Below the pieces are notes generated by a model that worked only from the letters and a program-made list of their open reading frames with translations, ran no database searches and was not told where the DNA came from. DNA of 54,682 nucleotides from Bdellovibrionota bacterium (GTDB taxonomy: Bacteria; Bdellovibrionota; UBA1018; CAUJDS01): contig CAUJDS010000003.1 of assembly GCA_963169695.1 (NCBI GenBank), positions 1 to 54,682 on the forward strand, given 5' to 3'. Below are positions 1 through 54,682 of the stretch, in pieces; positions within the stretch are counted from its first letter, which is position 1; each line of letters starts with the position of its first letter. Both the position numbers and the translations under genes were made by a program.

Positions 1-338
1 AGAGAAGCCCGCACCCAGTATTTTTCCACGCTGGGTAGGTCGATTTTTTTTCGAGATTCAAATGGTTTAGAATGAAACCGAAGATGAATGGGAGTTCCAA
101 AAAGTTCTGAATTCAACGAGAGCGTCCCGGTCATGCGTCGATATTGCTCAACCATCCCATAGTGTTTCAATTGCGTGAAACGCAGGTCGGACTCTTGCAC
201 CAAATACTCTGCGATATTTGGCAACGCTAAAGGCTCTACCACCCAAAGACGCTCCTGAGTTTTTGCAAAAAAACTTTCCTCCAACAAACTAGACGGAAAT
301 GCGCTGCGAAGGCGCTCTTGAATTTTAATCGATTCCAC
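1..338 (-). CDS. nuoC: NADH-quinone oxidoreductase subunit C-like, cut by the window edge
   Basis: Reading the minus strand from a GTG at 338 gives 112 open codons that run off the left edge. The visible protein has an N-terminal alpha/beta part, then LRFTQLKHYG, a TGTL strand and finally KKIDLPSVEKYW. That matches the place where NuoC (30-kDa subunit, peripheral arm of complex I) has its 'PSV..lWpgA.W.ERE' signature, although the ERE part lies outside the window. The start overlaps the nuoB stop by 14 nt, which suggests coupled translation. Position after nuoB supports the call. A related hydrogenase-type 30-kDa subunit cannot be excluded from this fragment. Confidence 0.7.
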   Translation of the reverse strand, partial: MESIKIQERLRSAFPSSLLEESFFAKTQERLWVVEPLALPNIAEYLVQESDLRFTQLKHYGMVEQYRRMTGTLSLNSELFGTPIHLRFHSKPFESRKKIDLPSVEKYWVRAS

Positions 339-777
339 GAATTTTCTCTTGAAGTGTAATCAAGCCATTCATGATGGCCTCCGGACGAGGAGGGCATCCA
401 GATACATAGACGTCTACTGGCAAAATTTGATCGACTCCCGGCAAAACAGCATAGCCCAATTGTTCATAGGGTCCCCCGCCGCACGCACATGCACCCACTG
501 CCATTACGTAGCGTGGCTCTGACATTTGTTCATAAACTCTACGAATCTCTGGCGCCGCCTTTGAATTGACTGCGCCAAAAATAATGAGCAAGTCGGCCAG
601 ACTTGGGTCCACCTGCATCTGAGCGCCAAGCCGCTCCATATCGTAGCGATTGCCAAACGCATTGAAAACCTCATTGGCACAACAACCCGTGTGCACGGTA
701 GTGATCCAAAGTGAACTGGCTTGTGCCCACTGGGTAGCTCGCTCCAGGGTCGACAATAGAAAGCTTGTCCCCTTCAC
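325..777 (-). CDS. nuoB: NADH-quinone oxidoreductase subunit B-like (NuoB, N2 cluster protein)
   Basis: A 150-aa protein of the NuoB/20-kDa family, which carries the last iron-sulfur cluster (N2) before quinone in complex I. The cluster ligands are visible: the adjacent pair Cys32-Cys33 (HTGCCANE), a cysteine in GACACGGG (97 or 99), and Cys128 in VSGCPPRPEA. RYDMERLG and PVDVYVSGCPPRPEA are family signatures. The start is GTG, and the GTGA overlap with the nuoA stop shows translational coupling. It differs from textbook NuoB in HTGCCANEVFN, where most families read GLACCAIEM. This may mean a divergent complex I or a related membrane-bound complex. Confidence 0.85.
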   Translation of the reverse strand: MKGTSFLLSTLERATQWAQASSLWITTVHTGCCANEVFNAFGNRYDMERLGAQMQVDPSLADLLIIFGAVNSKAAPEIRRVYEQMSEPRYVMAVGACACGGGPYEQLGYAVLPGVDQILPVDVYVSGCPPRPEAIMNGLITLQEKIRGID

Positions 778-1175
778 TTTGAATGCCTCTTTCTATTTCG
801 CAAAGTAAGGTCCCAGGAGAGGTCGCCTTTTCGGGTGGCGTAGAGAAGCCCCAGTCCCAAAAAGCCACAGAAAGAAACAATGGCCACCACTGCCTGCCAC
901 GGCCGACCTTCCAGCGGCTGAGATGCGGCTACCCTCAAGACCGTTACTACAGGTATTAAGAAGAGAGCCTGGACGACCACCAATCCTAAAATATTTATCG
1001 CAAGCGAAAATCTTGAATGAGATCGATCACCGCTATTTTGAGGAGCATGCGTCCAACGATAGCGGTCTCTTCGACGAGAGAGCGTCGTTGCGACGAGTTT
1101 CAAGATACCTGCTAATCCAAGCGCGACGCCCGCGGAAAGGATCAGCAGGGTGTAGGATGCCCAGGTGCTGCCCAA
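774..1175 (-). CDS. nuoA: NuoA-like membrane subunit (complex I chain 3), divergent
   Basis: A 133-aa protein with three hydrophobic segments (about residues 8-30, 57-80 and 93-112), as in NuoA, which helps form the quinone-site loop of complex I. The C-terminal GLLYATRKGDLSWD matches the NuoA ending 'GL.Y.WkkGAL.W'. SRFSLAINILGL occupies the place of the 'RFsv.FYl.A' helix. The usual YECG loop motif and the FDxE acidic pair of helix 2 are not present (WTHAPQNSG and VVVQALF instead). The call therefore rests on topology, the C-terminus and its place before nuoB. The TTG start has an AAGGA about 8 nt upstream. It is transcribed divergently from mfd. Confidence 0.6.
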   Translation of the reverse strand: MGSTWASYTLLILSAGVALGLAGILKLVATTLSRRRDRYRWTHAPQNSGDRSHSRFSLAINILGLVVVQALFLIPVVTVLRVAASQPLEGRPWQAVVAIVSFCGFLGLGLLYATRKGDLSWDLTLRNRKRHSK

Positions 1176-1236
1176 TGAGAAATTTCCTTACTTTTTCAAA
1201 AAAATCCTGTATTTAGGCTACTGAACTTAAAAATCC

Positions 1237-4200
1237 GTGTCAAGCAATAGCCAGAACTACGCCACCATCCGATCTTCAATCCAATCCAAGTTTGAAGATC
1301 CTTTTTATGTTTTGGGAGGAGAAGATTCCTTCCGGGCGTACGTGTTAGCTCGGGCATTGAGCGAGGGGGACTTAGGCCAACCCGTTATTGTTTGCTCCTC
1401 GGGCGATCATGCTCGCACGTTTGCTCAGGATCTCGAGGAATGGCTTCGAATTTTGACCGGGCGTCCCACGCGAATTGCTTTTGTCCCGACGTGGGACCGA
1501 AGTCCCTACTCGGGTCTCCATTTTTCCATCCGAACAAAAAGCGAAAGGGCCAATGCGCTTGCCATGATTCACTCGAATCAATGGGATGCCGTCGTAACCT
1601 ACCCAGGAGGGCTTACCCAAGCGACCCTTCCTCCTGGTCTTTTTCGCAGTCTACGAATATCAGTGCAAGTAGGCCAGACTCAACGGGACTCCCTCCTTCA
1701 GGGTTTTCAAGACGCTGGGTATGCTCGCTCGGACCTCATCGAAGACCCAGGCCAGTTCGGAGTTCGGGGCTCGATCATCGATATTTTTCCTTGTGACGCG
1801 GACCGCCCCTTTCGCCTCGAATTTTTTGGCGATGACCTCGAGCGCATTCGTTCTTTTGATCCGGCTACCCAAAGGACCCTTGCCGAAAGTGACGTCCAGA
1901 GCCTAGAAGTTTACCCATGCTTGGAAGCGCTCCGCAGCTCTGAAACGCTGGAGCACCTCAAACACCAACTCAAAGAGTTCTGTGATGCGAGAGATATTTC
2001 AAAACAAAACAGGGACGTAATCCTTCAAGATTGTGAGCGTGGACTTTTTCCAGATACTTATGACGCCTGGGTGCCCTTCCTTTATTCCGAACAGGCTTCT
2101 CTTCTTGATCATTTGCGCTTTAACAGAAGGGAGAGGCTATCGCTGATTCGCATCGACCAGGTTCAGACAGATCAAGAATGGGAAAAGGAGCTCGAAGGAT
2201 GGAAGAAAGAGTTTGAAGGCCTTTCCAATCATTCCGGGCTGCTGCCACCTCCAGACCTTCTCTATCGATCGAATACCTTCATCGAGTCGCACTCATTGGA
2301 TAGGATAGTTTTTGATCAGGTTGCCTTTCAGGCCAACCCAGGCAAACCACTCTCTGTTATTCATGTTCAAGTGGACTCGCATCCTAAGCTTACTGATCGC
2401 CAGTCCAGATGGGATAGCATTTTTCAATCTGCAGGAACGATCAACACCTACTTGCAATGCTCAACGGAATCACACGTCATCCGCGTCCAGCGACTTTTGT
2501 CCGATCACGGGATTGTCAGTGGAACGACCGCTAATTTCAGTGAAGGTCGCATTGGACTTCGCCAAGGATCCCTTTCTTCAGGGTTTTCCTGGCCGGATGA
2601 AAACCTATCTGTTTTTACTGACGAAGAGCTTTTTGGAGAAAAAATCAGGGTATCGCGCTCTGGAAAAAAAGGCTCCGCAGCTAAAGATTTTCAAGAACTG
2701 GCGGACTTAGCGACTCACGACATTGTCGTTCATCACACCCACGGCATTGGCAAGTATATGGGGTTGGTACGCTTGAAAGTGGATCAAGCGGAGTCTGATT
2801 TTTTATTGCTAGAATATGCCCAGGGCGACAAACTTTATTTACCTGTTTATCGATTAGACCAAATTCATAAGTACCATGGGGCTAATTCTGAAGCGACGCT
2901 CGACAAATTAGGTAGCAACCGTTTCGACAAGGCCAAGGACAAAGCGAGAGAGTCCGTAAGGAAACTCGCGGTGGATTTGGTCGAGCTCTATGCCCAACGA
3001 TCACTCAAAAATGGAGAAGCATTTTCGCTCGATGACGCTAGCCTCGAGGAGATGGAATCAGCGTTTCATTTTGACGAAACACCCGATCAAGCCAAAGCTA
3101 TCCAAGCCACTTTTGAAGACCTTGCTAGTGGAAAAATCATGGACCGCTTGGTATGCGGTGACGTTGGATTTGGAAAAACGGAAGTCGCAATGCGTGCGGC
3201 CTTTTTGTCCGCCCTTCATCAGCGTCAAGTGGCGGTACTCGTGCCAACTACGCTTTTGGCAATCCAACATGAAGCATCCTTTCGGCAAAGGCTCGAACCC
3301 TTTGGCGCTAAAGTTCGTTCACTTTCTCGAATCCAATCACCCAAAGAGCAAAAAGAAATTCTGGAGCTGCTTAAAAATGGTCAGATCGATATTCTGATCG
3401 GTACTCATCGACTGCTTGGCAGAGAAGTGAAGTTCAAAAACCTCGGTCTCATCATCGTAGATGAAGAACACCGTTTTGGCGTGGACCACAAAGAGAAATT
3501 AAAGGCGTTAAAAATAAGTACCCATGTTCTGACCCTGACCGCTACGCCCATTCCAAGAACCCTTCATATGGCCCTGTCGGGATTGCGAGACATTAGTCTT
3601 ATTACGACGCCGCCCATCGAGCGGCTTCCCGTAAAAACTTACGTTGCAAGATTTGATGAGACTACTATTCGAGATGCAATCGAATTTGAGCTGAATCGTG
3701 GTGGACAAGTTTTCTTTATGCACAATCGCGTCCAGACCATTCACAAAATTGAAGAATTGGTGAATAAATTGGTGCCGCGAGCAAGGGTAGGGGTCGTGCA
3801 TGGACAAATGTCGGAAGCTGATTTGGAAAAAGGAATGCTCGACTTCTATGAGAAGCGCACTCATGTCTTAGTTTGCACTTCTATCATTGAATCTGGATTG
3901 GATATTCCCAATGCCAATACGATCTTGATTGATCAAGCCAACACACTTGGGCTCGCCCAACTGTATCAATTGCGCGGCAGAGTGGGTAGGTCTGGGGTGC
4001 GTGCTCACGCCTACCTCCTAGTGGCTTCCACCGATCGGATGACCAAAGATGCTCAGAAGCGCCTCGAAGTCATTCAACGATTTGTAGAGTTGGGAAGTGG
4101 ATTTCAGATTGCTTCGCATGACTTGGAGATTAGGGGAGGCGGGGACCTTTTGGGCGCGGATCAGTCCGGTCATATTGGGGCCATTGGCTTTGATCTCTAC

Positions 4201-4710
4201 TTGGAGCTTCTTGAGGAAGCAGTTCAAGAGATTCGTACAGGAAAGAGAAAGCCTGCCGAGTCGCTTCGTGAACCTGAAATCAAAGTTCCTTATCCTTCCT
4301 TTTTCTCAGAAGATTATATTCCAGACGTCCAGCAGCGACTCAGCACCTATCGCCGATTGTCTGGCCTTCAGACCCAAGAGGAATTGCATAGCCTTGAAGA
4401 GGAACTCGGTGATCGCTACGGAAAGCTTCCACCCGAAGCAATGAATCTGTTTTGGGTTATTCGACTGAAACTGCTTCTCCTCAACTTGGGCGTGGAAGGC
4501 ATGACCCTAGGCAAAGAACGCTGGTCGATCCAAATTGGCAATCAACACCGACTAAATGTAGTGGCGCTCACGGACTGGATAAGGCGCAATGCCCGCATTG
4601 CTCAAGTCACCCAGGACCAAAGGCTGATTCTATTTCGACCGCACGACAGCTTGCCAGCTGCGGTGCTCTACCTAGAAGAAACGCTACGCCCCTTTGCGCT
4701 GGCGAAATAA
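1237..4710 (+). CDS. mfd: Transcription-repair coupling factor Mfd
   Basis: An 1157-aa protein, the family's normal length (E. coli 1148). Mfd removes RNA polymerase stalled at lesions and recruits UvrA. The order is an N-terminal UvrB-like domain (about 1-450), an RNAP-interaction domain beginning near VVHHTHGIGKY, a superfamily 2 helicase motor, and a C-terminal D7 region. In the motor, Walker A is GDVGFGKT at 641-648, the Walker B box is DEEH at 742-745, and TATPIPRTLHMAL and QLRGRVGRSG are the translocase motifs. The start is GTG, the first start codon after an in-frame stop; no clear Shine-Dalgarno sequence is seen. It heads a tight plus-strand cluster that ends with uvrA. Confidence 0.97.
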   Translation: MSSNSQNYATIRSSIQSKFEDPFYVLGGEDSFRAYVLARALSEGDLGQPVIVCSSGDHARTFAQDLEEWLRILTGRPTRIAFVPTWDRSPYSGLHFSIRTKSERANALAMIHSNQWDAVVTYPGGLTQATLPPGLFRSLRISVQVGQTQRDSLLQGFQDAGYARSDLIEDPGQFGVRGSIIDIFPCDADRPFRLEFFGDDLERIRSFDPATQRTLAESDVQSLEVYPCLEALRSSETLEHLKHQLKEFCDARDISKQNRDVILQDCERGLFPDTYDAWVPFLYSEQASLLDHLRFNRRERLSLIRIDQVQTDQEWEKELEGWKKEFEGLSNHSGLLPPPDLLYRSNTFIESHSLDRIVFDQVAFQANPGKPLSVIHVQVDSHPKLTDRQSRWDSIFQSAGTINTYLQCSTESHVIRVQRLLSDHGIVSGTTANFSEGRIGLRQGSLSSGFSWPDENLSVFTDEELFGEKIRVSRSGKKGSAAKDFQELADLATHDIVVHHTHGIGKYMGLVRLKVDQAESDFLLLEYAQGDKLYLPVYRLDQIHKYHGANSEATLDKLGSNRFDKAKDKARESVRKLAVDLVELYAQRSLKNGEAFSLDDASLEEMESAFHFDETPDQAKAIQATFEDLASGKIMDRLVCGDVGFGKTEVAMRAAFLSALHQRQVAVLVPTTLLAIQHEASFRQRLEPFGAKVRSLSRIQSPKEQKEILELLKNGQIDILIGTHRLLGREVKFKNLGLIIVDEEHRFGVDHKEKLKALKISTHVLTLTATPIPRTLHMALSGLRDISLITTPPIERLPVKTYVARFDETTIRDAIEFELNRGGQVFFMHNRVQTIHKIEELVNKLVPRARVGVVHGQMSEADLEKGMLDFYEKRTHVLVCTSIIESGLDIPNANTILIDQANTLGLAQLYQLRGRVGRSGVRAHAYLLVASTDRMTKDAQKRLEVIQRFVELGSGFQIASHDLEIRGGGDLLGADQSGHIGAIGFDLYLELLEEAVQEIRTGKRKPAESLREPEIKVPYPSFFSEDYIPDVQQRLSTYRRLSGLQTQEELHSLEEELGDRYGKLPPEAMNLFWVIRLKLLLLNLGVEGMTLGKERWSIQIGNQHRLNVVALTDWIRRNARIAQVTQDQRLILFRPHDSLPAAVLYLEETLRPFALAK

Positions 4711-4729
4711 CCAGTTAGAATCTCTAAGA

Positions 4730-5185
4730 ATGAGTCACTCATTGCGCCTCGGCGTTCAACTCGGATTGCTACTTGCCTTGCTCGGTTTGGCCTGGGGATG
4801 TCAGTCCAAGATGCCTCCAGCTTTTACCAAAGACGAAGTCGCCCGTGTTGAGGGGGAGTCCTTTTCTCTCAGCGACTACATCCAACTTAGAAGAGTACTG
4901 AAGACCAGTGACCGAGCATTGCTCTTAGAGGTTGGCACTACTTCACTCGCCATTGCTAAGGTCTTTTCTCCCGTAAAGCCGAAGACCAAAGTGGACTGGG
5001 TTAATTTGGTACTCCAAAGCAAGGCTTGGCGAGGGTCTGACGCCGCTTCGGCCAGGGCCAAAGCTGACCTTCAGGCGCTCGGCATGAATCCTCAGAGTTC
5101 AGCAGAGGATCTCCATCGAGTTTTCCAAAAAGCAGCCGAAAATATAACCATTTCCGTCAACCATCGTTTGCTTGATCAGCTTTGA
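4730..5185 (+). CDS. Small predicted lipoprotein, function unknown
   Basis: A 151-aa protein from ATG 4730. An earlier in-frame ATG at 4694 lies inside mfd and would spoil the signal peptide. The N-terminus has a basic start, a hydrophobic core and a lipobox-like AWGC, so a lipidated cysteine near residue 24 is predicted. The mature part contains a short FTKDEVARVEGESFSLSDY segment that resembles the N-terminal hook of SurA/PpiC-type foldases, followed by helices. It has no parvulin domain. It starts 19 nt after mfd and ends 24 nt before the SurA-like gene, so a helper role in outer-membrane protein folding is possible. That is inference from context only. Confidence 0.7.
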   Translation: MSHSLRLGVQLGLLLALLGLAWGCQSKMPPAFTKDEVARVEGESFSLSDYIQLRRVLKTSDRALLLEVGTTSLAIAKVFSPVKPKTKVDWVNLVLQSKAWRGSDAASARAKADLQALGMNPQSSAEDLHRVFQKAAENITISVNHRLLDQL

Positions 5186-5209
5186 CTAGATGTGAGAAAC
5201 CTACCTCAA

Positions 5210-6157
5210 ATGAAACTTCGCAATTTGGCAGTCTTAGTTTGGCCAGTTTTGGCTTGGTCTCCTACTTCTTTTGCAGGCATGGTCTTAGATCGCGTTGAAG
5301 CGACGGTAAATTCAGAACTCGTACTTCTCTCCGATGTCGTAGACGCTAGAAGGACCCTTGAACTGAGAAAGCAATTGGACCCACTGTTCAGCGGCACCTC
5401 TTTGGCCACCAAAGGCAAGAGCGCTCAAGACGATGAGATGGTCTCTCTCTTAGTCGGCGAAAGACTGATCGCTCAGAAATTTCCGACCAAGGACGATGAA
5501 GTAGAATCAGAAATTCAATCCATCCAGGCCGCCAATCACATTGACCGTTCCATGCTCAAGCAAGCCTTGACCGGTCAGGGGTTTCAGTTTTCGGATTATT
5601 TTGAACTCACCCGACTCCTGGTTTCAAAGAAGTCGCTCATACGAGAAGAAATTCAGCCAAAAGTTTTTATCTCAGACTCCGACATCAAAAATTATTTTTA
5701 CAACCATCATCAGGAATCAAATCGAGCAGGATTTGAGTACCGAGTGCAAATGATGACCTTTGCAAGCAAGGCGGATTCTGAACACGCCAGGGAATTTGTT
5801 CAAGCTGGAAATGACTTTGAAGAAACCGCCAAGAAGATGAGCGAACAAGGATCTGACGTTGACCTGGGTTATCTCACTGAAAAGGAAATGGCCCCTGTTA
5901 TTAAGGGAGTTATTCGAAAGATGAAAGTGGGAGAAATGAGTAACCCTTTGCAAGCGGGTCCTCAGACTTTTATCGTAGTCAAACTTTTGGATATTCGGTC
6001 CGGAAAAGAAAATGAACTGAAGCGACTCAAAAACGACATTCAAATCAAACTTGCTTCTGAGGAATATTCCAAACAATTGGAAGTTTGGTTTGCTCAAAGC
6101 AAACAGAATGCATACATCCACATCGCTGGAGAGCCGTCGTTCCTGACATCGAAATGA
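5210..6157 (+). CDS. SurA-like periplasmic peptidyl-prolyl isomerase/chaperone
   Basis: A 315-aa protein from ATG 5210; GTG 5192 in the same frame would add six residues. A signal peptide ends near SFAG. The N-terminal part (about 22-165) is the helical chaperone domain typical of SurA (VLDRVEATVNSELVLLSDV, then LLVGERLIAQ). The second part (about 175-265) is one parvulin-type PPIase domain: YRVQMMTFAS, FEETAKKMSEQ, DLGYLTEKEM, PLQAGPQTFIVVKLLD. E. coli SurA has two parvulin domains; only one is seen here. The stop overlaps pdxA by 4 nt (ATGA). The surA-pdxA pairing is also found in enterobacteria. Confidence 0.85.
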   Translation: MKLRNLAVLVWPVLAWSPTSFAGMVLDRVEATVNSELVLLSDVVDARRTLELRKQLDPLFSGTSLATKGKSAQDDEMVSLLVGERLIAQKFPTKDDEVESEIQSIQAANHIDRSMLKQALTGQGFQFSDYFELTRLLVSKKSLIREEIQPKVFISDSDIKNYFYNHHQESNRAGFEYRVQMMTFASKADSEHAREFVQAGNDFEETAKKMSEQGSDVDLGYLTEKEMAPVIKGVIRKMKVGEMSNPLQAGPQTFIVVKLLDIRSGKENELKRLKNDIQIKLASEEYSKQLEVWFAQSKQNAYIHIAGEPSFLTSK

Positions 6158-7146
6158 GAAAGAAGAAACCTTGCATCATTCTGACTCCGGGGGATCCCGA
6201 AGGCTTGGGCCCGGAACTCTTAGTGAAGGCTTTTCGGAAGGGAGGGTTTCCGAAAGAAGCCCGGTACCTCATTGTCGGAGCACTAGAACCGTTTCGGCGC
6301 CTGCGTTTCTCCGTTCCATTGAGCGAAGAGCACGGATTTTTTTCACTTCCGATTCAGGGAATTCCCGCCCCTTTGCCCAAGGCGGACGACCCATTGCACC
6401 CAGGGGGGTTTCAGTCAGGATGGGCAATTGAGAAATCCGTAAAGCTGCTGATGGACGGAAGAGCCGATGCCTTGGTCACAGGACCCATTCACAAAAAGCA
6501 CCTCAACCTTGGCGGATTTCCGTTTCCGGGTCATACCGACTTTTTGGGTCACCTCTCAGGCGCCCCTCAAGTCACCATGATGATGGCGAATGATGCCCTC
6601 AAGGTCACCCTCGTCAACGCACACACCTCCATCGCTAATGCTTCTTCGTCCCTCACTCAAGAGCGCATCCAAAAGGCCATTCATCATACGGTGGATTACT
6701 TGAAACGCTGGTGGAATTTGCCTCATCCCAGAGTAGCCGTCCTGGGCTTAAACCCACATGCTGGCGAGGAAGGCCTGCTCGGAGATGAAGAAGAGAAAAT
6801 GATCGTACCGGCTATTCTGGCTTCTACTCGATTGTGGGGCCGTACAGCAACTATTTCGGGCCCCTTTCCTGCAGACACTTTTTTTGCCCTAGAAAATCTC
6901 AAACCCAAAAAGCTCCGAGTGGATGCCGTAGTTTGCATGTATCACGATCAGGGGCTGATACCCGTCAAGCTGCTTGATTTTTTTGGTACCGTACAAATTT
7001 CTTTGGGACTTCCCTTTATAAGGACATCGGTTGATCATGGCGTAGGTTTTGATATTGTCGGGACCGGCAAAGCAAATCCGACAAGCTTTATCCGAGCTGT
7101 TAAGTTAGCTCATAAGATCATTCAGCTATCCGGAGAGGACAAATAA
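6154..7146 (+). CDS. pdxA: 4-hydroxythreonine-4-phosphate dehydrogenase PdxA
   Basis: A 330-aa protein, the family's normal size, catalysing an NAD-dependent oxidation in the DXP-dependent pyridoxal-phosphate pathway. Signatures in order are TPGDPEGLGPE at the N-terminus, TGPIHKKHL, GHTDFLG, NPHAGEEGLLGDEE, GPFPADTFF, MYHDQGLIPVK and DHGVGFDIVGTGKANP. The metal-binding histidines lie in GHTDFLG, the MYHDQ segment and SVDHGVGFD. ATG 6154 is chosen because it gives the canonical length and the ATGA overlap; the frame is open further upstream inside the SurA-like gene. Two nucleotides separate it from the next gene. Confidence 0.95.
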   Translation: MRKKKPCIILTPGDPEGLGPELLVKAFRKGGFPKEARYLIVGALEPFRRLRFSVPLSEEHGFFSLPIQGIPAPLPKADDPLHPGGFQSGWAIEKSVKLLMDGRADALVTGPIHKKHLNLGGFPFPGHTDFLGHLSGAPQVTMMMANDALKVTLVNAHTSIANASSSLTQERIQKAIHHTVDYLKRWWNLPHPRVAVLGLNPHAGEEGLLGDEEEKMIVPAILASTRLWGRTATISGPFPADTFFALENLKPKKLRVDAVVCMYHDQGLIPVKLLDFFGTVQISLGLPFIRTSVDHGVGFDIVGTGKANPTSFIRAVKLAHKIIQLSGEDK

Positions 7147-7148
7147 CC

Positions 7149-8561
7149 ATGCAGTGGAATCCAAGTATTTTTCGTGAGTACGATATCCGAGGTGTTGCAG
7201 ATAGAGATTTATCAGCGGAATTTGCGCGGCATCTGGGTTGGGCATTTGGAAAGAAGGCCGTAGAGAAGATAGGAATTCCACATCCTAAGTTATCCGTGGG
7301 CCAGGACTGCAGATCTTCTAGCCCTCAATTTGCCGAACATCTCATTTCGGGATTGCGAGAGGCCGGCATTGAAGTGACTCGATTGGGAGTTTGTCCTACC
7401 CCTACGACTTATTTTAGCGTCTACGAACTTGGCATGGATGGCGCCATTATGGTGACTGGATCGCATAATCCTGCTGAGTACAATGGTTTCAAAATGGTTT
7501 TGGGCGGAGAGAGCTTTTATGGGGAAGCGATCCAATCCCTGCGTATACAAATGGGCTCTATGCAGCGGCCAAAAACGGATCGCCTCGGTACCCTTCAAGA
7601 AAATTCCATTATTCCTGCCTATATCGAAAAAATTTGTTCTCAGTTTTCATTGAAAAGAAAATTGCGCGTGGTGGTAGACGCCGGTAATGGCACTGCGGGC
7701 AACGTTGCTCCAGACCTCTACAAGAAGCTCGGAATGGAAGTCATTCCTATGTTTTGTGAATTGGATGGCTCCTTTCCAAACCATCACCCAGATCCTACCG
7801 TTGTTGAAAACCTTGCAGCCATGATTGAAGAAGTGAAGCGCTCCAAGGCTGATGTCGGCTTAGCATTTGACGGGGACTCTGATCGAATCGGAGTAGTAGA
7901 CGGCAAGGGAAATGTGCTTTTTGGTGATGAATTGATGATTGTGCTTTCGCGCGCAGTTCTTAAGAGCCTTCCAGGTGCCACGATTCTATCAGAAGTTAAA
8001 TCGAGCAATCGCCTCTATCGAGATATTGAAGCCAAAGGCGGACGGCCCATCATGTGGAAAACGGGCCACTCACTCATCAAGACCAAAATGAAAGAAGAGA
8101 AAGCTGCACTCGCGGGTGAGATGTCCGGGCATATTTTCTTTGCTGATCGCTATTATGGATTTGATGATGCTCTCTATGCTGGAGCGCGACTCCTTGAAAT
8201 CCTGTCAGAAACGGGACAAAGCCTCCATGAATTGACCTCGGACATTCCAAAGGTGGAAGTAACTCCCGAGATCAGGATCGATTGCCGAGAGGAGCTCAAG
8301 TTTGATCTCGTCAAGAGGACGGCTGAAAAGCTACAACGATTTGCTGATAAATCCGGTGAGTGCAAAGTCATAACCTTAGATGGTATTCGACTAGAATTTG
8401 AAAAAGGTTGGGGATTACTTCGAGCATCCAATACACAACCTGTTTTGGTCCTTCGCTTTGAAGGACAGTCAAAGGATGATTTGGAAAATGTCCGCCAGAT
8501 TTTCCTTACGGAATTAGAATCGGCGGCTCAGGAGCTTCATCATGAGCCTCTCTTCCCATAA
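7149..8561 (+). CDS. Phosphomannomutase/phosphoglucomutase (AlgC/ManB type)
   Basis: A 470-aa alpha-D-phosphohexomutase that interconverts the 1- and 6-phosphates of glucose or mannose, feeding LPS and exopolysaccharide sugar nucleotides. FREYDIRGVAD opens the protein. The phosphoserine loop is VTGSHNPAEYNG with catalytic Ser105. The Mg2+ loop is DGDSDR at 241-246. The sugar-binding GEMSGHIFF loop and a C-terminal phosphate-binding RASNTQPVLVLRFEG follow. This pattern fits bifunctional PMM/PGM enzymes; substrate preference cannot be read from sequence. It begins 2 nt after pdxA and overlaps uvrA by 20 nt. Confidence 0.93.
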   Translation: MQWNPSIFREYDIRGVADRDLSAEFARHLGWAFGKKAVEKIGIPHPKLSVGQDCRSSSPQFAEHLISGLREAGIEVTRLGVCPTPTTYFSVYELGMDGAIMVTGSHNPAEYNGFKMVLGGESFYGEAIQSLRIQMGSMQRPKTDRLGTLQENSIIPAYIEKICSQFSLKRKLRVVVDAGNGTAGNVAPDLYKKLGMEVIPMFCELDGSFPNHHPDPTVVENLAAMIEEVKRSKADVGLAFDGDSDRIGVVDGKGNVLFGDELMIVLSRAVLKSLPGATILSEVKSSNRLYRDIEAKGGRPIMWKTGHSLIKTKMKEEKAALAGEMSGHIFFADRYYGFDDALYAGARLLEILSETGQSLHELTSDIPKVEVTPEIRIDCREELKFDLVKRTAEKLQRFADKSGECKVITLDGIRLEFEKGWGLLRASNTQPVLVLRFEGQSKDDLENVRQIFLTELESAAQELHHEPLFP

Positions 8562-11115
8562 CGATGACTTTCTAAGAATCCGCGGCGCTAGGGTTCATAA
8601 TCTAAAGAACATTAGTGTGGACCTTCCGCGAGATAAATTGGTCGTTATCACAGGGCCCTCTGGTTCAGGAAAATCTTCACTCGCTTTTGACACCATCTAT
8701 GCTGAAGGACAACGGCGTTATGTGGAGAGCCTGAGTGTCTTTGCGCGACAGTTCATTGATCAACTAGAAAAGCCCCAAGTAGAATCCATTGGCGGATTGA
8801 GTCCTACGATTTCGATCGAACAGAAGACGACCTCCTTTAATCCACGCTCTACCGTAGGGACGACAACTGAAGTCTATGACTACCTTAGAGTCCTCTATGC
8901 TCGAATATCAATAGCCATTTGCTATTCTTGTGGAAAACCTATTCAGTCCCAAACTCCCGACCAAATGGTAGATCAAATTATCGCCAGACCCGTCGATACA
9001 AAGTTGGCAATCCTTGCTCCTATTGTTGCAGGACGGAAAGGGGAGCACGTAAAGGAACTTATCTCCCTTCGTCAAAAAGGATTTACGCGAGTTCGAATCA
9101 ATGGAGAAGTCTTTGACCTTGCAGATGACATTCGACTGGAGAAAACCAAAAAACATGACTTAGATGTTTTTGTTGATAGACTTCAGCTCAAAGACCCAAA
9201 GGAGTCTCTGGTGCAGCGTATCCGTGAGGCCGTTGATACGGCGCTTGCCCTTGGTGAAAACACACTAAAGGTCATCGAATACTCAAAATCCAATGCAGAA
9301 ACTGAGACCTTTTATTCTAAGAAATTCGCGTGTCTGACTTGTGGTATTAGCTATCCCGAACCAGAGCCTCGAATATTTTCTTTTAACAGTCCCTATGGAG
9401 CCTGTGAATCCTGCGAAGGCTTAGGCTATGAATCGTTTGCGCTAGAAGAGCCTGCTCTCAAGGGAGAGATAGAAGAAACTTCGATCCTCGAAACTCATAC
9501 ACCCTGCGAAGACTGTCATGGAACTCGACTAAAAATTACGAGCCGCGGATTCAAGGTAGGAGGAAAAAGCATTACTGATTGTTGCGCCCTTTCCATTTCG
9601 GAAGCGCGTGATTTTTTGACTCACTTGGAATTGAGTCCTCGAGAAAAGGTGATTGCTTCCCGATTACTCAAGGAAGTGACGGAACGTTTGGAATTCCTCG
9701 AACGCGTCGGGGTACACTACCTATCCATCGATCGGCGTGCTTCGACCCTTTCAGGCGGGGAGAATCAGAGGATCCGACTTGCGAGTCAAATTGGTAGCTC
9801 TCTTGTTGGCGTTATTTATGTCTTAGATGAACCCAGCATTGGATTGCATCCACGTGATCATGCGCGGCTTCTGGATATTTTGCACAAGATTCGAGATCAA
9901 GGCAATACCGTCCTAGTGGTTGAACATGACAGAGAAACCATAGAGCAGGCAGACTGGGTGGTCGACATGGGTCCAGGTGCTGGAAATCGGGGAGGAGAAA
10001 TCATCGCCGAAGGCACCTTGCAAACCTTGCTGAATGATTCTCGAAGCCTTACTGGGCAGTACCTTGCCGGTAAGAAATCCATTGCTGTGCCGGAAACTCG
10101 CAGGGTCCCAGATCCAAAGAGAGTCATCCGAATCGAGGGCGCCAAATCTAATAATCTCAAAAACGTTTCTGTTACTTTTCCTCTCGGACTTTTCTTGGGC
10201 GTCACGGGAGTTTCAGGCAGCGGAAAGAGCTCGCTCGTCATTGAGACGCTCTATCGTGCCATGATGAAGCACCTCTATCGATCGGAAGTTGGTGACCTCA
10301 AAGTGGATAAGATCGAAGGGCTCAACCTGATCGATAAGGTGATCGACATCGATCAAAGTCCCATTGGTCGAACTCCTCGTTCAAATCCCGCAACTTATAC
10401 GGGTCTTTTTTCTCTCATTCGCACGCTCTATTCACGCCTGCCGGACGCTCAGGTTCGAGGGTATGGGCCAGGCAGGTTCTCTTTCAATGTCAAAGGTGGC
10501 CGTTGCGAAGTCTGCGAAGGCGACGGCGTAAAGAAGATTGAAATGCATTTTCTTCCCAACGTTCGAGTGCTTTGTACTGGCTGCAAGGGCCTTCGTTACA
10601 ATCGAGAAACGCTGAGTGTAAGGTACAAGGGCAAGAGCATTGCTGATGTATTAGAAATGACGGCGGAAGAGGCGCTAGGATTTTTTGAAGCCATTCCAGC
10701 GATTCGAGATAAAATCCGCATCCTCAATGAAGTCGGACTTGGTTACATTCATTTGGGTCAAAGTGCTACTACGCTATCGGGTGGCGAAGCGCAGAGAATC
10801 AAACTGGCGAAGGAATTGGCTCGAAGAGATACAGGAAAAACATTCTACATCCTAGACGAGCCTACCACGGGCCTTCACTTTGACGACATAGCCAAACTCT
10901 TAGCCATCCTTCAACGCCTTGTGGATCACGGCAATACCGTTTTGGTTATTGAACACAACCTCGATGTTATCAAAGCTGCGGATTATCTTATTGATATGGG
11001 GCCCGAAGGTGGAAAAAGCGGAGGTAGCGTCTTAGCAGTGGGCACCCCAGAGGCTGTTTCGAAAACTCCAGCAAGCTCCACAGGCAAATTCCTAAGCAGC
11101 TACCTCAACCTTTAA
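8542..11115 (+). CDS. uvrA: Excinuclease ABC subunit A, short form without insertion domain
   Basis: An 857-aa UvrA, the damage-recognition ATPase of nucleotide excision repair. Both ABC modules are complete: Walker A GPSGSGKS and GVSGSGKS, signatures LSGGENQR and LSGGEAQR, and Walker B LDEPSIGL and LDEPTTGL. Zinc modules are seen as C264xxC267/C288xxC291 and in [11 protein letters not shown]...CTGCKG. Usual UvrA is about 940 aa. The shortfall lies in one place: only 30 residues separate Cys291 from Cys322 (the CxDC that opens the rest of the module), where about 110-120 are normal. The DNA-contacting insertion domain is therefore missing. The gene is last in the mfd cluster, before a terminator. 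Confidence 0.96.
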
Positions 11116-11123
11116 AAAGAAAT

Positions 11124-11162
11124 AAAAAAAGGGGACGTCGAGTTGATCGACATCCCCTTTTT
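11124..11162. terminator. Bidirectional rho-independent terminator between uvrA and atpE
   Basis: A run of seven A, then stem GGGGA-C-GTCGA, a 5-nt loop GTTGA, stem TCGAC-A-TCCCC, then five T. The arms pair with a single C/A mismatch. Because A and T tracts flank both sides, it can stop transcription from uvrA (plus) and from atpE (minus), which converge here. Confidence 0.85.
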
Positions 11163-11195
11163 GTAGTGAAAAGCTAAAATCTTTTCGCTTACGCT

Positions 11196-11513
11196 TTATC
11201 CCAAAATCTTAAATGCGATTAAGAGAGCGTAGATTACCAATGACTCGATCAACGCAAGACCGACAATCATGGCAGCAATCAGCTTACCGAAAACACTTGG
11301 ATTTCTTGCAATACCTTCAAGACCCGCAGCAGCGGCTTTACCTTGGCCCAATGCGCCTCCGAAAGCAGCAACGCTAATTGCAATTGCAGCAGCTAGGGGA
11401 CCCCAAGATCCACCAGTTGCAGCAACAGCGCCGCCAGCCTCATTGGCCATAGCAAAGCTAGTTCCAAAAAGAAGACATGCGCTCATCCATCCCATCAATC
11501 GTACTGTAGTCAT
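11196..11513 (-). CDS. atpE: ATP synthase FO subunit c
   Basis: A 105-aa proteolipid that forms the rotor ring. Residues 1-24 look like a cleavable signal sequence ending FAMANEAGG. Two transmembrane hairpin helices follow. The first has the glycine motif FGGALGQGKAAAAG; the loop has ARNP; the second has the ion-binding carboxylate Glu90 in GLALIESLVIY. Gln57, Glu90 and Ser91 sit with the same 33-residue spacing as in Na+-binding c-rings, but the neighbouring threonine of those rings is Leu92. Upstream AAGGAAA serves as ribosome binding site. It is last in the atpZ-atpI-atpB-atpE set. Confidence 0.95.
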   Translation of the reverse strand: MTTVRLMGWMSACLLFGTSFAMANEAGGAVAATGGSWGPLAAAIAISVAAFGGALGQGKAAAAGLEGIARNPSVFGKLIAAMIVGLALIESLVIYALLIAFKILG

Positions 11514-11540
11514 TTCTTGTATTTCCTTTCATTAAAGAAA

Positions 11541-12338
11541 TTAGTGATCATGTGAAGTAGACAAAGAAATATAAACCATTGTCAAAAGGCAGAAGACGAA
11601 TGCCTGAATAAAACAGACAAACAACCCAATACCATAAAATATTACCGGCACAAGCTGTGGAACGAGCTCATGAAAAATGGACAATACCAAGTGGTCGCCC
11701 ATAATATTGCCACGCAACCTAAGTGCTAGCGACATTGGACGAACCAAGTGAGAAACCAATTCAATTACGAAAATAAGGGGCGCCAGCAGAACAACGGGTC
11801 CCATGAAATGTTTCAAGTAGCCGAGGCCGTGCTCCTTAAAACCCAAAGCATTGTAATAGATAAAAACAAATAGTCCCAATGCCAGTGTGACATTCAGGTC
11901 ATCTGTTGGAGGAAGCATGCCTGGAATTAATCCCATGAGGTTCGAAACAAAAATATAAAGAAAAAGACAACCCACTACATGAAAATACTTAGGCGCTTCC
12001 TCTTCTCCAAGAATGGACTCCGTAAGACCATAGAGTGCTTCCGAGGTAAGTTCAAAGAAGTTGCGATAGGTTAATTTTCTCTCCGGAATGATTCCACCAT
12101 CGCTTGATTGCATAGCGCGACTGAGCTGCGATCGAGCAATACTTGTCGTGACAACCAAGAGCAGGGCAACCAGTGTGCCCATCACGACGTGATTAGGTAA
12201 ACCAGCAAGAACTGGGACTTTAGAGACCCAGTTAAATCCATGCCCTTCAGAAGCAAAAGATGCGCCAGCAAAAGCTAAGGACGCAGCGCTGACGCCAAAT
12301 AATCTGGATATCCATTTATTTTTTAAGAAAGCGAGCAT
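11541..12338 (-). CDS. atpB: ATP synthase FO subunit a
   Basis: A 265-aa membrane stator subunit with the ion half-channels. An N-terminal signal-like segment ends near SFASEG. Helices 3-6 carry the family motifs: the essential arginine is Arg207 in SLALRLRGNIMGDH, with HLVRPMS just before it. FFELTSEALYGLTESILGEE is the conserved amphipathic segment. The start overlaps the atpI stop by 23 nt, and atpE follows 27 nt downstream. The gene is separated from the F1 genes by the whole origin region. Confidence 0.95.
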   Translation of the reverse strand: MLAFLKNKWISRLFGVSAASLAFAGASFASEGHGFNWVSKVPVLAGLPNHVVMGTLVALLLVVTTSIARSQLSRAMQSSDGGIIPERKLTYRNFFELTSEALYGLTESILGEEEAPKYFHVVGCLFLYIFVSNLMGLIPGMLPPTDDLNVTLALGLFVFIYYNALGFKEHGLGYLKHFMGPVVLLAPLIFVIELVSHLVRPMSLALRLRGNIMGDHLVLSIFHELVPQLVPVIFYGIGLFVCFIQAFVFCLLTMVYISLSTSHDH

Positions 12339-12711
12339 GGGACAAACTCCAGAAGCTTACAAAAAAAATCGGGACTACCGAAACGGTTCCCAAACTAAGA
12401 AACCAACCTGCGCCACTGAGTTCTTTCCGATGTTGATACATAACAACCACCAGAACTGCGAGACCCAGAAACTTCGCGGGAATCCAGATCGCAACATTGA
12501 ACCAAGTCAGCAATCCACGTTTCTTTTCGTCGTACTTTGACACGAGACTACCAATTGACGCAACTCCTTTTGTAAGGAGAAGGAGATTCATCAAGGACAG
12601 AAATCCAATTAAAAAAATCAACCTTGCCTCAGCGACGGACCGATAGGCCGGCAAATTTAATGCACGAAGAATCGCTAGTCCTAAGACCCACCAAAGTAGG
12701 CCGGATGCCAA
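12316..12711 (-). CDS. atpI: AtpI-like membrane protein of the ATP synthase cluster
   Basis: A 131-aa protein with four hydrophobic helices and a short basic C-terminus. Its place between atpZ and atpB, size and topology fit AtpI (ATP synthase protein I), which assists c-ring assembly. Sequence motifs alone would not be enough. A TTG at 12711 is the only usual start in a frame that is open from about 12771. Without it, translation would have to begin at CTG 12723 or ATT 12741, both downstream of the atpZ stop. The true N-terminus is uncertain. Confidence 0.6.
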   Translation of the reverse strand: MASGLLWWVLGLAILRALNLPAYRSVAEARLIFLIGFLSLMNLLLLTKGVASIGSLVSKYDEKKRGLLTWFNVAIWIPAKFLGLAVLVVVMYQHRKELSGAGWFLSLGTVSVVPIFFVSFWSLSHARFLKK

Positions 12712-12745
12712 AAGCCAAATCAGCCAAAAGCGGGGAAGAATTCGA

Positions 12746-12961
12746 TTAGTTTTGATCTTTGCTGACTTTCTTTATCAAGTGAATGCTTGCAGCCACGAGT
12801 CCCGCTATTGCCAAAGTCCATGGCAACCATGCTGGTCCCATTTGTCGTTCTACCAAAAGTCGACCACCCAAAAATAGGCCCACGGGGAGTCCCACAAATT
12901 CACTGAGAATCCAAGTTACTAAGCCAAGGGCCTGTGTGAGACTCCGCCAATCAGACCCCAT
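12746..12961 (-). CDS. atpZ: AtpZ-like (ATPase gene 1) two-helix membrane protein
   Basis: A 71-aa protein with two transmembrane helices: LGLVTWILSEFVGLPVGLFLGGRLL and WLPWTLAIAGLVAASIHLI, then a basic tail. The pattern 'helix, GG..L...., PW, helix' is that of the small AtpZ/AtpI-type proteins found at the head of bacterial FO operons, thought to help assembly or Mg2+ supply. The ATG start overlaps the upstream lipoprotein stop by 11 nt; 34 nt separate it from atpI. Confidence 0.7.
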   Translation of the reverse strand: MGSDWRSLTQALGLVTWILSEFVGLPVGLFLGGRLLVERQMGPAWLPWTLAIAGLVAASIHLIKKVSKDQN

Positions 12962-13817
12962 CCGCTTTTTTACCTGAACGATCTTTCTGAGAAAGCCTTT
13001 CTTGAATTCTTAGAAGCTTGATTTTGACGACATTGGGCGAAGGGTAGGTGCTCTCTATCGCCTTATAGGCTTCATAGGCTTCCTCCAAGTGACCCAGTTC
13101 TTCCGCGCACGAGGCCAAGCCAAATTGTGCTTCAACAGCCCAGACGCTCTGCGGGCTATCCTTTAAAAATTTCTTAAACTCCTTAGCCGCCTCTTTGACC
13201 GCTGCTGCTCCAAACCAATGCTTCTCTGGGTCGGTCTGGCCACCAGCAGTCAAAAGGACCAAGCCGATTTCATACTGGGCTTTCTCGGCCCAGCTACTCT
13301 TAGGATATTGCCGAATCAACGACCGAAACGCTTCGATGCTGTCCTCAAAATTCCAAAGGTAGAAATGTCCCTTTCCGATCCGATAAAGAAATTCGGGGGT
13401 CTCCTCCTTCTTGGGGTAGCTCTCAGTCAAAAACTCGTAATGTCGCGTAGATTCCTTGTACCTTCGAAGGTCGGTAAAAAGGATGTCCCCAATAGCTTTT
13501 TGAGCAGTCCAAATTCCAGGCGTGTCTGTTGGCGCGCGCTCCACATAGCTTTTGAACTTAACCAATGCCTCCGGGTACCTGGCTAGAAAAATAGACTCCG
13601 TCATAGCGGCTCTAAACAAGGCTTGTAATCCTAACTCGCCATCAGGATCTTGGGCCACAACGGCACTGAACTCAGAAACAGCGGCTTCATAATTCTTATC
13701 GCCCCACAATTTCTCAGCCATGACGTAGTGCTTTTTTAATCCACCGACCGTGCAGCCTGCCAACAAAAGCAGTCCTATTAGCGAAGCAAGCTTACTGTGG
13801 TTTATCACTAGGCGCAC
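12951..13817 (-). CDS. TPR-repeat outer-membrane lipoprotein, BamD-like
   Basis: A 288-aa protein from GTG 13817, chosen because GGGAG lies 6 nt upstream; the frame continues upstream inside gyrA but that is not needed. The lipobox LLAGC places the lipidated Cys near residue 22. The mature part is a chain of tetratricopeptide-like helices with repeats such as [66 protein letters not shown] and [16 protein letters not shown]. This resembles BamD/ComL of the beta-barrel assembly machine. A second GTG start at 13808 is possible. It overlaps the gyrA end and atpZ. Confidence 0.8.
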
Positions 13818-16293
13818 TTTGGTCTCCCGCCTCGACCTGAGCCTCTGCGATGTACTCGAGTGCGACGACTTTTTCGTTCTCTTCCATTGCAATGATTCGA
13901 ACCCCTTGAGTAATTCTTCCCTGTTCAGAAATACCACTCACCTTGGTTCGAATGAGCTTACCGTGGCTAGAAACCACCATCACTTCATCGGTTGGACGAA
14001 CCTGGCAACTTCCCATGACGTGTCCGTTCCTGTCGGTAACTTTCATGGTGATGATTCCCTTGCCGCCTCGAGACTGAACCCGATACTCTGAAAGGGGAGT
14101 GCGCTTGCCGTATCCACTCTCAGTGACGGTTAGAATCTCTGCGTCACTTGCAAGGTTCTTCAAGATCTCCATAGACACGACGCGATCCTCATCCTCGAGG
14201 TTGATCCCTGTCACTCCCGAAGCAGAACGCCCCATCGATCGCACATCAGATTCAGGGAATCGAATACACTTGGCTTCTCTTGTAGAAAGCAGCACGTGAT
14301 CTCCCTCATGACAAAGACCAGCACCCACTAAAGAATCGCCCTCTCGAATTCCAATTGCAATCAAGCCGCTAGGACGAACGTTTTTGTATTCCTGTAGGGA
14401 GGTCTTTTTAACGACACCCTCCCTCGTAGAAATGATGACGGACTCATTTTCTTTAAACTCTTTCACGGGAAGGATCGCCCTAATTTTTTCTCCAGGCCCA
14501 AGCTGGATAAGATTGACGATGGCTTTTCCTTTAGACGTTCGCAGCGCCTCAGGAATTTTATAAACCTTCAATACATAGACTTTGCCCTGATCCGAGAAGC
14601 ACAAGAGCGAACTCAACGTCGTTGTCTGGTACATGGAACTGACAAAATCATCTTCGTTAGTATTGGCGCCTTTGACTCCTCGACCACCCCGATGCTGACT
14701 CCTGAACTGGCTAAGTTCTGAACGCTTAATATAACCCTGATGGGTAATCAGAACGAGGGTCTCTTCATCTGCAATCAGATCCTCGACGTCAAAATCCTCC
14801 GCAGCTGCCTGCTCAATGAGCGTCTTTCTGGGGGTGCCGTAGGCATCTCGTATTTCAATGAGTTCTTGTTTGATAATTCCGAACACCAGCTCATCGCTTC
14901 CGAGAATCTTTCGAAGTTCTTTGATGAGTGCGAGCACTTCATCATAGTCTTTAAGTATTTTTTCTCGCTCGAGGCCGGTCAAACGCTGGAGGCGCATATC
15001 CAAAATGGCTTGCGCTTGTTCTTGACTGAATTCAAATTGCGCAATCAAAGACTGTTTTGCCAAATCGGGAGTTGAGGATCCTCGAATCAACTTGATAACA
15101 GCATCCAAATTCTCAACAGCTTTTTTAAGGCCTTCTAAGAGGTGGGCTCGCGATTCAGCTTTTTTGAGCTCGTATGCGGTCCTTCTTAGAACAACATCCC
15201 TTCGATGTTCCACAAAAGCCCAGAGCATGTCTTTGAGATTGAACACGCGCGGCTGATTGTTATGAATCGCCAACAGGCTAATGCCATAGTTGTCTTGAAG
15301 TTGAGTGAGGACAAAGAGGCGGTTCAAAATAACGTTAGAGTTCTCACCTTTGCGAAGGTCGATGACGATTCGCATGCCCGTACGATCGGATTCATCACGA
15401 AGGTCCGAGATGCCTTCTATTTTTTTGTCCCTTACCAAATCAGCAATCTTTTCAATGAGTCGCGCTTTATTGACCTGATAGGGGAGTTCGGTAACAACGA
15501 TTTTCTCTCGATCGTTTTTACCGACTTCAATCTCGACTTTGGCTCGAAGGGTGATCGAACCCTTCCCCGTATGATAGGCCTTCAGAATTCCTTGAACACC
15601 GAGAATGGAACCTGAGGTTGGAAAGTCAGGGCCCTTTACAATGGCGCAAAGGTCTTCGATTTTAAGCGAAGGATTGTTGATCAATGCGACAGTCGCATCG
15701 ACAATTTCGACGAGGTTATGGGGTGGAATATTGGTAGCCATTCCCACCGCAATGCCGGAAGAACCATTCACAAGAAGATTGGGGAATCGCGCAGGCAATA
15801 CCTTGGGCTCAGTGAGAGATTCATCGTAGTTGGGTCCAAAATCAACGGTCTCTTTATCGAGGTCCGCCAGAAGTTCGTTGGTGATCTTCTGCATCCTGAT
15901 TTCGGTGTATCGCATTGCCGCAGGAGCATCGCCGTCTACGGAACCGAAGTTTCCCTGTCCATCGATCAGCGGAATGCGCATGGAAAAATTTTGCGCCATC
16001 CTAACGATGGTGTCATAAACAGCCGTATCTCCATGAGGATGGTATTTACCGATGACATCCCCGACGACACGAGCAGACTTTTTATAGGCTTTGTTGAAAG
16101 TATTGCCGAGGTCGTACATCGCAAAAAGCACGCGACGATGCACTGGCTTTAGGCCATCGCGAACGTCGGGCAGGGCTCTACCAATGATGACGCTCATGGC
16201 ATAATCCAAATAAGCGCCACGCATCTCGTCTTCAATATTCACGATCTGAACGCTGGTCCTATTCGGTGGATCTTTGTCTGTTGAGCCAGTCAT
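13792..16293 (-). CDS. gyrA: DNA gyrase subunit A
   Basis: An 833-aa type II topoisomerase subunit that cuts and rejoins DNA during negative supercoiling. The catalytic tyrosine is Tyr129 in AMRYTEIRM. The quinolone-determining loop reads [13 protein letters not shown], with Thr where E. coli has Ser83, a natural state in some species. The C-terminal beta-pinwheel has a GyrA box QSRGGKG in place of QRRGGKG, which supports gyrase rather than topoisomerase IV. Thirteen nucleotides separate its start from the end of fabH; its 3' end overlaps the lipoprotein gene. Confidence 0.96.
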
Positions 16294-16306
16294 CTTCTAT
16301 CCTTTT

Positions 16307-21016
<4,710 letters not shown>

Positions 21017-21021
21017 CCCAT

Positions 21022-22128
21022 TTAAATTCGCATGGGCATAATAACGTAGCAGTGATTTTTTTCTGCTGTCGATTGAAGAATCCCTGGACTCAATCGATCA
21101 CTAAAATGAAATTCGATTTTGTCTGAAGACGATACTTCTAAGTAATCTAACAAATAGCGAGCATTAAACCCGATATCGACTCCTGAAGCCTGATAGTCAA
21201 TTTCAACTTCCTCTCGAGCATCTCCCATGTCCGGATTGCTCGAGGTCACCACCAGGAGTCCTGAATCAAAATGAAGTTTTACGCCCCGACTTTTTTCGTG
21301 TGCAAGAAGACTTACCCTTCGAAGGGCTGATTGAAGAACTTCTCTTGAAAAAAGCGCGCGTCGATCCGTATTCTTAGGAATGACCTGCTTGTAATCTGGA
21401 TACTCGCCCTCGATAAGACGAACGAAAAGATACTGGTCTCCTGATTTGGCGAAAAAATAACCCCGGTCAAAGGCAAGTCCCAAAACGTCAGTGCTTTCAT
21501 CCAAAAGTTTCTTCAGTTCCATCAGTCCTTTTCGAGGAATGATGATGCCCCTCTTAAATTCTGGCATCTTAAGGAAAACTTCTTGATCCACAAACGATAG
21601 GCGATGCCCATCGGTCGCTGTCATACGCATTAAAGAATCGCTGATGTTCTCAAAGTAGACCCCGTTGAGGTGATAGCGAGTCGCGTCTGTAGAAACAGCA
21701 AAGGCTGTACAATGAATCATTTCCAATAAAGCAGGGACTCTTGCGTCATAATATTCTTTTGAAGCGAAGTCAGGAAGTGCTGGGTATTCCTCAGCTGAAA
21801 GACTCACAACATTGAAGCGAGAACGTCCCGCTAAAATTTCTACCCAATCATTGGACTTTCTTTTGATTTGAATTTCACCTGATGGAAGTTCTTTTACGAT
21901 ATCCAAAAAATGCTTGGCCGATAACGTAAGGGTTCCAGCCTCTGCGTTCTGTACCGGGATGGTGACTTTCATGCCAACTTCTAGATCCGTTGCACAAAGT
22001 GAAAGCCTCTGATCGGTAACTGAAAAAAGAATATTGGAAAGAATCTGGACGGTATTCTTTTTCTCTACGACTGATTGAACCTTTTGAAGGGCACTGAGGA
22101 GAGAATCTCTCTCAACACTAAATTTCAT
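21022..22128 (-). CDS. dnaN: DNA polymerase III beta sliding clamp
   Basis: A 368-aa protein of normal length for the three-domain clamp that holds the polymerase on DNA. It starts MKFSVERDSLLSALQKVQSVVEKKNTV and ends with the conserved YVIMPMRI. A strong ribosome site GGGAGG lies just before ATG 22128. It is first in the minus-strand run dnaN-recF-gyrB-fabH-gyrA and is transcribed away from oriC, co-directional with the left-moving fork. Confidence 0.97.
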   Translation of the reverse strand: MKFSVERDSLLSALQKVQSVVEKKNTVQILSNILFSVTDQRLSLCATDLEVGMKVTIPVQNAEAGTLTLSAKHFLDIVKELPSGEIQIKRKSNDWVEILAGRSRFNVVSLSAEEYPALPDFASKEYYDARVPALLEMIHCTAFAVSTDATRYHLNGVYFENISDSLMRMTATDGHRLSFVDQEVFLKMPEFKRGIIIPRKGLMELKKLLDESTDVLGLAFDRGYFFAKSGDQYLFVRLIEGEYPDYKQVIPKNTDRRALFSREVLQSALRRVSLLAHEKSRGVKLHFDSGLLVVTSSNPDMGDAREEVEIDYQASGVDIGFNARYLLDYLEVSSSDKIEFHFSDRLSPGILQSTAEKNHCYVIMPMRI

Positions 22129-22205
22129 GGCCTCCCTTTCATTGTCTCAACTGATTTCTTTCTCTCTCATAATGAGTGGTCCAAAGGAAGTATATATAAA
22201 TAAGG

Positions 22206-22220
22206 TAGTAGTAGTAGTAG
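22206..22220 (+). other. DnaA-trio element (five tandem TAG triplets) of the unwinding region
   Basis: Five TAG triplets in a row are followed by the G-rich spacer GGGGC and then two DnaA boxes (22225-22233 and 22233-22241), with AT-rich TATATATAAATAA on the other side. This is the order known from Bacillus subtilis: boxes, GC-rich spacer, DnaA-trios (3'-GAT-5' on the bound strand), then AT-rich DNA where DnaA stretches a single strand. It predicts opening toward dnaN. Identification is by motif and geometry only. Confidence 0.8.
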
Positions 22221-22366
22221 GGGCGGTGGATAAGTGGATAACTCACTTAAGCTGATAATATTATTAAAGAACCACCGGTGGATAACCTGGTGGATAACTC
22301 GGTGGATAAGTCTTCCATTTGGTGGATAACTTTTCATGTCACGGAGCGCATCTGAGTTATCCACCA

Positions 22367-22392
22367 GTTATCCACCAAGCTTGGTGGATAAC
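22367..22392. repeat. Perfect 26-nt palindrome made of two facing DnaA boxes
   Basis: Two 13-nt arms, GTTATCCACCAAG and its exact reverse complement, meet with no spacer. Each arm contains one TTATCCACC box. It lies in the left DnaA-box cluster of oriC. Confidence 0.9.
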
Positions 22393-22596
22393 TTTTAGTA
22401 TCCGATTAATATAATCAAAATATCGGCATTTCAGTCGTCATAATCAGCACAAAAAACAGAGTTATCCACCAAAACCAATCAAGGTAGTATGGCTTTTTAA
22501 TTCATCTTACGGAGTAGATTAAATGTGGATAAGTGGATAAGTGGTTTAACTCATTAAAATAGTTCATAAAAAAAATCGACATGCGGTGGATAACCT

Positions 22597-22666
22597 GGTG
22601 GATAACCTGGTGGATAACTGGTGGATAACTTTTTTTATCCACCAGTTATCCACCAGGTTATCCACC
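22597..22666. repeat. Perfect 32-bp inverted repeat carrying three DnaA boxes per arm
   Basis: The left arm (22597-22628) contains three GGTGGATAA boxes spaced by CCT and CT. The right arm (22635-22666) is its exact reverse complement with three TTATCCACC boxes. The 6-nt centre is CTTTTT. A further GGTGGATAA at 22585 extends the left array. Single-stranded or superhelical DNA here could form a long cruciform, or six DnaA molecules could bind as two facing trimers. Confidence 0.92.
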
Positions 22667-22790
22667 GACTTATCCCCAAAAATTGAATACTTGATGGTTA
22701 AGGTAAATTCAAAGCCATTTGGCAAGGCGCAAAGCAAAGTTATGGGTAATAGGGGAGTGAATAAGGATGTTTTACCGGAGGGACGCAGAT

Positions 22791-24326
22791 CTAAAGCAGG
22801 TTCTGTATCTGTTGAACGGCGTCAGTTATTTCGGTGTTTGTATCGATGCCTTTTTCGATCTTAGAACAGGCGTGAAGGACCGTTGTGTGATCCTTGCCCC
22901 CAAAGTACTGACCGATTTCTCGGTATCCCAGGCCAGTATATTTTCGAGAAAGAAACATCGCAATTTGGCGAGGCAGGCTAACTACCTTGGAGCGCGTCGA
23001 AGACTTAAGGTCATTGAGTTTGATTTGGTAATGCTTCGACACAATTTGCTGGATGGAGTCGACGGTGATAAACGAATGCTCTTCTGAAACGAGGTTTCTT
23101 AACTCGTTTCGAGTCATCTCAAGTGAGATCTCAGACCCCGTAAGAGACGCCTGCGCTTGAAGCCGGATCAAAGTTCCTTCTAATTCACGCACATTGGTCT
23201 TGATATGGGTAGCAAGGAAGGTCGCAACATCATCCGGGAGGAAGATGTCGTCCTTTTCGGCCTTGTGCTTCAAAATGGCAATACGGGTTTCAATTTCTGG
23301 TGGTGAAACATCCGAAACTAGTCCCCACTCAAAACGAGTTCGAATTCGCTCTTCGAGCTTATCGATATCTTTCGGAGGACGGTCAGATGTCAGGACAATC
23401 TGGCGCTTCAAGGCATAGAGCGCATTGAAGGTATGAAAAAACTCTTCCTCTGTTTGCTTCTTGCCAGCAATGAATTGAATGTCATCGATGAGTAAAACGT
23501 CAAAGCTGCTTCTAAATTTTTTTCTAAACTGAGGCATCTTCTGTTTTTGAAGGGATTCAATCAGTTCGTTGACAAAGGTTTCAGCCGAAAGGTAGCAAAT
23601 TCGCGCACCTGGATTATTCTGACGAATCGCATTTCCGATAGCATAGAGCAGGTGAGTTTTGCCAAGACCTGGGTCGGAATAGATAAAGAGGGGATTGTAT
23701 TGGCGCCCCGGCCTTTCGGCTACCGCAATGGCGGAAGCGTGGGCAAATTGATTGCTCGCTCCCACGATATAGTCGTCAAAAGTGTAATCAGGATCAATGG
23801 TTTGCTGAGAAGGAAAGTCTCCCCACGGCTGGGCATCAGGCTCGGCGGATGTCCGCTGCAGGGGCCGAACGCGCTTGGGCTCTTCCGTAGTCTGGGTATC
23901 CTGGAGGACTTCGAGAAAATCCATTGGCGATTCTATTTTCCCAGAACCATGTTCCACAAAAGAGGTTTCGCTTGGCTCCAAACCCGAGGGAGAAAAATCT
24001 TCAAAGGGATCGTCGGTCAGGGGGCTGTCCTGGCTATTTTGTGTATCGAGCACGATGTAGTCGATTTCGCAGACGGAGCCCAATACCTGCGAGAAAGCTG
24101 CTTCCAATTCTTTCTGAAAATGATCGCGACACCATTCGGCCGAAAAATCGTTGGGCGTCCCTAACCGAACGCGAATCTTTCCCTGGCGCTCTTCGGTTTC
24201 AACCACGGTGAGCGGTTGAATCCATGCCTTAAGTTGGCCATCGACAATAGTCTGCTCAAGGATGCGAAAGGCAGCCTGCCAAATTTCGGGCCATTGAGTT
24301 GAATCAACTGGAAAGGAGGTTCTCAT
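22791..24326 (-). CDS. dnaA: Chromosomal replication initiator DnaA
   Basis: A 511-aa initiator from ATG 24326. The frame is open further upstream (to 24557), but that part is antisense to rpmH and does not look like DnaA. Domain I begins WPEIWQAAFRILEQ. A variable acidic linker follows (about 90-175). The AAA+ domain has Walker A DPGLGKTH with Lys223 and Walker B LLIDDIQFIAG. The DNA-binding domain IV has the signature GGKDHTTVLHACSKIE. AGGAGA lies 14 nt before the start, farther than usual. It is transcribed toward oriC, so the right-moving fork meets it head-on. Confidence 0.96.
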   Translation of the reverse strand: MRTSFPVDSTQWPEIWQAAFRILEQTIVDGQLKAWIQPLTVVETEERQGKIRVRLGTPNDFSAEWCRDHFQKELEAAFSQVLGSVCEIDYIVLDTQNSQDSPLTDDPFEDFSPSGLEPSETSFVEHGSGKIESPMDFLEVLQDTQTTEEPKRVRPLQRTSAEPDAQPWGDFPSQQTIDPDYTFDDYIVGASNQFAHASAIAVAERPGRQYNPLFIYSDPGLGKTHLLYAIGNAIRQNNPGARICYLSAETFVNELIESLQKQKMPQFRKKFRSSFDVLLIDDIQFIAGKKQTEEEFFHTFNALYALKRQIVLTSDRPPKDIDKLEERIRTRFEWGLVSDVSPPEIETRIAILKHKAEKDDIFLPDDVATFLATHIKTNVRELEGTLIRLQAQASLTGSEISLEMTRNELRNLVSEEHSFITVDSIQQIVSKHYQIKLNDLKSSTRSKVVSLPRQIAMFLSRKYTGLGYREIGQYFGGKDHTTVLHACSKIEKGIDTNTEITDAVQQIQNLL

Positions 24327-24373
24327 AGGTTTTGGGGGACTCTCCTGATCTTGGTAACATGCGAGCGGCTCGC

Positions 24374-24400
24374 TTGACAATGGAGCTACCCTACTATATC
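24374..24400 (+). promoter_or_regulatory. Possible sigma70 promoter for rpmH-rnpA-yidD-yidC
   Basis: A perfect -35 TTGACA at 24374-24379 is followed by a -10-like TATATC at 24395-24400 (15-nt spacer) or TATCTC at 24397-24402 (17-nt spacer). Either would give a very short leader before rpmH ATG 24412. The stretch lies in the 85-bp gap between dnaA and rpmH, which are transcribed divergently. Confidence 0.4.
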
Positions 24401-24411
24401 TCCCTGATGGC

Positions 24412-24561
24412 ATGAAAAGAACATTCCAGCCCAGTCGTAGGAAGCGGAGCCGAAAGCACGGGTTTAGAGCCAGAATGGCTACTAAAGGCGGTCGCAAGGT
24501 ATTAAAGCGTCGACGTTCAAAAGGACGTAAGAAGCTTGTTGTCCATGTCGCTTCCAAATAA
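24412..24561 (+). CDS. rpmH: 50S ribosomal protein L34
   Basis: A 49-aa highly basic protein: [19 protein letters not shown], then [20 protein letters not shown]. These are the L34 signature parts (KRTfQPs..kR.r.HGFr.RM.Tk.Gr.vl..RR.kGRk.L). The ORF overlaps rnpA by 17 nt. It is always found beside dnaA and rnpA near the origin in this type of locus. Confidence 0.97.
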
Positions 24562-24904
24562 GCCTGAGGCCAATTGCAGATTCTCTCGCAAGAGTCGATT
24601 GCTAGAGAGAAAAGAATTTCTAAAATTCTTCCAGGGTAGTCAAAAATACTCGAGGGATGCCGTATTGTTTTATTCGCATAACAATCAACTCGGGTATCCC
24701 CGACTTGGAGTCACCATTAAGCGTAAGTGCAGCTCTGTAGAGCGCAACCGCATCAAGCGGGCGGTCCGAGAGGCATTTCGAGAGAATCAAGGTAACCTAG
24801 GATCTAAGGACTTTAATATTGTCATCTCTACTCGAGTCCCACTAGAGCGAACGGAAGTGCGAAAGTATCGTGCAGGCCTTAGCTTGGGGTTGCTTCGGGG
24901 ATGA
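24545..24904 (+). CDS. rnpA: Ribonuclease P protein component
   Basis: A 119-aa basic protein from ATG 24545 (a TTG at 24536 in the same frame is less likely). It assists the RNase P RNA in trimming tRNA 5' ends. The family RNR motif is clear in [19 protein letters not shown], and RLGVTIKRK is the preceding strand. It starts inside rpmH and overlaps yidD by 4 nt (ATGA), so the four genes are translationally linked. Confidence 0.94.
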
Positions 24905-25137
24905 TAGGCCCCTTGGTTCGAGGTTACCAGGTATTCATTTCCCCGTTTCTTCACCTCTGGATGGGCCCAACCAGTCATTGTCGATTCTATCCAAGTTGTA
25001 GTGAGTATTGCTTGCAGGCGTGCAAAGCACATGGGAATGTGGCCGGAATAAAAATGAGCATCCTGCGACTCCTCAGATGCCACCCCTTTTCAAAGGGCGG
25101 GTTTGATCCTGTATTACGGAAAGAAGAGCAACCATGA
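24901..25137 (+). CDS. yidD: Membrane protein insertion efficiency factor YidD
   Basis: A 78-aa member of the YidD family, with the cysteine-rich signature [20 protein letters not shown] followed by [16 protein letters not shown]. It is a small amphipathic membrane-associated protein that aids YidC-dependent insertion. It is coupled to rnpA and yidC by ATGA overlaps on both sides. Confidence 0.95.
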
Positions 25138-26618
25138 AATTTTTTAGTGATGAGATCCGCGGCCGAATGTCGGTCATAGCCTTTGTTTTTGCAGTAATCA
25201 TTGCACCAGCAACTTCTTGGGGTGCTGAATCGGCGGACCTCTCTCATTCCGCAGTACAGTTGGGTAGCGGCGGTGCGCTGGTTGAAGGCTGGAGTCTTAA
25301 GAAATATCGAGTCAGCTCGAGTCCTCAAGCGCCTCAATACGAACTAGAGAATCTTACCCATGGGTCCGGAGCAGTTCATTTTGCTTTTGACCGAGAGGAC
25401 CTTGGTTATTTGACTCAAGGCACCGGTCGATTAGAAAAAATCGACGCTCACCGTTTCCTTTGGGTGGCGGAAGATGATCGTGTTCGTCTCGAAAGACGAA
25501 TTGTTGCAGACCCAGGCAAGCCTTATCTCGAAGTGACTTACTTCGGGAAGTTCAAAAAAGACGCAGCAAAATTTGCCTTTATCTATTTGGGGTCCAAGAA
25601 TCTTTCTACGGATGAGGAAACGCAAGATCGTAACCTCAATTACTGGGGTTCTAATACCCACGAGCTCACTTCGCAGAACTTAGCCAAAGATATTACTTTT
25701 CATTCAGTAGGTACGCCGGTTCGTTGGATTGCGGCAACCAGTCGTTACTTTATTCTTTCGATCGTAGCGCAAGAGGCGAATGGAGCAGGAAGCGCATTGA
25801 TTCAGCCCGTGCCGTCTGGTGGCGGAAGGCTGAGTATGGTTTTCCCTTTGGCGGGCGATCAGTTTGAAATTCCTGTTCGTGTCTACTTTGGACCCAAGGA
25901 CCTTGGTTTGCTTCGAGAAACCGAAAAAACCTTAGATCACTCGGTAGATTTCGGGTGGTTTACGGTTATTGCTTATCCCATTCTTCAATTCATGAATTGG
26001 CTGAATGGCTACCTTCATAACTATGGATTGGCGATCATTGTCCTGACGTTGCTTTTGAAGCTGGTAACCTTTCCGCTGAACTACAAGAGCATGAAGAGCA
26101 TGCGTACGATGGCGGATTTGAAGCCACAAATTGATCGTATCCAGACCAAGTTTAAAGACAATCCTGAAGCAAAAAACAAAGAGATGTTGGTGCTTATGCG
26201 CACCAAGGGGTACAACCCGATGGCGGGTTGTTTGCCCATCCTTATTCAAATGCCTGTGTTTTTTGCGTTGTATCGCGTGTTGTATGGAGCGGTAGAACTC
26301 TATCAAGCACCCTTCATGCTTTGGATTCATGACCTTTCATTGAAAGATCCCTTTTATGTTACACCGCTTTTGTTGACAGCCACTATGTGGTTCCAACAGA
26401 AGCTTTCTCCAAACACAGCTACCGACCCCATGCAGAGGCGAATGTTTCAGTGGATGCCGGTCTTTTTTGGAATTCTGATGGTGACGCTGCCTTCCGGATT
26501 GACGCTTTATATGCTAATCAATGCGGCAACCAGTATTTTTCAGCAGTACATCTTTAACAAGAAATTCGGTGTTGCAAATAACGTCATTGTTACGACCGCA
26601 AGGTCGATCCAAAGTTAA
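25134..26618 (+). CDS. yidC: Membrane protein insertase YidC
   Basis: A 494-aa insertase for inner-membrane proteins, acting alone or with SecYEG. A periplasmic beta-sandwich P1 domain (about 35-260) precedes the five-helix core (about 280-480), with the hallmark segments [44 protein letters not shown] and [21 protein letters not shown]. The N-terminus is odd: where Gram-negative YidC has an uncleaved helix, this protein has a short hydrophobic stretch ending ATSWGA, which looks like a cleavable signal peptide. It is somewhat shorter than E. coli YidC (548). No jag gene follows it. Confidence 0.95.
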
Positions 26619-27999
26619 AGACCTCTCAGGCTATCTCGCGCAAGACACCATCCTTGCGCCTATTACCGCAATTGGCGGACCTGTGGTGGTTCTTAGAATG
26701 AGCGGCCCACTCACGGAAAAAATTTTTCGAGAAATCACGAGCCTGACCGAGACCTTGCCTGTTTCTCAACAGATTTTTTCGCGTTTACGGCTGCCGTCTG
26801 GAGAAATGCTGGATGAGGCCATGGCCGTTTTCTTTCAAGGTCCTCGGAGCTTTACTGGAGAAGATGTAGCTGAGTTTCATCTGCATGGAAGTCGCTTCTT
26901 GTTGCACCGGTTTATGGAGGCCATGTCTCAGCGGGGAATTCGTCCCGCCCTTCCTGGAGAGTTCAGCTTTCGAGCAGTTCGAAATCAAAAAATGGACTTA
27001 TGCCAGGCTCAGGCAGTTGCAGAACTCATTGAGTCTCAATCCGACGCTTCTTTGCAGTTGGCATTAGAAAAGCTCAAAGGTGGAGAGAGCAAAGTATTTG
27101 GAGACCTTGGGGAGCGCCTCCTGTCCTTGGCGGTTCAGTCAGAGCTTGGATTGGATTTTTCTGACCAAGACGTGGAAGCCTTGCAGTTGAAAAGGCTGAA
27201 GGAAGTTCTTGCTTCAATTACTATAGCTATTGAGACGCTTCTCTCGACCTTTGAGCGTGGCTGGAAGGTTATGGATGGCCTGCGTTTGACCATCGTGGGC
27301 TTGCCTAATGCGGGCAAGAGCAGTCTTCTCAATGCGCTTGTTGGAGAGAGTCGCGCTATCGTATCTGCCTATCCAGGCACCACCCGAGACATCGTTAAGG
27401 AGCGACTCACGCTGAGAGATTCCAGCGGGCAGACCATCGCCTGGTCGCTTGAGGACACCGCTGGGCTTCGAAAAGCCGCAGACCCAGTAGAAGAAGAGGG
27501 GATTCGAAAGGGCTTATACGCCGCACGTTCTGCGGACCTTGTTCTTTTTGTCGTGGATGGGACGGAAGGATTCGATAGCAACGCAGCTCAGTACCTTTCT
27601 GAATTGAGAATACCGAGTGAGCGTGTCGTGGCCGTATTTTCTAAAGCGGACCTTGGCGAGGCGTCTGCCAGCTTGAGAAGGAGTGAAAAAACTTCTTATT
27701 CTTTTGGGGTGTCGTCTTTAACAGGCCAAGGAATTGCAGAGTTGGTAGATTTTTTGGTGAAGTATGGTGTTGAGCAAACCCAGCGAAACCCGGGTGAAAC
27801 ACTTATAACGCGCGTAGATCAAAAAGAGGCCCTTGAGCAGAGCCTCCAACACCTCAGTCGAGCGGCCCATACGCACGAGGCAGACCTCTTTGCCGCCGAT
27901 CTAAGACAAGCGATTCAAGCTTTGGGACCGTGGATGGGCCGAGTCGATAACGAAACAATCCTAGCAAAGCTGTTTTCCGAGTTTTGTATTGGAAAATGA
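26587..27999 (+). CDS. mnmE: tRNA modification GTPase MnmE
   Basis: A GTPase that with MnmG makes the 5-carboxymethylaminomethyl group on wobble uridines. Order: folate-binding N-domain (QDTILAPITAIGGPVVVLRMSGP, then FTGEDVAEFHLHGS), helical domain, G domain with GLPNAGKSS, PGTTRD and DTAG, and the C-terminal CIGK with the catalytic cysteine. The G4 motif reads SKAD instead of NKxD. No ATG lies near the expected N-terminus; TTG 26587 (470 aa) or GTG 26569 (476 aa) are the nearest starts, both inside yidC. The start is therefore uncertain; the end is firm. Confidence 0.9.
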   Translation: MLRPQGRSKVKDLSGYLAQDTILAPITAIGGPVVVLRMSGPLTEKIFREITSLTETLPVSQQIFSRLRLPSGEMLDEAMAVFFQGPRSFTGEDVAEFHLHGSRFLLHRFMEAMSQRGIRPALPGEFSFRAVRNQKMDLCQAQAVAELIESQSDASLQLALEKLKGGESKVFGDLGERLLSLAVQSELGLDFSDQDVEALQLKRLKEVLASITIAIETLLSTFERGWKVMDGLRLTIVGLPNAGKSSLLNALVGESRAIVSAYPGTTRDIVKERLTLRDSSGQTIAWSLEDTAGLRKAADPVEEEGIRKGLYAARSADLVLFVVDGTEGFDSNAAQYLSELRIPSERVVAVFSKADLGEASASLRRSEKTSYSFGVSSLTGQGIAELVDFLVKYGVEQTQRNPGETLITRVDQKEALEQSLQHLSRAAHTHEADLFAADLRQAIQALGPWMGRVDNETILAKLFSEFCIGK

Positions 28000-28048
28000 C
28001 TCCTGATAACGCTATTTAAATTTATACAGTACGTAGTTGGGAGGTCTC

Positions 28049-28909
28049 ATGCCTTTTCATGTTCAGAAAATTGGTGTTGTGGGTTCGGGGCAGATGGGTG
28101 CCGGAATCGCACAGACTGCATCGCAGTCTGGATTTGAGGTATTGATCTCGGACGTTTCTCGCGAGAGCGCCAACCAAGGAAAGGTCACAGTCGAAAAGGC
28201 CCTTTCGAAGTTGGTTCAGAAGGAAAAGCTTACACGAGCTGATGCGCAGGCAGTTTTGGATCGCATCAATCCGGTTGGAGATCTTGCAGACCTTGCTCCC
28301 TGTGATTTGGTAATTGAAGCCGTCAGCGAAAAACCGGAACTAAAGTTTCAGATATTTAAGAAATTGGATGAGGTTTGCCGGCCAGAAGTCGTCTTGGCAT
28401 CGAATACCTCCTCTATTTCTATTACGGAAATTGCGCAGAAGACCAAGCGTTCAGACCGAGTAGCTGGGATGCATTTTATGAATCCCGTTCCAGTCATGAA
28501 GCTTGTTGAAGGAATTCGAGGGCTCCAGACGTCGGATGATACGTTTCGTATGATTAAGGCAGTCTCTGAGAAAATGGGAAAGACTTTTGTGGCTTCGGCG
28601 GATGTCCCAGGCTTTATGGTGAATCGCATCTTGATGCCGATGATCAATGAAGCGGTTTTTGCCGTTTACGAAGGGGTAGGGGGAATCGAAGACATTGATA
28701 TCGCAATGAAGCTTGGAACGAATCAACCCATGGGGCCTCTGACGCTTGCCGATTTTATTGGATTGGACACTTGCTTAGCGATTCTCAACGTCCTTTTTGA
28801 TGGCCTGGGAGATCCAAAGTACCGTCCATGTCCCTTGTTGGTAAAATATGTAGCCGCTGGATGGGTCGGAAAAAAGAGTGGACGTGGATTCTATAAGTAT
28901 GACGTATAA
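28049..28909 (+). CDS. 3-hydroxybutyryl-CoA (3-hydroxyacyl-CoA) dehydrogenase
   Basis: A 286-aa NAD-dependent dehydrogenase of the Hbd/PaaH family, which oxidises the 3-hydroxyacyl-CoA intermediate in beta-oxidation or runs in reverse in butyrate and PHB-type routes. The Rossmann motif GSGQMGAGIAQ is at the start; CDLVIEAVSE, HFMNPVPVMKLVE and PGFMVNRI are family signatures. ATG 28049 has GGGAGG a few bases upstream and is preferred over the earlier in-frame start at 28037. It overlaps the hydratase gene by 11 nt. Confidence 0.93.
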   Translation: MPFHVQKIGVVGSGQMGAGIAQTASQSGFEVLISDVSRESANQGKVTVEKALSKLVQKEKLTRADAQAVLDRINPVGDLADLAPCDLVIEAVSEKPELKFQIFKKLDEVCRPEVVLASNTSSISITEIAQKTKRSDRVAGMHFMNPVPVMKLVEGIRGLQTSDDTFRMIKAVSEKMGKTFVASADVPGFMVNRILMPMINEAVFAVYEGVGGIEDIDIAMKLGTNQPMGPLTLADFIGLDTCLAILNVLFDGLGDPKYRPCPLLVKYVAAGWVGKKSGRGFYKYDV

Positions 28910-29693
28910 AAATCTGACTATAACGCAAAGTGATCCTGGTGTTTTTTGGGTGACCCTTCAGCGGCCCGAATCATTGAACGCACTCAATACGGAGACTTTG
29001 AAGGAACTGCTCGTTGCTTTGCATGAGCTGGAAAAAAAATCAGAAGCAAGGGTGGTTGTGCTTACCGGAGCTGGAGAAAAGGCCTTTGTTGCGGGCGCTG
29101 ATATTGTTGAGATGAAGGGAATGACGACGACAGAGGCGGCAACTTTTTCACGCTTAGGTCACGAAGTCGCACGATGCTTGAGCCTCATGGAAAAGCCTAC
29201 CATTGCTGCGGTGAACGGTTTTGCCTTGGGTGGCGGCACGGAGTTGGCAATTGCATGTGACATGATACTGGCAAGTGAAAACGCCGTTTTTGGACAGCCA
29301 GAAGTGGGTATCGGTGTAATCCCGGGATTTGGTGGAACCATACGGCTATTGAAATTCATTGGCCTTCCTCGTGCAAAAGAAATGATTTTTTCTGGTCGCA
29401 AGGTGAGAGCGGCAGAAGCCCTAGCTTGGGGCTTGGTCAATCGAGTGGTCCCTCTTGCTCAATTGAAAGACGAAGTGAATGCTCTGGCTCGCCAAATCGG
29501 CGCCAATTCTATGGATGCTGTAGGCAAGGCAAAGCGATTGATCAATGAATTTTCGGAAGCTTCTGGGCTGAACGGAAAAATTGATGCCGAAGTTCAAGAG
29601 TTTGCATTACTCTTTGGGTCGCGTGATCAAGTCGAAGGGATGAAGGCTTTCACGGAAAAACGTTCTCCACAATTTGAAGGAATAAACCCATGA
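28899..29693 (+). CDS. Enoyl-CoA hydratase (crotonase family)
   Basis: A 264-aa crotonase-fold enzyme that adds water to enoyl-CoA. The two catalytic glutamates are in place: Glu115 in ALGGGTELA and Glu135 in GQPEVGIGVIPGFGG, 20 residues apart as in true hydratases. The oxyanion-hole loop is AFVAGADI. ATG 28899 fits the family N-terminus. It overlaps the dehydrogenase by 11 nt and the acyl-CoA dehydrogenase by 4 nt, so the three act as one operon. Confidence 0.93.
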   Translation: MTYKNLTITQSDPGVFWVTLQRPESLNALNTETLKELLVALHELEKKSEARVVVLTGAGEKAFVAGADIVEMKGMTTTEAATFSRLGHEVARCLSLMEKPTIAAVNGFALGGGTELAIACDMILASENAVFGQPEVGIGVIPGFGGTIRLLKFIGLPRAKEMIFSGRKVRAAEALAWGLVNRVVPLAQLKDEVNALARQIGANSMDAVGKAKRLINEFSEASGLNGKIDAEVQEFALLFGSRDQVEGMKAFTEKRSPQFEGINP

Positions 29694-30859
29694 TTGAGAA
29701 TTGGCCCGACCTAGATGAAGACAAAAAGCTTTTGATCGAACAGGTCCGGGCATTTGCCCAGGCGGAAATTGCACCAAAGGCAGCGGAGCTTGATCATACG
29801 GGAAGGTTTCCTTTGGAGATTGTGGCTAAGTTGGGCGAAATGGGTCTTCTCGGTATGATGGTTCCGGAGAAGTACGGCGGCTCAGGGATGGATGCTGTTT
29901 CTTATGCAATGTGTATGGAGGCGGTATCAGAAGCATGTGCTTCTACGGGCGTAATCATGTCCGTTAACAATTCCCTGGTTTGTTACCCTATTTCGAAATA
30001 CGCTCCAGAGGCGCTGAAGGCGCGTGTGCTTCCCGAATTGGCAAGTGGTAAGAAAATTGGTTGTTTTGCTCTGTCGGAGCCAGGACATGGATCCGATCCA
30101 GCCGGACTGAAGTGCGCAGCAAAAAAGGTTCCTGGTGGATATTCTGTACGAGGAACAAAGAATTGGATTACGAGTGGAAAAGAGGCCGGATATTGCGTTT
30201 TATTTGCAACGCTAGATCCCCAGCAACGCCACAAGTCCATTATTTGCCTCCTGGTAGATACCAAGTCCAAAGGATTTCAGGTTGCGAAGCTTGAGGATAA
30301 GTTGGGAATTAAGGCCTCTTCGACAGCGCAATTATTTTTTGATGATGTTTTTGTTCCAGACGAAAATTTGATTGCTCCTGCGGGGGAAGCATTCAAAGTT
30401 GCAATGAATACTCTCGATGGCGGGAGAATTGGAATTGCTTCCCAGGCACTGGGCATCTCGAATTGTGCATTCAAGGCCAGCGTTAAGTTTGCAAATGAAC
30501 GCGAGCAGTTTGGAGCCCCTATTGCGCGATTGCAAGCGATTCAGTTTTTTCTGGCCGATATGGCGACTCGACTTCAGGGCGCGCGCTTGTTGACGTGGTT
30601 TGCTGCGAAGAAAAAAGACACAGGTGGAGGATACGCCAAAGAAGCTGCTATGGCCAAACTGGCGGCGTCTGAGGCTTCGAATTGGATAACGGATAAAGCT
30701 ATTCAAGTTCATGGCGGCTATGGCTACACGAAAGAGTATGTGCCAGAGCGATGCTTTCGCGACGCACGGATTACCGAGATTTACGAAGGCACGAGTGAGA
30801 TTCAGCGTATTGTCATCGCCAATCAGGTTTTGAAGGAGTTTCAAGATCATTCTGCCTAA
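29690..30859 (+). CDS. Acyl-CoA dehydrogenase, short-chain/butyryl type
   Basis: A 389-aa FAD enzyme that forms the double bond of enoyl-CoA. Signatures: CFALSEPGHGSDPAGL, KNWITSGKEA, and the C-terminal IYEGTSEIQRIVIANQVL with the catalytic base at Glu366. The position of this base and the overall length match short- and medium-chain dehydrogenases. With the two preceding genes it supplies three of the four beta-oxidation steps; a thiolase is not in the window. The partner electron-transfer flavoprotein is also absent here. Confidence 0.94.
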   Translation: MIENWPDLDEDKKLLIEQVRAFAQAEIAPKAAELDHTGRFPLEIVAKLGEMGLLGMMVPEKYGGSGMDAVSYAMCMEAVSEACASTGVIMSVNNSLVCYPISKYAPEALKARVLPELASGKKIGCFALSEPGHGSDPAGLKCAAKKVPGGYSVRGTKNWITSGKEAGYCVLFATLDPQQRHKSIICLLVDTKSKGFQVAKLEDKLGIKASSTAQLFFDDVFVPDENLIAPAGEAFKVAMNTLDGGRIGIASQALGISNCAFKASVKFANEREQFGAPIARLQAIQFFLADMATRLQGARLLTWFAAKKKDTGGGYAKEAAMAKLAASEASNWITDKAIQVHGGYGYTKEYVPERCFRDARITEIYEGTSEIQRIVIANQVLKEFQDHSA

Positions 30860-30896
30860 ACTCCGAGGGAAGCGGTGGGAGATTCTGCTTTCAGTA

Positions 30897-31964
30897 TTGA
30901 GTGCCTTTGTGTTGGCTGCGCTCTTTCGACATACGTTGGCCTCGGGAAATGATTTACAAGTCTATTGGAAGATGAGCCGCTTTGTTTTGGAAGGGCTCCC
31001 CGTCTATGATCCCCTGAGAGATGGGGGAAGTATTTTCAAGTACCCGCCCTGGGTTGCGGCAATGTTTTTACCGTTCGGCTTTTTTAGTTACCAAGTCTTT
31101 AGTTGGATGTGGGCGATCCTGCAAACCATTGCATTTGTTTGGTTGCTAAGGTTTCTGATTCGGATCACGAAATCAAAAGGCGTGACACTTTCTGTTTTTT
31201 TGGGATTCTGGGGATTGTGGGCGGTTCACGCCTTTGAAGGCCAGATCAATCTTCTTCTGCTTGTCTTGATGTTGCAGGTTGGAGAGAAAATGCCATGGCG
31301 AACGATGGCGTTGCTAGTGCTTTCTTCCAAAATAACTACCTTGCTTCCACTGGTTGGGCTTCGGTGGCCAACGAGAGTTCGTCCCGCCTTTCTTTGGGCT
31401 GGAGGACTTGCTGCGCTCCTGACGTTGGGGGTCTCATTGCTTTCTCACGAGTCCGTCATTCAGTTGACCCAGTCCTATTTCCACGCAGTATTTTCGGGTG
31501 ATACCCTTTTGGGTCGCGATAAAATTTATAGTCGAGACAATCAAGGTATCTACGCATTTATACAGCGGCTATTTATTTCGAAGGGGAATTCACCGCTTCC
31601 TGAAGCGCCACTGATGTTGGCGGTGCTAGTATTGGGTTCTGCAAGTTGGTGGCATCTTTCTCGTCAGGTGAATGATCGCGATCGCTATTGGGGCTGGATT
31701 GCGCTCGTCCCTGTGCTGCATGGACTTGCTTGGTTTCATATGTTTGTATTTGCTTTTCCTCTTGCGGTGGCCGTGGTGGCCGATGCGTTTCGAACCAAAA
31801 GATGGAGTCAGCGCGCCTGGGCAATTGCTTCGGTAGGGCTGGTGGGCGCAGTGACAGCTAAGACATTTGGGCCCTTGGGTGGTGGGCTGGAGTTTTTCTC
31901 CGTGAAATCGGTTGGAACTCTGTCCCTTCTGGCTCAGCTCCGTAATCAGAAGTCGCTTCGTTAG
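30897..31964 (+). CDS. GT87-like multi-pass membrane glycosyltransferase
   Basis: A 355-aa protein with about nine transmembrane helices. SGNDLQVYWKMSRFVLEGLPVYDP and FKYPPWVAAMFLPFG resemble the first periplasmic loop of the GT87/DUF2029 family, which uses polyprenyl-phosphate mannose or similar donors. The Asp in NDLQVYW matches the expected catalytic acid position. The TTG start at 30897 begins inside the first helix. The frame is open back to 30834, and an AAGGAG at 30833-30838 precedes ATC/ATT codons at 30846/30849, so a rare start that adds about 16-17 residues (LPKLRGKRWEILLSV) is possible. Confidence 0.65.
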   Translation: MSAFVLAALFRHTLASGNDLQVYWKMSRFVLEGLPVYDPLRDGGSIFKYPPWVAAMFLPFGFFSYQVFSWMWAILQTIAFVWLLRFLIRITKSKGVTLSVFLGFWGLWAVHAFEGQINLLLLVLMLQVGEKMPWRTMALLVLSSKITTLLPLVGLRWPTRVRPAFLWAGGLAALLTLGVSLLSHESVIQLTQSYFHAVFSGDTLLGRDKIYSRDNQGIYAFIQRLFISKGNSPLPEAPLMLAVLVLGSASWWHLSRQVNDRDRYWGWIALVPVLHGLAWFHMFVFAFPLAVAVVADAFRTKRWSQRAWAIASVGLVGAVTAKTFGPLGGGLEFFSVKSVGTLSLLAQLRNQKSLR

Positions 31965-32017
31965 CTTCATACACAGACCTGGAATAATCTTCGAAAAATC
32001 GCTATAGCTAGGTCCGT

Positions 32018-33979
32018 ATGAATTTTGACGTATTAGTCATCGGTGGAGGCCATGCGGGCACAGAAGCAGCAGCCGCAGCTGCAAAAATGGGTTGCCGGGT
32101 AGGCCTCGTCACGCTCAATGCGAGTCGCATTGGCTTTATGTCCTGCAATCCGGCGATCGGGGGATTGGCCAAGGGACACTTAGTAAAAGAAATAGATGCG
32201 CTTGGTGGACTTATGGGTTGGATGGCGGACCGCTCAGCGATTCAGTATCGAAGATTGAATCAAAGCAAGGGGCCTGCCGTCCGTTCTTCGAGAGCCCAGT
32301 GTGATAAGGCGCTCTATGCCCAGAACATGCAAGAGTACTTAGCCACCGTCAAAAATTTGACGATTCTTGAAGCAGAAGTTTCTGAGATCTTGGTTTCTGA
32401 TGGTGAGGTCGTAGGTGTTCAGACTTCAAAAGGGGAAAAGTGGAATTGTCGCTCGGTTGTTGTGACCTCAGGCACCTTTATGCACGCCATTATGCATACG
32501 GGGGAGTCCAAACTTGAGGGAGGTAGGTTGGGCGATGCCGCATCCAAAGGCCTCAGTGGATGCTTAAGTGAGTTGGGCTTTCGGCTCCGCCGTTTGAAGA
32601 CCGGCACACCACCTCGCTTACATCGTCGAAGTATCGATTTTTCTCGCCTTGAGGAGCAGAGGGGTGACGCAGTGCCCAGGGCATTTTCTTTCTTTAGGGC
32701 GCCCAATCCTTTCCCCTATCTCCCTCAGATAAGCTGCTATTTGACTTATACTAATGCGAAGTGTCATGAAATCATTGCTGAGAATTTTCACCGAGCCCCA
32801 ATGTTTACGGGGCAGATTGAGGGAGTAGGCCCACGTTATTGTCCGTCCATTGAAGACAAGGTCTCTCGCTTCAGGGACCGCTCTCGTCATCAGCTATTCT
32901 TGGAGCCAGAAGGATTGACGACGGACGAAGTCTACGTAAATGGGATTTCCACCAGTCTACCTCGCGATGTGCAGGACCAATTCGTAAGAAGCATTGAAGG
33001 TTTGGAATCCGCTGAGTTCGTGCGGTACGGCTACGCCGTTGAGTATGATGCGATTGATGCCCGCCAGCTGAAACGAAGTCTCGAGTCCAAGGAAGTGGGC
33101 GGGCTCTTTGTCGCCGGACAAGTCAATGGGACCTCAGGATATGAAGAGGCGGGTGCACAGGGACTTCTTGCGGGAATCAATGCAGCCTTGCGAGTGAAGG
33201 ACGAGGAGCCATTTATACTGGAGCGTGGTGATGGTTATACAGGTGTGCTTATTGATGACCTCACACTTCAGGGTAGTGATGAGCCGTATCGAATGTTTAC
33301 CTCTCGCGCAGAATATCGGTTGCTTCTTCGAGAAGACAACGCTGATCAGAGGCTCTTGCCAATGGCGAGAAAGCTTGGGCTGATTGATGACGATGTATTC
33401 AAGGCTTTTGAAGCAAAGAGCAGCGAAAGGATTCGAGTTCGTAAAGCGCTCGATGATTTTTACGTGTTCCCCGTGGAACAATGCGATTTTTGGTTCCAGG
33501 AGCGTGGATTTCGGCCGCTTTTGGATCGAGCATCGGGTGCGGATCTCCTGAAGCGGCCGGAATTCAGTTTAGCCCATCTTCGTGATCTTGGATTTGATCT
33601 AGATGCACACTCCATGGAGGCCGCGGAGCAGGCGGAGATCGAAATTCGTTATGCTGGATATATTCAACGGGATTTGGACTTGCTGGACGGTGTTCGAAAG
33701 AGCGAATCGGTGGAAATCCCATTGGATTTAGACTTTCATTCTATTCCAGGACTTTCCAACGAGGTTCGGGCCAAATTAGCGGTTGTACGCCCAGAAAATC
33801 TGGGTCAAATCTCCAGAATTCAGGGAGTAACCCCCGCGGCAGCAGCCAATTTGATGATTTATTTGAAGATGAGGAGCTCGCAAGGAAAAAACCAAGCCTA
33901 TAAGTCTCCAAGACAGCTGAGAAAAGAGAAGATTTCTGCCTGGCGTGAGTCAGGTGGAGGTGTTACTCAATCGGTTTAA
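32018..33979 (+). CDS. mnmG: tRNA uridine-5-carboxymethylaminomethyl(34) synthesis enzyme MnmG
   Basis: A 653-aa FAD protein, partner of MnmE. The dinucleotide-binding GGGHAGTEAAAAAA starts at residue 8. CNPAIGGLAKGHLVKEIDALGG, GPRYCPSIEDKV with its catalytic-loop cysteine, EGLTTDEVYVNG, GQVNGTSGYEEAGAQG and TSRAEYRLLLREDNAD are all family signatures. It is slightly longer than E. coli MnmG (629) because of a basic C-terminal tail. It is separated from mnmE by a four-gene insertion. Confidence 0.97.
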   Translation: MNFDVLVIGGGHAGTEAAAAAAKMGCRVGLVTLNASRIGFMSCNPAIGGLAKGHLVKEIDALGGLMGWMADRSAIQYRRLNQSKGPAVRSSRAQCDKALYAQNMQEYLATVKNLTILEAEVSEILVSDGEVVGVQTSKGEKWNCRSVVVTSGTFMHAIMHTGESKLEGGRLGDAASKGLSGCLSELGFRLRRLKTGTPPRLHRRSIDFSRLEEQRGDAVPRAFSFFRAPNPFPYLPQISCYLTYTNAKCHEIIAENFHRAPMFTGQIEGVGPRYCPSIEDKVSRFRDRSRHQLFLEPEGLTTDEVYVNGISTSLPRDVQDQFVRSIEGLESAEFVRYGYAVEYDAIDARQLKRSLESKEVGGLFVAGQVNGTSGYEEAGAQGLLAGINAALRVKDEEPFILERGDGYTGVLIDDLTLQGSDEPYRMFTSRAEYRLLLREDNADQRLLPMARKLGLIDDDVFKAFEAKSSERIRVRKALDDFYVFPVEQCDFWFQERGFRPLLDRASGADLLKRPEFSLAHLRDLGFDLDAHSMEAAEQAEIEIRYAGYIQRDLDLLDGVRKSESVEIPLDLDFHSIPGLSNEVRAKLAVVRPENLGQISRIQGVTPAAAANLMIYLKMRSSQGKNQAYKSPRQLRKEKISAWRESGGGVTQSV

Positions 33980-33999
33980 CCTAAAGGGAGTGCCTCTTC

Positions 34000-34641
34000 T
34001 TGAGCTCACAGCATTTTGAATCCATTTTAAGACAAAATCTTGCCCTGGGAGACGCGGACACCATTAGGAAGGTGGTTCTTTTTCGGGAACGCCTTCTTCA
34101 AGAGAACGAGAGACAGAACCTTACAAGAATCACAGAGCCCCAAGAATTTTATGACCTCAATTTGGTAGATGTTCAAGAGCTTCTTACTTCTGGCTTTTTG
34201 AGCTATCCAGCAATGGATTTAGGCTCTGGTTCAGGTGTTCCAGGACTATTGGCCGCGATTTTTGAAGAAAAACCCTGGGTTTTAGTGGAATCCGAGAGAA
34301 AGAAGGCGGATTTTCTACGACGAATGGTGATGGAGTTGGGCCTCAAGCACGTCACAGTATTTGGAGGGCGAGCTGAGGAATACCTCGAGCAGAGCGCCGT
34401 CTCAAGTGTCGTTGCCAGGGCTGTTGCAAGGGTAGATCGAATCTTCAATTGGCTGGAAAAATGTTCCACGTGGCACAATCTTGTACTTCTCAAGGGCCCA
34501 GGCTGGGATGAAGAGTGGAAAAGCTTTATTGAGCAGAAAAAGAAGAAGGCGGAAGCGTTGGAGCTGATGGGTACTCATGAGTACTCAGTGACCAAAGAAA
34601 AGATACGCCGCGTCATCGTTCGTTTGGAGCGAAAAGACTAG
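34000..34641 (+). CDS. rsmG: 16S rRNA (guanine(527)-N7)-methyltransferase RsmG
   Basis: A 213-aa class I methyltransferase acting on the 530 loop of 16S rRNA. The SAM motif is AMDLGSGSGVPGL; NLTRITEPQEFYDLNLVD and VVARAVARVDRI are family signatures. The start is TTG 34000, with GGGAG about 12 nt upstream. It lies 20 nt after mnmG and before parAB. A parS-like site is embedded in its coding sequence, and its stop overlaps the first copy of a direct repeat. Confidence 0.93.
   Translation: MSSQHFESILRQNLALGDADTIRKVVLFRERLLQENERQNLTRITEPQEFYDLNLVDVQELLTSGFLSYPAMDLGSGSGVPGLLAAIFEEKPWVLVESERKKADFLRRMVMELGLKHVTVFGGRAEEYLEQSAVSSVVARAVARVDRIFNWLEKCSTWHNLVLLKGPGWDEEWKSFIEQKKKKAEALELMGTHEYSVTKEKIRRVIVRLERKD
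34462..34477. other. parS-like centromere site inside rsmG
   Basis: TGTTCCACGTGGCACA matches the widespread parS consensus TGTTNCACGTGNAACA at every defined base except one (C for A at position 13). It lies about 270 nt before parA, where origin-proximal parS sites are expected. Identification is by motif. Confidence 0.7.
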
Positions 34642-34709
34642 GCGGTGGATAGGTGAGTACTCGTTGAGTGCGTCACAAACCTCTTGATTGTTCAAGACTA
34701 GGTGGATAG
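34634..34709 (+). repeat. Two direct repeats with near-DnaA boxes upstream of parA
   Basis: AAGACTAGG occurs at 34634-34642 and 34694-34702, exactly 60 bp apart. Each copy leads into GGTGGATAG (34644-34652 and 34701-34709), a one-mismatch version of the oriC box GGTGGATAA. The first copy overlaps the rsmG stop. They occupy the 107-bp rsmG-parA gap and could be an operator for parAB; no promoter is certain here. Confidence 0.45.
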
Positions 34710-34748
34710 CCTAATTCGTGGGAATGTCGGGGAAAGGGACGGAAATCC

Positions 34749-35591
34749 ATGGGAAAAGTAATCGCTGTTACCAATCAAAAGGGTGGTGTTGGAAAAACCA
34801 CAACTACGGTGAACCTAGCTGCCTCTCTTGCTATGGGCGAGCACCGGACTCTTTTAATTGATTTCGATCCTCAGGGAAATGCAAGTTCGGCCCTGGGTCT
34901 TACTCGTGAAAAAATACGGGCAGGTAAGGGAACCATTTACCATGCATTGATTGGAGAGGCGTCCTTCGAGGACATAATCCATCCAACTGAAATGGATCAA
35001 CTCTTTGTTGCGCCGGCAGACGAAAATCTTACGGGCGCAGAAATTGAACTCGTGAGTGTCCTCGCTCGCGAAAGTAAGCTCAAGATCGCTTTGGAATCGG
35101 TTCGCGACAAGTTTGATTTTATTTTGATAGATTGCCCGCCCTCTTTGGGCCTCTTAACGGTTAATGCCTTCACTGCTTCTGATTCGTTCTTGGTTCCACT
35201 TCAAACGGAATATTTTGCGCTCGAGGGACTTACTCAGCTCCTTCAGACTGTTAGCCTCATCAAACAGAGCACCAACCCAAGGTTGCAGCAGGAGGGGATT
35301 GTTCTCACTATGTTTGACGTGCGCAATCGACTCGCTCACGAAGTCGAAAAAGAAGTTCGTCAACATTTTGGCGACAAGGTTTATCAAGCAGTTATCCCTA
35401 GGAATGTTCGACTCAGTGAGTGCACGAGTTTTGGAAAACCGATTTTGCTCTATGACATCAATTCAAAGGGGTGTTCTGCCTATTTGAATCTCGCTCAGGA
35501 AGTGTTGAATCGGAACCGCCCAAAAATTGTTCCTCCACCGTTTGTCGTGGAGTCGCGAGCCAATAGCCCAGAAATGTTAGAAGGCGTCTAA
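34749..35591 (+). CDS. parA: Chromosome partitioning ATPase ParA (Soj)
   Basis: A 280-aa deviant Walker A ATPase that binds nonspecific DNA as an ATP dimer and moves ParB-parS complexes. The P-loop is KGGVGKTT (residues 11-18), with the signature lysine as the first residue. LLIDFDPQGNAS and DFILIDCPPSLGLLT are the other ATPase motifs. There is no N-terminal helix-turn-helix, so this is the chromosomal Soj class. AAAGGGACGGAAATCC precedes ATG 34749. parB follows 31 nt downstream. Confidence 0.96.
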   Translation: MGKVIAVTNQKGGVGKTTTTVNLAASLAMGEHRTLLIDFDPQGNASSALGLTREKIRAGKGTIYHALIGEASFEDIIHPTEMDQLFVAPADENLTGAEIELVSVLARESKLKIALESVRDKFDFILIDCPPSLGLLTVNAFTASDSFLVPLQTEYFALEGLTQLLQTVSLIKQSTNPRLQQEGIVLTMFDVRNRLAHEVEKEVRQHFGDKVYQAVIPRNVRLSECTSFGKPILLYDINSKGCSAYLNLAQEVLNRNRPKIVPPPFVVESRANSPEMLEGV

Positions 35592-35622
35592 GCTTTAAAA
35601 TGAATATCCAGGAGAATATCCT

Positions 35623-36597
35623 ATGGCATTGAAACCTGCTCTCGGAAAAGGATTGGGCGCTCTTTTTGCAAATGCACCCGTCGCTGAGACCGAAACTCAG
35701 GAGAACCTTCATGGAGCTGGCGCAGTGGCGGGTGGGCCCGCTGTTCCGGTTGAATCTGGAAATCGAGATCGTCATCCCGGTATTAGTTTGGCCAACGTAG
35801 AGGAGATCAAGGTCAATCCCTACCAACCGCGCCGAGAATTTGACGAAGAGAAATTGCAGGAATTGGTTCAATCCATCGAAGCCAACGGCATTATTCAGCC
35901 GTTGATTGTTCGAAAGTCGGAAAAGGGTTTTGAATTAATTGCGGGCGAGCGGCGCCTTCGAGCAGCCAAACGAGCGGGGCTCACGACGGTACCAATCGTG
36001 ATCCGAAAATCTACGGATCGAGAATCCCTCGAAATCGCATTGATCGAGAATATTCAACGAGCGGATCTCAATTGCGTCGATGAGGCATTGGCCTACCTAC
36101 AGCTGCTCCAAGATTTCAACCTTCGCCAGGAAGATGTTGCCCAACGAGTTGGAAAAGATCGTGCAACTGTTGCCAATCACCTTCGATTGTTGAAGTTGCC
36201 AGAAAATCTTTTAGAAGAACTCAAGACCGGCAAGCTTTCCTTTGGTCATGGTAAGGCCATTATGGGTTTGGAGCAGGCTGACCAGCAGATACGATTGGGC
36301 GCCATGGTCCTAGCTCAGTCGCTGAGCGTCCGAGACACCGAAGCATTGGTTCAAAAGTGGAAAAGTGGTCTTACTGAGGAGGCAAAACCAGCTTCACCAG
36401 AGCCCGCCAAGACGCCGATTGAGCAGCGGTTACAGCAACTTTCTTTGGACCTGACACGAACATGGTCGGTTCGGGTGGAAGTAAAGGGATCGGATAAAAA
36501 AGGAAAAATCGTTTTTCGATATCGTAACCGTGAAGACCTCGAGCGATTGTTAGAGGCGATGCAAAAGGGAAGCTTATGGCAAAATCCGTCGATCTAG
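35623..36597 (+). CDS. parB: Chromosome partitioning protein ParB (Spo0J)
   Basis: A 324-aa parS-binding CTPase clamp. It starts MALKPALGKGLGALFA, whose KGLGALF is the usual ParA-stimulating N-terminus. The CTP-binding domain shows INGERRLRAAK-type residues (IAGERRLRAAKRAG) and ENIQRADLN; a helix-turn-helix follows (QEDVAQRVGKDRATVANHLRLLKLP). The C-terminal dimer domain ends at 36597. The bactofilin gene begins 22 nt before its end, in another frame. Confidence 0.96.
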   Translation: MALKPALGKGLGALFANAPVAETETQENLHGAGAVAGGPAVPVESGNRDRHPGISLANVEEIKVNPYQPRREFDEEKLQELVQSIEANGIIQPLIVRKSEKGFELIAGERRLRAAKRAGLTTVPIVIRKSTDRESLEIALIENIQRADLNCVDEALAYLQLLQDFNLRQEDVAQRVGKDRATVANHLRLLKLPENLLEELKTGKLSFGHGKAIMGLEQADQQIRLGAMVLAQSLSVRDTEALVQKWKSGLTEEAKPASPEPAKTPIEQRLQQLSLDLTRTWSVRVEVKGSDKKGKIVFRYRNREDLERLLEAMQKGSLWQNPSI

Positions 36598-36962
36598 TCG
36601 TCCCAGCTACGCGCCATGAAGTAACCGCTGTTATTGATCAGGGATGCGAATTCGAGGGCAAGCTTTGCTTTTATGGCACAGTGCGAATCAATGGAACATT
36701 CAGCGGAGAAATCTACACGCCGGATACCCTCGTTATTGGGGACAAGGCTCGAATTCGTGGAGAGATTGAAGCGGGTATTGTTATCATTAGCGGCGAAGTG
36801 AATGGAAATATTCGCGCCAAGTATCGCGTTGAGATCCATCACCCGGCAGTATTTCGCGGCGACATTTATACACCAAGCTTAAGTGTAGATGAGGGTGTCG
36901 TATTTGAAGGTAAGAGCAAAATGATTCAAAGTAGCCGCCCTTCAACAGAAATCCCTTCTTGA
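36576..36962 (+). CDS. Bactofilin
   Basis: A 128-aa cytoskeletal protein with the right-handed beta-helix core of bactofilins: VIDQGCEFEGKLCFYGTVRINGTFSGEI, TLVIGDKARIRGEIEAG, VIISGEVNGNI, VEIHHPAVFRGDI, LSVDEGVVFEGK. Repeated G.I/v..G turns give the helix. Bactofilins polymerise without nucleotide. In Myxococcus such proteins scaffold the ParAB machinery, and here the gene overlaps parB by 22 nt. It is followed by the F1 ATP synthase operon. Confidence 0.9.
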   Translation: MAKSVDLVVPATRHEVTAVIDQGCEFEGKLCFYGTVRINGTFSGEIYTPDTLVIGDKARIRGEIEAGIVIISGEVNGNIRAKYRVEIHHPAVFRGDIYTPSLSVDEGVVFEGKSKMIQSSRPSTEIPS

Positions 36963-37020
36963 CCCCAATCTTCTGAGCGTGTTACCACGCGTTAAAGAGT
37001 CAATTTCCAGGAGCACCACT

Positions 37021-37473
37021 TTGAGCTCAATTGTAGCCACTTTCGGCCTTGATCGGTCGTTGTTCTATCACTTCGCACTTTTTCTCATCTTGTTTACCTT
37101 GATGCGCGCCCTTTTTTTTGATCCGTTTATGGGATTGATTCAAGAGCGACGAAAGAGAACCTTGGCGGATCGGGAGCTTGCCGCGAAGCTCCTCGAAGAC
37201 GCAGGAAAAAAATTATCAGAATACGAGTCACGACTGGCTTCTGCACGTCAACAAGCGCGCAAAGAAATGGACCTGCTTATTGGCGAAGCACGAAAAAAAG
37301 AGGCAGACACCCTTGCAAATGCACGAGAGGAATCCAAAAAAATTACGCAAGCTACCCTGCATGAACTTGAGTCTCAACGCGCCAGCTTGCAGAAAGATCT
37401 GTCCAAAGAGGTAGACGCAATGGCTTCAACTATTTCGGAGCGACTGATCCGACAGCAAGGTGAGCGACGATGA
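37021..37473 (+). CDS. atpF': ATP synthase FO subunit b' (first b-type stator)
   Basis: A 150-aa peripheral-stalk subunit: one membrane helix (FYHFALFLILFTLMRALFF) followed by a long charged coiled coil. Starting at TTG 37021 puts AGGAG at the right distance (7 nt). A GTG 42 nt earlier (36979) lacks such a site and adds 14 residues. Having two b-type genes (b' and b) is typical of several proteobacterial and cyanobacterial operons. The stop overlaps the next gene by 4 nt. Confidence 0.85.
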   Translation: MSSIVATFGLDRSLFYHFALFLILFTLMRALFFDPFMGLIQERRKRTLADRELAAKLLEDAGKKLSEYESRLASARQQARKEMDLLIGEARKKEADTLANAREESKKITQATLHELESQRASLQKDLSKEVDAMASTISERLIRQQGERR

Positions 37474-37937
37474 GCATTTTAATTTGGCCCACCATCAATC
37501 TCGCCGTTCTCATTGGCCTTCTTTATAAATTTCTGAATAAGCCAGTTCGTGAAATGGTTGTGGGTCGGCATGAAACGACTAAGAAAAACTACTTTGAAGT
37601 ACAAGAGAAGCTTCGAACCGCCAAAGCCAGCCTTGAAGAGCTTCACCAGAAGCTTCAGGGCCTCGATCACGAGGTTCAAACCATCCAGTTAGAGGTTCGG
37701 CGTCAGGCTGAGAAATCGTATGATCAAATCCTTTCTCACTCTAAGGAGTTGGCGTCTTCCATTATTGGAAGTGCTCACCAGAGTAGAGAGAATATGGTTT
37801 TGAGCTTTAAGACTGAATTAAAACGAAGTTTTGTAGAAAAGGTTATGACTGCGGCCACAGAGTCCGTTTCCCAGAAGCTTACCGTAGATGTTCGACAAAG
37901 GTTGGCGCGTGAATTTTCGAGTGAGGTTGTGAAATAG
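37470..37937 (+). CDS. atpF: ATP synthase FO subunit b (second b-type stator)
   Basis: A 155-aa stalk subunit: short hydrophobic N-terminus (ILIWPTINLAVLIGLLYKFLNKPV) and then a coiled coil ending in a helix that contacts delta. ATG 37470 overlaps the b' stop (ATGA). Together b and b' would form the heterodimeric stator. The delta gene begins 2 nt later. Confidence 0.9.
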   Translation: MSILIWPTINLAVLIGLLYKFLNKPVREMVVGRHETTKKNYFEVQEKLRTAKASLEELHQKLQGLDHEVQTIQLEVRRQAEKSYDQILSHSKELASSIIGSAHQSRENMVLSFKTELKRSFVEKVMTAATESVSQKLTVDVRQRLAREFSSEVVK

Positions 37938-37939
37938 CA

Positions 37940-38500
37940 ATGAATGTTGCAAGGTCCTACGCCCAGGCGCTTTTTGATGTCACCGTGGAGCAAGGCGGTG
38001 ATCGTACTGCCGTTTTTCAGAAGCTCAAGGAAGAAGAGCGGGATTTTCGAGACCTTTTGGAGCGATCCTCGGACGCTAAAATTATTTTGCTTGGGATGGT
38101 TGCTTCCCATCGAGAAAAAGAATTGGTTGTTGAGGAAATTGCAAAAAAAGCGCAATATTCGATCCAATTTCAACGCTTTGCTAAGCTGCTTGCTAGAAAA
38201 GGTCGGCTGGGGATCCTGGCCAAAATTTTTTACGAATTGGAGCGAGTGGAAGTGGAAGCTCAAGGAGGCACCCTGGGGCAGCTCGCGAGTGCAGATCCCG
38301 TTTCCTCTCAGGACTTAGCGGGGTTTGAAAAGCAATTTAGTGAAAAGCTTGGCAAGAAGGTTCGTTTTTATTTAAACCAAGATCCCGCTCTCATGGCTGG
38401 GGTGAGAGCAACGGTTGAGGGCGTGTCTTACGATGGTTCGCTCAAAGCGCAGTTGGATAGCCTCAGAGAAGAATTTTTGTCAGAATCGTCCCACTTTTAG
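37940..38500 (+). CDS. atpH: ATP synthase F1 subunit delta
   Basis: A 186-aa subunit that links the stalk to the top of F1. N-terminal helical domain MNVARSYAQALFDVTVEQGG and a C-terminal part with DPALMAGVRATVEGVSYDGSLKAQLDSLREEF, the classic delta ending (d.sliGG.....d...D.S....L..l). Its order between b and alpha is the standard one. Confidence 0.93.
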   Translation: MNVARSYAQALFDVTVEQGGDRTAVFQKLKEEERDFRDLLERSSDAKIILLGMVASHREKELVVEEIAKKAQYSIQFQRFAKLLARKGRLGILAKIFYELERVEVEAQGGTLGQLASADPVSSQDLAGFEKQFSEKLGKKVRFYLNQDPALMAGVRATVEGVSYDGSLKAQLDSLREEFLSESSHF

Positions 38501-38519
38501 TTTCTAAGGAGAATTTAGG

Positions 38520-40037
38520 ATGCAAACAAGTATCAGGCCAGAAGAGATTACTCAGATCATCAAACGACAGCTTTCGGATTTCGAAAAGAAGCTCGACGTT
38601 TCGGAATCAGGAACCGTGATGACGGTCGGAGATGGAGTTGCCAAGGTCTACGGATTAGAGAAAGCCCTCGTCGGTGAGCTTGTCGATTTCGGTTCCGGTG
38701 TTTATGGAATGATTTTGAACCTTGAAGAAGAAAGTGTCGGTATTGCGATCCTTGGCGACGATAAGCTGATCAAAGAAGGCACCACCGTCAAGCGAACCAA
38801 AAAAATCGTCCAGGTACCAGTGGGTCCAGAGCTTCTGGGCCGCGTAGTAAATCCATTGGGAATACCCATTGATGGCAAGGGTGAGTTGCATTCAAAAGAG
38901 AATCGCAGAATCGAAATCAAGGCGCCGGGTATTGTTCAGCGACAGTCGGTGAAGGAGCCGCTTCAGACCGGAATTAAAGCAATTGATGCCATGATTCCCA
39001 TTGGTCGAGGACAGCGAGAGTTGATTATTGGTGACCGTCAAACAGGAAAGACGGCTATTGCGATTGACACCATCATCAATCAAAAGGGCAAAGGTGTGTA
39101 TTGCATCTATGTAGCCATTGGTCAGAAGCAATCCACGGTTGCTCAGGTGGTAGAGAAGTTAAAGCAAGAAGGCGCGATGGAACATACCATCGTTGTCAGT
39201 GCAACCGCAGCCGATACGGCACCGATGCAGTTCTTGGCACCTTACTCTGGTGTTACGATGGGAGAGTGGTTCCGAGATACGGGCAAGCACGCTGTTATTA
39301 TTTATGATGACTTGACCAAGCAAGCACAAGCTTACCGTCAATTGTCACTTTTGCTTCGACGTCCTCCAGGCCGCGAAGCCTATCCTGGTGACGTTTTCTA
39401 TTTGCACTCTCGATTGCTTGAGCGTGCAGCAAAGCTATCGGATCAATTGGGTGGAGGTTCTCTGACGGCACTTCCGATTGTGGAAACACAAGCAGGAGAC
39501 GTTTCGGGGTACATTCCAACGAACGTGATTTCCATCACCGACGGGCAAATTTTTCTTGAGAGTGATTTGTTCTATTCAGGCGTTCGGCCAGCTGTGAACG
39601 TTGGACTTTCTGTCTCTCGCGTTGGCGGATCCGCACAGATCAAGGCAATGCGCCAGGTTGCTGGTACACTTCGACTGGAACTTGCTCAGTTTCGAGAAAA
39701 GGCAGCTTTTGCCCAATTCGGAAGTGATCTCGATCCTGCTACACAGAAGCAATTGGCTCGAGGAGAGCGACTCGTAGAAATCTTGAAGCAAGGTCAGTAT
39801 GTTCCAGTGCAAGTTGAGCGACAGGTCCTTATTATTTTTGCTGCAACTCAAGGGTACCTTGACGATCTACCGGTTGATAAAATCTCAGAATACGAGATTC
39901 AACTCATTCCTTATCTTGAAAGTAAGCACGCTGGCCTTTTGAAGTCCTTGAGCGAAAAGAAAACGCTCGATGATACTTTGAAGCCTCAGTTGGCAGCTGC
40001 TCTCTTGGAGTTTAAGAAAGTGTTTGTAACGGGATAA
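38520..40037 (+). CDS. atpA: ATP synthase F1 subunit alpha
   Basis: A 505-aa noncatalytic nucleotide-binding subunit. P-loop GDRQTGKT at 171-178, [19 protein letters not shown], and the arginine-finger region [25 protein letters not shown] lies 9 nt before ATG. Length is normal. Confidence 0.97.
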
Positions 40038-40049
40038 AGTCGAGAAATC

Positions 40050-40952
40050 ATGGCGACCGCAAAAGAACTAAAAAAACGCATCTCCACCGTTAAGAATACG
40101 CAGCAGACCACGCGAGCGATGAAGATGGTTTCTGCCGCTAAACTTCGGCGCTCACAAGATGCCATCCATTCTAATCGGCCCTATGCTAGGCAGATTGCCT
40201 CCATGATGCGGCGAGTGGCCTCCATGTCAGGTGCGCCTCTGGAGTCTCCCTTGCTCATGATTGGCAAAGAGCCGAAACTCGACAAAGAGAAGCGCGTTCT
40301 ATTGATTTCTGTGACGTCCGATCGTGGACTTTGCGGGGGCTTCAATGCCCAGGTCATCAAGGAGACGCAACGCTGGTTAGAGAGCCATCGTGGGCAGTAT
40401 GCGTCGGTAGAGTTGGGATTTGTTGGTCGAAAAGCAAACGAGCTCTTTAAGCGTCGAGGATTTGTTCCAAAGTTTTATCAAGAATTTGGGCGGAAAGTAG
40501 TTTTTGATCAGGCTAAGAAGATCAGCGCTTGGGTTTTGGCAGAGTTTTTGGAAGGCAGCTTTGACGAAGTATTTATTGTTTATAACGAATTTAAGAACGC
40601 CATCAGTCAGAAGGTAGTTGTTGAGCCGTATTTGCCAGTGATGGAGATGCCATCTTCAACTGCTTCAGACGCCGGTGAGGTCACTTCTCCTGATTTGTTT
40701 ATTGTGAAGCCAGGAGTCAAGGATCTCTTTGAGCAGCTTTTGGAAAAGCATTTTGCTATTCAAATTTTTAGGATTCTTTTGGAGTCGCAGGCCAGCGAGC
40801 ATGGTTCACGTATGTCGGCTATGGAGAATGCGACCAAGAATGCAGGTGAGATGATTCGCAAGCTTACGCTCGCTTATAATAAGCAGCGGCAAGCTGGTAT
40901 CACGAAAGAACTATTAGAAATTATTTCTGGGAGTGAGTCCCAGAAGCAGTGA
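40050..40952 (+). CDS. atpG: ATP synthase F1 subunit gamma
   Basis: A 300-aa central shaft. The N-terminal KKRISTVKNTQQTTRAMKMVSAAKLRR, the SDRGLCGGFNAQVIKE segment and the C-terminal SRMSAMENATKNAGEMIRKLTLAYNKQRQAGITKELLEIISG are strict family signatures. It starts 12 nt after atpA and ends 21 nt before atpD. Confidence 0.97.
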   Translation: MATAKELKKRISTVKNTQQTTRAMKMVSAAKLRRSQDAIHSNRPYARQIASMMRRVASMSGAPLESPLLMIGKEPKLDKEKRVLLISVTSDRGLCGGFNAQVIKETQRWLESHRGQYASVELGFVGRKANELFKRRGFVPKFYQEFGRKVVFDQAKKISAWVLAEFLEGSFDEVFIVYNEFKNAISQKVVVEPYLPVMEMPSSTASDAGEVTSPDLFIVKPGVKDLFEQLLEKHFAIQIFRILLESQASEHGSRMSAMENATKNAGEMIRKLTLAYNKQRQAGITKELLEIISGSESQKQ

Positions 40953-40961
40953 TGAATGTAA

Positions 40962-42398
<1,437 letters not shown>

Positions 42399-42426
42399 TA
42401 CTTAGCAAATAAGGAAGAAAGTCCGT

Positions 42427-42831
42427 ATGCGGCTCAGTATTTATTCGCCTTCGAGAAAATTGCTTTCGGATAAGGACGTACGCGAGGTGCATCTCACCTC
42501 AAGCGAGGGCCTTATTCAGATTTTGCCAGGGCATGCACCTATTTTGGGGTCTTTGGACCCGGGTCCTTTTGCGTTCGATCCAATGGATGGATCGAGAGTG
42601 GAGGGCTTTATTTCTCACGGGTTTTTCGAAGTAGTAGGCGACGTCATCTCGTTGACGGCCGAAACCCTTGAGTTGAAGGACGAAATTGATCTTGATCGAG
42701 CGAGAAAGGCTCAGGCTAAAGCCGAGGAAGCATTGAGAGATCCCTCTATTACTGAGGGACATTTCAAGAAATATCAGTTGAAGCTTCAGCGATCTCTGAT
42801 TCGTCAGCAGGTATCTGGACGCAGCCACTAA
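42427..42831 (+). CDS. atpC: ATP synthase F1 subunit epsilon
   Basis: A 134-aa rotor protein: an N-terminal beta-sandwich (SDKDVREVHLTSSEGLIQILPGHAPILGSLDPG) and a C-terminal helical hairpin (DEIDLDRARKAQAKAEEAL...). It lies 28 nt after atpD and closes the operon. A gap of about 95 nt then separates it from the next gene. Confidence 0.93.
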   Translation: MRLSIYSPSRKLLSDKDVREVHLTSSEGLIQILPGHAPILGSLDPGPFAFDPMDGSRVEGFISHGFFEVVGDVISLTAETLELKDEIDLDRARKAQAKAEEALRDPSITEGHFKKYQLKLQRSLIRQQVSGRSH

Positions 42832-42845
42832 GGGCAATCCATTCC

Positions 42846-42875
42846 TTGACCTAGGTAAAGACTTCTGGGTAAATT
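42846..42875 (+). promoter_or_regulatory. Possible sigma70 promoter for the large exported-protein gene
   Basis: TTGACC at 42846-42851, an 18-nt spacer, and TAAATT at 42870-42875. It lies in the gap between atpC and the exported protein gene. Only the hexamers support it. Confidence 0.35.
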
Positions 42876-42927
42876 TCTCGCGTTTAATTGCCGATGATCC
42901 AGGCGTAGATTAAAAGCGAGCATGCAT

Positions 42928-45510
42928 ATGGGTTCTTCCGTCATTTCAAAACAGACCTCTTCTCTCCTGGCGCTGGCATCGGCCTTGGGCCTAGCTGTGT
43001 TTGCCTTTAGTTTTGCACAGGGTCTTCGAGCCTTTCAGGACTCCAGCGGAGAGATTTCTCTAAGCCCAAGAATGTTCTCCTGGCTTTCTGAATTGCATTT
43101 GAATGGTGAAAAGGTGGATCCTTCGTACCTTCAAGTTGCTACTGATCAGCTTAAAATGGTGGCTTCTTCTCCCAAAAAAGGAACGCCTAACCGTCGTCGC
43201 AAAGTTCACGCTAAGCAGTTTTCCGCCCCCCCATTGGTAGTCCCGGAGGATGCCACAGAGGCTGAAAGAAGCGAGATGCTGAGTGCTTTTCGGTCCACGC
43301 GACTGGCCTACCGTGTGGCACTTAGTGAGTTGGATGCCCCAATTCTGAGTGCTTCTACTGCACCCGCTCCATCTGAGTCAGCACTAAGAGAAGAGAATGA
43401 CCTATTTGCAGCAACCTTACCTGAAGTACCTGCCCAGCCAGCGTTGGTAGAGAATGAAGTTCAATTAGTGGATAGTCTTCAGGAAAGCTTGGGTGCTAGT
43501 TCAGTGGTTACTCTTGGAGTGAATACTCAGCCCGAGCAGGCTGCTGTAAGCGATCGTTTGAGTATCCAGGAGCCCAGTGATACAGCAGCCGTAGAAATTT
43601 TGACTACTCCAGGCAATGTCGGGACAAGTGCAGCTGCCGCGAAGCAAGTCGCGCCAGAAAACCAGGTAGAGCAATACGCTGCAGTCATGAGTGATACTTC
43701 TAAGACTAAGATAGTCCCAACTATTCAACCGCTCAAGCCGGCCATCATAAAAAAAGGCCCGGAGGTAGCGCTGGGAACGGTATCTGTGCCCGCTGAGATT
43801 TTGAGTAGTCATGTGAACAGCCAATCCTTTGAGTACTCAGAATCAAGTGATCAGAGTTTGGATATTCAAATTTTGAGTACTCATTCTGAAGTTCAAATGA
43901 ATACTCAGAAACAAGAGCCATCCTCAGGCAAGTTCCCGGAAGCCCGCTTGGCTATGAATACTCAGTCAGTGAGCCGACCTATGACGGACCTTAGTGAAAA
44001 GGAGCTCACCTTTGGTTTCCCAGGTGGACAGGGTTCAGTGAAGGCATCTAAGGACGCTAGGATCCTGGTTCAAATTCCCCAAAGCATCAAGGTCCAGCAA
44101 GAAACTAAGGTGATTTCTGATCAAAATAAGACTGCGACTGCCTCTTTTTCAGCCCCTCAAGGAGAGGTTTTTGGACCTCCTGATACGGCTTTTTTGGCAG
44201 AGGCGCTCACAAATGCAGCGACCCATGCAATCGAAAATCAGTCGGTCAGTCGAAGTTCAGTGCCTTTGGAGCAAAGAAGACTTGGCGAAGCTTTTGGAGC
44301 TTCAGACCACACAATGGTTGAAGGTGGCTTTGAAGTGGTGAGTGACGATGGGGATGCCAAGAGTGTTAGTGCCCCCAAGTGGGTTGTTGCACGGCCACAG
44401 GACTCAGCTTACCTCCCTACGCTTTTTCGATTCGATCCAAAGTCTGAGGATTCCTTAGTACCTGTTTTTTCTCGAAACAACTTAGCGGCACTTTCCGCAT
44501 TTAGGTCCACCAAGGCATCCCCCCATTCGGGCGTGATATTTGGGTACCTTCCTCCCTATGCATCTGTCGAGTTGGCGCAGGATACGGGGGCACCTTCGCG
44601 TTCCGAAGTTCCCCTCTACTTTTTAACGGATGAGATGGGTCAATTAGTGCGAGACTCAACTGGAAGCTTTGTAGAGGTTCCTGAAGGGTCAGAACTGGCT
44701 CGGCCTCGAGCGTTTATTCTGCTTAATATTCCTCCAGGTGTTCACCTGCTTTATGCCAACCTCTTCGGGCAAGATCTCCAGCCGAGAGATTATGGAGCAA
44801 TTGATGCGGTGGTGAAGGCAGACACGCCAGTTTTTGTTGACCTAAGAGAGGTAAGACGAGTGACCTTGTCAGGGGCAGTACTTGATGGGGATTCCAAGGA
44901 AGAAAATCCTATTCCAAATAGTTGGGTCAGCGTGGTTGGCCAAAATCGAGGTATTTCTAGCGAAAAGGGTGATGGAGAGGATGAACTCGGCGGAACGTTT
45001 GAGATCAAAGATGTTTTAGTATTTGGTACCTACCCACTCTATGTTGAGACGGCGCTTGCTCCGACGGGTGTCATTCATCGATACAAAGTTCCACAGGAGC
45101 GGGCTGACTCCCTGGTTTTGTATCGTTACCATTCTCGAGAAAAATTGGCTGATTTCAACTATCAAACAGGTCATATCGTAGCTTCTCTCCCTCTGAATCC
45201 GTTGATTCGTAAGCAGGGCCCTTTTTCTGTCTCTAGTCACTCTGTTTTTGAAGCTACGGACGGAGAAATCTATGCAAGAGAATTTTCGAGTTCAAACTTG
45301 ATAAATACCTTGGACTCCATCAATCACAAGCGCACAGGAACACCCGTACTAGATCCTGATTGGCCACATTTTGTGATGAGTCGAGTAAGTTCTGCTTCAG
45401 CAACGGCACCAGGAGCACGTGTCATTGAGGTACGTAACAAGCAAGGCGACGTCGTTTTGTCCGATTTAGTTGTTTCATCTCCAGGTGTTATTCAGGTGAT
45501 TGGACTCTAG
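42928..45510 (+). CDS. Large exported, cysteine-free protein of unknown function
   Basis: An 860-aa protein from ATG 42928, chosen over ATG 42922 because GCGAG lies 7 nt upstream of the former. Numbering here is from ATG 42928. One hydrophobic segment near residues 10-33 acts as anchor or signal. Residues about 50-85 are basic (KKGTPNRRRKVHAKQF). A long Ser/Ala/Pro/Gln/Glu-rich, low-complexity region follows to about 440. The last 400 residues look folded and contain LSGAVLDGDSKEENPIPNS and FEIKDVLVFGTYPLYVE, similar to carboxypeptidase-regulatory-like beta-sandwiches. I see no cysteine in the whole protein. No known enzyme is recognised. It may be a surface or envelope protein. Confidence 0.85.
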   Translation: MGSSVISKQTSSLLALASALGLAVFAFSFAQGLRAFQDSSGEISLSPRMFSWLSELHLNGEKVDPSYLQVATDQLKMVASSPKKGTPNRRRKVHAKQFSAPPLVVPEDATEAERSEMLSAFRSTRLAYRVALSELDAPILSASTAPAPSESALREENDLFAATLPEVPAQPALVENEVQLVDSLQESLGASSVVTLGVNTQPEQAAVSDRLSIQEPSDTAAVEILTTPGNVGTSAAAAKQVAPENQVEQYAAVMSDTSKTKIVPTIQPLKPAIIKKGPEVALGTVSVPAEILSSHVNSQSFEYSESSDQSLDIQILSTHSEVQMNTQKQEPSSGKFPEARLAMNTQSVSRPMTDLSEKELTFGFPGGQGSVKASKDARILVQIPQSIKVQQETKVISDQNKTATASFSAPQGEVFGPPDTAFLAEALTNAATHAIENQSVSRSSVPLEQRRLGEAFGASDHTMVEGGFEVVSDDGDAKSVSAPKWVVARPQDSAYLPTLFRFDPKSEDSLVPVFSRNNLAALSAFRSTKASPHSGVIFGYLPPYASVELAQDTGAPSRSEVPLYFLTDEMGQLVRDSTGSFVEVPEGSELARPRAFILLNIPPGVHLLYANLFGQDLQPRDYGAIDAVVKADTPVFVDLREVRRVTLSGAVLDGDSKEENPIPNSWVSVVGQNRGISSEKGDGEDELGGTFEIKDVLVFGTYPLYVETALAPTGVIHRYKVPQERADSLVLYRYHSREKLADFNYQTGHIVASLPLNPLIRKQGPFSVSSHSVFEATDGEIYAREFSSSNLINTLDSINHKRTGTPVLDPDWPHFVMSRVSSASATAPGARVIEVRNKQGDVVLSDLVVSSPGVIQVIGL

Positions 45511-45548
45511 CTCCTTGGACGTTCCCGTGATATCTCATTTCTCAATCT

Positions 45549-45773
45549 ATGGCTGAAACACTATTTGAATCCAAACTGAAAGAACTTCAGGCATCAGTCC
45601 AATCGCTCGAACAGGGGAATTTAGGCTTAGAAGAATCCTTGCGCTGCTATGAAAATGGCATTCGACTAGCGAAAGAATGTCAGCAGGCGCTTTCTGATGC
45701 TGAAAAGCGAGTTGAGATTCTTACTCAGCCAAATTCGGATGGATCACCCAAGTTCGAACGTACTGGTGGCTAA
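45549..45773 (+). CDS. xseB: Exodeoxyribonuclease VII small subunit
   Basis: A 74-aa protein with the XseB signature: FESKLKELQASVQSLEQGNLGLEESLRCYENGIRLAKECQQALSDAEKRVEIL. It binds XseA to form the single-strand exonuclease. XseA is not in this window. It overlaps the methyltransferase gene by 35 nt. Confidence 0.92.
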   Translation: MAETLFESKLKELQASVQSLEQGNLGLEESLRCYENGIRLAKECQQALSDAEKRVEILTQPNSDGSPKFERTGG

Positions 45774-46536
45774 AGGAAAAAAACAGAGAATCGATGTTCT
45801 CTTGGTAGAACGAGGACTATTTCCTTCGCGTCAAAAGGCGTCGGCCGCAATTCTTGCACATGATGTTCTTATTGATGACGTGCCCTGCACGAAGCCTGGC
45901 ACAATCGTTTCTTCTGACCTGACGGGCTTGAGAATTCGCGACAATCCCAATCAAAACTACGTAGGAAGAGGAGCGCTTAAACTCAAAGCAGCTTTTGAGG
46001 CTTTTTCGATTGAGACCAAAGGAAAATTTGCCATGGATGTGGGCGCATCGACGGGCGGTTTTACTCAGGTCCTACTTGAGGCGGGCTGTGAAAAAGTGAT
46101 TGCAATTGATGTCGGACACAATCAAATGGACTGGAAGTTACGAAGCGACCCACGCGTTTTGGTCATGGAAGGAGTCAATGCAAGGTACCTTTCGATCAAT
46201 GACCTTCCATATCGGCCAGAAATTTTGACGATTGATGTTTCATTTATTGCTCTCGAAAAAATTGTTCCTGCACTTTTGGCTCTGGTCAATCCTCATTCGC
46301 ATTGGGTCACGCTGGTTAAGCCGCAGTTTGAGGCTGATCCCAGTCAGATTGGCAAAGGTGGGATCATCAAAGATGAAACTATTCGCAATGGAATCCTTCA
46401 GCGGGTACTTGCAACCCTGGAAAAGCTTGGATTACAGCAGAAAGGGTTGATAGAATCTCCCATCAAGGGCACATCAGGAAACGTGGAGTACTTAGTATGG
46501 TGGCAGGTCCAAGAAAAATCATCGCCGGTCTCTTAG
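45739..46536 (+). CDS. TlyA-family RNA methyltransferase (S4 domain plus Rossmann domain)
   Basis: A 265-aa protein. The N-terminal S4 RNA-binding domain is RIDVLLVERGLFPSRQKASAAILAHDVLIDDVPCTKPG. The methyltransferase domain has AMDVGASTGGFTQVLLEAGCEKVIAIDVGHNQ (SAM site) and TIDVSFIALEKIVPALLALV, then LVKPQFEADPSQIGKGGIIKD. TlyA enzymes 2'-O-methylate 16S and 23S rRNA and confer capreomycin sensitivity; some members are called haemolysins. ATG 45739 was chosen; GTG 45766 would give a shorter N-terminus. xseB-tlyA adjacency is common. Confidence 0.88.
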   Translation: MDHPSSNVLVAKGKKQRIDVLLVERGLFPSRQKASAAILAHDVLIDDVPCTKPGTIVSSDLTGLRIRDNPNQNYVGRGALKLKAAFEAFSIETKGKFAMDVGASTGGFTQVLLEAGCEKVIAIDVGHNQMDWKLRSDPRVLVMEGVNARYLSINDLPYRPEILTIDVSFIALEKIVPALLALVNPHSHWVTLVKPQFEADPSQIGKGGIIKDETIRNGILQRVLATLEKLGLQQKGLIESPIKGTSGNVEYLVWWQVQEKSSPVS

Positions 46537-47429
46537 GGTTAGGGCTTTTGGTAGCCGCTGCCTGCAGCACTGCAAGAAAAACAGAGTCTCCGAAGGTGCC
46601 TCAGTCACCCGATAAAGGAACCATACAGGGACTGCCTACCGTTGAACCCGCCAAGAATCTCAAATCGGTTGTTCTAGTATTTGGACCAGGCATGGCAAAA
46701 GCTTTTTCTTACGCAGGAGTCATCAAGGCGCTTCTCGACCAAAAAATTTCCATTCGAGCAGTCGTCGGTACGGAAATGGGCGGAGCGGTCGCCGCATTCT
46801 GGGCGTCTAGTCGATCCTATAGCGAATTTGAATGGAAGCTTCTCAAATTGAGGAGTGGTCTCAAACAAAAATCCTCCGCACTTGCATCGATGTTGAGCAA
46901 TCAGGGAGTCTTCACTCAAGTGATTCAGGAAGGACTAGGCGGTTTTCAGTTGGGCACGTCCAGAATTGGGATCGCTCTAGGCGTATTTCCGTCGATAAGT
47001 AGCCGAGTGGAAATGATTGCATCAGGCAATGCAGCCGATATTACCTTGGCTGGTTTGGGTGAACCAGGAATCGTCGAAAGTGTAATGTTCAAAGGAGCAC
47101 AGAGCTATTCAGCTGCATCTGTACTTCCTTATCCTGTCCGTTGGGCCAAAGAAAAGTGGTCGCTTCCAGTCATAGCAGTAGTGGCCGCTTCAGCTCGCGT
47201 CATTCAGCCACAGAGCAAGAAAGCCAAAGAATTGGATTATTCAGTAAAGATGTCGCAATTTCTCACGGTTGCAGAACCAGAACTGAAACAGGCTGATTTG
47301 GTGCTTCGCCTTCCTGTAGAGACCGGGAGTTATTTTGATTTTGAAACGATGAATACTCTAGTTTTCGAAGCGAGAAGAGAGACACTGTCTCAAATGGACG
47401 CTGTAAAGAAAGTGCTGAGTGCAGAATGA
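46497..47429 (+). CDS. Patatin-like lipoprotein with substituted catalytic residues
   Basis: A 310-aa protein. The lipobox VAAAC gives lipid attachment at Cys23. The core VLVFGPGMAKAFSYAGVIKALL and SIRAVVGTEMGGAVAAFWASS follow the patatin scheme 'GGGarG..h.GVL.aL' and 'GTSmG'. The nucleophile Ser is replaced by Glu93 (GTEMG). The C-terminal 'DGG' catalytic aspartate region reads KGAQSYSAASVLPYPVRWAKEK, without the Asp. It is therefore likely inactive as a lipase and may bind lipid or protein. GGAG precedes ATG by 8 nt. It overlaps tlyA by 40 nt and PBP1A by 4 nt. Confidence 0.75.
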   Translation: MVAGPRKIIAGLLGLGLLVAAACSTARKTESPKVPQSPDKGTIQGLPTVEPAKNLKSVVLVFGPGMAKAFSYAGVIKALLDQKISIRAVVGTEMGGAVAAFWASSRSYSEFEWKLLKLRSGLKQKSSALASMLSNQGVFTQVIQEGLGGFQLGTSRIGIALGVFPSISSRVEMIASGNAADITLAGLGEPGIVESVMFKGAQSYSAASVLPYPVRWAKEKWSLPVIAVVAASARVIQPQSKKAKELDYSVKMSQFLTVAEPELKQADLVLRLPVETGSYFDFETMNTLVFEARRETLSQMDAVKKVLSAE

Positions 47430-50047
47430 GTGCCACGCCTCCTCCCGCACCTACGACTCGACAGATCGTTCAGCCGAAGTGGTACGGGCCATGGTGGGTG
47501 AAGGCACTTTTTGCCATTCTCCTTTTGGGAGGTACGGGATGGACTGTCTACTTTAATTTTACCAAGGACTTTCCGCTTATTATCTCACTAGCTGACTACC
47601 GTCCTTTACTTGCTACTCGGATTTATGTTCGAGATGGGGATGGTGAACGTCTTCTAGGAGAATTTTTTAAAGAAAAAAGAGAAGTCGTCCCCTACGAAAA
47701 AATTCCACCCATGCTTGTCCGAGCCTTTATTGCTGCCGAGGACGATAAGTTTTTTGAGCATCGAGGAATCAGTCTTACTGCCATTGTTCGCGCAGCGATT
47801 GCCAATTTCAGGGCGGGGCAAGTGGTTCAGGGCGGGAGCACCATCACTCAGCAAGTCGCAAAGTCTCTCTTCCTTAGTCCAGAGCGCAACCTCATTCGAA
47901 AACTCAAAGAAGTTATTCTCGCCTATCGAATAGAAGAGAATTTGAAGAAGGAAGAGATACTCTATCTTTACCTCAATCAGATCTACCTTGGGCATGGTGC
48001 TTATGGTGTGGCAGCCGCCGTTCAAGCGTATTTTCATAAAAGTTTGTCGCAGGTTACTTTAGCAGAGGCTGCATTCTTGGCTGGCATGCCTAGAGCTCCC
48101 ACTAAATATGGTCCGTTCAACAATCCCAAACGTGCCAAGGAACGTCAGCTCTACGTCTTACGTCGAATGGTAGAAAATGGTTATTCAACTGCTGAGGAAA
48201 TGCAGGCCGCCTCTGCAAAGCCATTGAAAGTATTTCGTTCAAGCCAAGAGGATCAAGAATTTGGTCAGTACCTGCTTGAACATGTGAGACGGTACCTCGT
48301 CGAGAAGTATGGCGAGCGTCGTGTTTATGAAGAAGGTCTCACCGTTCACCTGATGGCTCGCTACAAGGACTTGGTTAAGGCTAGGGTCAGTATGCGAGAA
48401 GGCCTACGCGAAATTGATAAGATGATGGGCTATCGAGGCGCTCGAAAAAAGCTCAATGGAAAAGAAGAAATTAAAGCATTTCTGGATGAGTCGGATCGAG
48501 AGTTGGCGCGGCAAAGAGTGCAGTTTGGATTTTTGAGGCCAGACGGAGAAATGGGATTTACAGAAGCTGCAGAAAGCATGGGTATAAAGTCTGCAGTCGA
48601 TTATCTCAAGGATTGGGAGTTTTACGAAGCGGTCGTGACAAGCGTTAATGACGCTAAAAAGCTTGCAACGGTTCAGGTAGGATCAGCTGAGCTTCCTCTA
48701 CCGCTTGAGAATATGAATTGGGCCTATCCTTATAATGAAAAAAAGCAGATGGGTGCCCCTCCCACTCGTATTTCCCAGGTGCTTATGGTGGGTGATGTGG
48801 TTTTGATTCGAGTTAAGCCACAGCCAAAATCAGAACATGGCATGAGGGTCGTCGCCGCGCTGGAACAAGAGCCTAAGGTTGAGGGCGCTTTGTTTTCTAT
48901 CCAGCCAAATACTGGATACGTTGCTGCGATGGAAGGAGGATATGATTTTGGGAGAAGTGAATTCAATCGAGCCATTCAGGCCAAGCGGCAACCCGGATCT
49001 GCTTTCAAGCCCATTATTTACTCTGCTGCCATAGAGAAGGGGTTGACCCCCTCCTCTATTATCGTTGATGCTCCGGTGGTCTATGATGACGAGGCTTTTG
49101 GAAAGTGGAAGCCCACCAATTTTGAAGAAAAATTCTATGGCGATACTCCGCTGCTGCAGGCCTTTATCCGATCGAGAAACATTCCAACCATTAAACTAGT
49201 GCAGCAGTTGGAAGTGCATCGCCTCATTGAATTTGCGCGAAACCTGGGGATGGTGACAAGTCAGTTCAATCAGGATCTTTCAATAGCCTTGGGTAGTGCT
49301 TCAACAAGCTTGTACGAGTTGACCCACACTTTCACCATATTCCCGCGCTATGGAAATAAGCTCGACCATCCCATTTTCGTCAAAAAGGTTGTCGATCGTG
49401 ATGGAACGGTTTTGGAAGATAACATCCCTGATCCCCTTCCAACATTGGATCAGATGCAACAAGCGATGAATCCTCCCACGGATGCCGGAGCGGCTCAGGC
49501 CCAATCCGCCGATCCTTCCGTTCCAGTGAATCCCATTCCTATGGCCAGTGATTCCAAGCAAGTCATGGATCCTAAAGTTGCCTATGTGATGATCAATATG
49601 ATGAAAGAAGTGGTTCAGCTTGGAACTGGCATGAAAGCCAAGGCGCTCGGAAGGCCAGCAGCAGGCAAAACGGGAACAACCAATGACTACCGTGACGCGT
49701 GGTTTATGGGTTATACGCCGGAGAATGTAACCGGTGTCTGGGTGGGATATGACGAACAAGAGGGGCTGGGAGCTGCTGGGACCGGAGCTGGCGCCGCACT
49801 CCCTATCTGGCTGAATTATATGAAAGGTTCCTTGGCCGACGTGCCAGTGAGCGATTTTGCGGTTCCTCAGGGAATTGTTTTTGTCACTATTGATCCTGAG
49901 ACTGGTCAACTAGTGGATCCTAACGTCTTCCCTCAAGCTAGACCTGAGGCCTTTATTGCGGGAACAGAGCCGACTCAGCTTCGTAATAGAGGCGATGGAA
50001 AGCGAATGGACTCGGATAGCGAATTCCTTAAAGAGGACTTCCAGTAA
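47426..50047 (+). CDS. mrcA: Penicillin-binding protein 1A (bifunctional peptidoglycan synthase)
   Basis: An 873-aa class A PBP. N-terminal membrane anchor (about 24-46). Glycosyltransferase domain with catalytic Glu105 in AAEDDKFFEHRG, then GGSTITQQVAKSLFL and LYLNQIYLGHGAYGVAAAV. An OB-like insert (AVVTSVNDAKKLATVQV ... GDVVLIRV) follows. Transpeptidase domain: SAFK with Ser525, SRN in RSRNIPT, and KTGT at 748-751. It makes glycan strands and crosslinks. ATGA overlap couples it to the patatin-like lipoprotein, which suggests a functional link. Confidence 0.95.
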   Translation: MSATPPPAPTTRQIVQPKWYGPWWVKALFAILLLGGTGWTVYFNFTKDFPLIISLADYRPLLATRIYVRDGDGERLLGEFFKEKREVVPYEKIPPMLVRAFIAAEDDKFFEHRGISLTAIVRAAIANFRAGQVVQGGSTITQQVAKSLFLSPERNLIRKLKEVILAYRIEENLKKEEILYLYLNQIYLGHGAYGVAAAVQAYFHKSLSQVTLAEAAFLAGMPRAPTKYGPFNNPKRAKERQLYVLRRMVENGYSTAEEMQAASAKPLKVFRSSQEDQEFGQYLLEHVRRYLVEKYGERRVYEEGLTVHLMARYKDLVKARVSMREGLREIDKMMGYRGARKKLNGKEEIKAFLDESDRELARQRVQFGFLRPDGEMGFTEAAESMGIKSAVDYLKDWEFYEAVVTSVNDAKKLATVQVGSAELPLPLENMNWAYPYNEKKQMGAPPTRISQVLMVGDVVLIRVKPQPKSEHGMRVVAALEQEPKVEGALFSIQPNTGYVAAMEGGYDFGRSEFNRAIQAKRQPGSAFKPIIYSAAIEKGLTPSSIIVDAPVVYDDEAFGKWKPTNFEEKFYGDTPLLQAFIRSRNIPTIKLVQQLEVHRLIEFARNLGMVTSQFNQDLSIALGSASTSLYELTHTFTIFPRYGNKLDHPIFVKKVVDRDGTVLEDNIPDPLPTLDQMQQAMNPPTDAGAAQAQSADPSVPVNPIPMASDSKQVMDPKVAYVMINMMKEVVQLGTGMKAKALGRPAAGKTGTTNDYRDAWFMGYTPENVTGVWVGYDEQEGLGAAGTGAGAALPIWLNYMKGSLADVPVSDFAVPQGIVFVTIDPETGQLVDPNVFPQARPEAFIAGTEPTQLRNRGDGKRMDSDSEFLKEDFQ

Positions 50048-50085
50048 AGCCGATTTTCTGTGGAGAGGGGAGCGTTCCCAAATCC

Positions 50086-50925
50086 ATGGAAAACCGCCTG
50101 TATGCACAGCCAGACTATAAGATTTCAATATTACTCCATGTTTTGGTTTTGGCCCTCCTATGGGGTCTGTCTCAATCTTGGTTGAGACTTGGCCAAGAGC
50201 AGCCTGCACGCACTATCTTGGTAGAAATCGACAATAGCAGTACGCGTCAAATGGTGGATAGCAATCATGGTGAACTTACGGAAGCTCCGAGTCCCAATGC
50301 CTTTCTCGGTAAGGAAAGTCGTCGCGTAAACAGGCAGACGGTGGCTCGGGCCCAAGAATCAGTCCTCCAGGAGGCCTCTCCGCCCAGTACTCCGAAGAAA
50401 TCAGAGCGCGTTGCGCCCATGCCCCTTGCGAAATTTGGCGTCGCGTTGCCCATTACCACGGCCCAGGAGCAACAGGACAACAAGCGGAATCAAGACCGAG
50501 ACTGGTCCCTGTTCAAGCAAGTTCAGTCCACCGGGGTTAAGACAGAGTACATAAAAGGCGTAGAAGACGGCGCAGAGACAGCGCTCAACACCAAAGAATA
50601 TGTGTTTTTTGGATATTTTGAACGGATCAGGGGCCAATTAGACCAGGCCTGGCGACCACTTCTCAAGGACCACCTCTTAAAACTCTACAAAGCGGGTCGA
50701 GAATTAGCCTCCAATCAGGACCATATTACCCGACTGACAGTAACGCTCGACTCTCAGGGTGAAATTACGGCTGTAAAAGTCGCCCAACGATCGGGTACTT
50801 GGAATCTAGACCAGGCAGCTGTGGATGCCTTCAATCGCGCCGGACCTTTTCCCAATCCGCCCAAAGGCCTGCTAGAAGGAAAAAATACAGTAGATATTCG
50901 GTGGGACTTTATTCTTAAGACCTAA
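50086..50925 (+). CDS. TonB-family protein
   Basis: A 279-aa protein with an N-terminal anchor (ISILLHVLVLALLWGLSQSWL), a Pro/Ser/Gln-rich linker, and a C-terminal TonB-like domain: HITRLTVTLDSQGEITAVKVAQRSG, then LDQAAVDAFNRAGPFPNPPKG and VDIRWDFIL. It would span the periplasm, using the inner-membrane proton force on outer-membrane partners. No exbB or exbD is in the window. It could instead be a TolA- or AglT-like protein. It lies 38 nt after PBP1A and meets a minus-strand gene. Confidence 0.75.
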   Translation: MENRLYAQPDYKISILLHVLVLALLWGLSQSWLRLGQEQPARTILVEIDNSSTRQMVDSNHGELTEAPSPNAFLGKESRRVNRQTVARAQESVLQEASPPSTPKKSERVAPMPLAKFGVALPITTAQEQQDNKRNQDRDWSLFKQVQSTGVKTEYIKGVEDGAETALNTKEYVFFGYFERIRGQLDQAWRPLLKDHLLKLYKAGRELASNQDHITRLTVTLDSQGEITAVKVAQRSGTWNLDQAAVDAFNRAGPFPNPPKGLLEGKNTVDIRWDFILKT

Positions 50926-50938
50926 GCCCTAGGGCTTA
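50923..50938. repeat. 16-nt perfect palindrome at the convergent gene ends
   Basis: TAAGCCCTAGGGCTTA spans the stop codons of the TonB-family gene (plus) and the small unknown gene (minus). It could serve as a compact bidirectional stop, but there is no T tract. Confidence 0.4.
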
Positions 50939-51276
50939 CGGACCTTCTCTACGCCTTCACGCACTAAGTATTCTGACCAAAGGGTATCGAGTTTTCGAAA
51001 AGTTCGAATGATTTGCTCAGCGGCTTCCTTTTCGGTCACGCCTGACTTTGCCGCCAGGTGCTGCGCTGCTTTGAGGATGGACCGAAAAGCCGGTGAATTC
51101 ATCATCTCCCGGAGCTCAAGCGAGATATTTCTTGGCTGTTCTACCCGCGTCGATACGACGGCGGTATTGAAGACCCTAGAAAAATGGCGGAGGGCCTGCT
51201 CCGCATTGGCGAGCGTCTGCTTTTTTCTTTCTTCAGAATCGGGATATGGATAAGGTGTCGAAAAGTTGCTGCTCAT
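50929..51276 (-). CDS. Small hypothetical protein, helical
   Basis: A 115-aa charged, all-helical protein from ATG 51276, with no signal or membrane segment. It fills the gap between the TonB-family gene and gcvP, and overlapping ORFs on the other strand look unnatural. MNSPAFRSILKAAQHLAAKSGVTEKEAAEQIIRTFRKLDTLWSEYLVREG may form a compact bundle. No family is recognised. It is divergent from gcvP across a 95-nt gap. Confidence 0.6.
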   Translation of the reverse strand: MSSNFSTPYPYPDSEERKKQTLANAEQALRHFSRVFNTAVVSTRVEQPRNISLELREMMNSPAFRSILKAAQHLAAKSGVTEKEAAEQIIRTFRKLDTLWSEYLVREGVEKVRKP

Positions 51277-51371
51277 GTTGTCAAAACCATTGCTGATGAA
51301 ACATTACCTGGGTTTTGGCCCGAGTCAAACAAGGAAGTCGTTAGAAAGTTTCTCTTAGAAAGAAAACGAAG

Positions 51372-54236
51372 ATGGGATTCAATTTCACTCCAGCTATGCA
51401 TCGGGAACGTTTTGAAAATCGCCATATTGGCCCTTCGTGCACCGAACAAGATGCGATGCTTTCTGAATTGGGTTTGGCTGATTTGTCAGCGTTAATAGAT
51501 GGCGCAGTGCCTAAATCTATTCGTCAAACACAGGACCCTCATACCTTTGAAGCGATGACTGAGCAGGAAGCTTTAAGCATGCTCAAGGGATTAGCTTCGG
51601 AGAATCAAATTTTTCGTAGCTATATTGGTATGGGCTATTATGGGACTCATCTCCCTTCTGTCATTCAAAGAAATATTTTGGAAAATCCAGGCTGGTACAC
51701 TCAGTACACTCCCTACCAAGCTGAAATCTCACAAGGCAGGTTAGAGGCTCTTCTCAATTTTCAAACGCTCGTAGAAGATTTGACGGCGCTTCCGGTGGCC
51801 AATGCATCGTTGTTGGATGAAGCAACGGCTGCTGCTGAAGCCATGGGCTTGCTTTTTGCCGGAAGAAAAAAGGTTGAATCAAAAGTTTTTTACGTCGACG
51901 CCGGAGTTCTTCCCCAAACTCATGGTGTACTCGTCACGCGAGCAGCTCCTCTGGGAATCCAGGTTGTGATGACTCAGCTTTCAGGATGTGATTGGAAGAA
52001 TGGATTTGGTGCTTTGATTCAATATCCCAATGTGGATGGAGCTATCTCGAATCCGGGCGCTATCATTGAGCGCGCCAATAAAGCAGATTGTCCTGTAGTA
52101 ATGGCTTGCGATCTTCTCTCACTCGCATTGCTTACGCCGCCCGGCGAGTTAGGTGCCGCGATTGCCGTGGGAAGTGCACAGCGATTTGGCGTACCCATGG
52201 GATTTGGTGGTCCACATGCTGCATTCTTCGCCACTCGTGATGAATGGAAGCGCAGAATTCCGGGTCGTATCATTGGTGTTTCAAAGGATTCAGAAGGCCA
52301 TCCAGCCTTTCGACTAGCCCTACAAACCCGCGAGCAACATATTCGCCGCGAAAAAGCCACGAGCAATATATGTACCGCCCAGGTGCTTCTAGCAGTTTTG
52401 GCCTCCATGTATGCCGTTTATCACGGGCCGGAAGGAATTCGTTCTATTGCCAGGCGTGTGCATGGATGGACCTGCGTTCTCGCGCATTGGATGCGACAGC
52501 TAGGTTATGAAAGTGAGAGTTCTTCTTTTTTTGATACGTTAACTTTTAAGACCGGTGCCCAAACCGCCGCGATTCTCAAGCGAGCGTTGGATCACAAAAT
52601 CAATCTTAGAGTCCTAGAAGGATCTCGGCTTGGTATTTCCTTAGATGAGACAGTCACTCTGAAAGATGTGTTGGATCTCTTAGATTGTTTCAATCTCGAC
52701 GCTAAGAAATTACACCTCAATCAGTCGCAGTCTTTTCCTTCTCGACTTGAAATGGATCGAACAAGTCTCTTTTTGCAACATCCTGTTTTTTCAGCTTATC
52801 GATCAGAAACGGATATGCAGCGCTACATTCGGCGCCTTGAGGCAAAGGACCTTTCTCTCACACGGTCTATGATCCCGTTGGGTTCTTGCACAATGAAGCT
52901 CAATGCAGCGACAGAAATGCTTCCCGTAACTTGGGAAGGATTTTCTTCTCTACATCCCTTTGCTCCATTGGATCAAAGCATTGGCTACCGTAAGATGTTT
53001 CAAGATCTAGAAAGTCATTTGTGCCAAATTACCGGTTTTTCTGCGGTTTCTTTGCAGCCCAATGCGGGCTCACAAGGAGAGTACGCAGGACTTCTCGTTA
53101 TAAAAAAATTCCATGAATCCCGTGGGCAGCATCAGCGTAAGACTTGTTTGATTCCTGTTTCCGCTCACGGAACGAATCCAGCTAGTGCGGTGATGGCTGG
53201 AATGGACGTCGTTAATGTTGCCTGCGACGAAGCCGGAAATATTGACATCAAAGATCTTGCAGCCAAAACGCAACAATACAAAGACAGTTTGGCCGCACTC
53301 ATGGTCACCTATCCTTCGACCCATGGAGTATTTGAAGAAGGCATTCGAGAAATTTGCAATTGGGTTCATGAAGCTGGCGGGCAAGTGTACATGGACGGCG
53401 CCAATATGAATGCCCAAATTGGGCTTTGCCGTCCGGCTGAATTTGGGGCAGATGTTTGCCACCTTAACCTTCACAAGACATTCTGTATTCCGCATGGTGG
53501 AGGCGGACCTGGAGTGGGTCCCATTTGCGTGAAGTCACATCTGGCTCCTTTTCTTCCCAGTCATCCGCTGGTGGCAATGGGTGGTGAGCAGGCGATGGGT
53601 CCAGTTGCCGCAGCCCCGTGGGGAAGCGCAAGCATTCTAGCAATTTCTTACTCCTATATTCGTATGATGGGTTCCGAAGGACTGAGGCAGGCTTCGGTAG
53701 TGGCAATCCTTAATGCCAATTACATGGCCAAGAGGCTGCATCCCTATTTCCCTGTATTGTATCGTGGAGCAAAGGGTCTGGTAGCCCACGAATGCATCAT
53801 TGATTTGCGTGCATTGAAGCAGTCCGCGGGAATCGAAGTGGAGGATGTTGCGAAGCGATTGATGGATTTTGGGTTTCATGCGCCGACGATTTCGTGGCCG
53901 GTGGCAGGAACTATGATGATCGAGCCGACTGAAAGTGAATCCAAAGCGGAATTGGATCGCTTTTGCGACGCAATGATAGCCATACATGCCGAGGCGGTGG
54001 CGGTTGCAGAAGGGCGTTTGGATAAAACCAACAATCCTCTCAAGAATGCTCCACACAGTTTGGGAGTTATGGGTGGAGAGTGGAATCGACCCTATTCGCG
54101 CGATCAAGCTGTCTTCCCCTTGCCGTGGGTGAAGCAGAATAAGTTTTGGCCATCCGTGAGTCGAGTAGACAACGCCTATGGAGATCGCAACCTCGTATGT
54201 GCTTGTCCTCCGTGGGAGATCGAGGCGAAGAGCTAA
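51372..54236 (+). CDS. gcvP: Glycine dehydrogenase (decarboxylating), P protein
   Basis: A 954-aa single-chain P protein of the glycine cleavage system, the long proteobacterial form rather than the split P1/P2. It decarboxylates glycine and passes the aminomethyl group to the H protein. The PLP lysine is Lys702 in [17 protein letters not shown]. The N-terminal half begins [28 protein letters not shown] and [11 protein letters not shown] are family signatures. gcvT and gcvH are not in the window. I saw no glycine-riboswitch structure in the 95-nt leader. Confidence 0.97.
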
Positions 54237-54251
54237 GCGTCCCGAAAAAAT

Positions 54252-54682
54252 CTAATTGAGCTTCTCTATGAGTTTGGCGACTAAGCGATCGATGTAATTT
54301 CGGATCTTCTCCCGCTCCGCCAAAACCTCGTCTGAGAGATCCGAATTGTTAGAAAAATCAAGCAAGCGCCTTCTACGTGTTTGAAGTAGAGCCAATTCTT
54401 CACGGGCATGAAGGGGATCTCCCAAGCCAAGAAACATGAGGCCCTTCATAAACGAAAGCGTTGCCATCTTCTCATAGAGGTCGGGGTCACTGAGTTTTGC
54501 TACGGCCAACTCCGCTTCCCTTAGTGTGTCGCGTGCTCTTTCAAAGTTATGAAAACGAAAATCCGCCCGAGCCATCGCAAAATAAACTTCTGGTGTGCGA
54601 GGAGAGAGCAATTTGGCTCGACTGAGAAGAATAGGCGACTGCGCAGTCCGATCCGACGTCCAAATAAGCAAAGGCTCCGTAT
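54252..54682 (-). CDS. TPR-like protein, N-terminus cut by the window edge
   Basis: The C-terminal 143 or so residues of a minus-strand gene. The frame is still open at the right edge (TEPLLIWTSDRT precedes the first possible TTG at 54671), so the start is outside. Helical repeat features are seen: PEVYFAMARADFRFHNFERARDTLREAE and YEKMATLSFMKGLMFLGLGDPLHAREELALL. It ends LVAKLIEKLN. It converges with gcvP. Function unknown. Confidence 0.6.
   Translation of the reverse strand, partial: TEPLLIWTSDRTAQSPILLSRAKLLSPRTPEVYFAMARADFRFHNFERARDTLREAELAVAKLSDPDLYEKMATLSFMKGLMFLGLGDPLHAREELALLQTRRRRLLDFSNNSDLSDEVLAEREKIRNYIDRLVAKLIEKLN

Follow-up and report, generated by a model that had tools for sequence, protein, structure and literature searches.

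The gap between dnaN and dnaA in this Bdellovibrionota genome raises the question of where the chromosome is opened for replication, and whether a short run of TAG triplets beside dnaN marks the place. We addressed this in the window, by which we mean the whole 54,682-nucleotide stretch of DNA analyzed, and in relatives sampled at the order, class, and phylum levels, with "close" relatives being those at the order level. It is highly likely, judging from sequence comparisons, that 22188-22241 constitutes a DnaA-trio module, the basal unwinding system (BUS) of the chromosome's oriC.

Parts of the module and its genomic setting

The preliminary description placed an AT-rich flank, five TAG triplets, and two DnaA boxes sharing one base at this locus, and all of these can be read directly in the sequence (Table 1). 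Its spacer of GGGGC needs amending, since the first G is the end of the last TAG and the spacer itself is GGGC. The 2 boxes are co-oriented and offset by 8 bp, with the base at 22233 common to both, and each has a ninth base other than that of TTATCCACA (C and T, respectively). The 3' end of the TAG strand faces the boxes, and read away from them the array is 3'-GAT-5'.

Table 1. Features of the dnaA-dnaN region, in coordinates of the window
Feature	Position	Strand	Basis or remark
dnaN	21022-22128	-	ORF, adjoins gap
AT-rich flank GTATATATAAATAA (TATATATAAATAA-type)	22190-22203	none	Sequence; expected first-melting site, dnaN side
DnaA-trios, five tandem 5'-TAG-3', TAGTAGTAGTAGTAG	22206-22220	+	Sequence, genome count, relatives
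GC spacer GGGC, 4 bp	22221-22224	none	Sequence
Trio-proximal DnaA box TTATCCACC (GGTGGATAA on +)	22225-22233	-	Sequence
Second DnaA box TTATCCACT (AGTGGATAA on +)	22233-22241	-	Sequence
A/T-phased stretch CTCACTTAA...	22242-22271	none	Conserved A's about 10-11 bp apart
First further DnaA-box array, mostly TTATCCACC	22277-22391	- at 22277, 22289, 22301, 22321, 22383; + at 22357, 22368	
Isolated DnaA box TTATCCACC	22462-22470	+	Position conserved
Second overlapping DnaA-box pair TTATCCACA/TTATCCACT (TGTGGATAAGTGGATAA on +)	22524-22540	-	Without trios
4 + 4 DnaA boxes as large inverted repeat	22585-22678		Arms 22588-22628 / 22635-22675
dnaA	22791-24557	-	ORF, TTG start at 24557 over-extended; matches TIGR00362 from residue 93 on
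rpmH (L34)	24412-24561	+	Overlaps 5' end of mechanical dnaA ORF

A BUS is recognized by at least three 3'-NAN-5' trios, with GAT preferred, no more than 16 bp from a box, by co-oriented tandem boxes with the trios on the correct strand, and by a GC-rich spacer of 4-5 bp with an AT-rich far side. Here, five TAG trios lie on the correct strand 4 bp from the tandem boxes, with GGGC between them and GTATATATAAATAA beyond. The mechanism and breadth of the BUS have been described (PMC6669920, PMC8287927, PMC10721633), as has the combination of overlapping boxes with a GC spacer of 4-5 bp (PMC8235120).

The order of parts had been likened to that of the Bacillus subtilis basal unwinding element, and this likeness holds. 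In a comparison based on published papers and an alignment to structure 8btg, the B. subtilis BUS (boxes 6/7, a GC motif, and six DnaA-trios in incC) also runs from dnaA through boxes, GC spacer, trios, and AT-rich DNA to dnaN, and it shares the overlapping co-oriented box pair, the 4-bp GC spacer, the 3'-GAT-5' polarity, and Asn187/Ile190 of DnaA (PMC8235120, PMC10721633). The six trios of B. subtilis are degenerate, whereas the five found here are perfect and identical, and the locus further differs in its boxes (TTATCCACC/TTATCCACT), in the roughly 20 boxes of its gap, and in a rigid twin pair at a distance of about 296 bp. The oriC2 of Helicobacter pylori (ts1/ts2 boxes) likewise has a fused or overlapping box pair, a GC spacer, trios, and an AT-rich flank, and its trios are needed for unwinding in vitro (PMC8235120), but the H. 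pylori origin is bipartite and has a different box consensus.

The gene order rpmH-dnaA-dnaN-recF-gyrB is that of the Bdellovibrio cluster (PMC5124646). Because the first approximately 50 residues of the dnaA ORF are antisense to rpmH, the true dnaA start lies further in, probably close to residues 75-91 of the ORF. The dnaA-dnaN gap (22129-22790) spans 662 bp and has about 20 DnaA boxes in what look like 2 related halves, and the window as a whole contains 33 boxes with at most one mismatch versus 9.3 expected. GC skew changes sign and its cumulative curve reaches a minimum near 21-22 kb. The 3 features by which a chromosomal oriC is recognized, a dnaA-dnaN gap, a cluster of DnaA boxes, and a GC-skew switch, are thus all present, in keeping with the earlier suggestion that this is a likely Bdellovibrionota origin.

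Another closely similar system is the oriC of B. bacteriovorus, a member of the same phylum with the same gene cluster, in which DnaA-trios and a short GC-rich stretch between them and the first box accompany unwinding mapped by P1 nuclease (Makowski et al. 2016, PMC5124646). A single-contig genome of 3,782,950 bp that we take to be B. bacteriovorus HD100 (G177) carries an identical TAGTAGTAGTAGTAGGGGC; the P1 unwinding data themselves belong to B. bacteriovorus. The B. bacteriovorus gap is about 250 bp long with eight boxes, 2 of them within dnaA, in contrast to the much longer gap and more numerous boxes here.

Within the gap, 16 of the 19 TTATCCAC boxes have a final C (TTATCCACC), while the boxes of most relatives end in A. 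This is an apparent concerted change of the box consensus to TTATCCACC, and no DnaA change was tied to the pattern. Past the box pair, A/T positions (TTAA, AAAT, AA) are conserved phylum-wide. The phased stretch at 22242-22271 is a possible bending or IHF-like site, and its TAA-N4-TTRAAA-like sequence is a partial match to the IHF consensus. An origin of the IHF-assisted E. coli type would carry an IHF site beside the DUE-proximal box. A search for the proteins placed IHF alpha above its cut-off and IHF beta below its curated cut-off, and an IHF site here is thus no more than a lead.

Uniqueness of the triplet run and its recurrence beside dnaN

The 2,788,662-base genome has a single (TAG)5 and no copy of the reversed control. 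The exact expectation under an order-2 Markov model is 3.7e-8 copies per 662-bp gap and 3e-4 genome-wide. There is no other perfect triplet run of at least four copies in the window, and no trio array at the other DnaA boxes of the gap, where more than one TAG lies within reach of the 22225-22241 pair only. The module is not a chance match.

If the triplets matter, they should be found in relatives, a check that could have gone against the preliminary description. Stretches upstream of dnaN were read in 43 genomes of the order and class and 59 others of the phylum, giving 102 scored genomes in which the module recurs beside dnaN, and the check did not count against the description. The common layout is a TATATATA-type flank, about five triplets, a GG-rich spacer, and a box/box pair, with the TATATATA(A) flank at the matching place in most relatives. 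Among the 33 order and class members with a recognizable box pair, 28 have a 4-bp spacer, and the boxes are offset by 8 bp. A strict pattern of four TAGs, 3-14 bases, and TGGATAA matched 11 of 46 class genomes and zero in the reversed control, and these matches fell directly upstream of dnaN wherever coordinates were compared (for example, G004, G009, G012, G019, G024, and G039). This exact triplet does not hold throughout the phylum, because members of one family (f9) mostly lack a TAG array at this place and have AT-rich triplets, for example TAT/TAA, instead. In 3 relatives of another family, f6 (L028, L029, and L032), dnaA lies about 4 kb from dnaN, yet the trio array is directly upstream of dnaN.

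Perfect runs of five TAGs were found in 38 of the 102 genomes and runs of six in 2, making (TAG)5 the commonest of the perfect runs. The idea that five uninterrupted triplets are unusually clean therefore had to be given up, since at least five perfect TAGs occur in 40 genomes, including the presumed HD100.

A run of this kind might instead be a triplet microsatellite near the origin, made by chance or slippage and lacking a function of its own. Slippage can create triplet runs, and perfect copies are its simplest product. The run is nonetheless single-copy, and triplet, strand, phase, and spacer are the same in relatives whose DnaN is just 44-66% identical. This conservation already disfavors a microsatellite, as does the selective spectrum of central bases described below, and we consider that origin of the run extremely improbable.

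Central bases of the trios and the DnaA protein

The related origins, about 100 in number, serve as a natural mutation experiment on the central base of the trio. Triplets were registered by scanning for the outer letters T and G with the center left free, anchored on the last TAG. Across the 102 genomes, the center of trios 2-4 was A in 263 cases, C in 34, T in 8, and G in 1. Mapped by parsimony onto an order-level DnaN tree, the central changes came to 11 A-to-C events, 1 A-to-T, and no A-to-G. Trios with a central C (TCG, TCA) occur at dnaN-proximal origins in L014, L015, L019, L022, L024, L028, L029, and L032, among others.

With B. subtilis DnaA, the central A can be replaced by C but not by G or T, and its amine contacts Asn187 (PMC10721633). 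The A-to-C pattern fits what the amine-capture model derived from that protein would predict. Domains III-IV of the DnaA encoded here align to B. subtilis DnaA in the BUS cryo-EM structure 8btg, the best PDB match, with Asn187/Ile190 corresponding to N330/I333. The DnaA expected of a BUS, which has the trio-contacting ISM residues together with the arginine-finger region (RxRTRFEWGL), is thus found here, with the latter kept as RIRTRFEWGL. The amine-contact Asn is kept in all 29 relatives' DnaA with a readable motif, 21 of which come from genomes with C-centered trios. In literature covering the DnaA-trio and cytosine, the titles and passages seen held no report of natural C-centered trios. 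Published genome scans in which 3'-NAN-5' trios are required (PMC8287927) would under-count them.

An alternative for the central bias alone invokes strand-biased mutation around the origin rather than base capture by DnaA. The mutation spectrum is not the same on leading and lagging strands, and the orientation of the module to dnaN is constant. However, most changes at the outer positions of these trios are transitions (T>C in 12 of 18 and G>A in 19 of 27, counts in which the register under-counts outer-position changes), while only 1 of 43 central changes is a transition. This contrast holds when each genus is counted once (Fisher p 4.6e-6, a guide only, as rows in the trio tallies are related by descent), and we regard mutation bias as unlikely. 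Melting does not explain the A-to-C bias either, because A>C and A>G are equal in their cost to duplex stability.

The same spectrum bears on another possibility, that the stretch is conserved mainly for dnaN expression, as a promoter or DnaA-autoregulated operator, and that a different AT-rich segment of the gap melts. The dnaN start is about 78-113 bp downstream of the stretch, DnaA boxes can double as operators, and a further AT-rich stretch is present near 22400-22460. A strict triplet phase with A/C centers is unlike a promoter, however, a usable trio array accompanies no other box in the gap, and in B. bacteriovorus unwinding was located at the trio-bearing DUE by P1 nuclease and primer extension (PMC5124646). 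A role mainly in dnaN expression is therefore very unlikely.

The order of the parts, their polarity, the spacer, the box pair, the flank, the gene context, the skew, the conservation, and the DnaA residues together point to an unwinding module that would open toward dnaN. By homology to the known systems, DnaA-ATP would dock at the overlapping box pair, and a DnaA filament would extend 3'->5' on the + strand across the five TAG trios, capturing their bases. The helix would thereby be opened toward dnaN, into the TATATATAAATAA stretch, and the helicase is expected to enter there. The remainder of the gap, including the trio-less pair at 22524-22540, would supply extra DnaA, probably through looping.

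The twin box pair and the distal half of the gap

The second overlapping pair has the orientation of the trio-bearing pair and lies 299 bp from it. Of 18 order genomes in which the pair is matched, with at most three mismatches, somewhere within a range of 460 bp, 14 have it at 293-299 bp in that orientation. The other boxes of the gap also keep their places in an alignment, and for this reason the gap looks like 2 related halves. The inverted repeat at 22585-22678 has 41-nt arms that are 93% complementary, with a single-strand fold of -42 kcal/mol (z -13.7).

In B. subtilis, a distal box acting via a loop is required, and artificial constructs show that it can work from 297 bp (PMC6669920). 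By analogy, a looping role for the 22524-22540 pair is plausible, and the rigid twin pair would offer a natural case of the distance tolerated in those constructs. We tentatively propose, as a possibility somewhat short of an even bet, that origins of this order consist of 2 related halves, each starting with a co-oriented overlapping box pair, the two pairs being separated by about 296 bp (approximately 28 helical turns). Trios would be kept by the dnaN-side pair only, the distal pair would give DnaA a second platform of its own (a loop partner or second-helicase site), and the DnaA of the phylum would also read natural C-centered trios (TCG, TCA) via the amine contact.

The DnaA-trio/BUS type of origin is already known, and the value added here is comparative. 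With the simplest way for the first reading to fail removed, the module adds a clear predicted unwinding site for an uncultured lineage. Its sequence and conservation indicate that it is very probably the switch at which an uncultured relative of the predatory Bdellovibrio opens its chromosome to start replication.
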